NCBI GenBank assembly: GCA_029573725.1
Contig: JAKQDQ010000093.1
Span: forward strand, 1-64,000
Source: Verrucomicrobiota bacterium
GTDB lineage: Bacteria; Verrucomicrobiota; Verrucomicrobiia; Limisphaerales; JADLHS01
DNA length: 64,000 bases
Direction of reading: 5' to 3'
Below, in pieces: positions 1-64,000 of the stretch (the stretch's first letter is position 1; each line of letters begins with the position of its first letter). A program made the position numbers and the translations under genes. The notes beneath the pieces were generated by a model. That model was not told the origin of the DNA and did not search any database. It saw nothing but the letters and a program-made list of their open reading frames with translations.

Positions 1-536
1 CTCGCGCCGCAGTGCGCGACGCTGTCGGCTTCCAGATAACCAGGCTGCGTCACGTCCCAAGTGCCCGTGCGGATGGGAATCTCCGTCTTGAGCAGGCTGC
101 CCGGCTTGGTGCCGCACCGGCCCCGCAGCGGATGTTCGGCCTGCGCCGAGGCCAGCAACCGGTCCAGCGTGGCCGGACTGATCTCGCGCAGCCGTTCCCG
201 CTGCCGGGCGGTGAGCTGGTCATGATGCCGTTCGTAGTGGCGCAGCCACAGCGGCAGGGCCGAGGCCAGCCGTTTGCCGCAGGGCTGTTCGGCGGCCAGC
301 CAGATCGTGCGCACCACCGGCTCGATCAGCGCGTAGCGGGGTTCGGGGCCAGGATGCTTGCGTCCGCTGGGCGCGGGCACCGTGTCCCGCAGCAGTTTGA
401 TGGCATACTTGCGCTCGTAGCCGTAATCCTCGCACAACTCGTCGAGCATCCGGGTTTTCCCTTCGCGATTGCGCCGCTCGTAACGGGCACAGAGTTTGGG
501 CAACAGGTCGGTCTTGATAGCTTGGCTCATGTTCAT
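1..536 (-). CDS. Integrase-core (rve/DDE) transposase, 5' part, cut by window edge
   Basis: The gene is read leftward from an ATG at 536 (a second in-frame ATG lies at 530) and runs off the left edge, leaving about 178 codons. The N-terminus is helical and basic: YERRNREGKTRMLDEL is followed by GYERKYAIKLL, typical of the helix-turn-helix part of rve-type transposases. The last visible residues, GYLEADSVAHCG, look like the first catalytic Asp of the DDE core, so the catalytic domain should continue outside the window. Upstream (551-634) are imperfect direct repeats that may be the IS end. The arrangement resembles ISNCY-like elements; the exact IS family is not certain. Confidence 0.75.
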   Translation of the reverse strand, partial: MNMSQAIKTDLLPKLCARYERRNREGKTRMLDELCEDYGYERKYAIKLLRDTVPAPSGRKHPGPEPRYALIEPVVRTIWLAAEQPCGKRLASALPLWLRHYERHHDQLTARQRERLREISPATLDRLLASAQAEHPLRGRCGTKPGSLLKTEIPIRTGTWDVTQPGYLEADSVAHCGA

Positions 537-550
537 GGCCACCGGTCTTT

Positions 551-634
551 CCGGTGTCTTTTATCCATGAGTCAACGATGCATTCTTCCACCCCTCAGCC
601 CCAACCCTTCGGTGTCATTTAATTTGAGTCAACG
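551..634. repeat. Imperfect direct repeats at probable IS end
   Basis: Two similar stretches of about 26 bp occur at 551-577 and 609-634. Both contain GGTGTC, then TTTA or TTTTA, and end in TGAGTCAACG (568-577 and 625-634). They sit between the transposase start and the thrS relic, where subterminal transposase-binding sites would be expected. A small hairpin (CACCGG, 5-nt loop, CCGGTG) lies at 540-556. The IS boundary near 636 is inferred. Confidence 0.5.
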
Positions 635-636
635 CG

Positions 637-750
637 GTCATCATTGAGCGTGATGACGCGCACTTGATCCGGCGCGAGCCAGAGCGGGAAGTTGCCGGCG
701 TGTAGCCGCCGAAGTGACGAGGCAGGTGACTGAACTTCGCCGATGAACCG
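637..750 (-). pseudogene. Relic of the thrS 3' region
   Basis: Bases 637-701 align with 3021-3085 inside intact thrS with about 8 mismatches in 65 positions, in the same orientation. In translation the relic gives AGNFPLWLAPDQVRVITLND, identical to the anticodon-binding domain entry of the intact ThrRS. The RFIG motif that normally lies just before this is also present (bases 739-750), but the stretch between (about 702-738) is unrelated. There is no start or continuous frame, so it cannot make a synthetase. It lies between a probable IS end and the sigma gene, so it is probably left over from a rearrangement. Confidence 0.8.
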
Positions 751-751
751 T

Positions 752-2692
752 CTATTTGGTTTTCCGAACCAACGTAATTTCATGGTCGCTGCCATTAGCC
801 GTGAGCAGTCGGTCGCGAATGACTTCATATCCATCCAACTCGAACCAGAATAAAGTTGGCTCGGCAGGCGCTGAATCCCACTCGAAGCAGCCTTGAGCAT
901 CGGTATGCGTGAACCATCGGAATGGCTGGCGGCCCTGATTGTCCGAATCCGTGCGACAGGCGACGCCTGCGATTGGCTGACCGAACTCATCCAGCACGCG
1001 TCCACGGAACAGCGTCGCGTTGGTCAGGGAAAAGTTGGCAACGTTTGTGGATTGGAGCAGTTCAATCTTGCGCAATTGCGGGGTCATGCTATGGGCCTCG
1101 ACTGTTATTTCTGCTGTTGGTTCGTATTCGCTCGAAAAGCCAAGCAATAAGAACTCACCATTCCAGTCTGTTTCCGTCGCAAGCTTCCGGTGTCCGTAGT
1201 TGTGGAACTCCTTGACGCTTGCGCCAAAAATTGGATTCCCCCAAGCGTCGGTCACGCGCCCAGCCACGGCATAGCCGCGCTTGATGACAAGAATCGCGCT
1301 CACGGATTCAGACTTCTCCATTGGCACAACGGCGTGACTCACTGCGTAACCGTCACGCGTAAGGGCGAAGCGCGCCTCCTCGTAACTATGGGGCAGGTAA
1401 GGATACCTGAAGCGGCCGGCTGCGTCCGTCTCAACTTTCGTCGTTTGAAAATCAGTATTGGGTTGGCCGCTCTTGTAGTCTTCGTTAGGCGATGCTTGTA
1501 GTATTACGCCGGAAACGGGCTGCCCTTCTTCATCCACTACCACACCAGCGACGAGCGCGGCAGGCTCAATTTTCAAGACATATTCCGCGGGCGCGTTCCT
1601 CCCCAGTCCGATCGCCACCGGAACAAAGCCGGGAATGCTGACGAACACGTTCATGCCAGGATCGCCTCCTTCGTTCGCCTCGGGGATGGCGGCCACGCCA
1701 AATTGATCAGTCAGCAGTTCATGCCTCTCTCCTCGCCCGCCGGCATAAAAGTAAGCGGCGCGCACCGTTGCGCCTTCCAGCCGTTGACCGGTATCGCCCG
1801 TGAGCACTTGGAGACGCATGCGAATCTTTTCGGACACAGAATCGCTCAAAGTTGGCGCGAAGGATGAAGTGCGTTGGAAGTTGACAGGCTTCTGGACTGG
1901 CGTTGTTGCTTCTTGAGGCGCATTAGCCGTATCTGCTCCAGTTTCAGCCGCCTTACGTGTGCGCGCAGAAAAAAGCAATGCGACAGCGATAACAAGAGTT
2001 GCGACTCCTGCGAGCTTGATCATGCCAATGGGCAAAACGGACGGCGTGTGTGCGATGACGGCAGCGTGCGTAGAGGAAACAAGATTCGCGATCAGACTTG
2101 CTGGGGCAGCTTGAGCGGAATGTCCGGCAATGAGCAGGCCGAGTGTCGCCATGCCGCACGTGACGCCGCACGGCACGAGTTGAGAGCGGAGGTGGTTGAG
2201 GGCGCGACTGACTCGCATCTTTGCAGCATCCTCACTGACGCCAAGAATGTTACCGATCTCTCGCATTGGTTTTCTCTCGAAGAATCTGAGAAGCACCGCT
2301 TGCCGATCTTCCTCCCGTAGTTGGCCGATTGCCTCATCGAGGTGTGGAGCGATGTCCTGCCAGAGTTTGGCCTCATCTGAAGTGAGCGTTTGCATAGCAA
2401 GGGACTGTTGTTCGCGATTGCGACGGCGGCTCTCAGAACGCCAGACGTCAATGGCTACATGAACCGTGGTCTTGTGAAGCCATGATGTGAGTTCGCCGTC
2501 GTGCTTGAGCGGCGGAGGTGACTTCGCGAGACGAATAAAAACCATCTGCGTCACCTCCTCTGCCAGCGACTGGTCTGACAGTCGCCGTTTGGCGATGGAA
2601 TAGACCAGATTGGTATAGTGACGAAGAAGCCTTTCAAAACCAGCTTCTGAGCCAGTCTTCCGGTAGCTTGCGAGTAATTCCGCCGCATTCAT
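752..2692 (-). CDS. Membrane-anchored ECF sigma factor with C-terminal carboxypeptidase-regulatory-like domains
   Basis: The 646-residue protein begins with an ECF sigma factor. Region 2 lies at about 19-60 (YTNLVYSIA, AEEVTQMVFIRLA) and region 4 at about 125-172, with the helix-turn-helix MREIGNILGVSEDAAKMRVS. A strong transmembrane segment follows at about 221-243, with a weaker hydrophobic stretch at 176-191. The rest, presumably outside the membrane, holds three beta-sandwich repeats of the CarboxypepD_reg type at about 381-455, 475-545 and 562-640, each opening with a G-V-V-x-D-x-x-G-x-P motif. Ordinary ECF factors are about 180 residues, so this is a fusion of sigma, anchor and sensor or binding parts. 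No separate anti-sigma gene is adjacent. The gene is visibly AT-richer than its neighbours, which suggests transfer. A palindrome overlaps its start codon. Confidence 0.85.
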   Translation of the reverse strand: MNAAELLASYRKTGSEAGFERLLRHYTNLVYSIAKRRLSDQSLAEEVTQMVFIRLAKSPPPLKHDGELTSWLHKTTVHVAIDVWRSESRRRNREQQSLAMQTLTSDEAKLWQDIAPHLDEAIGQLREEDRQAVLLRFFERKPMREIGNILGVSEDAAKMRVSRALNHLRSQLVPCGVTCGMATLGLLIAGHSAQAAPASLIANLVSSTHAAVIAHTPSVLPIGMIKLAGVATLVIAVALLFSARTRKAAETGADTANAPQEATTPVQKPVNFQRTSSFAPTLSDSVSEKIRMRLQVLTGDTGQRLEGATVRAAYFYAGGRGERHELLTDQFGVAAIPEANEGGDPGMNVFVSIPGFVPVAIGLGRNAPAEYVLKIEPAALVAGVVVDEEGQPVSGVILQASPNEDYKSGQPNTDFQTTKVETDAAGRFRYPYLPHSYEEARFALTRDGYAVSHAVVPMEKSESVSAILVIKRGYAVAGRVTDAWGNPIFGASVKEFHNYGHRKLATETDWNGEFLLLGFSSEYEPTAEITVEAHSMTPQLRKIELLQSTNVANFSLTNATLFRGRVLDEFGQPIAGVACRTDSDNQGRQPFRWFTHTDAQGCFEWDSAPAEPTLFWFELDGYEVIRDRLLTANGSDHEITLVRKTK

Positions 2693-2707
2693 TGTTCAAC
2701 TGAACAA
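2692..2707. promoter_or_regulatory. Palindrome overlapping the sigma-factor start codon
   Basis: TTGTTCAACTGAACAA is a perfect 7+7 inverted repeat with a 2-base centre. It begins on the last base of the start codon of the sigma gene and extends upstream. It could be an operator (possible autoregulation) or a small hairpin that hides the translation start. This is seen only as symmetry; no binding protein is known. Confidence 0.4.
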
Positions 2708-2750
2708 TCGGCACGGATCGGAAAAGGTAACAACCAAATTCCGCGTGCGA

Positions 2751-4928
2751 TTACCCACGCCGCTCTTTGATGTCCGCCAGAATCTTCGCGACGACCTCCG
2801 CCTTCGGCTTCGCGCCTTGCGGGCCGCCGTGATGGAGACGCACGGAGACGTTGCCGGCTTCCATGTCCTTGCCGCCGATGATGAGCATCGTGTGGACGCG
2901 GAGCTTTTCCGCGTCGGCGATCTTCGCCTTGAACGGCGTGGCGCTGAAATCGGAATCCACGCGCACCATGTTCGCGCGTAGTTCGTTCACGATGGGCTGG
3001 GCGTAATCAATCAGCGCCGGGTCGTCGTTCAGCGTGATGACGCGCACCTGGTCGGGCGCGAGCCAGAGTGGGAAGTTGCCCGCGTAATGCTCAATAAGGA
3101 AGCCGATGAACCGCTCGTGCGTGCCGAGCGGCGCGCGATGGATGCACAACGGCGTCTTGTTCGAGTTGTCCTTGTCGCGATAGGTCAGACCAAAGCGCGC
3201 CGGCACGGCGAAGTCCACCTGGTTCGTGGCGATGGTGAATTCGCGACCGATGGCGCTCCACACCTGCACGTCAATCTTCGGCCCGTAGAACGCCGCCTCG
3301 TTCGCGACCTCGACGTAATTGATGCCGCTCTCCTGCAACACGCGCCGCACCATGTCCTCGGTCTTCTTCCACAGCCCGGGTTCGTTGACGTATTTTTTGC
3401 CCAGGCCCTCCGGCGACGACGTGCTGAAGCGCATCACGTATTTTTCGAGCCCGAAGATTTTGAAATATTTCAGATACATGTCGTTCACGGCCTTGAACTC
3501 GGCGGCGAACTGCTCCTCGGTGCAATAGATGTGAGCGTCGTTCATGTTGAGCGAACGCACGCGCATGAGGCCGAACAATTCGCCAGACTGCTCGTAGCGA
3601 TAGCAGCAGCCGTATTCCGCGAGGCGCAACGGCAGGTCGCGATAACTGCGCGGTTCAGCCGCAAAAATGCGGTGATGATGCGGGCAGTTCATGGCCTTGA
3701 GGTAGTAGCGCTCCACTTCCTTGCTCTTCAATTGAAGGGCGCGGGCGACCAAAGCTCGATTAGACAAATCTTGATACTGCTCAGGGTTGCTGGCGGATCC
3801 ACTTAACACTTTTTCCACCAACTCTGAATTAGAACCCGTCTTGAGAGCTTCAATTGAAACACCCATCTGCTTGGCAACCTCAGCCAAGTCAGTTGGCAAC
3901 TCACCAAGATCAAGCGCTTCGGGCACAGGAAGCTTATCTATGAATTCCTGAAGTTCTTTGTTCAGGGTTTCGTTGTGCTCCTTGATGAATTCATTCGCTC
4001 CCGTTTCACTGAGTTCCATAGCCGGAAACATGCTCTCGGCGTAATACGGCAGGTGACCGGAGGTTTTATACATCTTCTCCTTGGCCAGATGCGGCGTACG
4101 GACGCGGACGTAGCCGGCGGCGAATTCGGTTTCCTTCGCCAGCTTTTCCAGTTCCTCGACGAGCACCGTGCCCTTGGGCAGCCACAATGGCATGCCCGGC
4201 CCGACGTATTCGGTGTCAATCGCGAACAGTCCCATCTCCGCGCCGATCTTGCGATGGTCGCGGCGCTTGGCCTCCTCGATCATCTTAAAATACTCGTCCA
4301 TCGCGGTCTTGTTCTTGAACGCCGTGCCGTAGATGCGCTGGAGCTGCGGCCCTTTTTCGTCGCCCTTGTAATACGCGGCGGCCACGCTGGTGAGCTTGAA
4401 CGCGCCGATGTTGCCGGTGCGCATGACGTGCGGCCCGGCGCAGAGGTCAATGAAATCGCCGTTCTTGTAGTAGGAGATTTTCTCGCCGACCGGGATTTGC
4501 TGGATCAAATCCAGTTTGAATTTGCTCGGGTTGTCCGCCCGCTCGGTCAATCCGCCGAGGCGACCGCTTTTCGCGTCCCTTTGCGCTTCTTCGCGGCTGA
4601 CCTCGATTTTCTCGAACGGATGGTTCGCCTTGATCTCCTTTTTCATCTCGGCCTCGATTTTCTCGAAGTCCTCGGGGGAGATGCGATGCGAACATTCCAG
4701 ATCGTAGTAAAACCCGTTCTCGACGGGCGGGCCGTAGGCGAATTGGGCGTCCGGCCACAGGCGCAGGATGGCCGTGGCCATCACGTGCGCGCACGAGTGG
4801 CGGATGCGCTCCAGCTCGGTCATCTTCGCGCGCTCATCGAGAGTTTTACGCCCGGGGTTGACCGCCGGTTGTGACGTGGTCGGTTGCGAATTTTCTTCAG
4901 CCATAAATTCCTCAGACATTGCCGCCAA
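2751..4928 (-). CDS. thrS: Threonine-tRNA ligase with internal insertion
   Basis: Charges tRNA-Thr in the cytoplasm. The protein lacks the N-terminal TGS domain of the E. coli enzyme and opens with the editing domain (HSCAH at 44-48, CAGPH at 163-167). It continues into the class II catalytic core. The zinc ligands are visible: Cys in MNCPHHH near 413, His in NDAHIYC, His in IHRAPLG. A C-terminal anticodon-binding domain follows. At 725 residues it is long. About 90 extra residues (roughly 308-398, bases about 3735-4010) split the core just before MNCP, and this part is visibly lower in GC. The insert keeps the reading frame and ends in KEVERYYLKAMNCP, so the enzyme is probably functional. 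Starts at 4928, 4919 and 4904 are all possible. The usual infC-rpmI-rplT partners are not adjacent. Confidence 0.95.
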   Translation of the reverse strand: MAAMSEEFMAEENSQPTTSQPAVNPGRKTLDERAKMTELERIRHSCAHVMATAILRLWPDAQFAYGPPVENGFYYDLECSHRISPEDFEKIEAEMKKEIKANHPFEKIEVSREEAQRDAKSGRLGGLTERADNPSKFKLDLIQQIPVGEKISYYKNGDFIDLCAGPHVMRTGNIGAFKLTSVAAAYYKGDEKGPQLQRIYGTAFKNKTAMDEYFKMIEEAKRRDHRKIGAEMGLFAIDTEYVGPGMPLWLPKGTVLVEELEKLAKETEFAAGYVRVRTPHLAKEKMYKTSGHLPYYAESMFPAMELSETGANEFIKEHNETLNKELQEFIDKLPVPEALDLGELPTDLAEVAKQMGVSIEALKTGSNSELVEKVLSGSASNPEQYQDLSNRALVARALQLKSKEVERYYLKAMNCPHHHRIFAAEPRSYRDLPLRLAEYGCCYRYEQSGELFGLMRVRSLNMNDAHIYCTEEQFAAEFKAVNDMYLKYFKIFGLEKYVMRFSTSSPEGLGKKYVNEPGLWKKTEDMVRRVLQESGINYVEVANEAAFYGPKIDVQVWSAIGREFTIATNQVDFAVPARFGLTYRDKDNSNKTPLCIHRAPLGTHERFIGFLIEHYAGNFPLWLAPDQVRVITLNDDPALIDYAQPIVNELRANMVRVDSDFSATPFKAKIADAEKLRVHTMLIIGGKDMEAGNVSVRLHHGGPQGAKPKAEVVAKILADIKERRG

Positions 4929-5480
4929 CCGTCAATCCCGAAGCAGCAGGTCGGAACTTCAGAACTGCCGGGCGGCCCGAAGCAAATCCGTTCGACGATG
5001 TGCGCCTGGTGGCGGTGGATTTTTTCAGTGGGTCGTCCCGGATGAGGGCGGCTGCCACAGCCGAGAACTCCTGGTCAATCAAGGTGCCCAACATGGCGGT
5101 GAAAATAGTCGTCCGCAAACTCCAATGAAATCCCAAACTTGGGCGGGCTGAGCGTGACACATTGGCGGGCCTGGCGGTCCCACGACCCACGCCAGTCACC
5201 TTCCCCGGCCTCAACCACACCGCTGATTTTGCGCCGGGGCCGATGACCGCCCCCGCGCCCCGGGCACGGGCGCAAAGACGTGAACAGGCGTCCCCGGGCC
5301 TCTCCGTCAGGGGCGGTCGCGCACGCAACCACCTGCCGCCACGAGCGTCTTAACGCTGGTCAAACTTGCGGTCGTCGGGCTAGATTCACCGGCATACGCC
5401 CGCCGCAGGCAGGGCAGAAATGGTGGAGAACGCCGGCACAAGGCGGCAAGGCGTTGATTGGAAACCGACCGAAACTGATC
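4929..5480. other. Intergenic stretch, no gene recognised
   Basis: About 550 bases lie between the divergent starts of thrS and the coiled-coil gene. Open frames here have no recognisable domain or ribosome-binding site. The stretch must contain the promoters of both flanking genes, but no convincing -35/-10 pair was picked out. Confidence 0.5.
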
Positions 5481-6095
5481 ATGAAAATCATTCTTCCGTG
5501 GGTACTGTTTCTCGGGGCGGCGCTGGGCGCGGGGTATTTCCATCATGACAACCAATCCAAGACCGCCGAGCTGGCGCGGCTGCAGGCACAGCTTCAAGCG
5601 TTGGAACAATTAAAAACCGAAGTCGAAAAGCTTCGGACCGGGCAGATCGCGCCTGAGGAACTGGAACGGCTTTACGAAGCCCGGACCGAACTGCTGCGCC
5701 TGCGCAACCAAGTCCAGCAATTGACCCGGGACAAGGCGCAGTTGAATCAGGAGGCGCAAACCGCCCGAACCCAGGCGAGTCAGGCTCAAGCCAAAGCTGA
5801 GGCCCTGGCCCAGGCCCAAACGGAACTGGCCAGGCAGAACGAAGCTGAAGTTCGGGCCCAAATGTCGGAGAGCTGTATCAACAACCTCCGCCTCCTCGCT
5901 GCCGCCACACAGCAGTGGGCACTGGAGAACGGTCCGCCAGCGAACCTCAAGCCGGCCGAACCTGATTTGGTGGCGTACCTCAAAGACGGGACGATGCCTG
6001 CCTGTCCGGCCGGCGGCAAATACACCTTGAACGCAGTCGGGGCACTGCCGACCTGCTCGATTCCGGGGCATGTTTTACCCGGGCTGACGCAATAG
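5481..6095 (+). CDS. Membrane-anchored coiled-coil protein with pilin-like C-terminal module
   Basis: A 204-residue protein begins at the ATG at 5481, chosen because a membrane anchor (IILPWVLFLGAALGAGYF) follows directly. An upstream in-frame extension from 5280 looks non-coding. Residues about 25-130 are a Glu/Gln/Ala-rich coiled coil. The last 65 residues carry CINNLRLLAAATQQWALENG and then GTMPACPAGGKYTLNAVG and CSIPGH. This Cys-containing module ends many verrucomicrobial prepilin-type proteins, but here there is no prepilin peptidase site (no GFTLIE). It may be an accessory of a pilus or secretion system; function unknown. It faces thrS and lies just upstream of tRNA-His. Confidence 0.75.
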   Translation: MKIILPWVLFLGAALGAGYFHHDNQSKTAELARLQAQLQALEQLKTEVEKLRTGQIAPEELERLYEARTELLRLRNQVQQLTRDKAQLNQEAQTARTQASQAQAKAEALAQAQTELARQNEAEVRAQMSESCINNLRLLAAATQQWALENGPPANLKPAEPDLVAYLKDGTMPACPAGGKYTLNAVGALPTCSIPGHVLPGLTQ

Positions 6096-6151
6096 CGTCA
6101 TCAGCAGGAACTTGACCCGGCGCTCCGGCAAATCTAGTCTGGCCGGCGGCT

Positions 6152-6227
6152 GGTGACCATAGCTCAATGGTAGAGTCCCAGATTGTGATTCTGGTTGTTG
6201 CGGGTTCGAATCCCGTTGGTCACCCCA
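6152..6227 (+). tRNA. tRNA-His (GTG anticodon)
   Basis: A full cloverleaf is visible. The acceptor stem GTGACCA (6153-6159) pairs with TGGTCAC (6217-6223). The extra G at -1 (6152) faces C73 (6224), the hallmark of tRNA-His. The anticodon arm is CCAGA-TTGTGAT-TCTGG, giving anticodon GTG. The T arm has GGTTCGAATCC. The 3' CCA is encoded (6225-6227). Confidence 0.97.
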
Positions 6228-6229
6228 CC

Positions 6230-7128
6230 TCTCCCTGCCGGCCGACACCCTGGTGACTGAACCCATGGGTTCGTCCGCATCCGGCCACAATTTAGCTTGG
6301 AAACCGCAGTTGGCACGACCGCGAACCACACGAACCATGCGAAATGAAGGGGCGGAAATGAATTCGCGCCGGCTCAGAATCCTGCACTCCGCGAGTGAAG
6401 AGCATTCGCTCTCCAGCCCATTCGTCGTTCGCGTGTTTCGCATATTTGGCGGTTTCAATCGCCGCATTTACGTTTAATTGGAAGCCCCGCGGCCAAACTG
6501 ACGCGCCCCGGGTTAAAAGCGCGGATTGCGCGACACGAGTGGTTTGAAAACAGCGGCTTTTCGAATCGCGCCCCGCGGAGCATCAACCTCCCCGGGTCAG
6601 GCAAAACACCCCGCAGACCGTTTCAGCAAGGAGAGGCAGTCGGAGAGGTCCCGACGTGCAAGAAGCGACACCGCGGGTAAGCCGGGCTGGGCCGGGCCGG
6701 GCTGAAGTTGCAACACCACTTCCCGGGCAATCCTCCCAAGCATCTGCATCAGGTCGGGCAGTGCGCGAATTGCCACCCCGGCTGCTTCCAGTGCGGTGAG
6801 GCGCAGCTTCACCCAACGACACGAGAGACGCCGGGCATGGTCTGTCTCCGCACCAGGACCGAGTTGGTCCCTTCCGGCCTCCACGACCGGCAAGGCGAAC
6901 GGCTTTGATGCAGCCTTCGTCGTTCCTCCTGCGGACGGTCGGCATGAGGCGGTCTCCAAACACGGTCGAAGGCAGTTTACCCTCACCAAACAACTCCGCC
7001 CGACGGGTGGCGTTTCCCTGTGGCAAAGGAGCGGCCTTGCCGCTGGAGACCGTGGAACAGCAACCGGTTTTCCGGGTGGGACACGAACGCTGCGGCAGGC
7101 AGAATCAACCGGAGGCGACCTGAACAAA
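6230..7128. other. Long intergenic region, no gene recognised
   Basis: About 900 bases without a supportable gene. The first part (about 6320-6455) is rich in repeated CGAA/TTCG words in both orientations, for example around CGAACCACACGAACC and the opposite-strand GTTCGCGTGTTTCGC, so it may be a degenerate inverted repeat. The part from 6580 to 7128 has open frames on both strands, but none shows a domain, a start signal or plausible composition. Confidence 0.45.
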
Positions 7129-8544
7129 TCATCGGGAACAACGGGCGGTGCCCGGTGGCGGATAATTCTTCGCGGCGTCGTCCAGCACCAGCACCCAGTC
7201 GAGCATTTCGCCGTCGTCGGGAGGTGTGAACTTGCGATCGCCTTGGTGATTGTCGAAGGTGCCAATGGCTTGAGCGGTGCCGTTGCGCGGGTTGAACCAC
7301 CACGCATTGATCTTCTTGCCGCTGATGGCGCCGAGACGCACGACAAAGCTACGGCCCACCGGAGCGTACACCATGGCGTAGCTGCCGTGCGCATCGCGGG
7401 TGGCGGAGAAGTGGTAACGACCGGTGCCCGGCCAGGCTGTAGGGATGGCGTTTGTAGCCAGCACGTCGTCGGCAGGAATGCGCGTCAGGAAGGGGCGGCT
7501 TTCCAGCAGGGCGCGTGCGTGCTGCATTTGGGCGGCACCGGGCTGCATGATCGCCTCGCGCCACGGCATCAGCGGGAAATTGCGCGGCGCGCGTTGGGGC
7601 GTCCACATCTGCCAGACGGAATGATGCCCATACGTGTGACCGAACCCGCCTCCGAATAAGTCCCAATACAACGGGCGGCGAACGTCGGCGGCGATTGAAT
7701 GGCCGAGATTCCTTGGGTCAAACGAGACCGGATGGTCTTCATAAATCGGTTCGGCATCGAGCACGGGTTTGACGGGGGTGCGGTTGTAGTCGGTGCGTGT
7801 TTGGTCGTACCGCCCGGAGTATTCAGCCACATGCCCGTTCTGGCGCATGTTGAAATCCAGCCAGGGTTCATTGTGAAACCATTGAGCCGAGCCAGCACCA
7901 CCAGGTGGATGAAACGTGATTAAGTGCGCGCCGCCATCCCCTTTGCCAATGCCTCTGGCCATGGCACGAATGATTTCGCGATGTGTGTCATTCTGCACCG
8001 GGCGGTCACCACCGAGCACCCAGATCAGGCCGGCGTGCTGATAGCGCTTGCCCAGCCACTCGCCATACACCCGGGCGTTCTCCGGGGTGAAGACGGCATC
8101 GCCGTGGTTCCAGAGATTGCCCCACGTCGGCAGCATGGCGATGTAGAGTCCAAGCGAGTTTGCCTTCGACACAATCCAGTCCACGTGCTTGAAGTATTCC
8201 TCATTCGGCTTGGTGGGGTCGTTCTTGACCGCCAGTGGCAACTGGCCATAAGCGTTGGGATCCCGCAGACCGTCGAGTTCCGCCAGCACGACTGCTTGAA
8301 TCACCGTATAGCGACGCTCGGCGCGGTTCTTAAGATAGAGTTCCGCCTCCTCCCGGTTCAGCCGATGAAAAAGCTCCCACGCCGTGTCACCCAGCCAGAA
8401 GAATGGATCGCCAGTCTCGGTGACAAGAAAGCGGCGGTTTTCGCTGACTTTGAGGCGGGGGAGATGCTCTGCCGGACACACGTCCAGGAAAGCGAGGACT
8501 GCGCCGAAGATAACCAGCCGGATAAGAAGGGTATTTGGTTTCAC
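7129..8544 (-). CDS. Secreted GH140-like (apiosidase / DUF4038) glycoside hydrolase
   Basis: The 471-residue protein has a signal peptide ([20 protein letters not shown]) and then the apiosidase-like TIM barrel: [15 protein letters not shown] near 47-61, [30 protein letters not shown], then [10 protein letters not shown]. It ends in a beta domain of the putative collagen-binding type (residues about 380-465, ending in [12 protein letters not shown]). Known members of the family cut apiose-containing pectin side chains. The exact substrate here is not predictable, but a role in plant polysaccharide breakdown fits. It is a lone gene with no sugar transporter or regulator beside it. Confidence 0.85.
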
Positions 8545-8741
8545 GTTTGAACCCCGTTCGCCAGATCAATGAAGAACGAATCGCGTCCGACCTGGCCGCC
8601 TTTGAAAACAACTTCGCAACCGTTGGCGATTTGGTTGGGAGAATGAATGCGGCAGAGCGGGCCGCCGGGAGTTGTCGGGGCGATATATTCCAATGCTTCC
8701 ACCTCCAACGCGCGTGTGCGATATGCGCCCGCCAGTTCCGG

Positions 8742-8905
8742 CCGGGTCGGCCGCGGCAGCTGGCAAGTCCCGGCGGCGAGGTCCCCCCAGGCTTGCGTCC
8801 GTTCCCGGCCCCGATACCGGCTCCGCCGCAATCCCGCCACTGTCTTCCTCCAGCCGGAGAGTTCCTGCACCCGCTTTCGGAGCCGCGGGCTGATCCGGTA
8901 ACTCG
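8742..8905 (-). pseudogene. Decayed IS5-type transposase, C-terminal remnant
   Basis: Minus-strand translation gives YRISPRLRKRVQELSGW, then KTVAGLRRSRYRGRERTQ. This matches the pattern of IS5-family transposase ends (Q-R-x-R-K-R-x-E-E-x-F-G-W-x-K-T-x-x-G-L-R-K-x-R-x-R-G-x-E). Only about 55 residues remain and the expected hydrophobic tail is altered. No IS ends or upstream catalytic part are seen in 8545-9068, and the rest of that gap holds no gene. Confidence 0.65.
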
Positions 8906-9068
8906 CCGGCCCGGTGGCGCGATCATCCGGTCCCGGCGCGTTCACGCCCTTCGTGCATGCCACACGCGGCGCGGATTCCACCGGCCGGGTGCGAGGTTTG
9001 CCACGCATGGATTTCATTTGCAAGCAACTCAGCCCGTTCAAATTCGCATGGGCTTTGGCAACCACCCG

Positions 9069-10181
9069 CTAGCGCTTCAAGTTTTGCGGGTTGAGCGGCT
9101 TCAGATCCCTGACCACAAACAAGCCGTCTTTGCGGATCAACTCCCCATCGAACCACACCTCGCCCCCGCCCCATTCCTTGCGCTGAATCAGCACCATGTC
9201 CCAATGCACCGCGCTGCGATTCCCATTGTCCGCAATGCCATAGGCCTGCCCCGGAGTGAAGTGCAGGGAACCGGCGATCTTTTCGTCGAACAAAATGTCG
9301 CACATCGGATTCAGGATGTAGGGATTGAACCCCAGGGAAAACTCGCCGACGTACCGCGCGCCCGGATCGGTGTCGAGAATTTCATTCAAGCGCCTGGTGT
9401 TGTTGCTCGTCGCCTTGATGATTTTGCCGTCCTTGAATTCCAAACGAACGTTTTCAAACTTCGTGCCCGCATAGAGGGTTGGCGTGTTGTACTGGATGAC
9501 GCCGTTGACCGAATTCCTGACCGGGCAGGAAAACACCTCTCCGTCGGGAATGTTCAAAATGCCTTCGCACATCTTTGCCCCGATCCCCTTGATGCTGAAG
9601 GTCAGGTCCGTGCCGGGCGCTTTGAGATGCACACGGTCGGCCCTCTGCATGCGCTTGAGCAGCGGCCGCATGGCCCGGGCCATGCGGCGGTAGTCCATGG
9701 TGCAGACCGCAAAGTAAAAATCCTCGAACGCTTCGGTGCTCATCCCCGCACTCTGCGCCATGCTGGGCGTGGGCCAGCGCAACACCACCCAGCGGGTTTT
9801 CTCGACCCGCTGATTCAACACCGGCCGGAGGATCCGCGAGTAAAGGGCCATGCGTTCATTCGCCACATCAACGTTCTCACTGCTGTTGTCCGCCCCGCGG
9901 ATGGCGATGTAACAATCCATCTTCTTCATCCGGGCCAGCTCCAGGTCACGGGTCAGCGCCGCATGCGCTTGATCCGTGCCGCGCAACACCTCGCGCGTCA
10001 CCCGCGAATGGCGCACATCAATCAACGGCGTGCCCCCGGCGGTCCGGACGGCGCGCAGCAAGGCGACACTCATGGCGTCGGGCACATCCGTAACGTCAAT
10101 CAGCACGCGGTCGCCCTTTTTAACGCGGCAGGAGTAGTTGATCAGAAGACTGGCCAGCTTGGTATAGCGCGGATCACTCAT
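9069..10181 (-). CDS. M29-family metallo-aminopeptidase
   Basis: A 370-residue protein of the thermophilic (AmpS/AmpT, M29) aminopeptidase family, which removes N-terminal residues from peptides in the cytoplasm using two metal ions. It begins MSDPRYTKLASLLINYSCRV, matching the usual N-terminus. Conserved C-terminal segments are present: VRNSVNGVIQYNTPTLYAGT, GEFSLGFNPYI, then the metal-site region with GIADNGNRSAVHWDMVLI. The ATG at 10181 was chosen although it lacks a strong ribosome-binding site, because the longer open frame upstream has no family similarity. It is divergent from the propeller gene at 10390. Confidence 0.88.
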   Translation of the reverse strand: MSDPRYTKLASLLINYSCRVKKGDRVLIDVTDVPDAMSVALLRAVRTAGGTPLIDVRHSRVTREVLRGTDQAHAALTRDLELARMKKMDCYIAIRGADNSSENVDVANERMALYSRILRPVLNQRVEKTRWVVLRWPTPSMAQSAGMSTEAFEDFYFAVCTMDYRRMARAMRPLLKRMQRADRVHLKAPGTDLTFSIKGIGAKMCEGILNIPDGEVFSCPVRNSVNGVIQYNTPTLYAGTKFENVRLEFKDGKIIKATSNNTRRLNEILDTDPGARYVGEFSLGFNPYILNPMCDILFDEKIAGSLHFTPGQAYGIADNGNRSAVHWDMVLIQRKEWGGGEVWFDGELIRKDGLFVVRDLKPLNPQNLKR

Positions 10182-10389
10182 AAATAAACACAGCCATCCT
10201 AGGAGCGATTCACCAATTGTCGAGCCGGAGATGGCAGCGCCACCGCTCCGTTTCGCGTCGTGAAGACATCTGTGAAGATATTGCTGGCATCGAACTCCGG
10301 CTGCGCTAACTTCCCCGGCACCGGACGGTCCGACCAGCCAACCCGCAGGAGCGGCCCCGGCCGAAAAATGAACGCGTAACCCGACTCCG

Positions 10390-12297
10390 ATGAAAAAATC
10401 CCGTCTTGGAAAAATAACCTTGCTGGTGCTGCTGGGCAGCCTGGCCCTGCCGGACCTGCGCACCTTCGGCCAGGGATCAACATTCACGTATCAAGGGCGG
10501 CTGACGGTCAACGGCGACCCGGCCACCGGCCTGTTTGACCTGCGGTTTGCCCTGTTCAACAGCGCCCAGGCCGGCAGTCAGGTGGGTGGTCCCCTCACCC
10601 TCGCCCCGACGGGGGTCACCAACGGCCTGTTCCAGGTGGACCTCACGTTTGGTGCCGCCAGTTTCGACGGCGGCGCGCGCTGGCTGGAAATCAGCGCGCG
10701 CGCCACCGGCAGCACCAACGCGTTCACCACCCTGACGCCGCGCCACGCCGTGAATGCCACGCCGTACGCCGTCCGCGCGGCGTTCTTTTCCGGCCCGCTA
10801 AACGCCACCAACCTGACCGGTACAATCTCCGATGCGAGCTTGTCGGCCAATGTTCCGTTGCTCACCAACACCGCCGTCTTTCTGCGCACCGTGGTGGCGT
10901 CCAACTTCGTCGGCAACGGATCTGGTTTGACCAACCTCGCCGCCACGAACCTGATCGGTCAGGTCGCGGACGCGCAACTTTCCGCCAACATTCCCCGCCT
11001 GAACGCGCCGAACAATCTCTTCCAGGGCGCCGTCACCGCCGCCAGTTTTTCAGGTCACGGCGGCGGACTCACCAATGTGCCGGGCCGGATTTTTGAAGTC
11101 ATTCCCACAGGCAACAACATCCAGGCCGTGGCCAACACCGGCTACCTGGCCACCAACGATACCGTCCCCGTGGTGGTGACCTTGCCGGTCACGTCCAACA
11201 TCCGGGTGGGCGAAACCGTGCGGGTTTCGGCCAGCGGAGCCGGAGGCTGGACGATTGCCCAGCACGCGAACCAGACCATCCTCATCGCCAATCTGCCCAC
11301 CAGTTTTCATACGAGCTGGACAACCAACGACAGCCCGCGCGCCTGGAAGGCCATCACCGCTTCCGCCGACGGCAGCAAAATGGCCGCGGTGGTCAACGGC
11401 GGGCAGATTTACACCTCGGGAAATTTCGGAACCACTTGGACGCCGCGCGCCATGACCGCCAACTGGAGTGCCATCGCGACTTCGGCCAGCGGCACGCAGC
11501 TGGCCGCCACGGTTGCGGGCAGCGGCTACGTTTACACCTCAACGGATTCGGGCCTCAATTGGAGTCAGCGAAACTCGTCCGGACTCCGCAATTGGACGGG
11601 GATCGCCTCGTCGTTGGATGGCTCGCGTCTCGTGGCCTGTGCGGCGGGCAGCCCGAACGGCGGCCTTGCCGTCTCGATCAATTCCGGCGCGACCTGGACG
11701 TTTTTGAACAACGCAATTTCCTGGAGCGGTGTCGGCTCTTCCGCTGACGGGATGAACCTGATCGCCGTGGCCCAGGGGGTGGGCATCTACGTCTCCAATA
11801 ACGGCGGCGTGACCTGGACCAACCGCGCCGGCGCCAAATCGTGGACCTGCGCCACCGTCTCCGCTGATGGCAGCGTAATGGCCGCCGGCAGTTTCAGCGG
11901 GGACATCCAGGTTTCCACGGACTTCGGGCGGAACTGGCTGCCCGGCGCGCCGACCCTGAACTGGGCCGGCGTGGCCTGTTCCGCGGACGGAGCACGCCTG
12001 GTCGCCGTGGCGAACGGTGGTGGCGTCTTTCTCTCGAACGACTCCGGCACGACCTGGCTGCCGCGCAACAACCTGGGCACCGGCCTGGCTTATACGGGGG
12101 CGGCCGTCTCGGCGGACGGGGCGACGCTGGCCGCCGTCGCCAGCGCGGGGCAGATCTATGTGGCGTCGAAAACTAGCACCACCCCGGGCACCGCGGGGGC
12201 ACTGGTGGGCGCGCGCCTCGCGGCGGTGGAATTGCAGCACCTCGGCAACGGAGTGTTCATGCCCATCAGCTTTGCCGGCAACATCCGGGCGAGGTAA
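10390..12297 (+). CDS. Secreted tail-fibre-like protein with seven-bladed propeller
   Basis: A 635-residue protein with a signal peptide (KITLLVLLGSLALPDLRTFG). Residues about 30-135 form a beta domain ending in TPRHAVNATPYAVRA, known from secreted planctomycete/verrucomicrobial proteins. Residues about 135-240 contain stalk repeats with FVGNGSGLTNL, as in phage tail-fibre-like proteins. From about 318 to 600 seven repeats of about 40 residues follow, each with W-x-A/G-I/V-A, S-A-D-G, an A-V-A/V core and IYxSxxxGxxWxxR. This is the BNR/sialidase-type pattern, so a seven-bladed beta-propeller is expected. No catalytic residues of sialidases are evident. It is probably a surface or secreted binding protein; the ligand is unknown. 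Confidence 0.8.
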   Translation: MKKSRLGKITLLVLLGSLALPDLRTFGQGSTFTYQGRLTVNGDPATGLFDLRFALFNSAQAGSQVGGPLTLAPTGVTNGLFQVDLTFGAASFDGGARWLEISARATGSTNAFTTLTPRHAVNATPYAVRAAFFSGPLNATNLTGTISDASLSANVPLLTNTAVFLRTVVASNFVGNGSGLTNLAATNLIGQVADAQLSANIPRLNAPNNLFQGAVTAASFSGHGGGLTNVPGRIFEVIPTGNNIQAVANTGYLATNDTVPVVVTLPVTSNIRVGETVRVSASGAGGWTIAQHANQTILIANLPTSFHTSWTTNDSPRAWKAITASADGSKMAAVVNGGQIYTSGNFGTTWTPRAMTANWSAIATSASGTQLAATVAGSGYVYTSTDSGLNWSQRNSSGLRNWTGIASSLDGSRLVACAAGSPNGGLAVSINSGATWTFLNNAISWSGVGSSADGMNLIAVAQGVGIYVSNNGGVTWTNRAGAKSWTCATVSADGSVMAAGSFSGDIQVSTDFGRNWLPGAPTLNWAGVACSADGARLVAVANGGGVFLSNDSGTTWLPRNNLGTGLAYTGAAVSADGATLAAVASAGQIYVASKTSTTPGTAGALVGARLAAVELQHLGNGVFMPISFAGNIRAR

Positions 12298-12323
12298 CGC
12301 TCCTGAGAAACCAGCCGTGCAAG

Positions 12324-12600
12324 TCATTGGTTGGGAACGATTCGGCAGTTGAGGGACGCGGCCATGTTTTCGAGGCGTTGGAGCTTCTGGCGGCGCATTT
12401 TGACTTCCTCCTGGGCGAAGATTACCGGGTGGAACGGCTGTTGGGATTTGAGCCGGTGTCAGAGGATGCGCGCCAATTGATGCGCCATGGCGGTGATGGC
12501 CTTGGGTACGCGCAGGCGGGCCTTCCCTCTCCGGTAGAGATCGCCAAAGTAGTTCTTGGTCTGTCGGGACAGATCCCCAGCCCTTGCGAGCACCAAGAGT
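12324..12600 (-). pseudogene. Decayed IS110-type transposase, C-terminal remnant
   Basis: The minus strand encodes NYFGDLYRRGKARLRVPKA, then ITAMAHQLARIL, an in-frame TGA, and then FAQEEVKMRRQKLQRLENMA before a final stop at 12324. This resembles the end of IS110/IS116-type transposases (A-x-A-H-K-L-A-R-I-x-Y motif followed by a charged helix). The internal stop and missing N-terminal part show it is dead. The family assignment is from motif memory only. Confidence 0.6.
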
Positions 12601-12863
12601 TTGTTCAGTGCGCCTTTGCGGCATTGCACCTTGGCGCCTTTGCGTTTCTTTTTTTATCGCCAAGACGGCAAGACATTCAGAACAGCCACAAAGAGGCACA
12701 AAAGCCACAAGCACTTTTCTGTTGAACCATTTCCTGCCCAGCACAAAGCTCGATGAAATGAGTGGTTCGAAGGGTGTGCCGCGCAGAGAGGATTGGGCGC
12801 ACGCTTGAGGCTGGCTTCGACTTCCGGGTTCGGACGTGCAGTAATGCCGGGAATCGAAGACTT
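12601..12863. other. Intergenic, no gene recognised
   Basis: This stretch lies between the transposase remnant and the first palindrome and has T-rich and A-rich patches. Open frames here lack any recognisable domain. Confidence 0.4.
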
Positions 12864-12922
12864 GGCAGGGGAATGTTCGGCAAGGGAATGAGTTCCATTC
12901 CCCTGACAATCATTCCTCTGCC
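12864..12922. repeat. Palindromic GGGGAATG repeat element
   Basis: The element opens with GGCAGGGGAATG and closes with CATTCCTCTGCC, its near-perfect complement. An inner pair, AGGGAATG and CATTCCC, surrounds a central AGTTC. The whole can fold into a nested hairpin of about 59 bases. It looks like a dispersed intergenic repeat; the rest of the genome is needed to confirm that. Confidence 0.65.
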
Positions 12923-12956
12923 GATCCGGTGGTTTGGTGAGCGGCTCTTGAAACAC

Positions 12957-13020
12957 CTCGCCTCACAGAGCGGTGATAAATCCACCGCACTCCAGACGCT
13001 GCGCGATCGGCCGGGCGCGA
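12957..13020. repeat. Second short palindromic repeat
   Basis: GCGGTGATAAATCCACCGC near 12970-12988 is a perfect 6-bp stem with a 7-base loop, followed by CACTCCAGACGCTGCGCG. I recall the motif type (a GATAAATC loop in a GC stem) as an intergenic repeat of this group. Its presence next to the previous palindrome suggests a repeat-rich spacer. Confidence 0.45.
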
Positions 13021-13126
13021 ATCCGTGCTGCCGCTCCCCAGTCAAGGCGATGGGTCCGGTGTTTGCAGTGGCACCGGAATACTCTCCCCAGTAAACCGCG
13101 GACGTCACGGGTTCAGCGACTCACTT

Positions 13127-13221
13127 CAACGGCCGTGTATCCCGCAGCCCGCCATGCCCCGTCCCAAATAAACCGGCGCTTGCTCGCGGCGAACTGCGGG
13201 ATACACTGCTTGAAGTTAGGC
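13127..13221 (+). other. attC-like recombination site
   Basis: GTGTATCCCGCAG (13135-13147) and CTGCGGGATACAC (13195-13207) are perfect 13-base inverted repeats. On the 5' side lies CTTCAAC and on the 3' side TTGAAGTTAGGCC, which contains a core GTTAGGC fitting the GTTRRRY consensus of integron attC sites. The length (about 95 bases) and the position 17 bases before an AT-richer orphan gene also fit. The 5' core box matches RYYYAAC at only 6 of 7 positions, and no integrase gene is in the window. Confidence 0.45.
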
Positions 13222-13237
13222 CACTCGACACGCTCAG

Positions 13238-13837
13238 ATGAACAGCGCGCTTTCACTTTTGATTCAGGTCGGCGTCTTAGCAGGGCTGGTTACCACGTTC
13301 CTCGTTCCCTGTCTCATTGCAGACTATTGGTTCGGGCTTCGCCGTCCTTGGCCGATGCTTGTCGGCGTTGGCACGTTAGCCATGGCACTGTTCGCAGCAT
13401 ATCGTTGGCTGATTCGTTCACAACGCAAGGAGCGAGAGGTTTTGTCCAGCAGCCAGCATGAGGTGTTTGGTGAGGTGCGACGCCTTAGAGATCATTGGGA
13501 GGCTTCTTCCGCGCTTACACCGAGCGTGCCAAGTATTGAGATCTGGGGCGAGTCCACATCGCCATCTGATGCGCAAACATCTGCATTTGTAGCCATTCGA
13601 GAGCGTCATTCCGAGTTGGTTACTCGTGCAGTCGAGGCTGCCCGCACATCGTTTTCTTTTCTGGATTTCATCCTGTCTCCTCAAGACGTTCATTTGGACA
13701 GCATCTATTTGTCGGCGGATGGGGTTGGTTCATTCGACTTATGCTTTTCTGTTCCTGCCCATGAGCGGCAGTTGCCTTGGGGATTCACAGCGCAGTTTGT
13801 TGACTTCGCTGTAGATGAGATTTCTGACAATCATTGA
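13238..13837 (+). CDS. Hypothetical two-helix membrane protein, cassette-like
   Basis: A 199-residue protein with two N-terminal transmembrane segments (about 5-28 and 38-57: LLIQVGVLAGLVTTFLVPCL and MLVGVGTLAMALFAAYRWLI). A charged linker and a soluble C-terminal half of about 125 residues with no recognised domain follow. GC is visibly lower than in neighbouring genes and the codon choice differs, as in integron cassettes. An attC-like site lies just upstream. No second attC is clear after the stop. No function can be assigned. Confidence 0.65.
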   Translation: MNSALSLLIQVGVLAGLVTTFLVPCLIADYWFGLRRPWPMLVGVGTLAMALFAAYRWLIRSQRKEREVLSSSQHEVFGEVRRLRDHWEASSALTPSVPSIEIWGESTSPSDAQTSAFVAIRERHSELVTRAVEAARTSFSFLDFILSPQDVHLDSIYLSADGVGSFDLCFSVPAHERQLPWGFTAQFVDFAVDEISDNH

Positions 13838-14235
13838 GTGGCCTCCTAAGAAACAAGGATCAGATCTGAAGCCTGTTTTTATTGGGGATTTTGCTGGTCG
13901 TGTTTTGTGAGCGCGGCGTTGCTGTTAATACAAAAAGACCGGGCCTGGGTTTGCAAAAAATCGCACGCGGCTGAAGCAGCCAATCCAGTTGTGGCACCGG
14001 AGGCGGGCCGCAGGATCCAAACGCCAGTGATCCATCTCGTAATCGGGGTCGTGCCGCGTCCCTCAAGGTTCACGCCCGCCGCCAGTGACCGGGTCCGCTC
14101 CTGCGGGGCCAAGCTCCGGAACGGGTTCAACAGAACCCCAGTGGCAGGCCGGGGTACTTTGCCGACCACCGGCCATTCCTGACTTAAAACACAAGCGCTC
14201 CGAACACAAGCGACGCCCGAGGAAAGAAAAGTTTC
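13838..14235. other. Intergenic, no gene recognised
   Basis: About 400 bases between the cassette-like gene and the end of mazG. Open frames on both strands have no family resemblance. No second attC-like hairpin or clear terminator is seen. Confidence 0.45.
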
Positions 14236-14925
14236 TCACGACATTGCTCCGCGTCCGACGCGGTTGGTTCGCTGACCACGCGCTATTTCCTGGCGACGCC
14301 ACTGGTGTTCGCGCCGCTTGGTTTCCCGGGCCAGCAGGGTTTCCGCAGTCCAGCCCCGGGCCTGCGCGTAGGCCACCAAGGCGAACAACTCCCGCGCCAA
14401 TGCCGGCTGGGTCGGGCGGCGGGCGAATGCGGTATCCCGGGCCAATCCCGCCTTGCGCGCCTTCTTCACCAGCTTCTCCGCGCGCAACAGCGCCGGCAGA
14501 TGTCTGGGGATGCCGTCCAGGGCCGAGGGGCGTTCGTGGCGGGTGCCCCTTTTCTCGGCGGTTTTGATGCGCTCCCAATTGGCCCAAACTTCGTCCACGT
14601 TCCTGACCTTCGTGGTGCCGAAAACGTGCGGATGCCGGCGGATCAATTTGTTCACGAGCCGGCGCACCACCAGCTCGAAGTCGAACGCGCCGCGTTCACG
14701 CGCCAGTTGACAGTGAAACACCACCTGCAGCAGAACGTCCCCGAGCTCCTCGATCATTTCCTGATCATCCCGCGCCTCGATGGCGTCAATCAGTTCATAC
14801 ACCTCCTCGATGGCGTGCCGGCGCAACGTCAGGTGCGACTGCTCGCGGTCCCACGGGCAGCCCTGCGGGGAACGCAACCGCGCCATGACGGACAAGAGGT
14901 CATTGATTGCTTGTTTGCGTGCCAT
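14236..14925 (-). CDS. mazG: Nucleoside triphosphate pyrophosphohydrolase
   Basis: MazG splits NTPs or dNTPs to monophosphates and pyrophosphate, clearing abnormal nucleotides and affecting ppGpp levels. The N-terminal domain shows RLRSPQGCPWDREQSHLTL, then the metal-binding helices EEVYELIDAIEARDDQEMIE and ELGDVLLQVVFHCQLA. RRHPHVFG follows. The protein (229 residues) is close to, though a little shorter than, E. coli MazG. The start at 14925 (MARKQ) was chosen over 14955 because family members begin there. It follows proB on the same strand with a 69-base gap, so the two may be co-transcribed. Confidence 0.92.
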   Translation of the reverse strand: MARKQAINDLLSVMARLRSPQGCPWDREQSHLTLRRHAIEEVYELIDAIEARDDQEMIEELGDVLLQVVFHCQLARERGAFDFELVVRRLVNKLIRRHPHVFGTTKVRNVDEVWANWERIKTAEKRGTRHERPSALDGIPRHLPALLRAEKLVKKARKAGLARDTAFARRPTQPALARELFALVAYAQARGWTAETLLARETKRREHQWRRQEIARGQRTNRVGRGAMS

Positions 14926-14994
14926 AAAATCAGGGTTCGGGGCGGCCCGGGGCAATGCGGCACGGCGTCCGGCGACGGCACGGGACCGGCCGCC

Positions 14995-16071
14995 TCATAA
15001 CAGGACCAGGTCGTTGCGGTGAACCAGCTCGGACTTGGGCAACTGCCGGGCGCGGATGGCGGCCGAGGCGAATCGCGTAATGCCGCGCGCAAACTCGAGT
15101 CCATCCGGATCACAGATCCGCACCACGTCCCCGGCTTCAAACTCCCCTTCGCAACGCGTAACGCCCGGGGGCAACAAGCTTTTACCGGCCAACCGCAGCG
15201 CCTGTTTGGCGCCGGCGTCCACCACGAGCGCGCCTTTGGGGTGGTGGAAAAAGGCGATCCAGCGTTTGCGCCCGCGCAAGCGTCCTTCGCGCGCAACGAA
15301 CCACGTGCCTTCCTCGTCGCCCGCCAGGATGCCGGCCAGCACCTGGCGCTTGCGCCCCGAGGCAATCACCAACGGAATGCCGGAGCGCACGACGATCTTG
15401 GCCGCCTGAATTTTTGTCGCCATGCCGCCCACCGCCGTGTCGCTGGTGGTGCCGCCCGCCAGTTTTTCCAGCTCGGCGTCCACCCGTTTGATGACGGGAA
15501 TGACCCGGGCGTGCGGCGTGCCGAAATTTTTGATCACCCCGTCCACCGACGTCAAAATCACCAACAAATCCGCCGGCAGCAAAGTCGCCACGAGCGCGGA
15601 CAGCGTGTCGTTGTCCCCCACTTTGATTTCGGTGAAGGACACGGTGTCATTCTCGTTGACGATGGGCACGACGCCGTGGCGCAGCAGGGTGACGAGTGTG
15701 TTGCGGGCGTTCAAATAACGTTCGTGATGTTCCAGATCGTCGTGCGTCAACAACACCTGGGCCACAACCAGCTGGTGCCGGGCGAACAATTTTTCGTACG
15801 CCGCCATCAGCCGTGATTGTCCCACCGCGGCGCAGGCCTGCTTGTCGGCGAGTTGCGCCGGACGCGCTTTAAAGCCGAGGGCGCCCATGCCGGCGCCGAC
15901 TGCGCCGCTGGTGACCAGCACGACCTCGCGCCCCGCCTGGCGCAATGCCGCCACCTGGGCGACCAGTTGTTCGAGTTGCGCCGGATCCAGCTGCTTCCGG
16001 TCATCGGTCAGAATGCCGGTGCCCAGCTTGACGACAAGCCGGGAGACGGGTTGGAGCGATTCCGAGCGCAC
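14995..16071 (-). CDS. proB: Glutamate 5-kinase
   Basis: First step of proline synthesis: phosphorylates glutamate using ATP. The amino-acid kinase domain opens with VVKLGTGILTDD and contains VTSGAVGAGMGALG, then NENDTVSFTEIKVGDNDTLS (glutamate/ATP site) and GGMATKIQAAKI. Residues from about 270 form the C-terminal PUA domain. The length of 358 fits the two-domain type. Its pathway partner proC is far away in the window (50916-51740) and proA is not in the window. mazG follows downstream. Confidence 0.95.
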   Translation of the reverse strand: MRSESLQPVSRLVVKLGTGILTDDRKQLDPAQLEQLVAQVAALRQAGREVVLVTSGAVGAGMGALGFKARPAQLADKQACAAVGQSRLMAAYEKLFARHQLVVAQVLLTHDDLEHHERYLNARNTLVTLLRHGVVPIVNENDTVSFTEIKVGDNDTLSALVATLLPADLLVILTSVDGVIKNFGTPHARVIPVIKRVDAELEKLAGGTTSDTAVGGMATKIQAAKIVVRSGIPLVIASGRKRQVLAGILAGDEEGTWFVAREGRLRGRKRWIAFFHHPKGALVVDAGAKQALRLAGKSLLPPGVTRCEGEFEAGDVVRICDPDGLEFARGITRFASAAIRARQLPKSELVHRNDLVLL

Positions 16072-16277
16072 GGCGGGTTGTTAGCAAACCGAACCGGCAG
16101 TGTCGAGACGGGACTGGGTCCGCTGCAATGCTTTGAAGCGCGTGCCAGGGATCACCGGTTTGAACTCCGGCCTTCCGCCCTGCCGCTCAATCTCTCCCCG
16201 GCCTGCTTGTGCCGCCCGAGCCAGCCGGTGCGGCTGGGAAAGGAGCTTCCTGCACCGGGGCCGGTGGAGCCCCCCGG

Positions 16278-17525
16278 CTAACGCCCGATGCGCACCAGCA
16301 CGCCGACCCCGGGAGCGAGTTTGAGTTCCAGGCGCTCCTGCTGCGTGCCGACCCAGCGGCGCGCGACCGGGTTGAAGACTTCGAGCGGGCCGCCACCGCG
16401 CAGTCCGATGGCCGCCGCCGACTGGTAATCCACGTTGACGACGACCGCGTGGGTCGCCTGCGCGGACCTGCCCGGCTTGCCGAAGACACCGAGCAGCACG
16501 CCGCGGGCGGGCCGGGGCGGCTGAAATTCCTCAGTCGGCAACGGCGGATCGAACTGGAACGCGCACCCGGTCGGCACCGCGACTGTTCCCGGCGGGAACA
16601 TGCCTGCATGATACACGCCGAGCGATTTCAAGGGCTGCAGTTCGGCGGCCATGAGGGCGAAATCATGGTTCAACAATTTCAGGACCGGATAGAGCGCGGT
16701 GGGGGTGCCGTCCGGGTTGGCAATGCCTCCGGTGTGCTTCGGCCAGCAGTACACGTAATACGAGATGCCTTGCGCCCCGTAAGCCAGCGTGGTGTAAACC
16801 AGAAAGCGCATTTCCTCCGCGTTCGGGACGCGCATCCCCGGCGTCCAGGTGGACGCTTGCACGATGTTCATGAACGGCACTTCCGCATCCAGGGCCGCCT
16901 GCCGGATCAACGCCAGATTGAGGAAATAATCCGGCAGGTCACCGTTCACGCTGAACTGGTAATGGTCGTAGCTGAGCAACGATGGATTGACCCGTTCAAT
17001 GAACTGTTGCAGGTGCTCCTGATAGGCGGGGACGGGGGCGCCGCGGTTGCCCAATTGCGCGTTGCTGGCGTAGGTGGGGAAGAGGTTAATGTAGGCCAGG
17101 TGCGCCGGATCCCGCCGGCGCAAGTAGGAAACCAGCTCGCCCAGCGCCACGAAATTGGTCGCATTGGGTTCGTCCGTGATGAAGTAGGAATACAGCGCGG
17201 GATGCCGCTTCACCCGCTGGATCAACGCATCCAGCTTCTCCCGGCGCACGGGATCATGCAGCACCGCCGGCGCCAGCAACTCATGTTGCAACTGCCCGCG
17301 CAACCCGTGTCGCGCCGCCACCTCCAGTTCCGCTTCTGTACACCAGACGAGGTTCCAGCCGCCCTCGGCCATTTGGCGCGCAACGCGATCGGTCAGGTTT
17401 GGTCCCGCCCAGTAGGTGACAATGGGAGTACCCACCCGCCAGGCTTTGGCCGCCGCGCCGGATTGCAGAAAACCGAGCGTCAGGATCAGGCCGGCGAGGG
17501 TGCGCATCAAGAGTCCGCAGTTCAT
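16278..17525 (-). CDS. Secreted glycoside-hydrolase-like TIM-barrel protein
   Basis: A 415-residue protein with a signal peptide (LAGLILTLGFLQSGAAA). The body reads like a TIM-barrel glycosidase: MAEGGWNLVWCTEAELEVAA, HPALYSYFITDEPNATNF (possible acid/base residues Asp-Glu), LLSYDHYQFSVNGDLPDYF, AYGAQGISYYVYCW. A small beta domain ends the protein (HAVVVNVDYQSA). This layout recalls GH42/DUF4434-type hydrolases but the family is not certain. A polysaccharide-degrading role is an inference. The next gene downstream on the same strand is proB after about 200 bases. Confidence 0.65.
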   Translation of the reverse strand: MNCGLLMRTLAGLILTLGFLQSGAAAKAWRVGTPIVTYWAGPNLTDRVARQMAEGGWNLVWCTEAELEVAARHGLRGQLQHELLAPAVLHDPVRREKLDALIQRVKRHPALYSYFITDEPNATNFVALGELVSYLRRRDPAHLAYINLFPTYASNAQLGNRGAPVPAYQEHLQQFIERVNPSLLSYDHYQFSVNGDLPDYFLNLALIRQAALDAEVPFMNIVQASTWTPGMRVPNAEEMRFLVYTTLAYGAQGISYYVYCWPKHTGGIANPDGTPTALYPVLKLLNHDFALMAAELQPLKSLGVYHAGMFPPGTVAVPTGCAFQFDPPLPTEEFQPPRPARGVLLGVFGKPGRSAQATHAVVVNVDYQSAAAIGLRGGGPLEVFNPVARRWVGTQQERLELKLAPGVGVLVRIGR

Positions 17526-17694
17526 GCACCAGCGTTAACAGGTTCGCTCCCGGACATAAAGCGCCAATGTGCGGCGGGGACCGGGGCCGCTTCGGAGCGC
17601 GATCCGGGTGCGGCGCGGCCCGCGCGCCGGAAGCAGCGCGGCCTTCATCAACAGCCGGTCAGGCGCCGGTCCTCCTTGGCGACCGTGGCGTCCA

Positions 17695-18795
17695 CTACAT
17701 TTGCGGCGCGGTATAAGCGAGGCCGTGCGCGGCGGCCACCGCGCGGTGGGTGACGTGGCCATTCTGCACATTGATGCCGCCGAGTAGTGCGGGCTGGCGT
17801 TGAATTGCCTCTCCCAATTTGTGCCCGGCCAATGTTTCCAAAAAGTGAAATGTGGCATTGGTCAGGGCTTGTGTGGCCGTTCGCGCGTAGGCGCCGGGCA
17901 TGTTGGCCACGCAATAATGAATCACCCCTTCCTCGACGAAAATCGGATTATCGTGCGTTGTGGGATGGGATGTTTCCACGCAGCCGCCCTGATCAATCGC
18001 GATGTCCACCAGGACGCTGCCGGGACGCATGCGTTGGAGCATGGCCCGGGTCACCAGTTTCGGGGCGCGCGCGCCCGGCACCAGCACCGCGCCGATGAGC
18101 AAATCCACCCGGGGCAACAATTCCATCAGGTGGGTTTCGTTGGAGTAAAAAGTGTGGACCGACGGCAGCGCAAGGTCGAGAAACCGCATGCGTTCCAAGT
18201 CCACCTCCAGAATGGTCACATCCGCGCCCAGCCCCAGGGCCATGCGCGCGGCGTTCAGCCCGGCGGTGCCACCGCCCAGCACCGCCACTTTGCCCGGCAA
18301 CACCCCCGGCACCCCTCCGAGCAACACGCCGCTGCCACCGAGGTGCTTGGCCAGAAAATAGCTGCCGACTTGAAGACTCATGCGTCCGGCGATTTCACTC
18401 ATCGGCTCCAACAACGGCAGGCGGCGATTGACTTCAATCGTCTCGTAGGCGATGCAGGTCGCCCCGGATTGCCGCAACGCTTCCGTGAGCGGTTTGTTGG
18501 CGGCGAGATGCAGGTAGGTGAATAAAATCTGGTTGGCACGCAGCCAGCCGTACTCGGCGGGCAAGGGCTCCTTGACTTTGACAATCAGATCCGCCTGCGT
18601 GAACGCCGCCTCGTGGGTGGCCACGAGTTTCGCCCCCGCGCGTTCATATTCGGCATCGGCATAGCCGGCCCCCACCCCGGCGCCGCATTCGACCAGCACC
18701 GTGTGGCCTTGTTTGGTGAGTTGGTACGCACCGCTCGGCACCAACGCCACGCGGTATTCCTGGGTTTTGATTTCTTTGGGTACGCTAATGATCAT
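17695..18795 (-). CDS. ald: Alanine dehydrogenase
   Basis: Catalyses reversible NAD-dependent deamination of L-alanine to pyruvate and ammonium. Family landmarks are clear: start [20 protein letters not shown], catalytic Lys/His region [13 protein letters not shown] and YLHLAA, the nucleotide-binding [20 protein letters not shown], and DIAIDQGGC with the following THDNPIF and VANMPGA. The length of 366 is normal. Its start codon overlaps the stop of the upstream yihY gene by four bases (ATGA), so the two are translationally coupled. Confidence 0.95.
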
Positions 18796-20678
18796 AAGGG
18801 AAAATCCCGGGTTTCGGTTTCGGCATCGGCCGCGAGGGTGGAAACCGTGGCGGTGGTCACCACCGCCGCCGCCGTTTCCTTGGCGGTACCGGCCGGAACC
18901 GTCGTGGTCCCGGCGGCATCCGCCAATCCCGTTTCAACCCCGCCGCGCGACGGTTCGCAGACGGCCGGCCGTGGCGGCGCGCCGGCCGCCACGGCGGCGG
19001 CCACGGCCGCCTCCACGTTGATGGTGGGGGCGGAAGCATCGGCGTGATGCACGGCCAGGCGCATCTGGGCGCGGTCCACCAAATCCCGCATGGAAACCGC
19101 GGCGGCAGCCCGGGCTTCCGCGGCCTCAATCCGCGCAAATTCGCCGAGCACCTCCAGGCGCACCGGCTCGTCGCGGGTGGCAGGTTCCTGACCGTGGGCG
19201 GCGCGCATGGCGTAAAGAATCTGGTGACAATCGATGGCTTCCAGAGGACGCGCCGGAGCGTAGCCCACCTCCGTCCCGCTAATTTCCACGATCAAGTGCG
19301 AGGCCAGCAGGGTGTGCGTGACCTGTTGCACCAGCTTGCTGGGAATCCCCAGTTCGCTGGTAATTTGCCGGACGGTGGCTGGCGGCAGCCCGCGTTGGAA
19401 GCGTTGTCCGATGCAGGTCATGAGGCGGAGGGCGACGAATTCGCGTCCGCGCTGATTCACGTTTTCCGCCAGCCGATCCTGCAAATACGACGCGCGGTTC
19501 TGGAAGGCATAGGCCACTTGCGCGCCGAACAGCACGGTCAGCCAGCTGATGTAGAGTCCCCCCATGAACAGCGGGACGATCGCGAGACCGCCGTAAATTT
19601 TGTTGGCGTTCACCCAGCGCGACGCCAGCAGGAAACCGAGGTGGTTGTAAAAGTGCCAGGCAACGCCGGCGAGCATTCCGCCCACCAGCGCCGCGCTGAA
19701 ATTCACGCGGGTGTTGGGGACGAGCTTGTAAAACAGGGCAAACGTAAAGCAGATGATGACGACAGGCAGCAAACTGGTGATCAACGGCTCCAGAAAGGGA
19801 ATGATGGTGATCAAATCACGCGTGCGCTGGAAGTTGGGTTGATTCATCAAGCCCAGCGCAAGGATCAACAAGGTCGGCCCGAACCCGATGGTGAAGGTGT
19901 AATTGGTGATGCGCGACCACCAATCCCGGCCATGCGCCACGCCCCAAATGTCGTTAAACACCTCTTCCACACGCGCGAGGGTCAGAATGGCGGTCACGAT
20001 CAGAAAAAACATGCCGGCAAAACCGAGCGTGGCGCTGGAACTTTTTTTGGCAAACCCGTAGATGAAATTGGCGACCTGCTCCGCCACGCTTTGCTTCGCG
20101 TGGGTCAACTCGCTGCTTTCGCCGGCTGGAGAAGCGGGCGCGAACGGCGCCGCGGGCGGGTTGGTGATGGAAATGCCACCGGCGACGGGGGTGCTTGTGT
20201 CCGGATCATCCGGCACGAGCAACCACGGAGCGTTTTGCCGGGCGCGCAGTTCGTCCACACCGAATTGAATTTTATCCAGACCGCTGGCGAGATCGGGCGG
20301 CGGAGCGCGCCGCGGCGCGGGCGCGGGCGCAAAGGGAATAAGCGCCGGCTGGTTGGTGCTCGCGGGCGCAGGAACGATGCGTTCCACCATCTGCGCGATG
20401 AACGCGCGGATTTGCGCTTCGCCTTTGGATTCAAGGATGGCATTGGCCACGCCGAGGACCACGGTGAGGATGGGAATCATCGCGACCATCGTGGTAAAGG
20501 AAAGCGCCGAGGCACGGATTGGGCAGCGATTACGGACAAAACTGCTGCTCACCAGCACCCAGAAATGGAAGAAACGCTCGAACTTGCTCAATCCACCTTC
20601 AAACGGAAACGCCCCGCCCTTGGCGGGATCAAAGGAACTGGAGGCGATTTGCGCGAGGCGTTGAAACCACTTCTTCAT
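18792..20678 (-). CDS. YihY/BrkB-family membrane protein with long C-terminal extension
   Basis: The 628-residue inner-membrane protein (once mistaken for RNase BN) shows the family pattern: SFVRNRCPIRASALSFTTM then MVAMIPILTVVLGVANAIL, VARVEEVFNDIWGVAHGRDW-like loop, and GGLYISWLTVLFGAQVAYAF. Two unusual parts stand out. A Pro/Ala-rich segment (about residues 98-190) lies after the first helices. After the membrane domain comes a winged-helix-like stretch (VRQITSELGIPSKLVQQVTH) plus an Ala/Val/Thr-rich tail (about 540-628). Function in this phylum is unknown; envelope integrity is suggested for relatives. It overlaps ald by four bases. Confidence 0.85.
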   Translation of the reverse strand: MKKWFQRLAQIASSSFDPAKGGAFPFEGGLSKFERFFHFWVLVSSSFVRNRCPIRASALSFTTMVAMIPILTVVLGVANAILESKGEAQIRAFIAQMVERIVPAPASTNQPALIPFAPAPAPRRAPPPDLASGLDKIQFGVDELRARQNAPWLLVPDDPDTSTPVAGGISITNPPAAPFAPASPAGESSELTHAKQSVAEQVANFIYGFAKKSSSATLGFAGMFFLIVTAILTLARVEEVFNDIWGVAHGRDWWSRITNYTFTIGFGPTLLILALGLMNQPNFQRTRDLITIIPFLEPLITSLLPVVIICFTFALFYKLVPNTRVNFSAALVGGMLAGVAWHFYNHLGFLLASRWVNANKIYGGLAIVPLFMGGLYISWLTVLFGAQVAYAFQNRASYLQDRLAENVNQRGREFVALRLMTCIGQRFQRGLPPATVRQITSELGIPSKLVQQVTHTLLASHLIVEISGTEVGYAPARPLEAIDCHQILYAMRAAHGQEPATRDEPVRLEVLGEFARIEAAEARAAAAVSMRDLVDRAQMRLAVHHADASAPTINVEAAVAAAVAAGAPPRPAVCEPSRGGVETGLADAAGTTTVPAGTAKETAAAVVTTATVSTLAADAETETRDFPL

Positions 20679-20693
20679 TGTTCGACTCGAATC

Positions 20694-20721
20694 ACGCTAA
20701 CAAAGCGTTCCTTCAAGTCAA
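20694..20721 (-). promoter_or_regulatory. Possible promoter of yihY-ald
   Basis: On the minus strand TTGACT is followed after 16 bases by TAGCGT, ending about 15 bases before the yihY start. The -35 is good and the -10 weak. This is a by-eye call only. Confidence 0.3.
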
Positions 20722-20888
20722 CCGGCACAACCGGTTTTCCAGTTGGGAGTTCTCCATCCGGCGCCGGGATGCCAGACCTGCGGGGAGGGTGACTGCGCAA
20801 CCCACCCGCGATTGGCATCCGGACGCGACAGTGCTAACTTGCCGCGACGAATAAAGCGGGACGACGGACGTCGAACCGCGGTTGGGTC

Positions 20889-21581
20889 ATGAAAAATCTC
20901 GTTATCCTTCTCCTGAGCGGCTGGGCTCTCATCCCGGCGCGCGCGCAATGGTTGCATCCCGAGGCGGTTCAGGGCGCGTTTCTTGGCGGACTGATCGGCG
21001 GGATCGCCGACAGTCACCAGCATGCGTTTTCCGGTCGGAACGCCGCGCTGGGCGCCGGCGTGGGACTCATGGCGGGCAGCCTCCTCGGCGCAGCCAATCG
21101 TTCTCGATCTGGTCACGAAACAACCTTCCACGGAGCCACGTCCGCCAGCCTTGATTTCGGCTCCGGTTATTCCAGCTCCGGCGGCTGGGCATCTGTCGGA
21201 TACACATCGGATTGGCAGGGTGCGCCGCGGGCCGATTATCCCTCCACGCGTCCCCACTACGCCGCGAGCGGAGTGGTGCTGGGCGCCGCCGCAGGCGCGT
21301 TGATTGGGACGGCCCATCATCAGGCCGGCACCGGCGCACTTCTTGGCGCCGCCGCCGGGCTGGTGGTGGGAGGCGTGGCGGAGACCGCAGCCACCCGACG
21401 CGAACGCCTCAAAGCGCCCGACACAAATCCGCCAGCCAACCCGCCTCCCGCTGCCGGCAGCCGGCCGCACCGCGCCCGGCAACAACCCGCCGCCCCACCG
21501 GGACGCAGTTCGACGTCGGCCGGCGCGCCGCGCCCGCAAATTGCCGACGCGCCACGGGTGCCGGATGCTCCGACCTTTTGA
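20889..21581 (+). CDS. Secreted glycine-zipper protein
   Basis: A 230-residue protein with a short signal peptide (LVILLLSGWALIPARAQ). Two glycine-zipper stretches follow: GAFLGGLIGGIAD...GAGVGLMAGSLLGAA (about 28-69) and VVLGAAAGALIGTAHH...GALLGAAAGLVVGG (about 128-162). Such repeats form membrane-inserting helices in outer-membrane and pore-type proteins. The C-terminal 60 residues are Pro/Ala/Arg-rich and probably disordered. It precedes the LpoB-like lipoprotein gene by 115 bases on the same strand, so it may belong to the same envelope cluster. Confidence 0.7.
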   Translation: MKNLVILLLSGWALIPARAQWLHPEAVQGAFLGGLIGGIADSHQHAFSGRNAALGAGVGLMAGSLLGAANRSRSGHETTFHGATSASLDFGSGYSSSGGWASVGYTSDWQGAPRADYPSTRPHYAASGVVLGAAAGALIGTAHHQAGTGALLGAAAGLVVGGVAETAATRRERLKAPDTNPPANPPPAAGSRPHRARQQPAAPPGRSSTSAGAPRPQIADAPRVPDAPTF

Positions 21582-21696
21582 TCCGGCAAGCGCCGAGCAC
21601 ATGCACCGTCCAAAGACTTGGCTTGTCTCGGAGGTGCGTCCGTGTTCCCCTGAGCGGGGTCGGGTGGCGGGCGTGAATTTTAATCCATTAACCATT

Positions 21697-22320
21697 ATGA
21701 AAACCATTCGTCAGTTAACTGCAGGTTTGGCTTTGATTGCGTTGGTCGCGGGCTGCGCCTCGCGCGGAGTCAAAAATCCGTCGGGCGTACCGGTCACCCG
21801 CATGAACGCGGACGAGCAGGGGTTCGTGGCCGGCACCGGAGTGGAGTCTCAGGACTTGGTGGCTGTCACGGACAAGATGGCGCGCAGCATCCTCGGGATT
21901 CAAGCCATTGCGACCGCCGCCGCGCCGCCAATCATTGTGTTGGACCCGGTGGAAAACAAAACCCGTTTTCCCATCAACAAGGACATTTTCCTCACCCGGA
22001 TTCGGACGGAGCTGATCAAAAAAGCGGGTGGCCGGGTGACTTTTCTGGCGCGGGACCGGATGGCCGTCCTGGAAAAGGAACGCAATCTGAAACGTGAAGG
22101 CGCCGTCACGGCCGCGAGCAATCCGCAGGCGCAGGAATTTGCCGGCGCGGACTATTTCCTGACCGGCACGCTGGAAGGCATGTCCACCCGGACGGCTGCC
22201 GGCACCAGTGACTACATTCTTTACACCTTCCAACTGATCAATGCGCGCACCAGCGCCATCGTCTGGGAAGACAATGCCGAAATCAAAAAGCAGGGCCTGG
22301 AGGACGCGGCGTATCGCTGA
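21697..22320 (+). CDS. LpoB-like penicillin-binding-protein activator lipoprotein
   Basis: The ATG at 21697 gives a lipoprotein signal with lipobox LVAGC. The protein of 207 residues matches the LpoB family: DLVAVTDKMARSIL, PIIVLDPVENKTRFPINKDI, FLTRIRTELIKKAGGRVTFLARD, AGADYFLTGTLEGMS, YTFQLINARTSAIVWED. In E. coli LpoB sits in the outer membrane and switches on the cell-wall synthase PBP1b. The partner here is not in the window. The next two genes are the usual companions COG3014-like and YcfL-like, so the cluster as a whole supports the call. The upstream part of the open frame (from 21304) is not believed. Confidence 0.85.
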   Translation: MKTIRQLTAGLALIALVAGCASRGVKNPSGVPVTRMNADEQGFVAGTGVESQDLVAVTDKMARSILGIQAIATAAAPPIIVLDPVENKTRFPINKDIFLTRIRTELIKKAGGRVTFLARDRMAVLEKERNLKREGAVTAASNPQAQEFAGADYFLTGTLEGMSTRTAAGTSDYILYTFQLINARTSAIVWEDNAEIKKQGLEDAAYR

Positions 22321-22536
22321 GCGCTACCGCCTCTTTCCGTCGCGCCGCCTGACGCTTGGCGCCACCGGATGTGCGCCGGCCGGCGCGACGGACGGGTCTG
22401 TTTCGCCTGCCGCTCCCCGCCCCTTCGAATGGAACCACACACCAACCAGACCGGGGTTGTGATCAACCCTGTCCGACCGCGTCCTCCGACCGCGACGGGG
22501 CGGCCCGGCAAGCCAGCGCACGGACGGTGCTGCGGC

Positions 22537-23718
22537 GTGCGCGTCGCGACCGGGGGGTGCGCACTGCTTGGCGCCGTGCTGCTGGTTGCGGGATGCGCCA
22601 CCCCTCCCGCCGCCAAAGTGGCGCTGACCGGTGACCTCCTCGTGGACGGACCGAACCTGATCGCCCATGGTCCGGCGCGCGATCAGGTCCTTTGGCAGTA
22701 TCGCACCGCGGTGGCGGCGCTGCGCCGCGGACAATTCGAGGTGGCCAGGCCGCTGCTCGACGCCGCCCTGGCCCGGTTGCAAGGGGTGTATGGGCCGGAT
22801 TCGGAGGCCCGCAAATCACGCGGATTATTTCAACGCGAATCACGCAAGACTTTCATCGGCGAGCCCTACGAACGGAGCATGGCCTACGTGTATCGCGGCA
22901 TCATCTACTGGCGGGACGGGGAGCTGGACAACGCCCGCGCCTGTTTTCGCAGCGCGATGTTTGAGGACGGTGACGCCGAGAACCAGGCATATCAGGGCGA
23001 CTGGGTGCTGCCGGATTATCTCGACGGTCTGGCCACGGTGAAATTGGGCGGGGACGGCAGCGCGGCGCTGCAACGGGCCCGGGCCCATGCCCGCAACGTT
23101 CTGCTGCCGGACTATCAACCCCGGGCCAACGTCTTGTGTCTGGTGGAATACGGGCCCGGTCCGCAGAAATATCGGGCGGGAACCTACGGGGAAGAACTGC
23201 GGTTTCGGACGCGCCGCTCGGAAGTGTTTTCTGCAACCCTCAAAACCGGCGCGATCCGCCAATTCGTGGCCCCGTGCGACGATTTGAATTTTCAAGCGAC
23301 GACGCGCGGAGGGCGAGTCATGGATCACGTTTTGGCGAACAAGGCGGTGTTCAAGCACACCACCGGCGCCGCGGGCGATGCCGCCTTGTTCGGGGGGCTG
23401 GCGACGGCCGCGCTGAGCCGGGATCGCACGGTGCAGGGGGTTGGCCTGGGGGTCGCGCTGGCGGGGTTGCTCGCCAAAGGCTTCTCCTCGGCCACCACCC
23501 CGGAGGCCGACATCCGGCAGTGGGACAATCTGCCGCAATTCATCAGTTTCGCGTCGTTGCAATTGCCGCCGGGCAGCCAGGTGCTGACCGTGGAATTCAA
23601 CAACGGCGCCGGCGCCCCGCTTCCGTCACTAACCAAAACCATCAACGTGAACGTGCGCGCGGATCGAGACACGGTCGTCTTCGTCAGCGACAGTTCCACA
23701 ACCCCTGAAAATCAATGA
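22537..23718 (+). CDS. COG3014-like lipoprotein of the LpoB cluster
   Basis: The start chosen is the GTG at 22537 because it leads straight into a lipoprotein signal (ALLGAVLLVAGCATPP). The ATG at 22429 would leave an implausibly long N-terminus. The 393-residue protein has TPR-like helices (DQVLWQYRTAVAALRRGQFE, KTFIGEPYERSMAYVYRGII, ARACFRSAMFEDGD), a glycine-rich hydrophobic segment (about 280-310: DAALFGGLATAALSRD, GVGLGVALAGLLAKG) and a beta-rich end. Proteins of this type accompany LpoB and YcfL in other bacteria. The precise role is unknown. Its stop overlaps the next start (ATGA). Confidence 0.75.
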   Translation: MRVATGGCALLGAVLLVAGCATPPAAKVALTGDLLVDGPNLIAHGPARDQVLWQYRTAVAALRRGQFEVARPLLDAALARLQGVYGPDSEARKSRGLFQRESRKTFIGEPYERSMAYVYRGIIYWRDGELDNARACFRSAMFEDGDAENQAYQGDWVLPDYLDGLATVKLGGDGSAALQRARAHARNVLLPDYQPRANVLCLVEYGPGPQKYRAGTYGEELRFRTRRSEVFSATLKTGAIRQFVAPCDDLNFQATTRGGRVMDHVLANKAVFKHTTGAAGDAALFGGLATAALSRDRTVQGVGLGVALAGLLAKGFSSATTPEADIRQWDNLPQFISFASLQLPPGSQVLTVEFNNGAGAPLPSLTKTINVNVRADRDTVVFVSDSSTTPENQ

Positions 23719-24134
23719 ACGCAAAACCTCTCCTGCTGTTGCCGCTCCTCGGCGCGATGCTGATCACCGGCTGTCGCACCCACGATCGCGGCCCGTATCT
23801 ACCCGAGAACTCGAAGCGAGCCGCCTACGAAAATACCGAGCGCTTCGTACTGCTCGATCCCGGCACGCAATACTCCGTCACCTGCTCAGGCATCAACGAA
23901 CGCACCCTGGCCGATGGACGCCTGGAGGTCACGGCGCTGCTGCGCAATCGCGAAAACCGCCGGATCGAAGTGCAGGCCAACTGCGTTTTCAAGGACGACC
24001 ACATGATGCCAGTGGATGATGAAACGCCATTTCAAGCGGTGATTTTGTCGGAGAACGCCACCGAAGCGGTGAAGTTCACGTCCATGAATAACCGGGCGAA
24101 GAAGTACACCATCCGCGTGCGTCAGGCGCGCTGA
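23715..24134 (+). CDS. YcfL-family (DUF1425) lipoprotein
   Basis: 139 residues with a lipobox (MLITGC). The body fits DUF1425: TERFVLLDPGTQYSVTCSGI, LEVTALLRNRENRRIEVQAN, CVFKDDHMMPVDDETPFQAV, ENATEAVKFTSMN. In E. coli ycfL is next to lpoB, as here. It overlaps the COG3014-like gene by four bases and is probably co-translated with it. Function in the envelope is not established. Confidence 0.85.
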   Translation: MNAKPLLLLPLLGAMLITGCRTHDRGPYLPENSKRAAYENTERFVLLDPGTQYSVTCSGINERTLADGRLEVTALLRNRENRRIEVQANCVFKDDHMMPVDDETPFQAVILSENATEAVKFTSMNNRAKKYTIRVRQAR

Positions 24135-24153
24135 ATCCCGACCGCCCGCGAGC

Positions 24154-25505
<1,352 letters not shown>

Positions 25506-25524
25506 TCCGATCGGAACAAGCCGC

Positions 25525-26379
25525 ATGCCGGAGCTGCCCGAAGTTGAAGTCCTGGTGCGTCATCTGCGTCCGCTGTTGCGCGGCAAACGGATCCGCGCCG
25601 TCACTGTCCACCGGAAGAAAGTCATCCGACCGGACTCCCCGCGGCGGTTGCGACGCGTGTTGACCGGGGCCACCTTTCAGGGCGTGCAGCGGCGCGGCAA
25701 GTATCTGCTGTTTCAATTGCAACGAAGGGGCGGCCACCCTCCGGTGCTGCTGACCGGCCACCTGGGCATGAGCGGGCGGATGTTTTTGAACCGCAACCCG
25801 GCCCCGTTGCCCAAACACGCCGCCGTCGTGCTGGATTTGGGCCGTGAACGGTTCATTTACGAGGACCCACGCTACTTTGGTCGCCTCAGCTTGAAGGTGG
25901 AGGCGGTCAAGCGGCTCGGTCCGGAACCCCTGAGCCGCAAGTTTACGCCGGCAGTCTTTGCCGCCGCCCTGACGGACTCCCGGCGCGCCATCAAGATTTG
26001 TTTGTTGGATCAGAACCTTGTGGCCGGCATCGGCAACATCTATGCCAGCGAAGCATTGCACCGGGCCCGCATCAACCCATGCTGCCCGGCGGGCGGATTG
26101 ACAGTCCGGCAGCGGCACACGCTCTGGCGCGCCATGCGGGCGGTGTTGACGGAGGCCATCCGCTTCGGCAGCACGGTGCCGCTGCACCACGGACCGGGCG
26201 GGCGAAGCCAAGGCCGGTTGTTTTACTACGGGCTGCGGACGGAAACGCCCCGGTATTACCGGGAATGCCTGCAGGTTTACGACCGGGCGGGGCAGCCCTG
26301 CCGCCGCTGTCGCACCCCCATTGAACGCCTGGTTCAGGCCGGGCGCAGCACCTATTTTTGCCCGCAATGTCAGCGGTAA
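25525..26379 (+). CDS. mutM: Formamidopyrimidine-DNA glycosylase
   Basis: Removes oxidised purines (8-oxoguanine, FapyG) and cuts the DNA backbone. Catalytic Pro2 and Glu3 are seen in MPELPEVEVLVRHL. LTGHLGMSGRM, the helix-two-turn-helix KICLLDQNLVAGIGNIYASE and the C-terminal zinc finger (CRRCRTPIERLVQAGRSTYF, then CPQC) are all present. The length of 284 is slightly above the usual 270. It lies directly after pyrH. Confidence 0.96.
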   Translation: MPELPEVEVLVRHLRPLLRGKRIRAVTVHRKKVIRPDSPRRLRRVLTGATFQGVQRRGKYLLFQLQRRGGHPPVLLTGHLGMSGRMFLNRNPAPLPKHAAVVLDLGRERFIYEDPRYFGRLSLKVEAVKRLGPEPLSRKFTPAVFAAALTDSRRAIKICLLDQNLVAGIGNIYASEALHRARINPCCPAGGLTVRQRHTLWRAMRAVLTEAIRFGSTVPLHHGPGGRSQGRLFYYGLRTETPRYYRECLQVYDRAGQPCRRCRTPIERLVQAGRSTYFCPQCQR

Positions 26380-26407
26380 TTTCCCCCAGTTTTTCAGCGC
26401 AAATTTG

Positions 26408-26506
26408 CACTTGAAGTTGGCCGTTGTTTTGCCAAAGTCAGCCCGTCTGATAGATGGCTTGTCGCTGCCACGACATGGTGAATCTTCAAGTGAACCTGGT
26501 TCAGTG
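26408..26506. promoter_or_regulatory. Structured leader of the RRM gene, with possible promoter
   Basis: TTGCCA (26429-26434) and TAGATG (26451-26456), 16 bases apart, are a possible promoter. CACTTGAAG (26408-26416) and CTTCAAGTG (26484-26492) are perfect inverted copies, and TGAACCTGGTTCA (26491-26503) is a palindrome. If the promoter is right, the messenger has a leader of about 115 bases containing the palindrome. Long structured leaders are common for small RRM proteins that respond to cold. Confidence 0.35.
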
Positions 26507-26576
26507 ATGATTTGAAACCCGGTGGTCGGGAACAGTGTGGAGTAAGCAGAGTTGGTCTCGGACAGTTAAACATCAC

Positions 26577-26903
26577 ATGAGCACAAAGTTGTTTGTAGGA
26601 AATCTTTCCTTCAAAACCACTGAAAACGACCTTCAAGACGCCTTTGCCGCCTTCGGCAGCGTGGTGGAGGCCAACATCATGATGGATCGCATGACCGGTC
26701 GCCCGCGGGGATTTGCGTTTGTCACGATGGCGAGCCCGGAAGAAGCCCAGAAGGCCATTGAGGGATTGCACGGCAAGGAATTCGACGGCCGGGCTTTGAC
26801 GGTGAACATTGCGCGGCCACGCGAAGAACGTCCGGCCGGCGGCGGCGGACGCGGCCCACGACGCGACTTCGGCGGTGGCCGGGGAGACCGGGGGGAACGC
26901 TAG
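26577..26903 (+). CDS. RRM-domain RNA-binding protein
   Basis: 108 residues from the ATG at 26577 ([12 protein letters not shown]). RNP2 is LFVGNL and RNP1 is [10 protein letters not shown], so this is a complete single RNA-recognition motif (residues about 3-80). A Gly/Arg-rich tail follows ([19 protein letters not shown]). It resembles the cyanobacterial-type Rbp proteins, which bind single-stranded RNA and are often cold-induced. A strong terminator follows the stop codon, so the gene is probably its own unit. Confidence 0.93.
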
Positions 26904-26929
26904 TCCTTTCAACTCCCGACCCTTTTCAG

Positions 26930-26966
26930 ACGGAACCCGGGAAACGCCGGGTTCCGTTTTGCTTTT
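26930..26966 (+). terminator. Intrinsic terminator after the RRM gene
   Basis: ACGGAACCCGG (26930-26940), loop GAAACG, CCGGGTTCCGT (26947-26957): a perfect 11-base-pair stem followed by TTTGCTTTT. It lies 27 bases after the RRM gene stop. Confidence 0.9.
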
Positions 26967-27096
26967 CCGGCGGAGCGCGCATGGGCCGGCGCCCGCCGCG
27001 CCCGGCGGCCGTCCGGGTGTGGGAAAGGGGCAGGATGGATCGCCCGAAAATTCTCCCGGGATTGACCATGACGGGGAATCTTCCGATGCTCGACGC

Positions 27097-28326
27097 GTGG
27101 TAAACGCCGCTCAACTGCAATCTTACCTGGAAACCCGGCTGCCGGACGCATTGGAATTGTTACGGCAGATGGTGAACATCAACAGCTTCACCTTGAACCG
27201 TGACGGGGTCAACCGCCTGGCCCGGCTCACGGCGGACAGCTTCGCGCCGCTGGGCTTCGCGGCCGAATTTGTGGATCCGGCCAATCCCCAATACGGGACG
27301 CATCTGGTATTGACCCGCCGCGGCAATGGCCGTCAAAGCCTCGCAATGGTGTCGCACCTCGATACCGTGTTTCCGCCGGAGGAGGAAGCGCGCAACCATT
27401 TTCACTGGTCCGTGGAGGGCGATCGCATCTTTGGCCCGGGCACCAATGACATCAAGGGCGGGACCGTAATGATGTGGCTGGTGTTGAAAGCCCTCCAGGA
27501 CCGGGCGCCGGAAGTGTTCGAGCGGATCACCTGGAAACTGTTCCTTAATTCCGCCGAGGAAACTTTCTCCCCGGATTTCGGCAGGATTTGCCGGGAGCGC
27601 CTGACGCCCCACACGCTGGCGGCGCTGGTCTTCGAAGCCGAGGGGCGGTTGGGCGCGGACCGGCTGGTGGTGCTGGCGCGCAAGGGCCGCGCCACCTGGC
27701 GCGTGACGGTGAAGGGTCGCGGTGCGCATGCCGGAGGCAAGCATGCCCACGGATGCAACGCCATCGTGGAACTCGGCCGCCTGCTGCCACGCCTTGCGGC
27801 CATCACCGACTACTCACGTGAACTGACCGTCAATGTCGCCACCATCACCGGCGGCACAACCCTGAATCGCGTCCCCCATGAAGCAGTGGCCGAGGGCGAA
27901 TTGCGCGCCTTCGATGCCGCCACCTACCAGGCGGGCGTCCAGCAACTGCTGGCCCTCGCCGGGACGGGTGAAGTCCCCAGCCCGGCGGATGGTTTCCGCT
28001 GTGAAATCCAAGTGGAAATTCTCACGGAAGCCCGGCCGTGGCCGCGCAACGCCGCCACGGATCGGCTGGGGGAAATCTGGGTTCAAACCGGACGCGAACT
28101 GGGGATTCCCGTCAGCACCCACCAGCGCGGTGGATTGAGCGATGGCAATCAAATTTGGGATGTCGTGCCCACCCTGGACGGTTTGGGCCCCTGGGGCGAT
28201 GGCGACCACTGTTCCGAACGCAGCGCGGATGGCTCGAAGCTGCCCGAATTCGTGGAGATCAGCGGCATCATTCCAAAAGCGCTGTTGAACGTGATGGCGA
28301 TCGTGAAACTGGCCGGCCCGCACTAA
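27097..28326 (+). CDS. M20-family metallopeptidase (carboxypeptidase G2 type)
   Basis: A zinc-dependent amidohydrolase. The metal site is visible: MVSHLDTVFPPEEE (His, Asp), FGPGTNDIKGG (bridging Asp), NSAEETFSPD (catalytic Glu pair), and near the end GDGDHCSERSADG (His). A dimerisation domain sits in the middle (VKGRGAHAGGKHAHGCNAIV). With GTG at 27097 the protein has 409 residues, close to family size. An upstream extension from 26809 is read through the RRM tail and the terminator, so it was rejected. Substrate (acyl-amino acid, peptide or folate-like) is not predictable. Confidence 0.85.
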   Translation: MVNAAQLQSYLETRLPDALELLRQMVNINSFTLNRDGVNRLARLTADSFAPLGFAAEFVDPANPQYGTHLVLTRRGNGRQSLAMVSHLDTVFPPEEEARNHFHWSVEGDRIFGPGTNDIKGGTVMMWLVLKALQDRAPEVFERITWKLFLNSAEETFSPDFGRICRERLTPHTLAALVFEAEGRLGADRLVVLARKGRATWRVTVKGRGAHAGGKHAHGCNAIVELGRLLPRLAAITDYSRELTVNVATITGGTTLNRVPHEAVAEGELRAFDAATYQAGVQQLLALAGTGEVPSPADGFRCEIQVEILTEARPWPRNAATDRLGEIWVQTGRELGIPVSTHQRGGLSDGNQIWDVVPTLDGLGPWGDGDHCSERSADGSKLPEFVEISGIIPKALLNVMAIVKLAGPH

Positions 28327-28521
28327 TCCCGCCGTATTCGTCACTCCCCTCCGGGATGCCCCCGGAAAAATTCTTGGCGCCGCTTCACCGCAAGCCGCCT
28401 TGGGACTTCCGGAAAGGCAGCTTTGAGTCAAACCGGGACAAAATCTTCGCGGACGGGCCGGCACAACGGCCTGGCACGGAGGATGCAATCGTACGGACGC
28501 AAAGAACATTCGAAGTCGTAT

Positions 28522-28797
28522 ATGAAGTTCAAAGTCGAGGTGGGCGAAATCGAAAAAAATCAGATCGAATTCAACCACAACCAGCTGATGGGGCTGTTGT
28601 CCATCAAGGTGAACCAAAAAACCGTGCTGAAAAACTCCCGTCTCCTCAACGAACCCGCGCGCGAGGTTTTTCAATTCGTCGTGGGCCAGATGGAGCGGTC
28701 TGAAGTCCGCATCGAAAAACTGCGCCGGCAACTGTTCGGCACCCGCAACAGCGTCTATGTGGACAACCGGCTGGTGCGGGTTTTTGAGGGAGTGTGA
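28522..28797 (+). CDS. Small conserved-looking hypothetical protein
   Basis: 91 residues from the ATG at 28522 (MKFKVEVGEIEKNQIEFNHN). The sequence is charged, with alternating strand-like and helix-like parts: KNSRLLNEPAREVFQFVVG, QMERSEVRIEKLRRQLFGTR. There is no signal peptide or membrane segment. A longer in-frame version from 28423 is possible. The stop lies 12 bases before the next gene, so the two are probably co-transcribed. No family is recognised. Confidence 0.6.
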   Translation: MKFKVEVGEIEKNQIEFNHNQLMGLLSIKVNQKTVLKNSRLLNEPAREVFQFVVGQMERSEVRIEKLRRQLFGTRNSVYVDNRLVRVFEGV

Positions 28798-28809
28798 CGT
28801 GTCGCCCGC

Positions 28810-29424
28810 GTGGCGACGCGCGGATTTTGCATTGGCGCGGCATCGCCGACGGGGAATAATCCACCCGTGGCTGAACCGTCTGCAACCACCGTCGTGCATG
28901 AATGGCTGGGAGAGCACCGCCTCGCCGATGGCCGGAAGGTGCGCTTCCGCCACCTCCGCCCCAGTGATGAGCCCCTGATCACCGCCGCCATCAATTCCGC
29001 CTCGGCCGAAACCTTGTTGCATCGGTTTTTTAGCCCCGTCCGCCAGGTCTCCCCGGAAATGTTGCGCCGAATGCTGCGCCTGGAAGGCGGACGCGAAACC
29101 TGCATTGTGGGGCTGGTGGAGACTCCGGCCGGCCTCCGACTGATTTGTGGCGCGCGCTATGTGAAATTATCCACGCCGGAGGCTGCGGAGGTCGCCATCA
29201 CCGTGCATGACGATTTTCACCGGGTTGGGCTGGGCCATCACCTGCTGCGGTTGTTGGCCCGGCTGGCGGTGCGCGACGGCGTGCGCGTTTTTACCGCCGA
29301 GGTGTTGAGCAGCAACGAAAAGATGCTGCACCTGCTGCGCAAGGTTTCAGGCGGGCGCATCCAGGGAAAGTGGACGGGCGAGGTTTATCACGCTGAAATT
29401 CCCCTCCCACGGCTGCTGTCCTGA
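28810..29424 (+). CDS. GNAT-family N-acetyltransferase
   Basis: The 204-residue protein begins with GTG at 28810; a second GTG at 28867 is equally possible. The domain resembles the C-terminal acetyltransferase part of PatZ/Pat-type protein acetylases: LADGRKVRFRHLRPSDEPLI, LLHRFFSPVRQVSPEML, AEVAITVHDDFHRVGLGHHL (the V-x-x-x-x-x-G-x-G acetyl-CoA loop in VHDDFHRVGLGHHLL), EVLSSNEKMLHLLRKVSG. Substrate unknown. Confidence 0.82.
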   Translation: MATRGFCIGAASPTGNNPPVAEPSATTVVHEWLGEHRLADGRKVRFRHLRPSDEPLITAAINSASAETLLHRFFSPVRQVSPEMLRRMLRLEGGRETCIVGLVETPAGLRLICGARYVKLSTPEAAEVAITVHDDFHRVGLGHHLLRLLARLAVRDGVRVFTAEVLSSNEKMLHLLRKVSGGRIQGKWTGEVYHAEIPLPRLLS

Positions 29425-29442
29425 ACCCGGCCACCGTGGAAA

Positions 29443-30360
29443 TCATCTGGACAAAAAGTAGCTGCGCTGACGCGGGGTGATGGGCAGTTGCAGCTTCTCC
29501 ATCACTTGCAGCATGTCCTCCCAGACCCGGCGTTTGTCACCTGGCGTATTGGTGCGCAGAAGGTATGCGGGATGGAACGTGGGCATGAGGGGAATGCCGC
29601 GATACTCCATCCAGTGGCCCCGGATTTTGGTGATCGGCATCGCCCGCCCCAGCAAACCCTTGAGGGCCACCGCCCCGAGCGCCACCAGCACCCTGGGTTT
29701 GATCAAATCAATCTGCCGTTCCAGATACGGCAGGCAGGTGGCCATTTCCGCCTCCGTGGGTGGCCGGTTGCCCGCTGTTCGACCGGGAGTGTCGGGGCGG
29801 CATTTGAGGACATTGGCAATGTACACGGTGCTCCGGGTCAATCCCATCGTCTCAATGATCCGGGTGAGCAGTTGACCCGCCTTGCCCACAAACGGCTCTC
29901 CCGCGAGATCTTCATCGGCGCCGGGCGCTTCGCCCACAAACATCAGTTGCGCCTCAATATCCCCGACGCCAAAAACCACCGATTTGCGGGCAGCAACCAG
30001 GTGGGGGCATTTGACGCAAGCCAGCACCTCCCGGCGCAGCTCCGCATAAGCCGCCGCCTTGTCGGCATGAGCGACCCGGGCGGGCGCGGCCTGCACCGGC
30101 CGGGGGATTGGAGACGTTGCAACCCCGGGCGCCGCCTTCGGCAGCGGCGGTTGCGGCATCAAAATCGTCCGGGAGGACGGCACGGTGCGCGGCGCGGCGG
30201 GTGGACGCGGCGCGGGCGCCGGCCGGGAAATGTGGCGCGCCGGAGCGGACAAGGCACGCAGGGTTTCCGCTGAGACGATCACTCGTCGCTGTCCCCGCCG
30301 CTGCATGGCCTCCAGGTGGCGGATCGTATGATCCAGTAATTGCACGTACGCCAATTGCAT
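29443..30360 (-). CDS. Family 4 uracil-DNA glycosylase (iron-sulfur type)
   Basis: Removes uracil from DNA. The catalytic domain (residues about 115-305) has FVGEAPGADEDLAGEPFVGK, IANVLKCRPDTPGRTAGNRP and the HPAYLLR motif. Cysteines in CVKC, LKCRP and ATCLPYLERQ form the 4Fe-4S site of this family. The first 110 residues are an Ala/Pro-rich linker after a short helical N-terminus, longer than in most relatives. The ATG at 30360 (MQLAYVQLLDH) was chosen over more distant starts. It diverges from the Ppx/GppA gene. Confidence 0.9.
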   Translation of the reverse strand: MQLAYVQLLDHTIRHLEAMQRRGQRRVIVSAETLRALSAPARHISRPAPAPRPPAAPRTVPSSRTILMPQPPLPKAAPGVATSPIPRPVQAAPARVAHADKAAAYAELRREVLACVKCPHLVAARKSVVFGVGDIEAQLMFVGEAPGADEDLAGEPFVGKAGQLLTRIIETMGLTRSTVYIANVLKCRPDTPGRTAGNRPPTEAEMATCLPYLERQIDLIKPRVLVALGAVALKGLLGRAMPITKIRGHWMEYRGIPLMPTFHPAYLLRTNTPGDKRRVWEDMLQVMEKLQLPITPRQRSYFLSR

Positions 30361-30472
30361 TGCTCCATCGTAACTTGCCCCGGGCCGTGAGCGAGGAAAA
30401 CTTGGTTCACACCGGGCGCCCGGCGAATTCCGCGTGGCCAAGGCGGCGGGGGCTGTGGTACCGTATCCGTGC

Positions 30473-31423
30473 ATGTCTGGGCTTCGCCGGGCCGCCATCG
30501 ATGTCGGCACCAATTCAGTGAAACTGCTCATTGCTGAGATTCAGGGCAAGGAAATCCACGCCCTTTGCGAGGCCAGCAATCAGACCCGCCTCGGCCAGGG
30601 GTTTTATCAGACGCGCCATTTGCAACCGGAGGCGATTGCGCTCACCGCGCAGGCGGTTGCCGATTACGTCCGGCAGGCCCGGGCCTGGGCCTGTGAAACC
30701 GTCCGCGTGTTTTCCACCAGCGTCGCCCGGGAGGCAGTGAACGCCGCGGCGCTGGTCGAAGCGATCCAGCAACGAACCGGGATCGCCGTGGAAATCATTT
30801 CCGGCGCGCAAGAAGCCGACTGGGTGTTCCGCGGAGTCCTCAGCAACGCGGCCCTGCCGGCCGGCCCGTTGCTGCTGCTCGACGTGGGTGGCGGGAGCAC
30901 CGAATTCATTCTCGGCTGGCAACAACGCCGGCTCTTCAGCCACAGTTTCCCGCTGGGCTCGGTGCGTCTGCTGGAAACCTTCCCCATCAGCGATCCGCCA
31001 ACCCCCGCCGAATTGCACGCGGTCACCCTGCAGGTGCGCGGGCTGCTCACCGAACAGGTGGCTCCGGTCCTGACCCCGGCCTGGCAACGGGAAATTCCCC
31101 GCCCCGCGGCCCCGCCTCAGCTGGTCGGCACCGGCGGCGCAGCGACCATCCTGGCGCGGATGGCCGCTCAACTGCACACCTTCGACCGCGCACAAATTGA
31201 AGCCACACGCATCTCCGCGGCGTGGGTGACACAACAAACGGAACAACTGTGGCGGCTGCCCCTGGCGGAAAGGCGGCAGCTGATCGGCCTGCCCCCGTCC
31301 CGGGCGGATGTGATCCTGACCGGAGCGGTCATTTATCAGGCCATCATGGAGTGCCTTCAGTTTCGTGAACTGCGCGTCAGCACGCGCGGTTTGCGCTTTG
31401 CCGCCGTGCTGGACGCCCGCTGA
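30473..31423 (+). CDS. Ppx/GppA phosphatase family protein
   Basis: 316 residues from the ATG at 30473. The ASKHA ATPase-like fold shows AAIDVGTNSVKLLIAEIQG (phosphate loop 1), FSTSVAREAVNAAALVEAI, EIISGAQEADWVFRGVL, LLDVGGGSTEFILGW (loop 2), FPLGSVRLLE and VGTGGAATILARMA. It cleaves polyphosphate or the pppGpp 5'-phosphate. It is the short form, without the C-terminal domains of E. coli PPX. It lies back to back with the uracil-DNA glycosylase. Confidence 0.92.
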   Translation: MSGLRRAAIDVGTNSVKLLIAEIQGKEIHALCEASNQTRLGQGFYQTRHLQPEAIALTAQAVADYVRQARAWACETVRVFSTSVAREAVNAAALVEAIQQRTGIAVEIISGAQEADWVFRGVLSNAALPAGPLLLLDVGGGSTEFILGWQQRRLFSHSFPLGSVRLLETFPISDPPTPAELHAVTLQVRGLLTEQVAPVLTPAWQREIPRPAAPPQLVGTGGAATILARMAAQLHTFDRAQIEATRISAAWVTQQTEQLWRLPLAERRQLIGLPPSRADVILTGAVIYQAIMECLQFRELRVSTRGLRFAAVLDAR

Positions 31424-31428
31424 TCCGG

Positions 31429-31956
31429 TCAGCGGGAGAAGAACGCGTCGTGCAACGAACCGCGTTCCGTGCGGAGCACGGCGCCGGTGCGAACGTTATG
31501 ACGCTCGAACCAGCCCCGGGAAACCTCCAGCACGTATTGCAGGTTGGATGTTTGGGAGCGCACTCCGACTTCATTGCCCGGTTCGAGTTCAATGATTTCC
31601 GCGATCGTTCCATCCGGCGTGATGTACGCCGCCGAGAGCGGCACGACGCAATGGCGCATGTAAAAGTCTTTCGGGCCGATGGCTTCCGGCGGAAACACAA
31701 AGAGCATGCCTTCGCTTTCGGCAATGTTGGTGCGATACATCATCCCGGTGCGGATTTGCAGCCCGGTGCGCGCGATTTCGGCGGTGAGTTCCTCGGCCCC
31801 CAGCCAGAGCTTGATCGTGGGCAGACGCGGCTGCGCGTGGGTCAAATGGCCATACACCGGGTCAATCTCGGGCTGGGCGGGCGCGGCCGGACGGCCGCAG
31901 CCGCCCAATCCGCCGAGCACCAGCACCAGCACCAGTCCACGCACGCAACAACGCAT
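31429..31956 (-). CDS. DUF192 lipoprotein
   Basis: 175 residues from the ATG at 31956, with a lipoprotein signal (LVLVLVLGGLGGC). The DUF192 domain follows: AEIARTGLQIRTGMMYRTNI, ESEGMLFVFP, FYMRHCVVPLSAAYITPDGT, YVLEVSRGWFERHNVRTG. Family members are exported small beta proteins of unknown role. The gene converges on the Ppx/GppA gene with 5 bases between the stops. Confidence 0.88.
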   Translation of the reverse strand: MRCCVRGLVLVLVLGGLGGCGRPAAPAQPEIDPVYGHLTHAQPRLPTIKLWLGAEELTAEIARTGLQIRTGMMYRTNIAESEGMLFVFPPEAIGPKDFYMRHCVVPLSAAYITPDGTIAEIIELEPGNEVGVRSQTSNLQYVLEVSRGWFERHNVRTGAVLRTERGSLHDAFFSR

Positions 31957-32081
31957 GGGCGCATTTAGGCAAATCCTTCCGCTGAACACCATTCTTTTTC
32001 CGGACCGCGCGCGAAGTGGAGATTCTCCGCGATGACCCGCCCGATTACGCTTGCGCCGGATCCGGTTTCATGTGAAACACG

Positions 32082-32864
32082 ATGAAGCGGGACATGCAAA
32101 CCAAAGCGGACATCGTTGCCGACTGGCTGCCGCGTTATACCGGCACGTCGCTGCGGGAGTTCGGCCGGCACATCCTGCTGGTCAATTTCAACGATTACGT
32201 GGAACGGTTCGCCCGCTGGCACCAGGTGCCGATCCGTGGACGCGATTGTCCCATGCCCAACGCCACCGCCAACGGCATCACGATCGTCAACTTCGGCATG
32301 GGCAGCGCCAACGCCGCGACGGTCATGGATCTGTTGACCGCCATCCGGCCCAAGGCCGCCTTGTTCCTCGGCAAATGCGGCGGAATCAAACACGTCGCCA
32401 CCGTCGGCAATCTGGTGCTGCCCATCGCGGCCATCCGTGGCGAAGGCGCCTCGAACGATTATTATCCGCCGGAAGTTCCGGCCCTGCCGGCGTTCAGTCT
32501 GCAAAAGGCCATTTCCACCACCATTCGTGATCACCATCAGGATTATTGGACCGGCACGGTCTATACCACCAACCGCCGCGTCTGGGAGCATGACCGCAAA
32601 TTCAAGGCGTACCTGCGCAAAATCCGGTGCATCGGGATTGACATGGAAACGGCGACCATTTTCATCACCGGTTTCTACAATGAAATCCCCACTGGCGCGC
32701 TCCTGCTGGTTTCCGACCAACCCATGGTGCCCGAGGGCATTAAAACCGCCGCGAGCGACCGGAAAGTCACCCGCCAATTCGCTGACCAGCATCTGCGCAT
32801 CGGCATCGATTCGCTCAAACAGCTGATCAACCACGGCCTCACCGTCAAGCACCTGCGGTTTTGA
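32082..32864 (+). CDS. amn: AMP nucleosidase, catalytic domain
   Basis: Splits AMP to adenine and ribose 5-phosphate. The 260-residue protein is the phosphorylase-fold catalytic domain only: FGMGSANAATVMDLLTAIRP, FLGKCGGIKHVATVGNLVLP, AAIRGEGASNDYYPPEVPAL, GIDMETATIFITGFYN, LLLVSDQPMVPEGIKTAASD. The N-terminal regulatory domain of the E. coli enzyme is absent, as in other short forms. It stands alone. Confidence 0.9.
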   Translation: MKRDMQTKADIVADWLPRYTGTSLREFGRHILLVNFNDYVERFARWHQVPIRGRDCPMPNATANGITIVNFGMGSANAATVMDLLTAIRPKAALFLGKCGGIKHVATVGNLVLPIAAIRGEGASNDYYPPEVPALPAFSLQKAISTTIRDHHQDYWTGTVYTTNRRVWEHDRKFKAYLRKIRCIGIDMETATIFITGFYNEIPTGALLLVSDQPMVPEGIKTAASDRKVTRQFADQHLRIGIDSLKQLINHGLTVKHLRF

Positions 32865-33006
32865 TCATCGCCGTCCGCCCCCCCGGAAGTCCGGTCCCGC
32901 GGCCCGAAGCAGAGTTGCCCGGCGGACGGTTGCCGCTATGCTGGCGGGGGTGGAGCGTGTGGCGGTGCCGACCCGCATCCGACATTGCCGGAAAACCTCA
33001 GACACT

Positions 33007-35388
33007 ATGAGCGACCCCGTGGAAGCAAACTCAGCAATCGCAGCGGACCCGACAACGGCCAAAGTCTGTCTGGCGCGTTCGGTTGCGCAGGCCCTGGCCA
33101 AGGATCCCGCGCTCGAAGCCGTCACCATTGACCGGTCGCGTCACGTCGTTTCCGTGGCCACCATGGGGCGGGTGAACGATGCGCAGCTGGGCCAACGCAT
33201 CACCGCCAGCCTCCAGGCGGTCGAGGCCCTGCCGCCCGGGCAGGCCTGCGCGTTGCTGACCGGCAAAACCGATTGTCACACCTGCGAGCTTCCCCTCTCG
33301 GAGACCGAGCGGCGCCAAATCACCATCGCCCACGACGGAAACACCACGACCATCGCACGGGTTACCTGCCCCACCGCACCCAGCTTCTGGCGCTGGCGCG
33401 ACTGGCCACTGCCCAAGGTGGTCCAGCGGGATGTCGAATTTCTGGAGGATGCTGACGAACCGGTGGACGAATGGAAAGCGCAACTGCTTGCCGCCGCACT
33501 CTGCGGCGGACTGGGTCTGGGAGGATATTGCCTGGATCGAACCGGTCTCCCGGGGCTGGCGGTGGCGGGCTACGTGGCGGCCTATCTCGCCGGCGGTTGG
33601 TTCACCGCGGCCGAAGTCTGGGAACGCCTGCGTCAACGGGCGATTGACGTGCATTTTCTCATGCTGGCGGTGGCGCTGGGGGCCGCCAGCATCGGGGCCT
33701 GGGGGGAGGGTGCCGTGTTGCTGTTCCTGTTCTCCTTGTCCGGCGGGTTGGAACACTTTGCGCTCGGCCGGACCCAGCGGGAAATTCGCGCCCTGTTTCG
33801 TGCAGCGCCCAAGGTGGCGACCACGCTGGATGCGACCGGCAACGAGCAGGAGGTGCCCGTGGCGCGCCTGCAACCGGGCATGAAACTGCGGATCAAACCG
33901 GGGGCACAGTTTCCGGTGGACGCCGAAGTGTGCAAAGGAAACACCGCAGCGGATGAATCCAATCTCACGGGCGAAGCCACACCCGTGGAGAAATCCATCG
34001 GCGACACCGTGCTGGCGGGAACGATGAATCTTTGGGGGGTCGTGGACGCCACGGTGCTGCGGCCGGCCACGGAGAGCGCCCTGCAAAAGATCATCCATCT
34101 GATTCGCGAAGCCCAACATCAGAAGGCGCCCGCGCAACGCTTCACCGACCGGTTTGGCGCGATTTACACCTACGCCGTGCTCGGCCTCTCATTCGCGATG
34201 TTTTTCGTGTGGTGGCGCGGCCTGGGACTGCCACCGTTCACGTCCACCGCAGACCTGCCCAGCGCCTTTTACCGGGCCATGACCCTGCTCGTGGTGGCGT
34301 CGCCATGCGCGTTGGTGCTTTCCATCCCCTCGGCGGTGCTGGCGGCGATTGCTTCGGGCGCCCGGCACGGAGTGCTGATCCGTGGCGGAGCGGCGGTGGA
34401 AAAACTGGCCGATGTCAACGTGGTGGCGCTCGATAAAACCGGCACCCTGACCACGGGGGAATTGCGGGTGGAAAAGGTCGAAAGCTTTCCCCCGGGACGG
34501 GAGAGCGAAATCGCCACCCTGACTTACTCGCTGGAAAAATTGTCCACTCATCCGCTGGCGCGGGCCATAGCCCGCTATGGCAAACACCAGCAACTCCAGG
34601 CCGCCGACCTCGAGCAGTTCGAATCCGTAACCGGTCAGGGCCTCCGGGCGCGGCACCACGGAAAGGACATCTTCCTGGGGCGGCGCGACTGGGTGCTTGC
34701 ACGGGGATGCGAGGCGAGCTGCGCGACGCCGCCCCGTTCCGAATCGCCGGCGGCCGGGTTGCCCGCAGTGGAGGCCGACGCCGGTGCTTCGGAAGTTTGG
34801 CTGGCCTGGGGTGATTTGCTGGGCCGCATTGTCCTCCGGGATGACCTTCGCCCTCAAGCCCGTTTGGTGGTGGAGGCATTGAAACGCGGCGGGGTGCGCA
34901 CGCTGGTGCTGACCGGCGACCGCCAGGCCACCGCCGCCCATCTCAGGGCGCAATTGCAGCTGGACGAAGTGCGGGCGGAATTGAAGCCCGACGAGAAAGT
35001 CGCCGTCATCAAATCGCTCAGCGCACAAGGTCACCGTGTGGCAATGGTGGGCGACGGAGTCAACGACGCCCCGAGCCTGGCCGTGGCGCACGTGGGCGTG
35101 GCCATGGGCGCGCGGGGATCGGATGCGGCCTTGGAACAGGCGGACGTGGTGTTGATGCATGACCGGCTGGAAAATTTCCTGACGGCCTTCCGGCTCAGCC
35201 ACCGGGCCCGCCGGATCATCCGGCAGAATTTGGTCGTGTCGCTAAGCACCGTCGCCGTGCTGGTGACCTTTGCCCTGCTGGGGCGGATTCCGCTGCCGAT
35301 CGGGGTGGTGGGGCACGAAGGCAGCACCGTCATTGTCGTGATGAACAGCCTGCGCCTGTTGTTCCGCGACGCGGCGCGCCCCTCCTGA
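33007..35388 (+). CDS. P1B-4-type metal-exporting ATPase
   Basis: 793 residues from the ATG at 33007 (MSDPVEAN). P-type ATPase motifs: phosphorylation site DKTGTLTTGE (near 476), TGDRQATAAHL, GDGVNDAPSL (near 681). The transport-site motif in helix 4 is SPC (ASPCALVLSIP) rather than CPC, and near the end is HEGST (VVGHEGSTVIVV). SPC plus HEG marks the P1B-4 subclass (CoaT/CtpD/PfeT), which exports Fe(II), Co(II) or Ni(II). The N-terminus has a CHTC motif near 93 that may bind metal. Upstream in-frame residues to 32938 lack similarity. No metal regulator is adjacent. Confidence 0.9.
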   Translation: MSDPVEANSAIAADPTTAKVCLARSVAQALAKDPALEAVTIDRSRHVVSVATMGRVNDAQLGQRITASLQAVEALPPGQACALLTGKTDCHTCELPLSETERRQITIAHDGNTTTIARVTCPTAPSFWRWRDWPLPKVVQRDVEFLEDADEPVDEWKAQLLAAALCGGLGLGGYCLDRTGLPGLAVAGYVAAYLAGGWFTAAEVWERLRQRAIDVHFLMLAVALGAASIGAWGEGAVLLFLFSLSGGLEHFALGRTQREIRALFRAAPKVATTLDATGNEQEVPVARLQPGMKLRIKPGAQFPVDAEVCKGNTAADESNLTGEATPVEKSIGDTVLAGTMNLWGVVDATVLRPATESALQKIIHLIREAQHQKAPAQRFTDRFGAIYTYAVLGLSFAMFFVWWRGLGLPPFTSTADLPSAFYRAMTLLVVASPCALVLSIPSAVLAAIASGARHGVLIRGGAAVEKLADVNVVALDKTGTLTTGELRVEKVESFPPGRESEIATLTYSLEKLSTHPLARAIARYGKHQQLQAADLEQFESVTGQGLRARHHGKDIFLGRRDWVLARGCEASCATPPRSESPAAGLPAVEADAGASEVWLAWGDLLGRIVLRDDLRPQARLVVEALKRGGVRTLVLTGDRQATAAHLRAQLQLDEVRAELKPDEKVAVIKSLSAQGHRVAMVGDGVNDAPSLAVAHVGVAMGARGSDAALEQADVVLMHDRLENFLTAFRLSHRARRIIRQNLVVSLSTVAVLVTFALLGRIPLPIGVVGHEGSTVIVVMNSLRLLFRDAARPS

Positions 35389-35407
35389 AGCCGGACGCCG
35401 CGCCGGA

Positions 35408-35605
35408 TCAAGAGCGGGGCTTCCGGGTCTTCACACTGAATTTGACCGACGTACGGACGCCCTTGGTGGCGAGCGGAGCATGGTTGCGGCGGCGGCGACG
35501 TTGCTGGCGCGTCTCGGCGGAAAACAGCGTTCGCACCAGCCGCAATCCAACCGCCACCAGCAGCCCCCCGCCCACTGCGATCATGACCAGTTCGCCCAAG
35601 CTCAT
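35408..35605 (-). CDS. Small single-pass membrane protein
   Basis: 65 residues: one helix (LVMIAVGGGLLVAVGLRLVR, residues 6-25), then a very basic tail rich in Arg/Lys. No family is recognised. The short length and composition make it less certain than its neighbours. It converges on the ATPase gene with 19 bases between the stops. Confidence 0.5.
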   Translation of the reverse strand: MSLGELVMIAVGGGLLVAVGLRLVRTLFSAETRQQRRRRRNHAPLATKGVRTSVKFSVKTRKPRS

Positions 35606-35712
35606 GCGCTATTTATGGCAGGCGGGCCGCCGTTGTAAAGTCCGGGCATCCCCGTCCGGCTGGCGTGCCGACCGGACCGAACCCATCCGCCCGGAGGAGG
35701 CCGGCACGCGCT

Positions 35713-37434
35713 TCAGTCCGGCCAGTGCAGACGGACCCCCTGATCTGCCAGGTGCGATTGGAACTCCTCCAGCAGTTCCGGCCGCGCCCGCACTTCGTGG
35801 GGCTGACGCTTTTTCTGTGTGCAAAACGCGATCAACGCGCCCGCCGCCTCGCCGATGTTCCATTCCACCGGGTGCAAGCGGTAGCAACCATTGGTAATGT
35901 GAGTGACGCCCAGGTTTTTGCAGGCAGGCAGCAGGTTCTTCACCCGCCGGGGCAACAACGCTCCGAGCGGAATCTGAAACGGCAGCGACGCGATATCAAT
36001 GTAGTTGTCGCCCCCGGAGCTTGGATGCAAGTCAATCCGGTAGCTGCCAATCCCCACGGTGTCCGGAAACCGCTCGGCCTTGACCGCGTCCCGGGACTGT
36101 CCCAGCAGTTCCGCACGTGCATCCGCGCCGACGTGCTGTTCCCGCACCGTGAAAACCGCGCGAATCCGCCGGCTCTCGCGAATGTAGGGATATTTGGCCA
36201 AACCATCCTCGGTGGCCACAATGTCCGGACGCAGTTTCAAGCCCTTCCAGCCCGTGCCGCCGTCCGGTCGCGGCGCCCGTGTTTGCAACCAGTACAGCAG
36301 CGCGAGGCTGAGCTGTTTGGCGCTGGCCAGATGCCGCGCCGCCGCGTCCGGGGCGCAGCCAAACAAATTCCCCGGCAAATAATCATTCTGCGGCCAGTTG
36401 ACCAGCGACACGTCGCCACCATAAGTGCCGGGGACGAAATTTTTCCGGTCCACAATGCGCCGGTAGTGAAACAGGCCCGTCGCCTTTTCCGGATCGAAGC
36501 CATAATTGCGTGGCTCGAGCGTGATGGGATGGGAATAAGTCAGATCGAGCAATTTACCCGGCCAGGCGGGTTTCACGGGCGGGATGTAATCGCGCCAGAA
36601 TTCCCACTCGCGGGGTTTGTCGATGGTATGATCTTCGCCCTGCCGGTACTCCATGGCAAAACAGCAGGTGAAGGCCTGCATGTTTTGTGGTTGAGCCACG
36701 GGCTTGGCGTGCGGTTCACCGGTCTCGGATCGGGCTTCGGCCCCGGTGACAAACTCGGTTTTCGTAAGCGGCAGCAATTCCCCCGTTTCCGTCGCATCGA
36801 TGAAATACGGTGCGGTCAACTCCAACCGGTGGCCGGAAGTCCGGCTGCATACCTCCACGGCGGTCACCGCGTCGCCGTGGGTGGCTGCATCCAGGACGCT
36901 GTGCTGCAGCAAAATTTGCACGCGCCCGCTGGCCACATACGGCGCGAGCATCTCGGTCAGGGCCGCCAGGGCCACCCGCGGCTCATGACACAACCGTGAA
37001 ACCCCGCCGTTGCCCGGATTTAATGAAACATTATCCCGCGCGGCTGCCACCAGCGGAAAGTTGCGCCGATAATAGTCCCGGATGCGCCGGCGCAAATCCT
37101 GGTAGCTTTTCGTGCCGCCATACGTTTCGATCCAGGGATTCTCATCCGGCGGCACCGCTTGCGCCGTGAGCTGCCCGCCGATCCAATCCGTCTCCTCGGT
37201 CAGGATGACGCGCAGCCCGTTCCGGGCCGCCGCCCAGGCCGCCGCGCACCCCCCCAGGCCGCCGCCAACGATGACCAGGTCCGCGGCCCGGGCCCGGACC
37301 CGGATGTTCCGGGAGGATACAGAGCGCGCGGATTTGGTGGCACAGGAAGCCAGGGGCGCCACCCCGGCCACCAGCGGCACGGCGGTGCCGATTCGTTTCA
37401 AAAACGTACGACGGTTTTGTCCCTGCGATTGCAT
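35713..37434 (-). CDS. Tat-exported FAD-dependent oxidoreductase
   Basis: 573 residues from the ATG at 37434. The N-terminus has a twin-arginine signal (NRRTFLKRIGTA) with a following hydrophobic stretch and Cys (APLASC), so it may also be lipid-anchored. The FAD-binding dinucleotide fold is ADLVIVGGGLGGCAAAWAAA and then TEETDWIGGQ. Further family segments are FIDATETGELLPLTKTEF and the C-terminal HITNGCYRLHPVEWNIGEAA. Such proteins are frequent in Planctomycetes and Verrucomicrobia near carbohydrate genes. Substrate unknown. Confidence 0.88.
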   Translation of the reverse strand: MQSQGQNRRTFLKRIGTAVPLVAGVAPLASCATKSARSVSSRNIRVRARAADLVIVGGGLGGCAAAWAAARNGLRVILTEETDWIGGQLTAQAVPPDENPWIETYGGTKSYQDLRRRIRDYYRRNFPLVAAARDNVSLNPGNGGVSRLCHEPRVALAALTEMLAPYVASGRVQILLQHSVLDAATHGDAVTAVEVCSRTSGHRLELTAPYFIDATETGELLPLTKTEFVTGAEARSETGEPHAKPVAQPQNMQAFTCCFAMEYRQGEDHTIDKPREWEFWRDYIPPVKPAWPGKLLDLTYSHPITLEPRNYGFDPEKATGLFHYRRIVDRKNFVPGTYGGDVSLVNWPQNDYLPGNLFGCAPDAAARHLASAKQLSLALLYWLQTRAPRPDGGTGWKGLKLRPDIVATEDGLAKYPYIRESRRIRAVFTVREQHVGADARAELLGQSRDAVKAERFPDTVGIGSYRIDLHPSSGGDNYIDIASLPFQIPLGALLPRRVKNLLPACKNLGVTHITNGCYRLHPVEWNIGEAAGALIAFCTQKKRQPHEVRARPELLEEFQSHLADQGVRLHWPD

Positions 37435-37668
37435 GGCGGCAACGTGCCGATCCGTGCGCGCCAGCACAATCGGAATCTGTCCGTAGTCACGATTTCCCGG
37501 GGTTCGATCGTCCTGCTTCCCGCAAACAAATCCTCCGACGGTGGCGCTGCGGTTGCCCGGGCCACCGCGGGGAGAGACCGCCAGGCAGGCAATGCGGCGA
37601 CGGCGGCCGACCTTCCAAGCGACGTGGACGCCCAATGGCTGCCCCGCTGGACCGCCGTGGCGCTGAAA

Positions 37669-38277
37669 TTAAATCTCAAGCCGCTCCGGCAGGCCGAGAA
37701 TTTGGACCTGCGTCTGCAGCCGGATTTCCAGTGGAGCTTCCGTGGTCAATCGTCCCAGCACCCGGATATCCGGGGGAAACAAACTCGAAGCTGCCGCATC
37801 CTGCCGGATGGCGATGGCGATGGCGCCTTCGATGCGGCGGCGCAGGCGGTCTTCCACTTTGAGTGGCGCGACGAAAATCTGCTCCAGTTGCAACTGGCGT
37901 TTGGCCAGTTCAAACAGGCGCGTGCTGTCGCGTAAAAATTCCGGCAGACAGGCCCGCGTGCCCTCGCGCCAGAGCCCGTTCCACACCGGCCGGGCCAGGC
38001 CACGCGGCAGCAGTTCCGGATCACAAATCCGATAGTTGCCCCCCAGCGTGTTGATGATGTACTCCTTCATCCGCTGGTGAAAGGAAGCCCCCGTCTGCCC
38101 AACATGGGTGAGCCGGTAGCCGGAACCCACTTGAATGGCCAAAAAATAAATTCCGCCGGATTTCCGCTGGGCACAGCCGGCCAGCACGTCGGCGGTTTCC
38201 GAGTAAGCGGGATACGGACCGGCAAAGCTCACCGTCCGGATTTCCGTCCCAACCTGCTGGCTGACTTTTCCTCGCAT
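37669..38277 (-). CDS. GIY-YIG-like protein
   Basis: 202 residues, no signal peptide. Residues about 41-75 read GIYFLAIQ, then a spacer, then THVGQTGASFHQRM, in the positions of the GIY and YIG strands plus the conserved Arg of GIY-YIG nucleases. The YIG is changed to HVG and the catalytic Glu is not certain. The second half is helical and charged (FELAKRQLQLEQIFVAPLKV, EGAIAIAIRQD) as in related uncharacterised proteins. A nuclease role is possible, not shown. Between 37435 and 37668 no gene is seen. Confidence 0.55.
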   Translation of the reverse strand: MRGKVSQQVGTEIRTVSFAGPYPAYSETADVLAGCAQRKSGGIYFLAIQVGSGYRLTHVGQTGASFHQRMKEYIINTLGGNYRICDPELLPRGLARPVWNGLWREGTRACLPEFLRDSTRLFELAKRQLQLEQIFVAPLKVEDRLRRRIEGAIAIAIRQDAAASSLFPPDIRVLGRLTTEAPLEIRLQTQVQILGLPERLEI

Positions 38278-38400
38278 GACTCCGCGTTGCGGCAGAGCGT
38301 AACCGGTTGGCCGACCGGAGAGAAGCGGTTTTCCACACGCCAGCCGCGGAGAACCCCGGGGTCCGCGGTACCGCCGGCGGCGTTGAGCGGGGCTGGAGGC

Positions 38401-38829
38401 TTATGATTTTTCGCCGCGCACCAGCAGCACGGGAATGGTGGTCTTGTGGCGCACCTCCCGGATGGTGCTGCCGTGAAACAGGTCCCCAAAGAACCGGTGC
38501 CCGTGACTGCCCATGGCGATCAGGTCGAATCGTCCGGCGGCCGCCACTTTTAGAATCTCCTTGGGCGGCTCGCCCAGCGCCAGCTGGGTGTGGACCGTCA
38601 ACCCGCAGGCCCGCAGCCTGGTGGCGGCCGCCTCCAAGTAGGCCCGGTCAGCCTTCATTTCATCGGATTCGGCGAGTGCCAACTGGTGAAAGTGTCGCGC
38701 GGCATAACCGTCAGCCACATGGAGCAGCAGCAGTTCGGAGTGCATCTGGCGGGCCAGCATGGTGACGTGATCCAGCAAATTCCGATCGGCAGGCTCGCAT
38801 TCAAGCGCAACTAGAATTTTGCGGTACAT
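38401..38829 (-). CDS. Universal stress protein (UspA family)
   Basis: 142 residues from the ATG at 38829. It begins MYRKILVALECEPADRNLLD and ends with the ATP-binding signature GSHGHRFFGDLFHGSTIREV then PVLLVRG. A G-2x-G-9x-G-S/T pattern is seen, so it probably binds ATP. The start lies 7 bases after the mntH stop, so the two form an operon. A link to metal or oxidative stress is an inference from that. Confidence 0.93.
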   Translation of the reverse strand: MYRKILVALECEPADRNLLDHVTMLARQMHSELLLLHVADGYAARHFHQLALAESDEMKADRAYLEAAATRLRACGLTVHTQLALGEPPKEILKVAAAGRFDLIAMGSHGHRFFGDLFHGSTIREVRHKTTIPVLLVRGEKS

Positions 38830-38836
38830 GAGCAGC

Positions 38837-40255
38837 CTAGGGAATCGTGGACAGTTCAAATCCGCCGGCAAGCGCCGCGGCCGCAGCCACGGGCTTGAGC
38901 GTGTCGTACAACAATTTCAGGTTGAGCGCAATAATCACAATCGTGATGGTCCAGCCCAGCAGCTTGACCCAGGCGGGGTTCACGAACTCACCCATCTTGG
39001 CCTTCTCCCCAGTGAAGCGCATCAACGGCCAGACGGCAAATCCCAACTGCATGGACAAAATCACCTGGCTGATCACGAGCAGTTCCGTGGCCTTTTCTTC
39101 GCCAAAAATCCCGATCACCACCACCGCCGGAATGATGGCCAGTCCCCGGGTGATCAACCGGCGCAGCCAGGGACGCAGCCGGATATTGACGAAGCCCTCC
39201 ATGACGATTTGCCCGGCCAATGTACCGGTCAGCGTCGAGTTCTGTCCTGAAGCCAGCAACGCCAACGCGAACAACACGCTTGCCCCCGTCGCGCCCAGCG
39301 CCCCGGGCAACAGCCGGTAGGCATCCTGGATCTCGGCCACGTCGTGATGCCCCGACCAATGAAAGGCCGCTGCGGACAGCACCAGGATCGCCCCGTTGAT
39401 GAACAGCGCAAATGTCAGGGCCACGGTCGAGTCAATCGTCGCAAACTTGATGGCCTCCCGTTTTCCGACGGTGTTTTGTTCGTACTTCCGTGTCTGCACG
39501 ATCGAGGAGTGCAAATACAGGTTATGCGGCATGACGGTTGCACCGATGATGCCAATGGCCAGGTAGAGCATGCCCGGATTCCGCACGATTTCAGCCGTGG
39601 GAACGAAGCCCGCCACCACTTCACCCAGATTCGGCCTGGCCAGCAGCAGCTCAAAACCGAAGCAGGTGCCGATGGTGGTAATCAACACCACCACAATGGC
39701 TTCGAGCCGGCGAAATCCGCGTGACTGCAAATACAACACCGCCAGCACGTCCAGCACCGTGATCAGGCAGCCCCAGACCAGCGGGATGCGAAACAGCAAC
39801 TGCAGCGCGATGGCCGATCCCACCACCTCCGCCAGGTCACATGCCGCAATGGCAATCTCGCAGATGATCCATAAAAACCAGACCAGCGGTTTGGAATAAT
39901 GATCCCGGCAGGCTTGCGCCAGATCGCGTCCGGTCGCTATGCCAAGTTTGACGCACAGGTGCTGCAGCAGGATCGCCATCAGGTTGGAAACCATGATGAC
40001 GGACAACAGCGCGTAGCCAAACTGGGCGCCGCCGGCCAGGTCGGTGGCCCAATTCCCGGGGTCCATGTAACCCACGGCCACCAGGAAGCCGGGCCCGGAA
40101 AACGCCAGCAGCTTCCGCCAGAAACTCGCGGTGGCCGGCACGTGAACGCTCCGGTGGGACTCCGGCAGCGAGGGCGTCTCGCGGTGCCGACGCCAGTTGC
40201 CGGAGGATGCCGTGGGCGGAGGTAAATCTTCGGTTGGGTGATTGCCCGGATTCAC
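38837..40255 (-). CDS. mntH: Nramp-family divalent metal (manganese) transporter
   Basis: About 472 residues if the GTG at 40255 is used; a TTG at 40300 and a GTG at 40141 are alternatives. Eleven or more transmembrane helices. The metal-binding motifs are present: [12 protein letters not shown] in the first helix and [14 protein letters not shown] in the sixth. Proton-coupled uptake of Mn(II) or Fe(II) is the family role. The N-terminal 50 residues are hydrophilic and vary in the family. A universal stress protein follows at 7 bases. No MntR-type regulator or riboswitch is seen. Confidence 0.92.
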
Positions 40256-40407
40256 AAGCGGTAATGAACCTAGACCGCCTGCCGACCGGGTCAAGCTCAA
40301 CCAGCATCGTCAGAGCCGGCCAGCACCGCAGTCCAGCCTCCGGAAATTGCCCGGCCCTCCGGAATTTGTCACTTGCCAAGCGCGCTCGATTTTGTGTCTT
40401 GTGGGAG

Positions 40408-41187
40408 ATGCCGGATTGGTTGGCCGTAATCATTTTGGGGATCATTGAGGGAGTCACCGAGTTCCTGCCCATTTCCTCCACGGGACATCTGTTGCTGGCG
40501 CAACACTGGTTGCAGCCGCGCACCGAGATGTTCAATGTCGTCATTCAAACCGGCGCGGTACTCGCCGTGCTGGCGGTCTTCGCCCAGCGCGCCAAAACCC
40601 TGGTCTGGCGGTGGCACGAACCGGCCAATTGGGACTATCTGATCAAACTTTTCGGCGCCTTCGTGCTGACGGCGGCCGGCGGACTCACCTTGAAACAGTT
40701 GGGATTGAAACTGCCGGAGACGGTCGCCCCGGTGGCCTGGGCCACCTTGATCGGAGGCATCCTCTTCATCGGCGTCGAGGACTGGTTGCGCGGCAAAAAA
40801 ACCTCGGAAAAGGTGACCTGGACCGTGGCCATCGCCGTGGGCTTGGCGCAACTGGTCGCCGCCGCCTTTCCCGGCGCCTCGCGTTCCGGCACAACCATTC
40901 TGATCGCGCTGGCGCTCGGATTAAGCCGCAGCGCGGCCACTGAATTCTCGTTCCTGGTGGGCATTCCCACGCTACTGTCGGCCGGGGCCAAGGAGGCTTT
41001 TGACGCCGTCCGGGATCACGCTCCTCACGAACCTTGGTCCCACGTGCTATTGGCGACCATTGCCGCCGCCATCACGGCTTTTATTGTGGTGAAATGGCTG
41101 CTGGGCTACGTCCGTCACCACACGTTCATCCCGTTCGGATGGTATCGGATCGCTCTCGGCCTGGCGATTTTGCTCCTGGTGCGTTGA
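40408..41187 (+). CDS. uppP: Undecaprenyl-diphosphatase
   Basis: Recycles undecaprenyl diphosphate to the lipid carrier used in cell-wall synthesis; lack of it sensitises cells to bacitracin. The 259-residue membrane protein has the catalytic segment GIIEGVTEFLPISSTGHLLL and the second motif FPGASRSGTTI. The ATG at 40408 was chosen; GGGAG lies directly before it, a tight spacing, so the start may differ slightly. It is divergent from mntH. Confidence 0.96.
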   Translation: MPDWLAVIILGIIEGVTEFLPISSTGHLLLAQHWLQPRTEMFNVVIQTGAVLAVLAVFAQRAKTLVWRWHEPANWDYLIKLFGAFVLTAAGGLTLKQLGLKLPETVAPVAWATLIGGILFIGVEDWLRGKKTSEKVTWTVAIAVGLAQLVAAAFPGASRSGTTILIALALGLSRSAATEFSFLVGIPTLLSAGAKEAFDAVRDHAPHEPWSHVLLATIAAAITAFIVVKWLLGYVRHHTFIPFGWYRIALGLAILLLVR

Positions 41188-41199
41188 CCGCAAGATTCT

Positions 41200-41781
41200 T
41201 TATTTGTCGGGCACCGGAATGAGGATTTTCTGGCCGACTTGCATGCGTTCCGGTTTCAAACCCTCGTTGGCTCTCTGAATCATGTCCACGGTGATCTTCT
41301 TCCCGGTTTCCTTGCTGTAAGCCAGGGCAATGGCCAGCAGCGTGTCGCCCGAGGCAATCGTATGCTCGAAGGCGTCTTTGGGTAGGTTGGCCGCGGGTGT
41401 GTTCGCCGGGCGCTCGGGCGGCCGGGATACTGCGGGTTTGGCGGTGGCAATCTGGGTCAGGCGATCGAACTCCTTTTCCAGAAAGGCCCGGTCCGCCTTT
41501 CGCTTCTCTTCCATCTCCTGGACTTTGCGCGCCAGTTCCCGCAAGTCATCCTGGCTGGCCGGGGTCGCCGCGGGCCGGTTTTGATTCTGCTCACGCAAGG
41601 CGGCCAGTTCCCGCACCAGCGCATCAATCTGGCGCTTCTGACTCTGGCTTTCCTCCTGCAAATCCTGGATGTACCCGGTCAACCGCTTGATCCGCTCCTC
41701 CAGAAAAGCGGCATCCTGCCCCTGCGCCAGCAGGTTCGCCCCCAACCAAACCGCCATTGAACATGCGAAAATTCGTTTCAC
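41200..41781 (-). CDS. Secreted coiled-coil protein with LysM domain
   Basis: 193 residues from a GTG at 41781, chosen because a signal peptide (KRIFACSMAVWLGANLLAQG) follows. Residues about 25-100 are a coiled coil (EERIKRLTGYIQDLQEESQS, ELARKVQEMEEKRKADRAFL). The C-terminal LysM domain (about 140-190) has HTIASGDTLLAIALAYSKET and VGQKILIPVP, which bind N-acetylglucosamine chains of peptidoglycan. The protein therefore probably sits on the cell wall. The gene converges with uppP. Confidence 0.82.
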   Translation of the reverse strand: MKRIFACSMAVWLGANLLAQGQDAAFLEERIKRLTGYIQDLQEESQSQKRQIDALVRELAALREQNQNRPAATPASQDDLRELARKVQEMEEKRKADRAFLEKEFDRLTQIATAKPAVSRPPERPANTPAANLPKDAFEHTIASGDTLLAIALAYSKETGKKITVDMIQRANEGLKPERMQVGQKILIPVPDK

Positions 41782-41882
41782 ATCCCGGACAATAGAAGCC
41801 ACATGAAATGGGCGCAAGTCCGAGTTCGGCCCGGCAGGTGTTCCTTCGACTTTCTCCCGGTTCGCGTCTAAATTGTCACGGT

Positions 41883-43040
41883 ATGAGCATGGCGGAGACA
41901 TCCGAAAACCCCGTGCGTCCGGCGCCGCAAACCGGCACGGCCCGGTACACCGGCGAGGTGGTGTACATCTACGCCTTCGATATTGCCTACGACACGGCAC
42001 GCAGGCCGATGACGCGACTGCTGGGCCAGGCGGTCGAACATTTCTCAATGGACGCCAACCGCCGCAGTCCGCGGCAACTGTCGTTTCATCGGCCGGAGAT
42101 GGTGCGGCTGCCCGTGCTGGAGCGCGTCGGACCGCACGGCCCGGTGCCAATCCAGCGCACCATCAAATTTCTGTCCATCGGCGCCATCAGCATCACGGTG
42201 CGTGTGCCCTTTGCCGTCCCGCATCTGCAAGACCTGATCGCGTTTCACGACCTGCAATTCAGCGACGGATCGCTGCAGGATCACGTGTACCAACTCGCGC
42301 ACGAAGTGGTCGTGGAACTCAAGGGCCGGCTGCAGTCGCCCCACCCTCACTGGATGGAAGAAGAGGCTTACACGGTTTTTTGTATTGCCGCCCCCATCTG
42401 GACGGCGTCCGACCGGCCCACCACCGCCCTGCACTGGTTTCAAGCGCACCGCCGTCAGGTCGCGGCACTGCTGGCCCAGGAGCTTGAAATCGAACGACTT
42501 TCCCAGCAGGAAACCGACGAATCCACCTCGCGCCACCTCAGCTACTATGAAGACGATCTCGTGGTGATCGACTGGGATGCCGCGCTGCTGATTGACGATC
42601 CTTCCGCGTTCGACGAAACGCTGCACATCCTCGAGCTGGCCAATCTTCAACTGACCGAGCTGGAAGCCTACGACCGCCTGCTCGACGACGCCTTGGAACG
42701 CTCATACCGGGATCTGAGCCGTGATCCGCTGCGTCCGCGCCGGGATATTCTCCGTGAGTTGCGGGAGATCCGCATTGACATGGCGCGTTTCAATGATGAA
42801 CTTTCGAACACCACCAAATTCTTCGGCGACTGGCACCTGGCCCGCATCCACGAACAAATCACCACCCGTCTGCATCTGGCCGAGTGGCATCGCACCATTG
42901 AAGGCAAGCTCCGCATCCTCAACGACCTCTACCAGATTCTCAAGCATGACCAGGCCAATCGCTGGATGGTGATTCTGGAAGCCACCATCGTGCTGCTGTT
43001 CATCATTGATCTGGTGATCCTGTTCATGGGGCTGCAATGA
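41883..43040 (+). CDS. RMD1/DUF155-like membrane protein
   Basis: 385 residues from the ATG at 41883. The N-terminal half is soluble with a beta start (EVVYIYAFDIAYDTARRPMT). The second half is helical (YYEDDLVVIDWDAALLIDD, LRELREIRIDMARFNDELSN). One transmembrane helix ends the protein (WMVILEATIVLLFIIDLVIL). This plan and the acidic helix followed by R-W-x-V-I-L-E match the DUF155/RMD1 family, which includes yeast mitochondrial proteins. Function in bacteria is unknown. The match is by layout and motif, not by alignment. Confidence 0.65.
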   Translation: MSMAETSENPVRPAPQTGTARYTGEVVYIYAFDIAYDTARRPMTRLLGQAVEHFSMDANRRSPRQLSFHRPEMVRLPVLERVGPHGPVPIQRTIKFLSIGAISITVRVPFAVPHLQDLIAFHDLQFSDGSLQDHVYQLAHEVVVELKGRLQSPHPHWMEEEAYTVFCIAAPIWTASDRPTTALHWFQAHRRQVAALLAQELEIERLSQQETDESTSRHLSYYEDDLVVIDWDAALLIDDPSAFDETLHILELANLQLTELEAYDRLLDDALERSYRDLSRDPLRPRRDILRELREIRIDMARFNDELSNTTKFFGDWHLARIHEQITTRLHLAEWHRTIEGKLRILNDLYQILKHDQANRWMVILEATIVLLFIIDLVILFMGLQ

Positions 43041-43081
43041 CGGCGCGCCAATGCCGCGGACCGCGACACCCGGGACCGCGG

Positions 43082-45145
<2,064 letters not shown>

Positions 45146-45252
45146 CGGAGCTTCCCGGGGCAACATCCAGAGAAATTTTCCGCGGCGCCCGCCGGACACC
45201 GCCCACGAAACCAAGTCTCGCCCGGCGTCGCGGCTTGGCCTAAGCTGGCGGC

Positions 45253-45987
45253 GTGCTGTCCAATCGCCATTGGAAAACAGAAATCGTGGTGGCTTTTCTG
45301 CTGGGAGTGCTGGGCTGCTTGTTGTGCGGCATGCTGCTCACACGCCTGCTGTTTGGTCCGCTGCCGGCGGGCGCCGTCCCGGGCGCGGCGCGCGCCGCAG
45401 TTGGCGTGCTGTGTTTTCAGCTGGGCACTCTGTTCTGCGCCGGATGGCTGTTGGCCCGCCATGGGACGAGCTGGCGCGAGGCTTTCGGCTGGGCCAACCG
45501 CCGCGCCCAATCGCTTTGGCTGCCCGTGGTCACCATCGCGCTCTTTCTTCCTGTTGGCGCGTTGCTGAAGAACGGCACTTCCGGGCTCTTGAAATTCCTG
45601 GGAAGACCGGACCACGAACAGAACGCCCTGCTCATTTTGCAGCGGTCCACCACCCTGCCCACGCTCCTGCTCCTGGGGGTGCTGACGGTGCTGCTCGCGC
45701 CGTTGGTCGAAGAACTCATTTTCCGGGGCGTGCTCTATCCGTGGCTCAAAGGCCTCGGTTTTCCGCGTCTGGCCTGGTGGGGCACAGCCACCCTGTTCGC
45801 CGCCATCCATGGCAACCTGCCGGCATTCCTGCCGCTGGTCGGCCTGGCGTTGCTCTTCGTCTGGCTCTACGAGAAAACGGACAACCTGCTGGCCCCCATC
45901 ACGGCCCACCTGGTCTTCAACGCGGTGAATTTCGTCCTCTTCCTCCTGCTGCGCGAACGCGCCGCCCCGGGATTGCTGCCGGCATGA
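45253..45987 (+). CDS. CPBP-family intramembrane metalloprotease
   Basis: A 244-residue membrane protein with about seven helices. The metal-site motifs of the CAAX-prenyl-protease-like family are visible: [15 protein letters not shown] (EExxxR), ATLFAAIHG (FxxxH) and [12 protein letters not shown] (HxxxN). Relatives are linked to bacteriocin immunity or protein processing. Its stop overlaps the thiL start (ATGA), so it leads the CPBP-thiL-tsaE-tsaB operon. Confidence 0.88.
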
Positions 45988-46916
45988 ACGAATTTGAACT
46001 GATTGCTCAACTAACGCGGGAGCTCCCCACCAATGCGGCGGTCCACACCGGTCCGGGCGACGATTGTGCGGTGTTGGATCTGGACGTTCCGGGCCAGCAA
46101 TTGTTGTTCAAAACGGACGCGGTGGTCGAAGGCATTCATTTTGAGAAAACCACGGCCCCGGAGAGGATCGGTCGCAAAGCGCTGGCGCGGAGCCTGAGTG
46201 ATATTGCCGCCATGGCGGGAACTCCGGTGGCGGCCGTCATTACTCTCGGATTGCCGGAAAACTTTCAACCCGACTCCATCATCCAAATTTACGCCGGGCT
46301 GAATCAACTCGCCCGGCAATACGGAGTCGCGATCGTCGGGGGTGAAACGACCACCAACCCCGGACGGCTGCTGATTTCCGTGGCGCTGCTCGGCCGCGTC
46401 GCCACCGGCAAGGCCGTCCTCCGGACGGGGGCGCAGGCGGGCGACGCCCTCTTCGTCACGGGCGAACTGGGTGGCAGCCGCGCCGGCAAGCATCTGGACT
46501 TCACCCCGCGGCTCACCGAAGCGCGCTGGCTGGCCGATCACTTTCCGCTTCACGCGATGATGGATTTGAGCGACGGATTGGCGGGGGATTTACCGCACCT
46601 TTTACGCGCCAGCCGGGTCGGGGCGGAGCTGCTGAAGTCCGCCGTGCCAATCAGCCGCGCCGCCCGGGACAGGGCGCGACGCGGTGATGCCGCCAGGTCC
46701 GCCTTTGCGGCCGCCCTCACCGACGGGGAAGATTTTGAATTGCTGTTCACCCTGCCCAGTCACGAGGCGGTGCCGCTGCTGGACGCGTGGAAGACGCGCT
46801 TCCCTGAATTGAAACTGAGCTGCATCGGCAAAATCGTCCCCGGAGCGGGTTTGCGGCTCCGGGACGCAACCGGGGTGCATCCAATCACCGCACATGGCTA
46901 CGTTCATTTCTCATAG
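45984..46916 (+). CDS. thiL: Thiamine-monophosphate kinase
   Basis: Last step of thiamine diphosphate synthesis. 310 residues. It has the N-terminal GPGDDCAVLD, FKTDAVVEGIHFEKTTAPER, GRKALARSLSDIAAMAGTPV, VGGETTTNPGRLLISVALLG and MMDLSDGLAGDLPHLL. The start at 45984 overlaps the upstream CPBP stop; the end overlaps the start of tsaE by 23 bases. The longer open frame from 45105 is a shadow of the upstream gene. Confidence 0.94.
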   Translation: MNEFELIAQLTRELPTNAAVHTGPGDDCAVLDLDVPGQQLLFKTDAVVEGIHFEKTTAPERIGRKALARSLSDIAAMAGTPVAAVITLGLPENFQPDSIIQIYAGLNQLARQYGVAIVGGETTTNPGRLLISVALLGRVATGKAVLRTGAQAGDALFVTGELGGSRAGKHLDFTPRLTEARWLADHFPLHAMMDLSDGLAGDLPHLLRASRVGAELLKSAVPISRAARDRARRGDAARSAFAAALTDGEDFELLFTLPSHEAVPLLDAWKTRFPELKLSCIGKIVPGAGLRLRDATGVHPITAHGYVHFS

Positions 46917-47331
46917 TCCCGCGGAGACGGAGCAGTTTGGTTTCGCGTGGGGACGCCAAGCGCACGCCGGCCTGGTGATTGCCTTGAGTGGCGAGCTCGG
47001 CGCCGGCAAGACCCAGCTGGTGCGTGGCCTCGCGCGCGGTCTGGGCGCAACCACCCGGGTCCACTCGCCCACCTTCACCCTGGTGAATGAGTATCCGGGA
47101 GGCCGGCTGACGCTGTTCCATCTCGATCTGTACCGGCTCGAAGGACCGGAACAAATCCACACCGCGGGACTGGATGAATTTTTCCACCCCGGCGGCGTCA
47201 CCGTCATCGAATGGGCGGAACGTCTGGAAACCGCCGGGTCCATCTCCACACCGGCGGCACTCTGGCGCGCGCGGATCGAAGTGCTCGGAGAAACCGAACG
47301 CCGCATCACCTATGAAGATTCTGGCGCTTGA
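46894..47331 (+). CDS. tsaE: tRNA t6A biosynthesis ATPase TsaE
   Basis: Part of the complex making N6-threonylcarbamoyladenosine at position 37 of ANN-decoding tRNAs. The 145-residue protein has the Walker A SGELGAGKTQLVRGLARGLG, VHSPTFTLVNEY and HLDLYRLEGPEQIHTAGLDE, with VTVIEWAERL. It overlaps thiL at its start and tsaB at its end, so translational coupling is likely. Confidence 0.95.
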   Translation: MATFISHSPAETEQFGFAWGRQAHAGLVIALSGELGAGKTQLVRGLARGLGATTRVHSPTFTLVNEYPGGRLTLFHLDLYRLEGPEQIHTAGLDEFFHPGGVTVIEWAERLETAGSISTPAALWRARIEVLGETERRITYEDSGA

Positions 47332-47965
47332 TTTCAGTTCCCCCCGCCGCAGTGCCGCGGTGGGCGACGACCGCAACGGCATCCACGAGATCGCGGCCCC
47401 GCGGTCCGGCCCCGAAATGCGCCCCTTCGATCTCATTGAATCCGCCTTGCGCGCAGCGACCATGCGCCGGGAGGACATCGAAGTGCTGGCCGTTGGAATC
47501 GGGCCGGGCTCCTACACCGGAATCCGCGTGGCGATTGCCCTGGCCCAGGGCTGGCATCTGGCCACGGGCGTGAAATTGCTCGGAATCAACAGCGTGGAGT
47601 GCATGGCGGCACAAATCGCCGCCTGCCGCGCAGCCGGCGCCTTTCAAGTGGTGGTGGACGCGCAACGCGGAGAATTTTACCGGGCCGGCTATGTGATCGG
47701 GAACGGGATGGCGCAGATGGTGGCGCCGTTGAAAATCAGCTCCCGGGCCGAGGTGGAACACCACGCCCACGCAGGGGACGCCATCGCCGGCCCGGATGTG
47801 ACCCGGTGGTTTCCGCAGGGAGAGGATTGTTTTCCGTCCGCCGCCACATTGGTCCGCCTCGCCGCCACGCGCATGGATTTTGTCGCCGCTGAAAGCCTCG
47901 CCCCCATCTATCTGCGCGAAACGGCCTTTGTCAAAGGACCAACACCGCAGCGCGGGCCGGTGTAG
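47312..47965 (+). CDS. tsaB: tRNA t6A biosynthesis protein TsaB
   Basis: 217 residues from the ATG at 47312, which overlaps the tsaE end by 20 bases. The ASKHA-fold start MKILALDFSSPRRSAAVGDD and the conserved LAVGIGPGSYTGIRVAIALA identify it; INSVECMAAQ and VVVDAQRGEFYRAGY also match. TsaB is the partner of TsaD (not in the window). The last part is shorter than in some relatives. Confidence 0.92.
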   Translation: MKILALDFSSPRRSAAVGDDRNGIHEIAAPRSGPEMRPFDLIESALRAATMRREDIEVLAVGIGPGSYTGIRVAIALAQGWHLATGVKLLGINSVECMAAQIAACRAAGAFQVVVDAQRGEFYRAGYVIGNGMAQMVAPLKISSRAEVEHHAHAGDAIAGPDVTRWFPQGEDCFPSAATLVRLAATRMDFVAAESLAPIYLRETAFVKGPTPQRGPV

Positions 47966-47973
47966 TTTCAAGA

Positions 47974-48642
47974 TCAGCGGGGCGCATCATCCGCCGCCGG
48001 CGGCTTCATGTGGCGATGCACAAAAAGGTAGTAGAGGATGCCAATCACGCCCACGAAACCAACCAGCCAGAGGGTGACTTTGTGCATTGCTCCGTTGCTG
48101 ATCTCGCCACCGATTTTCACGCCCAGCCAGCACAGCACGGCCGACCACAGCGCCGACCCCAGCACGGTGTAGAGGGAATATGTCCAAAAATTCATCCGCA
48201 CGATGCCTGCAGGTATTCCGATGAGATGGCGCACGACGGGCAGCAATCGGGCCGCAAAAATACCCAGCGCCCCGTAGTGTGCCGCCCAGCGCTCCGCGCC
48301 TTTCACTTTCGCCGGGCTGATCAGGAAAAATTTTCCGTACCGCAGGACGAATGGCCGGCCGGCCGCGCGCGCGATCCAATACATCAACGCCGCCCCCACC
48401 CAGGAGCCCAGAGTGCCGGCGGCGACGAGGACGCCCTGCGCCGGCCAGCCGTGCAATCGCCAGGTCAGGCAGCTGATGCCTTCTCCGCTCCACGCCAGGT
48501 GCGCGGCGGGTGGAATGACCACTTCACTGGGCAGCGGCACGATGGAACTCTCGACCGCCATCAACAACACCACCGCCCAGACACCCCAGGTGCTGAGCAC
48601 GCTGAAATACCAGTCCACCATGGGTTGCAGCAGTTCTTTCAT
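47974..48642 (-). CDS. DedA-family membrane protein
   Basis: 222 residues from the ATG at 48642. It has the family pattern MAVESSIVPLPSEVVIPPAA, GTLGSWVGAALMYWIARAAG, then FAARLLPVVRHLIGIPAGIV and RMNFWTYSLYTVLGSALWSA. DedA proteins are inner-membrane flippases for lipid carriers and help hold the proton motive force. It converges with tsaB. Confidence 0.93.
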   Translation of the reverse strand: MKELLQPMVDWYFSVLSTWGVWAVVLLMAVESSIVPLPSEVVIPPAAHLAWSGEGISCLTWRLHGWPAQGVLVAAGTLGSWVGAALMYWIARAAGRPFVLRYGKFFLISPAKVKGAERWAAHYGALGIFAARLLPVVRHLIGIPAGIVRMNFWTYSLYTVLGSALWSAVLCWLGVKIGGEISNGAMHKVTLWLVGFVGVIGILYYLFVHRHMKPPAADDAPR

Positions 48643-48742
48643 GTGGCGAAGGGTTATAGCCGAGCCCACCGCTCCCAGCAAACTTTCCTCGTCCAAGGGA
48701 GGGAGACGCCCGGCGCCCGCACCCGAAGCCCGCAGGGCGACG

Positions 48743-49183
48743 CTATTTTTTGGCGGGTGCGGCGGGAGCAGGTTTGGGAGCGGGCGTCGCCGGTTTGGCC
48801 GCCGCCGGAGCCGCCACTGGACGCAGACCGTACTTCGTCAGAATCGGCACGTAGTCCGGGTGTGATTTTCCGTATTCGGCCAACTGCAGAGCCGCTTTTT
48901 GCAGAGCCTGCATCTGTTTGGGAATCGAACTGCCCTGCTGCTCCAATTGCGTCACAAATTGACTGATCTGGGCGACTTGCGGCTGCAGGGCGACGGCCAT
49001 GGCGTTGTTGTAACCCGCCTCGCGCCAGAAAAACACGCAGAGCGCCAGCACCACGAGCAGCAGCACGATCCGCAGGGTGTTGGCCTGCGCTTCCAGGGCG
49101 GTCACCGTGAGCTTCAAATCAGACAACTCCTCCCTTGCTGGAGTGGCGGCGGGTGCCGCAGACGGATTGGTGGGATCACTCAT
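48743..49183 (-). CDS. Small anchored protein with Ala/Pro-rich tail
   Basis: 146 residues from the ATG at 49183 (MSDPTNPS); an ATG at 49195 is also possible. After a short helix (ELSDLKLTVTALEAQANTL) comes one membrane helix (VLLLVVLALCVFFWREAGY, about residues 40-55), then a helical stretch (VAQISQFVTQLEQQGSSIPK) and an Ala/Pro/Lys tail. No family is recognised. It follows the 96-residue gene by 12 bases and has a similar layout and tail, so they are probably a pair. Confidence 0.6.
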   Translation of the reverse strand: MSDPTNPSAAPAATPAREELSDLKLTVTALEAQANTLRIVLLLVVLALCVFFWREAGYNNAMAVALQPQVAQISQFVTQLEQQGSSIPKQMQALQKAALQLAEYGKSHPDYVPILTKYGLRPVAAPAAAKPATPAPKPAPAAPAKK

Positions 49184-49195
49184 AAAATTCAACAA

Positions 49196-49486
49196 TCACC
49201 TGGTGGCCGGGGCGGCCGCCGGTTTGGCCGCCGCGCCGGGTTTGCCGACGATGGTTTCCAGCACCGGATTGATGCTCGGATTGGTTTTGGCGTATTCCAA
49301 GCTCTCGGCCACCAGACTGCGGATCAACTGCTCGTTGTTCTGGAGTCCGCTAAACTGTCCGATCAACACCTGATATTGCCGGACGGTCTTGGATTTGTTG
49401 TAGTACTTGAACACACACACCAACAGCGCAAGGGTGCTGATCAGCAGCACCCAGTTCAAAATCCTGCCTGTGCCATCACTTCTCAT
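49196..49486 (-). CDS. Small membrane protein, partner of the next gene
   Basis: 96 residues: basic N-terminus, one membrane helix (WVLLISTLALLVCVFKYYNK, residues 12-31), a helical segment (QYQVLIGQFSGLQNNEQLIR) and an Ala/Pro-rich end. The shared features with the following gene (one helix, mention of NPVLETIVG versus VPILTKYGL just before a similar tail) suggest they arose by duplication or act together. Function unknown. Confidence 0.6.
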   Translation of the reverse strand: MRSDGTGRILNWVLLISTLALLVCVFKYYNKSKTVRQYQVLIGQFSGLQNNEQLIRSLVAESLEYAKTNPSINPVLETIVGKPGAAAKPAAAPATR

Positions 49487-49541
49487 AAATCACGTCCCGC
49501 GAGTCTAACGGCTCGCCGGGCATTGTCCATTGAGTTTTTAG

Positions 49542-50786
49542 TCACCGGGACGCCGCGGGCTTGTTCCAAACGTAGCGCGTCAGAACGACGCGCAACACCG
49601 CGGCCAGCGGAATCGCCAGAATGCCGCCCAGAATGCCGCCCAACAGGGTCGTTCCCACCATCAAGGCGATAATGATGGTGACCGGATGCAAGCCGACCCG
49701 ATCGCCCATGATCTTCGGTTGGATGACAAACCCTTCCAGTCCCTGCACGACCGCAAACACCAGCAGCACCAGCGCCGGATGCTGCCAGTCCCCGAACGCC
49801 ACCACGGCAATCACCAGGGCGGAAACACAGGTCGTGATTGCGCCCAAAAACGGAATGATGGTGAGAAACGTCGCCATCACGCCAATCAACAAGGCGTATG
49901 GTAATCCGATCAGCGCAAACCCGATCATGTAAAGCATGCCGTCACATATCGCCACCAGCACCTGGCCACGGAAAAAAGCCACGAGATACTCGCTGATGGC
50001 GTTGAGGACAAAAACCAGCTCGTCTTTGAACCGGGAATCCTGCACGGGCAGGTAATCGCGCCACTGCCGGTTGATGCCCTGTTTTTCCAGCAGAAAATAA
50101 AATGCATAAATGGGCACCAGCGCCAGCCCGGCAATCACGCCAAACACCGTGCCCACAAATCCCACCACCTGCCGCATCCATTCCCCAAACCGCGGCAGCA
50201 ACCGCGTCACGTAATCAGTGACCGGGTTCCAGGTATTGGGCAGTTCTCCCGCAGGGGATGACGCCGGGGTCTCGTTCGTGGCGCTCCCGGCCGGCGGTGC
50301 GGACGGCAGCACCACGGGCGGGTTGGTTTCCATGCTCTTGACCAGGCTGCCGAGCGATTCCAACAATTCGACGCCCCGTTCCGGCAGCCATCTGGGCGGA
50401 TTGGTCGCCAGTTTCGCCGCCTGCGCCGGCAATTGTTTCGTGAATTCGCTGGACTTTTGCGCCAGCTGTTGGGACTCCACCACCAGGCGCGGCACCACGC
50501 TGGCCGCCAACCCCAGCACGATCAGCAGCGCCAGCACGAAAACCACGGCCACGGCCCGCATGCGCGGCACCCGGCGTCGTTCCAAAAAGCCCACCACCGG
50601 ATCCAACAGGCAGGCCAGCACCGCCGCCACGGCAATGGGCCAGATGACCGGGGACAACACATTCAGCACCTCCCCCAGCCCCCAGACCAAAGCCACCACC
50701 AGGGCCACAATGATGCCAATGGCCAGTCCGGTGACCGCCATCCAGATGATCCGGGTCTGTTTTTCGGTGGGGGGTGGCAGGCTCAT
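49542..50786 (-). CDS. AI-2E/PerM-family transporter
   Basis: 414 residues from the ATG at 50786. About eight membrane helices: MAVTGLAIGIIVALVVALVW, VIWPIAVAAVLACLLDPVVG near the start, and in the second half GVIAGLALVPIYAFYFLLEK, ALLIGVMATFLTIIPFLGAI and VGLHPVTIIIALMVGTTLLG. A long periplasmic loop (about residues 95-205) is Pro/Asn/Ser-rich. Family members export AI-2 or other small molecules. It precedes the two small membrane genes. Confidence 0.88.
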   Translation of the reverse strand: MSLPPPTEKQTRIIWMAVTGLAIGIIVALVVALVWGLGEVLNVLSPVIWPIAVAAVLACLLDPVVGFLERRRVPRMRAVAVVFVLALLIVLGLAASVVPRLVVESQQLAQKSSEFTKQLPAQAAKLATNPPRWLPERGVELLESLGSLVKSMETNPPVVLPSAPPAGSATNETPASSPAGELPNTWNPVTDYVTRLLPRFGEWMRQVVGFVGTVFGVIAGLALVPIYAFYFLLEKQGINRQWRDYLPVQDSRFKDELVFVLNAISEYLVAFFRGQVLVAICDGMLYMIGFALIGLPYALLIGVMATFLTIIPFLGAITTCVSALVIAVVAFGDWQHPALVLLVFAVVQGLEGFVIQPKIMGDRVGLHPVTIIIALMVGTTLLGGILGGILAIPLAAVLRVVLTRYVWNKPAASR

Positions 50787-50915
50787 GCTTCTGGTCGGGC
50801 CAAGTCTTCCGGCTTTCTCCTGCGCACACAATGGAAAAATGCCCTACCCGCCGGCATTGCATCCACCGCCGCCAACGCGGCCCGATCCGTGAAGCCGCTG
50901 CGGGCGGAGGCGGAT

Positions 50916-51740
50916 TCAACCCCGTCCCAACTGTCGTGATTTCTCGGTGGCGACGCGCACGGCGCTCATCACCGTGCCGCGCAGTTTGCCCTTCTCCAGT
51001 TCGTGCAAGCCTTCGATCGTGGTCCCGCCGGGACTGGTCACCTGGTCCTTGAGCTCGCCGGGATGGCGCCCCGTTTCCAGCACCATCCGCGCGCTCCCCA
51101 GCACCGTCTGCGCCGCAAGCCGGGTGGCCAGATCCCGGGGCAGGCCGGCCGCCACGCCCCCGTCACTCAGGGCCTCGATAAATTGATACACATACGCAGG
51201 ACCGCTGCCGCTCAATCCCGTCACCGCATCAAGCCAGGCTTCCTTGACGATCCAGGCCAGCCCCACGGCGGCCAGTAATTGTTGCGCCAGTTCCCCATCT
51301 GCCCGAGTGGCGGCTTGTCCCAAGGCAAACGCACTGGCCGAGGCTCCGACCAACGCAGGCGTGTTCGGCATAACCCGGATGACGCGCGCCCCGGCCGGCA
51401 GCGCCGCTTCCAGCCGGCCCAGGGGTACCCCGGCCGCGATGGAAATGAGCAGGTGCCGGGCGGTAAAGCCGGATTGGATTTCGCCAAGCACCGGGGCGAC
51501 CTGATCCGGCTTGACCGCAAGAAAGATGACTTGCGCGGCCTCAACGACCTCGCGATTGGTCGCCATCGCGCGCCCGCCCGTGGCCTGGGCAAACCCCGCG
51601 CGCGCCGCCGGCAGCGGATCGCTGGCCGTGAGCCGACCCGCCTCGACGAGCCCGGCGCGAATGAATCCACGCGCCAACGCGGTGGCCATCTTCCCCGCCC
51701 CCAAGAATCCCATGTCCAGTGATTCTGCCATGCGGGACAT
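50916..51740 (-). CDS. proC: Pyrroline-5-carboxylate reductase
   Basis: Last step of proline synthesis. 274 residues. The N-terminal NAD(P)-binding fold is MGFLGAGKMATALARGFIRA, followed by VIFLAVKPDQVAPVLGEI, RVMPNTPALVGASASAFALG, the active-site DAVTGLSGSGPAYVYQFIEA and DQVTSPGGTTIEGLHELEKG. It is complete. proB is elsewhere in the window (14995-16071). Confidence 0.95.
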   Translation of the reverse strand: MSRMAESLDMGFLGAGKMATALARGFIRAGLVEAGRLTASDPLPAARAGFAQATGGRAMATNREVVEAAQVIFLAVKPDQVAPVLGEIQSGFTARHLLISIAAGVPLGRLEAALPAGARVIRVMPNTPALVGASASAFALGQAATRADGELAQQLLAAVGLAWIVKEAWLDAVTGLSGSGPAYVYQFIEALSDGGVAAGLPRDLATRLAAQTVLGSARMVLETGRHPGELKDQVTSPGGTTIEGLHELEKGKLRGTVMSAVRVATEKSRQLGRG

Positions 51741-52064
51741 TTAAGCCGTTTCCGCGGAGACGCGGAAGCCAAAAGGAAAGAGGCGCACGCCCCGCGGCGG
51801 GGTGGAGATTGCGCGCCGGATCGTCGGCCCTGTGCATCCGCGCGGCCGGATGCAAACTCATTGATCTTTTTGGCGTGACAGGCGGAGCGAATCTCGACAT
51901 GTACCCCCCGAAGCGTTTATTGTCGGGTCAAATCTCCTTGAGGTTTGCATTCCTCCGGGCAGGTGATGAACAAAATTACAACAATGTTTGGTGAAAAACG
52001 AATTTGGCGAATCATGCGCGCGTCCATCCCTCACGCGCCATTCACGCCCCAAACCAGGTTTATC

Positions 52065-53987
52065 ATGCTGAGAACCATGCTCCTGACCGTGTTGATGGGA
52101 CTGCTGGCGGGCTGTCGGCATCACCAGTATGCAGTGGTTGCCGACCCGCCTCCCCCGGTCACCAAGGACGGCAACGAAGAACAATACCAGCGTGAGGTGG
52201 ATGAAATTCTCCGCCTCGCCAATGACAACCGCTGGGAGGACGCACAAACCCTGGCCACCGCCCTGCATCAGAAGGCGCCCAATCACCGCGCCGCCGAGCG
52301 CCTGGACACCTGGGTGCGGCAGCAACGCCAGCGGATTCGCGACCAGCAGCTGGAAGATAAAATCCGCGCGATCGATTCCAAGAACTCGGTGTTTAATCCC
52401 ACCCCGAAAAGTTTGATCCTGGAGAACAAGGACCGCGGGCTGCCGGCCACCAAGGACATCCGGGACACCGTGGCGCGCATCGAAAACGCCCCCTATATTC
52501 CAGAATCCTACGGCAAGGTCATCCAGGAAAAGGGGCCGCTGTTTGACATTGATGCCGCCAAGGGGCCAATGGCGAAAGTGCTGGAAAAGGAGGTGAGCAT
52601 GCACCTCGACAACGTCCCCCTCGAAACCATTCTGTTCAACCTGAGCGAGTCCACCGGGGTCAATATCGTGGCCGACAAGTCATTGGCCGCCTTGAAACAA
52701 CAGCTCAACATCAACCTGGACAAGGTGCGCCTGGGAGAGCTGTTCAAGTACATCGGGCGCAATTACGAGCTGCAGTTTCAGGTCGGCCCGGAACTGGTCT
52801 GGGTGGTGGACGCCAAGGACCCGAAACGCATCATGGAGGAGACGCGGTTCTACCGGTTGCGCAAGGGGTTCGTGCTGCCCGCGCAACTGGGGGCCGAGGA
52901 GGCCGTGCGCACCCAGGTCACCGCCAACAACGTCACGACCGTCTCGGAAACGCAGAAGTTCAACAAGTTCGTCAATGACGACGCGCCACGGATGCCATCC
53001 ATCGAACGCGCCATCACCAACCTGTTCACCGGCTCGAAATACATGATTGATTACGAGCGGAATTTGATTGTGGCAACCGGCACGCCCGAGCAGTTGGACG
53101 TGTTGGAAAACATCATCAAGGAGTTTGACAAACCCATCCAGCAGGTCCTGATTGAGGCGCGGTTCGTCACCCTGTCCAAACCGGCCTTTCTCCAACTGGG
53201 CGCCATCTGGGAAACCGGACGCCAGCCGAGCGCCCGCAGCCCGCAGGATTTGACGGGTCTGTTCACCGGGATTGCCGGGAGTGACTCGACCATCACAAAA
53301 AACATCGGCATCGGGCTGGCCGAGTCGTTCACCAACGTGTTGAACAGTTCCACGTTGAGCGCCACGATCAGCGCCCTGGAACAAAGCGGCGAAAGCCAGA
53401 CCCTGAGCGCGCCACGGTTGACGGTCCTGAACAACCTGCCTGCCACCATCGCCGACGGCAAGGTGCAGTATTATTACGAGGAATACACCGTGAAAACCAC
53501 CGTGGGCCAATACGTCACCTCCTCCTCGTTCGTGCCGCAGGGCAAGCCCGCCAAAATCACCTCCGGCGCCGAGTTGAGCGTCATGGCCAGCATCGCCGGT
53601 GACGGCCAGCACATCCTGCTGGCTTTGAATCCCCGGGTGAACACCGACGTGCAACTCGTGCGGTTCGCGACCCTGACCGATTATTCGGGCGGCAACCAGC
53701 CCAGCACCTTTGACATCAATCTGCCGCAATACCGCACACAGGAACTGGCCACGCGCGTGGTGGTGCGCTCCGGCGAAACCGTGGTCATGGGCGGCGTCCT
53801 GGAACGCCAAAAGGCCACGGTGGTGGAATCCGTGCCCGTGTTGGGCAACATCCCCATCCTCGGGGTCCTGTTCCGCCGCCGGACGGAAGTGGATCAACCG
53901 CGCTACCTGCTGGTCTTCGTCACCGCCACCATCGTCACCGAATCCGGAGAATTCCTGATTTACGACGACACCCCGGAGAAAAACTGA
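52065..53987 (+). CDS. Secretin-like lipoprotein of the pilus/secretion operon
   Basis: The ATG at 52065 gives a lipoprotein signal (MLLTVLMGLLAGC). The 640-residue protein has a helical N-terminal part (about 30-130), an N1-type domain (VSMHLDNVPLETILFNLSES, GVNIVADKSLAALKQQLNIN, LDKVRLGELFKYIGRNYELQ) and a secretin domain from about 430: SATISALEQSGESQTLSAPR, VLNNLPATIADGKVQYYYEE, then VVVRSGETVVMGGVLERQKA and VPVLGNIPILGVLFRRR. It should form the outer-membrane ring of a type II or IV pilus-type system. It leads the operon. Confidence 0.9.
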   Translation: MLRTMLLTVLMGLLAGCRHHQYAVVADPPPPVTKDGNEEQYQREVDEILRLANDNRWEDAQTLATALHQKAPNHRAAERLDTWVRQQRQRIRDQQLEDKIRAIDSKNSVFNPTPKSLILENKDRGLPATKDIRDTVARIENAPYIPESYGKVIQEKGPLFDIDAAKGPMAKVLEKEVSMHLDNVPLETILFNLSESTGVNIVADKSLAALKQQLNINLDKVRLGELFKYIGRNYELQFQVGPELVWVVDAKDPKRIMEETRFYRLRKGFVLPAQLGAEEAVRTQVTANNVTTVSETQKFNKFVNDDAPRMPSIERAITNLFTGSKYMIDYERNLIVATGTPEQLDVLENIIKEFDKPIQQVLIEARFVTLSKPAFLQLGAIWETGRQPSARSPQDLTGLFTGIAGSDSTITKNIGIGLAESFTNVLNSSTLSATISALEQSGESQTLSAPRLTVLNNLPATIADGKVQYYYEEYTVKTTVGQYVTSSSFVPQGKPAKITSGAELSVMASIAGDGQHILLALNPRVNTDVQLVRFATLTDYSGGNQPSTFDINLPQYRTQELATRVVVRSGETVVMGGVLERQKATVVESVPVLGNIPILGVLFRRRTEVDQPRYLLVFVTATIVTESGEFLIYDDTPEKN

Positions 53988-54003
53988 TTGATCCGCCCGG
54001 TTC

Positions 54004-55776
54004 ATGCTTAACGCTGCGCACCTCAACTCAGTTCGGCGGGTGTTGGCCGTGGACGCGGGCCGCCGTCGGCTGAAGCTGGCCTTGATCGAGAAACACGCGA
54101 ACCGCATCCGGATCGTGCGGGAGGAATCGGTGGATCTGCAGGAGGAAGGCCTGGTCACTGCCGAGGAGCTCAAGCAGTATTTGCAAACCACCTTGGATGC
54201 CTGGGGCCGCCCGCCCATTGCCATCACCCTGCCCCAGCATCTTTCCACCTCCCATCTGATTGATCTGCCGCCCGGTTCGGACGCGGAGGTGCATCAACTC
54301 ATCGAGGCCGAGGTCATCAAGCTGAGCGGCGTCAGCGACACGCCCATCGTCCGTGACTTTATTCGCGTCGGGGCCACGCCGGCGGGGCGGCCTCAATACT
54401 GGGTCACGCTCGCCAAGGAGGGGGATGTCGAGGGCCTCATCCAGCTCCTGGGTTTGCAGCAGGCCAACCTCTGCGAGGTCAGCACCGCGGCCAATTCGCT
54501 CGCCGCCGCCTATCTCGCCACCGTGCCCACCGCCACCCAGACGGTGCTGATCCACCTGGGCGCGCAACACACGCTGGTGGTGGTGCGGCATCAGGCCGCA
54601 ACCGTCTATGCAGGCAGCTTTCCCACCGGCAGTGACTCGTTCACCCGCGCCCTGGCGCAGGCGCGGCATTGTTCCGTGGCCGAGGCCGAGCAGCTCAAAC
54701 AACAGACCGACACCCTGGACGGAACGCAGGCGGTGCCGGAAATGGTGGCGGCCGTGAACCGGTGGGCCATCGAGCTGCGCCGGTTCATTGAGGTTGCGTT
54801 GCAGCAAAACCTGAAACCGCGGGTGGACGCCTCCATGTTCCTCCATGCCGCCAGCGGCCTGGGCTTCCGCCAGCCCGGCCTGCTGGCTTATCTGAACCAG
54901 CAGCTGGGCCTGGCGCTGCAGGTCTGGCCCAAACAGCGGAACTCACCCAGTGCCGGGTTTGAAATCGTGTATGGCACGGCACTCCAGGCGGTGGGGGCGT
55001 CCACGCAGCCCGTTTCACTGCTGCCCGCGCAACGACAGCAACGCTGGCAACAGCACCGCAACACCCAGCGGCTCGCCCGCATCAATAATGTGCTGCTGGT
55101 GGTGGGGTTCCTCTTCCTCATCGTCACCCTGTGGCATCGCCTCGCACAACTGCTGCACGAAAAAGACCTGCTGCACAAAGTGCGGGACGCAACCACCACG
55201 TTGCGCACGGAGCAGGCATTGACGGTCCAGCTCCAAACCGACTACGAAAATTTGCGGCCCCTGTTGCAGGCCCGGCAAAACACGCACGACTTGTTGGAAA
55301 CCCTGGACCTGCTGGAGCAAACCCGCAGCAACCGCCCCTTCTGGTTCGTGTTGATCGCGGATCAGCGGAGTTACTTTCACGCCCTGCAAAATGCCGCCAC
55401 CAACCGCCCCGGCGCCACCAATGTGTACGGCCCCTGGCTGCTGGAAACCACCGCCACCAACCGCTCTCCGGCGCACCCGGGATTGATCGCCGAGCTCACG
55501 GTGCCCGGGAATCTGGATGACGCCCGCCAGGTCCTGAGTTCCATCGTCAACGACCTGAAATCGCGGCCATTGTTCGCCAAAGTGGATTTGTTGACGGATG
55601 ATTTGCGGCAAAACCTGGCCGACCCCAAGGTGCTCATACCGGAACGCCATTTCGCCCTGGCCCTGAACTTCTCCAACACGGTTTTTCAATTGCCGCATCC
55701 CGTGGTCCGGTCACGATCCGGTGATTCCGGGCCGGGCCGGACCAGCCGTCGCCCGGGCGACGATCCACTCCAATGA
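54004..55776 (+). CDS. PilM-PilN fusion (GspL-like) assembly protein
   Basis: The 590-residue protein has an actin-like PilM part: RVLAVDAGRRRLKLALIEKH, AITLPQHLSTSHLIDLPPGS, VLIHLGAQHTLVVVRHQAAT, GSDSFTRALAQARHCSVAEA. It continues into one membrane helix (about 361-378, VLLVVGFLFLIVTLWH) and then a periplasmic PilN-like coiled-coil and ferredoxin-like part. In most type IV pilus systems PilM and PilN are separate. Fusion of the two recalls GspL of type II secretion. The stop overlaps the next start by four bases. Confidence 0.85.
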   Translation: MLNAAHLNSVRRVLAVDAGRRRLKLALIEKHANRIRIVREESVDLQEEGLVTAEELKQYLQTTLDAWGRPPIAITLPQHLSTSHLIDLPPGSDAEVHQLIEAEVIKLSGVSDTPIVRDFIRVGATPAGRPQYWVTLAKEGDVEGLIQLLGLQQANLCEVSTAANSLAAAYLATVPTATQTVLIHLGAQHTLVVVRHQAATVYAGSFPTGSDSFTRALAQARHCSVAEAEQLKQQTDTLDGTQAVPEMVAAVNRWAIELRRFIEVALQQNLKPRVDASMFLHAASGLGFRQPGLLAYLNQQLGLALQVWPKQRNSPSAGFEIVYGTALQAVGASTQPVSLLPAQRQQRWQQHRNTQRLARINNVLLVVGFLFLIVTLWHRLAQLLHEKDLLHKVRDATTTLRTEQALTVQLQTDYENLRPLLQARQNTHDLLETLDLLEQTRSNRPFWFVLIADQRSYFHALQNAATNRPGATNVYGPWLLETTATNRSPAHPGLIAELTVPGNLDDARQVLSSIVNDLKSRPLFAKVDLLTDDLRQNLADPKVLIPERHFALALNFSNTVFQLPHPVVRSRSGDSGPGRTSRRPGDDPLQ

Positions 55777-56600
55777 ACTGGCTGAGTCATCAAGGCAAAC
55801 GCGTACTGGTGCCCGGAGCCGCCCTGGCGCTGATCGCCGGCTATCTCTTCGGCCTGCTGCCGTTGAAGCAGCAATCCGAAAACCTCAAAGCCCCCCTGCG
55901 AAAGGAATGGACGGAGCTGGCGCGGACGCTGGGCGATTCGAACCGGCTCAGCATTGACTTTGGCGCCATTACCAGCCAGTTGGAGCACACGCGATTGGCG
56001 TTGCGAACCCTGGAGCAGGCGTGGACCCAGGCCGCCACCCGTTGCGAGCTGAGCCCCGCCACCGAGGAACGGATGCAGGCCCCGTTTCAATTGGTGGATT
56101 ATGAAAATGAACGCGGCCGGCAACAGGACGAACTGCGCCAGGTGGCGGCCAAACTCAAGGCCACGCTCTCCCCGGCGGTGTTTGAGGGTTTCCCCACCCA
56201 CTCGACGGCGGTCACCCAACCGGCCCTGCTCTGGGCGGAGTTGGAAATGGTGACTGGATTGCTGCATACGGCTTTGCAGTGCGGCATCCCCGTCGTCGAA
56301 TCCCTGACCGTGGCCTATACTCCCTCCAATGCCCCGGTCACCAGCACCAACGCGTGGGTGCGCAAAATCCCCATCCAAATCGAACTGACCGCTCCGGCGC
56401 CCACCATCAACCGCCTCCTGCAAGCGCTGCCGATGCGCACCAATGAACTGGCTGCCGCCCCGCTCGCCTTGACGCTTCCCGGTCCGAAACCCGCCCTCTA
56501 CGTGGACCACATTTTATTGCGCAAACAAACGCCGACCCACCTCGAGGAAGTTCGCGCCACCGTGCAGGTGGCGGGCTTCGTGTTCTCGCCCCCCCGTTAG
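55773..56600 (+). CDS. PilO/GspM-like assembly protein
   Basis: 275 residues: one N-terminal membrane helix (VLVPGAALALIAGYLFGLLP), a coiled coil (SQLEHTRLALRTLEQAWTQA, RQQDELRQVAAKLKATLSPA) and a C-terminal ferredoxin-like domain (KIPIQIELTAPAPTINRLLQ). The layout and the position just after PilM-PilN fit PilO. It overlaps the upstream gene by four bases (ATGA). Confidence 0.75.
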   Translation: MNWLSHQGKRVLVPGAALALIAGYLFGLLPLKQQSENLKAPLRKEWTELARTLGDSNRLSIDFGAITSQLEHTRLALRTLEQAWTQAATRCELSPATEERMQAPFQLVDYENERGRQQDELRQVAAKLKATLSPAVFEGFPTHSTAVTQPALLWAELEMVTGLLHTALQCGIPVVESLTVAYTPSNAPVTSTNAWVRKIPIQIELTAPAPTINRLLQALPMRTNELAAAPLALTLPGPKPALYVDHILLRKQTPTHLEEVRATVQVAGFVFSPPR

Positions 56601-56612
56601 CCTGATCCCCCG

Positions 56613-57122
56613 ATGAAAACCCAATCTCTGGAAACGCCGTGGTTCATCCTGGGCCTGCACCTGGGCCTGTGGTTCTTCATCATCCTGCTGGCGCTGCAAT
56701 GGCGCGGCGCGGCCCTGCCGTTCCACGATCGGGCGCAAGCGGTCGCATACTCGTCCCCCATTCCCCTGGCCGCCCTCCCCGCGCTGTTTGCCTCGGAAAC
56801 CTGGGCGCGCAACACCAACCCGGCCCCCCTGTTGGGCCCCTTTGCCACCCGCCATTTCATTCCCGTGACGCCGCCCGTCCCGCCACCCACCACCCGGAAA
56901 ATCGCCCTGGTTTACCAGGGATTCTACACCACGCCCAACGCCGAGAAGGTGTTCCTGGAATCGGACAAGCAATTGATGGTCTTTCCCATCGGCGGCCAGA
57001 TCGCCCCCACGCTTTTCGTCGCCGGCGCCACGCCGCGGGAATTGACGCTGACCAACACGGCCGCGCAAACTAACGTGCTGAAATTGAACACCGCCACCAC
57101 GCTGGAAGTGCCCATCAAATGA
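56613..57122 (+). CDS. Anchored small protein of the pilus/secretion operon
   Basis: 169 residues: one membrane helix (FILGLHLGLWFFIILLALQW), a Pro-rich linker (TPPVPPPTT) and a C-terminal beta domain (IALVYQGFYTTPNAEKVFLE, VFPIGGQIAPTLFVAGATPR). This recalls PilP or the HR domain of GspC, which couple the inner-membrane platform to the secretin. The homology is weak. It overlaps the ATPase gene start by four bases. Confidence 0.6.
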   Translation: MKTQSLETPWFILGLHLGLWFFIILLALQWRGAALPFHDRAQAVAYSSPIPLAALPALFASETWARNTNPAPLLGPFATRHFIPVTPPVPPPTTRKIALVYQGFYTTPNAEKVFLESDKQLMVFPIGGQIAPTLFVAGATPRELTLTNTAAQTNVLKLNTATTLEVPIK

Positions 57123-58879
57123 CCTCGCCTGAACCCGCCCAGGAAGTGGGCGATATTCTCCTGCAACAGGGACTGCTCAGCACCGCACAGTTGGAACAGG
57201 TGCGGCGGCGTCAACGCCGCTTGCGGCTGGCGCAGCACCGCGCGGTGGTGGATTTGAACTTCGTCTCCGAGGAACAGGCCTGGCGCGCGCTCGCCACGAT
57301 CAGCGGCCTGGAATTTGTGGCGGTCAACACCCTGAATCTGCCGCGCGCCACCTTGGAACTTGTTCCGATCAAGTTCCTCTTCCATTATCACATGCTGCCA
57401 ATCGGGATCGAGGATGGCGTCATCACCCTGGCCTTCAGTGAGCCGCCCCACCAGATGGAGGCAGGCAACCTGCAGTTGCTCCTGAATCGCCGCTTCAAAA
57501 TCGTCCTCGCCACCCCCAGCGCCATCCACGCAGTCATCAAAAAACACTTCGGCCTGGGCGCGGCCGTCATTCAAAAATTGCGCGAGGAGCGCGGCGGCGG
57601 CGACCTGGACCGGGAGATCGTTTTTGACGTTCCGGAACGGGAGGAGGATTCCGCGCTCGATGCCACCATCTCCGCTTTCGTGGACCAAATCCTGCAGGAG
57701 GCGTTACGGTTGCAGGCCACGGACATTCACCTCGAACCCTACGCCCATGCCGTTCGCCTCCGCTATCGTCTGGATGGAATTTTGGAAACCGTGCCCGTTC
57801 CGCCGGACATGCGGCACCTGCACGCCGCCGTCGTTTCCCGCCTGAAAATCATGGCCGGCCTGAACATCGCCGAAAAGCGGCTGCCGCAGGATGGACGCAT
57901 CGCCATGAAAACCGGTTCGGAAGAATACGATCTGCGCGTGTCCATCATGCCCACCAAGCACGGGGAGGCGGTGGCGTTGCGCCTGCTTGGGCGGCAGCAG
58001 TTGTTCCTGGACCTGAACCAGCTCGGCATGGAGCCCGACCAGGAGGCCCTCTTTGCGCAACTCACCAAATTGCCGCAGGGGCTGGTGTTGCTGACCGGCC
58101 CCACCGGCAGCGGCAAGACCACCACCCTCTACACTGCGCTGGCCCAGGCCAACGATGAAGGCCGCAAGATCATCACCTTCGAGGACCCCATTGAATACCA
58201 GCTCGAAGGCGTGGTGCAAATCCAGGTGCGCGAACAGATCGGACTCAGCTTCGCCACCGGCCTGCGTTCGGTGCTGCGGCACGATCCCGATGTGGTGCTG
58301 ATCGGAGAAATCCGGGATCCCGAAACCGCCGAAATCGCCGTGCGCGCCGCCCAGACAGGCCATCTGGTTTTCTCCACCCTGCACACCAACAACAGCATCG
58401 GCGCCGTGACGCGCTTCCTGGAAATGCGCATCGAACCCTACCTGGTGTCCTCCTCCCTGGTGTGCAGCGTTTCCCAGCGCCTGGCCCGGCGCATCTGCCG
58501 GCACTGCTCCGAGCCGGACCGCCACCTTCCCCCGGAGCTCCGCGAGGAAATGGCCGCCGCGCTGAAAATCCCCGCAAGCGAGGTGCAGGCGTTCCGCGGT
58601 CGCGGCTGCGTGGAATGTCACCAAAAAGGCTACCGGGGACGCGTGGCGATCTATGAGATGTTCCTGCTCAATGAAACCCTGGCGGACCTGATCCAACCCG
58701 GCGTCAAGACCGGGGAGCTGCGGGCCGCCGCGCGCCGCTTCGGCTGGCGCTCCCTGCGGGAAATGGGCTGGCTCAAGGTGCAACGCGGCCTCATCCCCGT
58801 GGCCGAACAGGAACGTTGGACGCACTCCCTCAACCCGGGAGGCGCCCCCGGCTCACCTTCCCTGGTCCCGGGGGAATAA
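57119..58879 (+). CDS. Type II/IV secretion ATPase (GspE/PilB family)
   Basis: 586 residues. The N-terminal MshEN-type domain is about 10-140. The ATPase core has Walker A LLTGPTGSGKTTTLYTALAQ (near 326), Asp box ITFEDPIEYQLEGVVQIQV, Walker B VVLIGEIRDPETAEIAVRAA (near 391), and His box AQTGHLVFSTLHTNNS. The zinc-type cysteines are in RICRHCSE and GCVECHQKGYRGRVAIYEMF. It powers assembly of the pilus or pseudopilus. No PilC/GspF platform or pilin gene is in the window. Confidence 0.94.
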   Translation: MTSPEPAQEVGDILLQQGLLSTAQLEQVRRRQRRLRLAQHRAVVDLNFVSEEQAWRALATISGLEFVAVNTLNLPRATLELVPIKFLFHYHMLPIGIEDGVITLAFSEPPHQMEAGNLQLLLNRRFKIVLATPSAIHAVIKKHFGLGAAVIQKLREERGGGDLDREIVFDVPEREEDSALDATISAFVDQILQEALRLQATDIHLEPYAHAVRLRYRLDGILETVPVPPDMRHLHAAVVSRLKIMAGLNIAEKRLPQDGRIAMKTGSEEYDLRVSIMPTKHGEAVALRLLGRQQLFLDLNQLGMEPDQEALFAQLTKLPQGLVLLTGPTGSGKTTTLYTALAQANDEGRKIITFEDPIEYQLEGVVQIQVREQIGLSFATGLRSVLRHDPDVVLIGEIRDPETAEIAVRAAQTGHLVFSTLHTNNSIGAVTRFLEMRIEPYLVSSSLVCSVSQRLARRICRHCSEPDRHLPPELREEMAAALKIPASEVQAFRGRGCVECHQKGYRGRVAIYEMFLLNETLADLIQPGVKTGELRAAARRFGWRSLREMGWLKVQRGLIPVAEQERWTHSLNPGGAPGSPSLVPGE

Positions 58880-58895
58880 GAGATGAAATTAACCG

Positions 58896-58923
58896 TTGCC
58901 CTCGCCGGTTTCCCTGCTAATCT
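58896..58923 (+). promoter_or_regulatory. Promoter of rpsB-tsf
   Basis: TTGCCC and TAATCT are 16 bases apart, about 145 bases before the rpsB start. The spacing is slightly short but both boxes are close to consensus. Confidence 0.5.
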
Positions 58924-59016
58924 GTGCGTCCCTTGCCCGTCAGTCCGGTGCGGGGGAGAAACGGTTCGCGCCGCTGTGGAGCGGAATGGATTGAACCATC
59001 GCAACATCTAAACCAA

Positions 59017-59049
59017 TCCCGAGTTTCGCGGGATGCCCTGTTCGCAGGG
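59017..59049 (+). promoter_or_regulatory. Tandem hairpins in the rpsB leader
   Basis: TCCCG-agtttcg-CGGGA (59017-59033) is followed two bases later by CCCTG-TTCG-CAGGG (59036-59049), a perfect stem with the very stable TTCG loop. Both end 17 bases before the rpsB start, next to the ribosome-binding AAAGGA. They could be part of an S2 autoregulatory site. Unverified. Confidence 0.45.
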
Positions 59050-59066
59050 TCTTAACCAAAGGAAAC

Positions 59067-59837
59067 ATGATCAGCATCGGCATCAAAGAATTGTTGGAAG
59101 CCGGCGTCCACTTCGGACACCAGACCAAGCGCTGGAACCCCAAGATGAAACCCTTCATCTTCGACGCGCGCAACGGCATCCACATCATCGACCTCAGCAA
59201 AACTGTGCAACAACTGGAAGCGGCCTGTGACTTCCTCGCCAAAACCGTTGCCAAGGGGAACAAGGTCATTTTCGTCGGCACGAAAAAGCAGGCCCAGCAG
59301 GCGGTAAAGGAAACCGCCCGCGAATCCGGTCAGCTCTTCGTCACCGAACGCTGGCTCGGCGGCACCCTCACCAATTTCCAGACCGTCAAGCGTTCGCTCG
59401 AACGGTTGAAGGAAATCGAAAAGATGGAGGCGGACGGCTCCATCAACAATTACGTCAAACAGGAACAGGCCGTCCTCCGGCGCGAAGCCGCGCGCCTCGT
59501 GAAATACTTTGACGGCATCCGCAGCCTGAACGGCAGCCCGGGCGCGTTGTTCGTCGTGGATACCAAGCGCGAACGCAATGCCGTCGCCGAAGCGCGCAAA
59601 CTGAAAATCCCCATCGTCGCCATCACCGACACGAACACGGATCCCGACCTGGTGGATTATCCGATCGCGGGCAACGACGACGCCATCCGTTCCGTGCGCA
59701 TCATCCTCGCCACCCTCGGGCAGGCCATCACCCGGGCCATGGCCGAGTATGAATCGAAGTCCCATCGCTCCCCGGCGGCGGACGAACCGGCCGCACCCGA
59801 ACCCGTACCGGCGCCCGAGGCGGCGCCGGCGGCCTGA
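59067..59837 (+). CDS. rpsB: 30S ribosomal protein S2
   Basis: 256 residues, beginning MISIGIKELLEAGVHFGHQT and including RWNPKMKPFIFDARNGIHII, FVGTKKQAQQAV, RWLGGTLTNFQTVKRSLERL, PDLVDYPIAGNDDAIRSVRI. A clear ribosome-binding site (AAAGGA) precedes the ATG. The C-terminal end is Pro/Ala/Glu-rich. tsf follows on the same strand after 108 bases, the usual order. Confidence 0.97.
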   Translation: MISIGIKELLEAGVHFGHQTKRWNPKMKPFIFDARNGIHIIDLSKTVQQLEAACDFLAKTVAKGNKVIFVGTKKQAQQAVKETARESGQLFVTERWLGGTLTNFQTVKRSLERLKEIEKMEADGSINNYVKQEQAVLRREAARLVKYFDGIRSLNGSPGALFVVDTKRERNAVAEARKLKIPIVAITDTNTDPDLVDYPIAGNDDAIRSVRIILATLGQAITRAMAEYESKSHRSPAADEPAAPEPVPAPEAAPAA

Positions 59838-59945
59838 ACCATTTCCGGGAGCGGCGGCGATGCAGCTGAAGAACATCGCCGCGGCCCCCGGCGGAGAACC
59901 CGTTCTCCAACCAGCAACTTTGAACCAACAACCAGCAACTTAACT

Positions 59946-60791
59946 ATGGCTGAAATTACTGCCGCCAGCGTCGCCAAACTTCGTCAAATGACCGGCGCCG
60001 GCATGATGGAATGCAAAAAAGCCCTCGTGGAAGCGGCGGGCGACCTGGACCGGGCGGTGGACTTCCTCCGCAAATCCGGTGCGGCCAGCGCGGCCAAAAA
60101 ATCTCTGCGCGACGCCCGCGAAGGCGTCATCGCCCAGCACATCACGCCCGACGGCAAATCCGGCGTCCTGGTCGAGGTGAACTGTGAAACCGACTTCGTT
60201 GCGCGCAACGAAAGCTTCATCGCCTTCTGCGAGGAAATCGCCAAAAAGATCACGGCCAATCCGGCGGCCGACCTCGAAGCCGACCGGCAGGCTGCCGTCA
60301 CCAAGATTGGCGAGAACATCAAAATCACACGGCACGCGCGCCTCGAAGTGTCCGGCAGCGGATTGATTGCCGCCTACATTCATACCGGAGGCAAAGTCGG
60401 CGTGCTGGTGGAAGTCGGCGCGGACAAATCCGAAACCGTCAATCGGAACGAGTTCAAGCAACTGGTGAAAGACATCACACTGCAAATCGCGGCGGGAAAT
60501 CCCCAGGCTGTCTCTCGCGAACAAGTCGCTCCGGAAGTGATTCAAAAGGAACGCGAAATCGCCGCGCAATCCGATCGCCTCAAGGGCAAACCAGCGCAGG
60601 CGCTCGAGAAGATTCTCGCCGGCATGCTCGAGAAGTTCTACCAAACCTACTGCCTCGTGGATCAGGGCTTCGTCAAACGCAATGGCGAAATCAGCGTCAA
60701 GGATCACGTGGCGGAAATTGCCAAACAACTCGGCGATACCATTGTCATCCGCCGCTTCGTCCGCTATCAGGTGGGCGAGGCCGCTGCCTGA
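59946..60791 (+). CDS. tsf: Elongation factor Ts
   Basis: Nucleotide exchange factor for EF-Tu. 281 residues with the N-terminal UBA-like motif VAKLRQMTGAGMMECKKAL, EAAGDLDRAVDFLRKSGAAS and the core VLVEVNCETDFVARNESFIA. It ends with the second half of the core domain (KPAQALEKILAGMLEKFYQT). It is co-transcribed with rpsB in most bacteria. Confidence 0.97.
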   Translation: MAEITAASVAKLRQMTGAGMMECKKALVEAAGDLDRAVDFLRKSGAASAAKKSLRDAREGVIAQHITPDGKSGVLVEVNCETDFVARNESFIAFCEEIAKKITANPAADLEADRQAAVTKIGENIKITRHARLEVSGSGLIAAYIHTGGKVGVLVEVGADKSETVNRNEFKQLVKDITLQIAAGNPQAVSREQVAPEVIQKEREIAAQSDRLKGKPAQALEKILAGMLEKFYQTYCLVDQGFVKRNGEISVKDHVAEIAKQLGDTIVIRRFVRYQVGEAAA

Positions 60792-61012
60792 TCACGCACC
60801 GTCCCGGTCTCCGCCGGGGCCGCACCCGGGCGGGCTGCCTACGGCGGAGGCAAATCAGGCCCTCCCGCGAACCGGCTGAGGATCTTGACGCCACCGGCGA
60901 CCTTTGCCGGTTGAACCCCGTTCGGCCAACGCCGTCCTTCGACGTCGTGCCCCTCCCCGCGAACCACGATTTCCAACATCCCCACTCAAGACGCCGCCCC
61001 GCGGTTGGGACG
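60792..61012. other. Intergenic, no gene recognised
   Basis: GC-rich spacer after tsf. It has small GC hairpins without a T-run, so no clear terminator is called. No gene is seen. Confidence 0.4.
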
Positions 61013-61168
61013 TCAGACAATCGGACGCGGGTTCATTTGCGCGCCGGAGACGGCGCAATTCGTGGCGCGGACACAATTCCGTAAACGTCTCCCCTCCGCG
61101 GAACGCACAAGGGACTTTGTCGCCCAGGCTGCGGCGGCCGCTTGCGCGATTTTTAAAAGCCCCCCCAT
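61013..61168 (-). CDS. Possible small protein coupled to the zinc-ribbon gene
   Basis: A 51-residue frame starts at the ATG at 61168 that overlaps the stop of the upstream gene as TGATG, the usual sign of translational coupling. It begins MGGLLKIAQAAAAAWATKS (an alanine-rich helix) and ends with NCAVSGAQMNPRPIV. No family is recognised. The sequence is short, so the evidence is weak. Confidence 0.3.
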   Translation of the reverse strand: MGGLLKIAQAAAAAWATKSLVRSAEGRRLRNCVRATNCAVSGAQMNPRPIV

Positions 61169-61521
61169 CACCATCCTTTGCTTTTCTTCCATCGCTCGTA
61201 CTGCTGAATGGTGCCATCCACAGTCGGAGGCGCAGCTGTCGGCCCTGAAGCCGCGGAGGCCCGTGAGGGAGCGCCCGGCACAATGTCCCTCCGGCAATGT
61301 TTGCAAACCCGGGCGTCCGGCTGCACCCATTCCGCGCAGAACGGGCACTTCCGCGATCTCATGTTCGGCCCCAACCAAATCACCATCCAGCCAATCGGAC
61401 CAAGCAGTGCGCCAAACAAAAATCCGGCCCCTGTGCGGCCCTTGTGCTTGCCAATGATGGAGCCGATCAAGCCGAGGATGGTGCTGCCGAACACTGGCAC
61501 GAGGTATTCCAAACTTTCCAT
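61168..61521 (-). CDS. Membrane protein with zinc-ribbon
   Basis: 117 residues. The first half is hydrophobic (LVPVFGSTILGLIGSIIGKH and GAGFLFGALLGPIGWMVIWL, two helices). Then comes a zinc ribbon of two CxxC pairs (KCPFC-AEW-V and CKHC) in RKCPFCAEWVQPDARVCKHC. The C-terminus is Pro/Ala-rich. Function unknown. Similar two-helix zinc-ribbon proteins are common in bacteria. A small frame overlaps its stop. Confidence 0.75.
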   Translation of the reverse strand: MESLEYLVPVFGSTILGLIGSIIGKHKGRTGAGFLFGALLGPIGWMVIWLGPNMRSRKCPFCAEWVQPDARVCKHCRRDIVPGAPSRASAASGPTAAPPTVDGTIQQYERWKKSKGW

Positions 61522-61616
61522 AAATCAAAATCCGCCGCGACTCCAAGTCCCTCCGGTTTTGTCGCCGCGCCCTGGTCCCGGAACGTCTTCCCGGCAACCG
61601 GATCGTCCGCCCGCGT

Positions 61617-62054
61617 TCATTCCCGCGCTGGCGTTGTCCGTTCCCGCCGTGCGGACTTCCACACTTGCCGAAACTCACTCCAAACCAGCATGGCCGCCAC
61701 GGCAACCGAACAGAAAGCCGTGATGCTCCAGCCCCACGACGGGGCGTCGTTGCCCAAAGGCGACGCGGCAAAACGACACAACCAGTACGCAAAGCAGACG
61801 GCGGCGGCAACCAGCGCACCCCCAAATCCACCAAGGGCCACAAGTTTCAAGCCGCGCTGTACGCCTGACGGCAGGCGACTAATCCCCAACGCGACCACCC
61901 CACCCCCGAGCGCCAGCAGCAGCACCAGCAACCCCTGACCCGGTTTGGCGGAAAAATAGGCGACTCCCTCGTTTGTGACGAAGAACTCATAAACGTCGTG
62001 AGCCATCAGGCCGCCGATGAGGCCCAGACCGAGAGTGAGCAGGAGACGACGCAT
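61617..62054 (-). CDS. Hypothetical four-helix membrane protein
   Basis: 145 residues with about four membrane helices: LLLTLGLGLIGGLMAHDVYE, QGLLVLLLALGGGVVALGIS, LVALGGFGGALVAAAVCFAY and SITAFCSVAVAAMLVWSEF. The C-terminus is basic. No family is recognised. It lies upstream of the zinc-ribbon gene on the same strand with a gap of about 95 bases, so they may be co-transcribed. Confidence 0.6.
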   Translation of the reverse strand: MRRLLLTLGLGLIGGLMAHDVYEFFVTNEGVAYFSAKPGQGLLVLLLALGGGVVALGISRLPSGVQRGLKLVALGGFGGALVAAAVCFAYWLCRFAASPLGNDAPSWGWSITAFCSVAVAAMLVWSEFRQVWKSARRERTTPARE

Positions 62055-62512
62055 GATGCTCGATCAGGTCCGGCCACCTTCCGGGGCCGGGCTCCGCAGG
62101 CCGCTGGTGGACGGGATTCGCTGGTGCATGAAAATCCCTGTACGCTTGAACGCCGGGCAAGGCAAGGGCTAATTTGGTCGCCCTTCACATCGGCCCCCCC
62201 GGATCATCCCCTCGCCCCCACCACGAAATCCCACCGCCTGACCGGCTGACGGCCGCCTTTGCAACGTCGGAGCAAACGACTGCCCCGATTCCGGCTCGAC
62301 AAAATTGAAGCATGTGCCATATAAGCGGCATGCGTCATGTCGGCGCTGGCAGCTCCGGTTGAGGTGGGGAAACGTGAGTCCCCCAGTCGGAGCGGCGGCG
62401 GGAACAGCGCACGGAGGCCGGACATGAATCACACCGGCGGCAAAGCGGGGACATCGCCGGATGCGTTCCCGCAAAACCGGACTGATCCGGCGGCCTCCAT
62501 CAAGGACACCTG
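62055..62512. other. Intergenic region before the amphi-Trp gene
   Basis: About 460 bases between divergent genes. It holds the promoter called at 62296-62325 (leader of about 185 bases) and no gene that can be supported. Confidence 0.5.
62296..62325 (+). promoter_or_regulatory. Sigma70-type promoter upstream of the amphi-Trp gene
   Basis: TCGACA and TATAAG, 18 bases apart; each box differs from consensus at one position. It points toward the gene at 62513. Confidence 0.5.
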
Positions 62513-62737
62513 ATGACAACAGATTGCAAGCGCGACATAGAGAAGGCTTATCCGAAAGCGGATTTTGTTAAAAAATTACGACGTCTGGCTGACGCCATCG
62601 AGAAGGGGGACCGCTTTGCCATACAAATCGCGGGCGAGAGAATCTTTGTTCCTGCCCACGCCGTCTGCAATATTGAGCATGAGCGATCCAGGAAAGCGGA
62701 AGAAATCGAGTTTCAAATCAAATGGTCCAGGGCGTGA
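62513..62737 (+). CDS. Amphi-Trp domain protein
   Basis: 74 residues. It matches the amphi-Trp pattern: DFVKKLRRLADAIEKGDRFA, IQIAGERIFVPAHAVCNIEH, EEIEFQIKW at the end. A ribosome-binding AAGGA lies 7 bases before the ATG. These small proteins occur singly in bacteria and archaea. Function unknown. Confidence 0.8.
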   Translation: MTTDCKRDIEKAYPKADFVKKLRRLADAIEKGDRFAIQIAGERIFVPAHAVCNIEHERSRKAEEIEFQIKWSRA

Positions 62738-63110
62738 GCGTAACGGCCCGCCCCGGGTTCTCCGCAGCGCTTTGACCGGAGGGAGCGGGGCGAGCGACGA
62801 ATTCCAGCCGGGCTTTGCCGTGCGCCAATCTTCGCCACCTGCAGCGGACGCGAGCTGACGAGGACCGCGCTGCCTCCCGGACACCTGTTCCGACGTCGCC
62901 GAAGTCATCCTTGGCGGCCGCGGGCAGCTGTCGGCGTTTTCCTCGGATAAGAACCTCACCGCGCGCCACTCGGCCACGTACGGGGAGCCGCGCGAATGGG
63001 TGCGCCATGCGCCGACGCGCCCGCCCGCGCGGGCGGAGCGGCGGAATCGGCTGGACAGCAGCCGGTGACGATGGAGATAGTACCCCTGCCGCGGCCGCAA
63101 CGAGCGGCGT
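62738..63110. other. Intergenic before the transporter gene
   Basis: About 370 bases. Open frames here have no recognisable family. No convincing promoter is picked out. Confidence 0.4.
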
Positions 63111-64000
63111 ATGAGCCAGACCCTCGCCACCAGCACTGCTGCCAACCGCGCCTTTCCGCCCGGACTGCACAACGCGTATTCCTTCTCCGCCTTCAACGCG
63201 CTCTCGTTCCAAATTGTGCTGGGGAGTCCGATGATTTTGTACGCGCAGACCCTTGAAGCAAGCGCCACGGTGCTGGGCATCATTGCGGGGATGATGCCGC
63301 TGCTGGTCATCTTTCAAATCCCCGCCGCCAGCCACATCAACCGCATTGGCTACCGGCGTTTTGTTCTGGCGGGCTGGGGCACGCGGGTGCTGTTCATCTT
63401 CGCCATGGCGCTCGTGCCGTTGACCAGCGGATTTCTCAACGTTGCCAACCGTCTCGCACTGCTGTTGGCGCTGCTGTTTTGCTTCAACCTGTCGCGCGGC
63501 ATTTCCAGTTGCGCCTGGCTGCCGTGGATTGCGCAGCTCGTGCCGGCGGAAGGACGCGGCCGCTACCTCGCCCGCGATGCGGCGGTGCAGAATCTGGCCA
63601 GCTTCGTCACCTTCCTGGTGGCGGCGGTAACGCTCTCGGGCAATACGCGGTCGTGGCAGTTTGGCGTGCTGTTCGCCTTCAGCGCCTGCATGGGGGCCAT
63701 CAGCCTGATTTTCCTCAAGCGGATTCCCGACGTGCCCATCACCGAACCGCCCGGGACCGCGCGCACGGCCGTTCCGTGGCTGGCCATGATTCGATACGCG
63801 CCCTTCAAAAAACTGCTCGCGGTCGCGGTGGGCTGGTCGGTGGCCTATGGGGGCATCAACGCGTTCACCGTGGCGTTTTTGAAAGCCGACGATGTTTTAT
63901 CGGAAGGCCAGATTTTGCTGATCAGTTCGGTGGCCTTTCTCGGTGGGGTAAGCAGTTTGTGGCTGCTCGGCTCACGTTTCGACCGCGTGGGCAGCAAACC
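63111..64000 (+). CDS. Major facilitator superfamily transporter, 5' part
   Basis: The ATG at 63111 opens a membrane protein that runs off the right edge (296 codons seen). Membrane helices are regular: SFQIVLGSPMILYAQTLEAS, TVLGIIAGMMPLLVIFQIPA, LALLLALLFCFNLSRGISSC, NLASFVTFLVAAVTLSG and FGVLFAFSACMGAISLIFL. The loop between helices 2 and 3 has SHINRIGYRRFVLAGW, the family position of the G-x-x-x-D-R-x-G-R-R motif. Substrate cannot be told. Confidence 0.85.
   Translation, partial: MSQTLATSTAANRAFPPGLHNAYSFSAFNALSFQIVLGSPMILYAQTLEASATVLGIIAGMMPLLVIFQIPAASHINRIGYRRFVLAGWGTRVLFIFAMALVPLTSGFLNVANRLALLLALLFCFNLSRGISSCAWLPWIAQLVPAEGRGRYLARDAAVQNLASFVTFLVAAVTLSGNTRSWQFGVLFAFSACMGAISLIFLKRIPDVPITEPPGTARTAVPWLAMIRYAPFKKLLAVAVGWSVAYGGINAFTVAFLKADDVLSEGQILLISSVAFLGGVSSLWLLGSRFDRVGSK

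Follow-up and report, generated by a model that had tools for sequence, protein, structure and literature searches.

Integron integrases cross over at G^TTRRRY, and the attC sites on which they act usually have spacers of 4–7 nt on both sides, as well as unpaired central bases. Cassettes also occur apart from an integrase, in clusters of attC sites without intI (CALIN). A review treats how such clusters arise as an open point and names as origins insertion at off-target sites, intI loss and rearrangement (PMC8618304). Mobile elements are tied to attC sites in IS1111-attC elements and group IIC-attC introns, which use other enzymes and insert into an attC, whereas the element described below seems to end in its own. 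Insertion sequences also lie inside cassettes, as with the IS3 and IS911 copies embedded in cassettes of a Vibrio integron (PMC11023631), but there the IS is cargo, while in the present case the attC-like site is formed by the end of the element itself. The same two genes, transposase and tyrosine recombinase, are paired in rhizobial members of the IS91 family (Y2 HUH), which have a left terminus GAACGAACCCGCTGCGCGGG close to the GTTGAACTAAACCGCTTCGCGG of the elements described here, but in which none of six copies has an attC-like tail.

The locus examined here lies in a 64,000-nt window, the whole stretch of DNA that was analysed, from a draft genome of the order Limisphaerales (4.28 Mb, 187 contigs). 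Its hairpin resembles an integron attC site in its R''-L''-loop-L'-R' layout, G^TTRRRY border, bottom-strand bias and cassette neighbours; unlike an attC, it recurs in conserved form across an order, is linked to the end of a transposon and has spacers of 1 and 5 nt. As in CALIN, the cassette stands apart from an integrase, but it follows a transposon-derived site, and the window holds one attC-like site where CALIN have two or more, so the locus is not filed among them. Judged from sequence comparison, the hairpin probably forms the attC-like 3′ terminus of an IS91-family copy that is non-autonomous, and the ORF at 13238–13837 the next integron-type cassette, joined at G^TTAGGC, with IntI most likely acting on the tail. 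A transposon with its own attC-like end would add a further route to integrase-less cassette clusters, and the arrangement in the window hints at a way in which gene arrays might start away from integrons. Among open-licence papers we recognised none on an IS91-type element ending in attC, which is weak evidence of novelty, and found none on a Limisphaerales member with an integron.

Anatomy of the hairpin and its cassette

The hairpin (13124–13221) ends in the GTTAGGC core reported in the preliminary description (Table 1). The inverted repeat said there to be long and perfect is present, with arms at 13132–13153 and 13188–13209 that are 86% complementary, but 'perfect' was slightly generous, as even the inner 16-nt arms carry a single mismatch. 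R' is an exact GTTRRRY and R'' differs from its consensus by one base. A first palindrome scan without gaps gave no result because the spacers are asymmetric. As single-stranded DNA, positions 13115–13225 fold with −27.1 kcal/mol (z −3.84) on the top strand and, more stably, with −32.3 kcal/mol (z −5.58) on the bottom strand; 0 of 200 dinucleotide shuffles match this stability on either strand. A search against Rfam gave no real match, and ARAGORN found no tRNA at the site.

Table 1. Features of the insertion between the BNR-repeat gene and mazG, in window coordinates
Feature	Position	Strand	Remark
Whole insertion between BNR-repeat gene and mazG	12298..14235	.	stop codons 1938 nt apart here, 19 nt in G010
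Repeat block 5′ of hairpin, part of non-autonomous remnant	12781..13117	+	about 89% like the copy on contig C73; no transposase match
Conserved TACTCTCCCCAGTA block	13080..13093	+	5′ of hairpin in most copies
Right inverted-repeat-like end GGGTTCAGCGACTCACTTCAAC	13109..13130	+	approximately the reverse complement of left terminus GTTGAACTAAACCGCTTCGCGG of complete copies, by eye
R''-like box CTTCAAC	13124..13130	+	GTTCAAC in most copies
L'' arm	13132..13147	+
L' arm	13194..13209	+
R' box GTTAGGC	13215..13221	+	copy-to-copy likeness ends about here
Cassette ORF, 199 aa	13238..13837	+	hydrophobic N-terminus; no known family
Tail common to window ORF and two other cassettes (C73, 181 nt; G001:C49, 312 nt)	13841..14152	+	77% alike; no attC recognised

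The ORF follows the core closely, its ATG lying 16 nt past GTTAGGC. Its low GC and lack of classification are both borne out: GC is 0.523 against 0.625 for the whole window, GC3 is 0.518 against 0.80–0.83 in two neighbour genes, and the protein falls into no accepted family of Pfam (two sub-threshold matches, E 0.1 and 0.44), NCBIfam, PADLOC or PHROGs. It is hydrophobic at about residues 1–32, with a weaker stretch from residue 41. No homologue was found in its own genome, and a pattern search of a collection of genome contigs gave 31 matches, 0 of them confirmed as homologues. Its designation as a cassette is supported by the tail that it has in common with two other cassettes to which it is unrelated; since one of these, at G001:C49, begins at GTTAGGC with no hairpin seen before it, such cassettes also occur without the element. 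A scan 3′ of the window ORF recognised no attC. Elsewhere in the window, on the minus strand, there is a lone attC-like match (58691–58821, score 18.4), probably due to chance.

The entire block between the BNR-repeat gene and mazG is read as an insertion on the strength of the near-adjacent flanking genes in another genus (G010), where loss is the less likely account. What remains at the locus is the right part of the element only, with an altered R'' box; no transposase remnant was found there and no transposase copy anywhere in the window genome. Intergenic repeat blocks at 12640–13010 recur on contigs C33, C73 and C178 of the same genome. A search of the window contig (C34) for integron integrase (TIGR02249) gave no match, in agreement with a cassette outside any integron, and in the genome as a whole intI is present only as two pieces, cut off at the end of C30 and the start of C36, one of them with a broken frame. 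The view of the locus as an integron-like cassette thus keeps its boundary at G^TTAGGC, its R'' and R' boxes and its low-GC ORF, but the hairpin would be the 3′ end of the upstream element and not the cassette's own attC. 'Secondary site' proved too weak a term for a structured site that recurs before cassette-like genes in many genomes.

A hairpin family at the ends of IS91-type elements

A second copy in the host genome, on C73, resembles the window between about −433 and +17 relative to the junction and precedes a gene different from the window ORF. Of 12 genomes in the family, 4 contained copies by DNA search, and a covariance model built from seven copies matched 24 of 320 genomes of the order. 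From 73 model matches 49 places were kept, leaving out 23 mirror-strand matches and one partial stem (window 22333–22395); some of the 49 score only 28–35 bits and may be chance or decayed. Recurrence on this scale indicates that the window hairpin is more than chance. A strict pattern scan of one genome per species (84,980 species) gave 25 matches, all labelled Verrucomicrobiota, one of them Akkermansia, except one labelled 'bacterium'; its pattern derives from the hairpin family itself and cannot reveal distant forms. When attC sites were sought with relaxed spacers, only 25 of the 49 places were returned, 23 scoring above 17; the window copy was missed because of its altered R'' box.

Covariation is strong in the 16-pair stem, where 71 cells across 34 sequences changed on both sides compared with 24.9 in shuffles (0/500). 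The L arms are therefore complementary and kept by covariation, and the boxes are those of an attC (RYYYAAC and GTTRRRY), R'' being mostly GTTCAAC. Five copies carry a variant R'', GTTCAAT, with a junction that begins with A, ATT in three of them (L157, L158 and L159 in G216, L164 in G284, L173 at G002:C961); no cassette was recognised behind these. In four others (L068, L160, L161, L162) loop, 3′ arm and GTTAGGC are retained and the 5′ arm is replaced.

Complete relatives show what the hairpin belongs to: an IS91-family element, of which it forms the 3′ end and which encodes a tyrosine recombinase and a Y2 transposase, the two genes overlapping by about 4 nt in G126. The transposase matches Y2_Tnp of Pfam (1.5e-50) and IS91 of NCBIfam (1.7e-107), and the Y2 HUH transposase with zinc domain that defines IS91 is thus found in complete relatives and is absent from the window copy and genome. 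Searches of 20 genomes gave 11 transposase loci (12 rows), of which all but G124:C115 were inspected downstream and one, G319:C169, runs off its contig. At six of the 11 the hairpin lies 100–900 nt downstream. Two more (G258:C39 and G002:C269) terminate in a site that is attC-like but unrelated in sequence, with spacers of 3 and 7 nt and scores of 24.9 and 22.8, where the null reached at most 20.4, while G004:C612 has no attC-like end above the null. The appearance of transposase genes 5′ of the hairpin led us to drop an earlier candidate, a fixed attI-like leader. Among the copies in G264 (L136–L140), mosaic repeats of varying order lie 5′ of the element, from −332 to −1800.

The left end of the complete element starts GTTGAAC, and its terminus GTTGAACTAAACCGCTTCGCGG is present with at most three mismatches in four leader copies. 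With a TTGAAC start and an attC-like end, both ends fit a cassette. The complete unit would accordingly be laid out as one, with a transposon for its cargo: TTGAAC (of the TTRRRY type), tyrosine recombinase, Y2 (HUH) transposase, then R''-L''-loop-L'-G. In the proposed mechanism an integron integrase, the most likely enzyme, would act in trans on the tail, recombining its bottom strand in folded form; attI and attC positions would thereby be open to the unit, and further cassettes could be added behind it. Docking sites would be scattered over the chromosome as the transposase makes copies.

Of 12 left ends, four lie at an attC or attI-like site. An attI-like flank is common to two of them, in G130 with a divergent integron integrase about 0.6 kb away, and the other two follow an attC; in one of these cases 87 of 103 columns agree with the preceding attC. 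No integron site was seen at seven of the 12, and one has too little flank. When the flanks of three complete copies were joined, no attC spanned the junction. This weakens plain insertion into an attC, an explanation partly revived by the left ends at attC sites.

Junctions, cassette arrays and the presumed recombining enzyme

Copies within one genome (seven in G264, four in G225, two in G220, three in G216) are about 88–100% alike 5′ of the junction, and this likeness ends at or just after GTT, between +1 and +17 from its G and mostly between +1 and +10. The bases after GTT vary among the G264 copies (AGGC, GGGT, CGGC, AGGT, GGGC, AGGG, AGCT), and the ORFs that follow near-identical copies are unrelated to each other. 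GTT forms the junction at 35 of the 49 places, GTTAGGC at 13; the full GTTRRRY is exact at 18 of the 35, where about two are expected by chance. The bottom strand has the greater stability in 30 of 35, though the related copies among these do not count as independent. The tetranucleotide GTTC or CTTG marks the origin end of IS91 elements; here the base after GTT is A, C or G, and GTTC is found at 5 of 35 junctions.

An ORF of at least 50 aa begins within 160 nt of the hairpin at 47 of 49 places, as a conserved 5′ regulatory hairpin or mobile promoter unconnected with recombination would lead one to expect. The control side gives 24 of 33, however, which makes the excess modest, and the downstream genes are unrelated, likeness ends near the IntI crossover base and attC arrays follow some copies. 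We regard a purely regulatory role as very improbable.

Such arrays lie on contig C83 of G264, where two hairpin copies each head cassettes with attCs at the ORF borders; the sites behind the first copy, bordering several ORFs, score 18.5–19.8 compared with 14.5–21.5 for known class 1 sites and 17.1 for the top of six shuffles. With the scorer set at 17.5, a cut-off that finds only three of six known class 1 sites (at 14 or above it finds all six, plus four false ones), 20 canonical attC sites lie within 4 kb downstream in 154 kb, at 13 of 49 places, against about three expected from a Markov null (nine in 462 kb), some sites being counted twice in overlapping stretches (L137, L142). None lies within that distance at the other 36 places, the window included. 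Upstream there are 12 in 135 kb, so that arrays are not confined to the downstream side. Similar Clp-N-like cassette genes, matched by eye, occur in the arrays of two genomes (L137 8688–9212 and L249 1681–2196).

Downstream arrays would also follow if the hairpin were a fixed docking site that never moves as a cassette, the element having been placed by ordinary transposition and IntI inserting cassettes behind it. The left flanks of the three complete copies, which hold no integron site in the junction test, agree with this, as do the different genes that the window and C73 carry between related left and right blocks. The left ends at attI-like or attC sites and the right block that also follows a third cassette without a hairpin argue the other way, and we think this account rather improbable.

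A different division of labour would have the element's own HUH transposase move it into the GTTRRRY of attC, attI or cassette starts, an effect comparable to that of IS1111-attC elements, with the hairpin serving as the transposon's origin end and not as an IntI substrate. The last base of R'' does match the first junction base in the manner of a guide (C-G 29, T-A 5; C-A 2, T-G 2, apart from 11 places without a readable R''), a pairing that fits IntI and transposase alike. Relatives elsewhere are ordinary IS91-type elements, and some left ends do sit at integron sites. But a hairpin with attC boxes and bottom-strand bias is missing from the rhizobial relatives, and the three joined flank pairs yield no attC; movement by the transposase seems to us the less likely. 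Because their borders are identical either way, a unit moved by IntI and one moved by the transposase look the same in sequence. For the docking itself the attC features and the attI position lead us to favour IntI with some confidence. Anatomy, spread, junctions, covariation and positions at attI-like and attC sites can be read from the DNA as it stands; the recombining enzyme and the continued working of the site we infer.

Beyond IntI acting on the tail, a larger picture can be offered tentatively, with a chance we put somewhat short of even: a hybrid mobile element of two single-stranded DNA hairpin systems, in which an HUH transposon ends in a working attC, the transposase spreads docking sites and any IntI in the cell loads them with cassettes. 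Such an element would unite two machineries, each working on folded single-stranded DNA, and would, if real, give rise directly to integrase-less cassette arrays. At one further place (L067, G002:C652), three tyrosine-recombinase-like stretches lie in a row on the opposite strand, 3′ of the hairpin.
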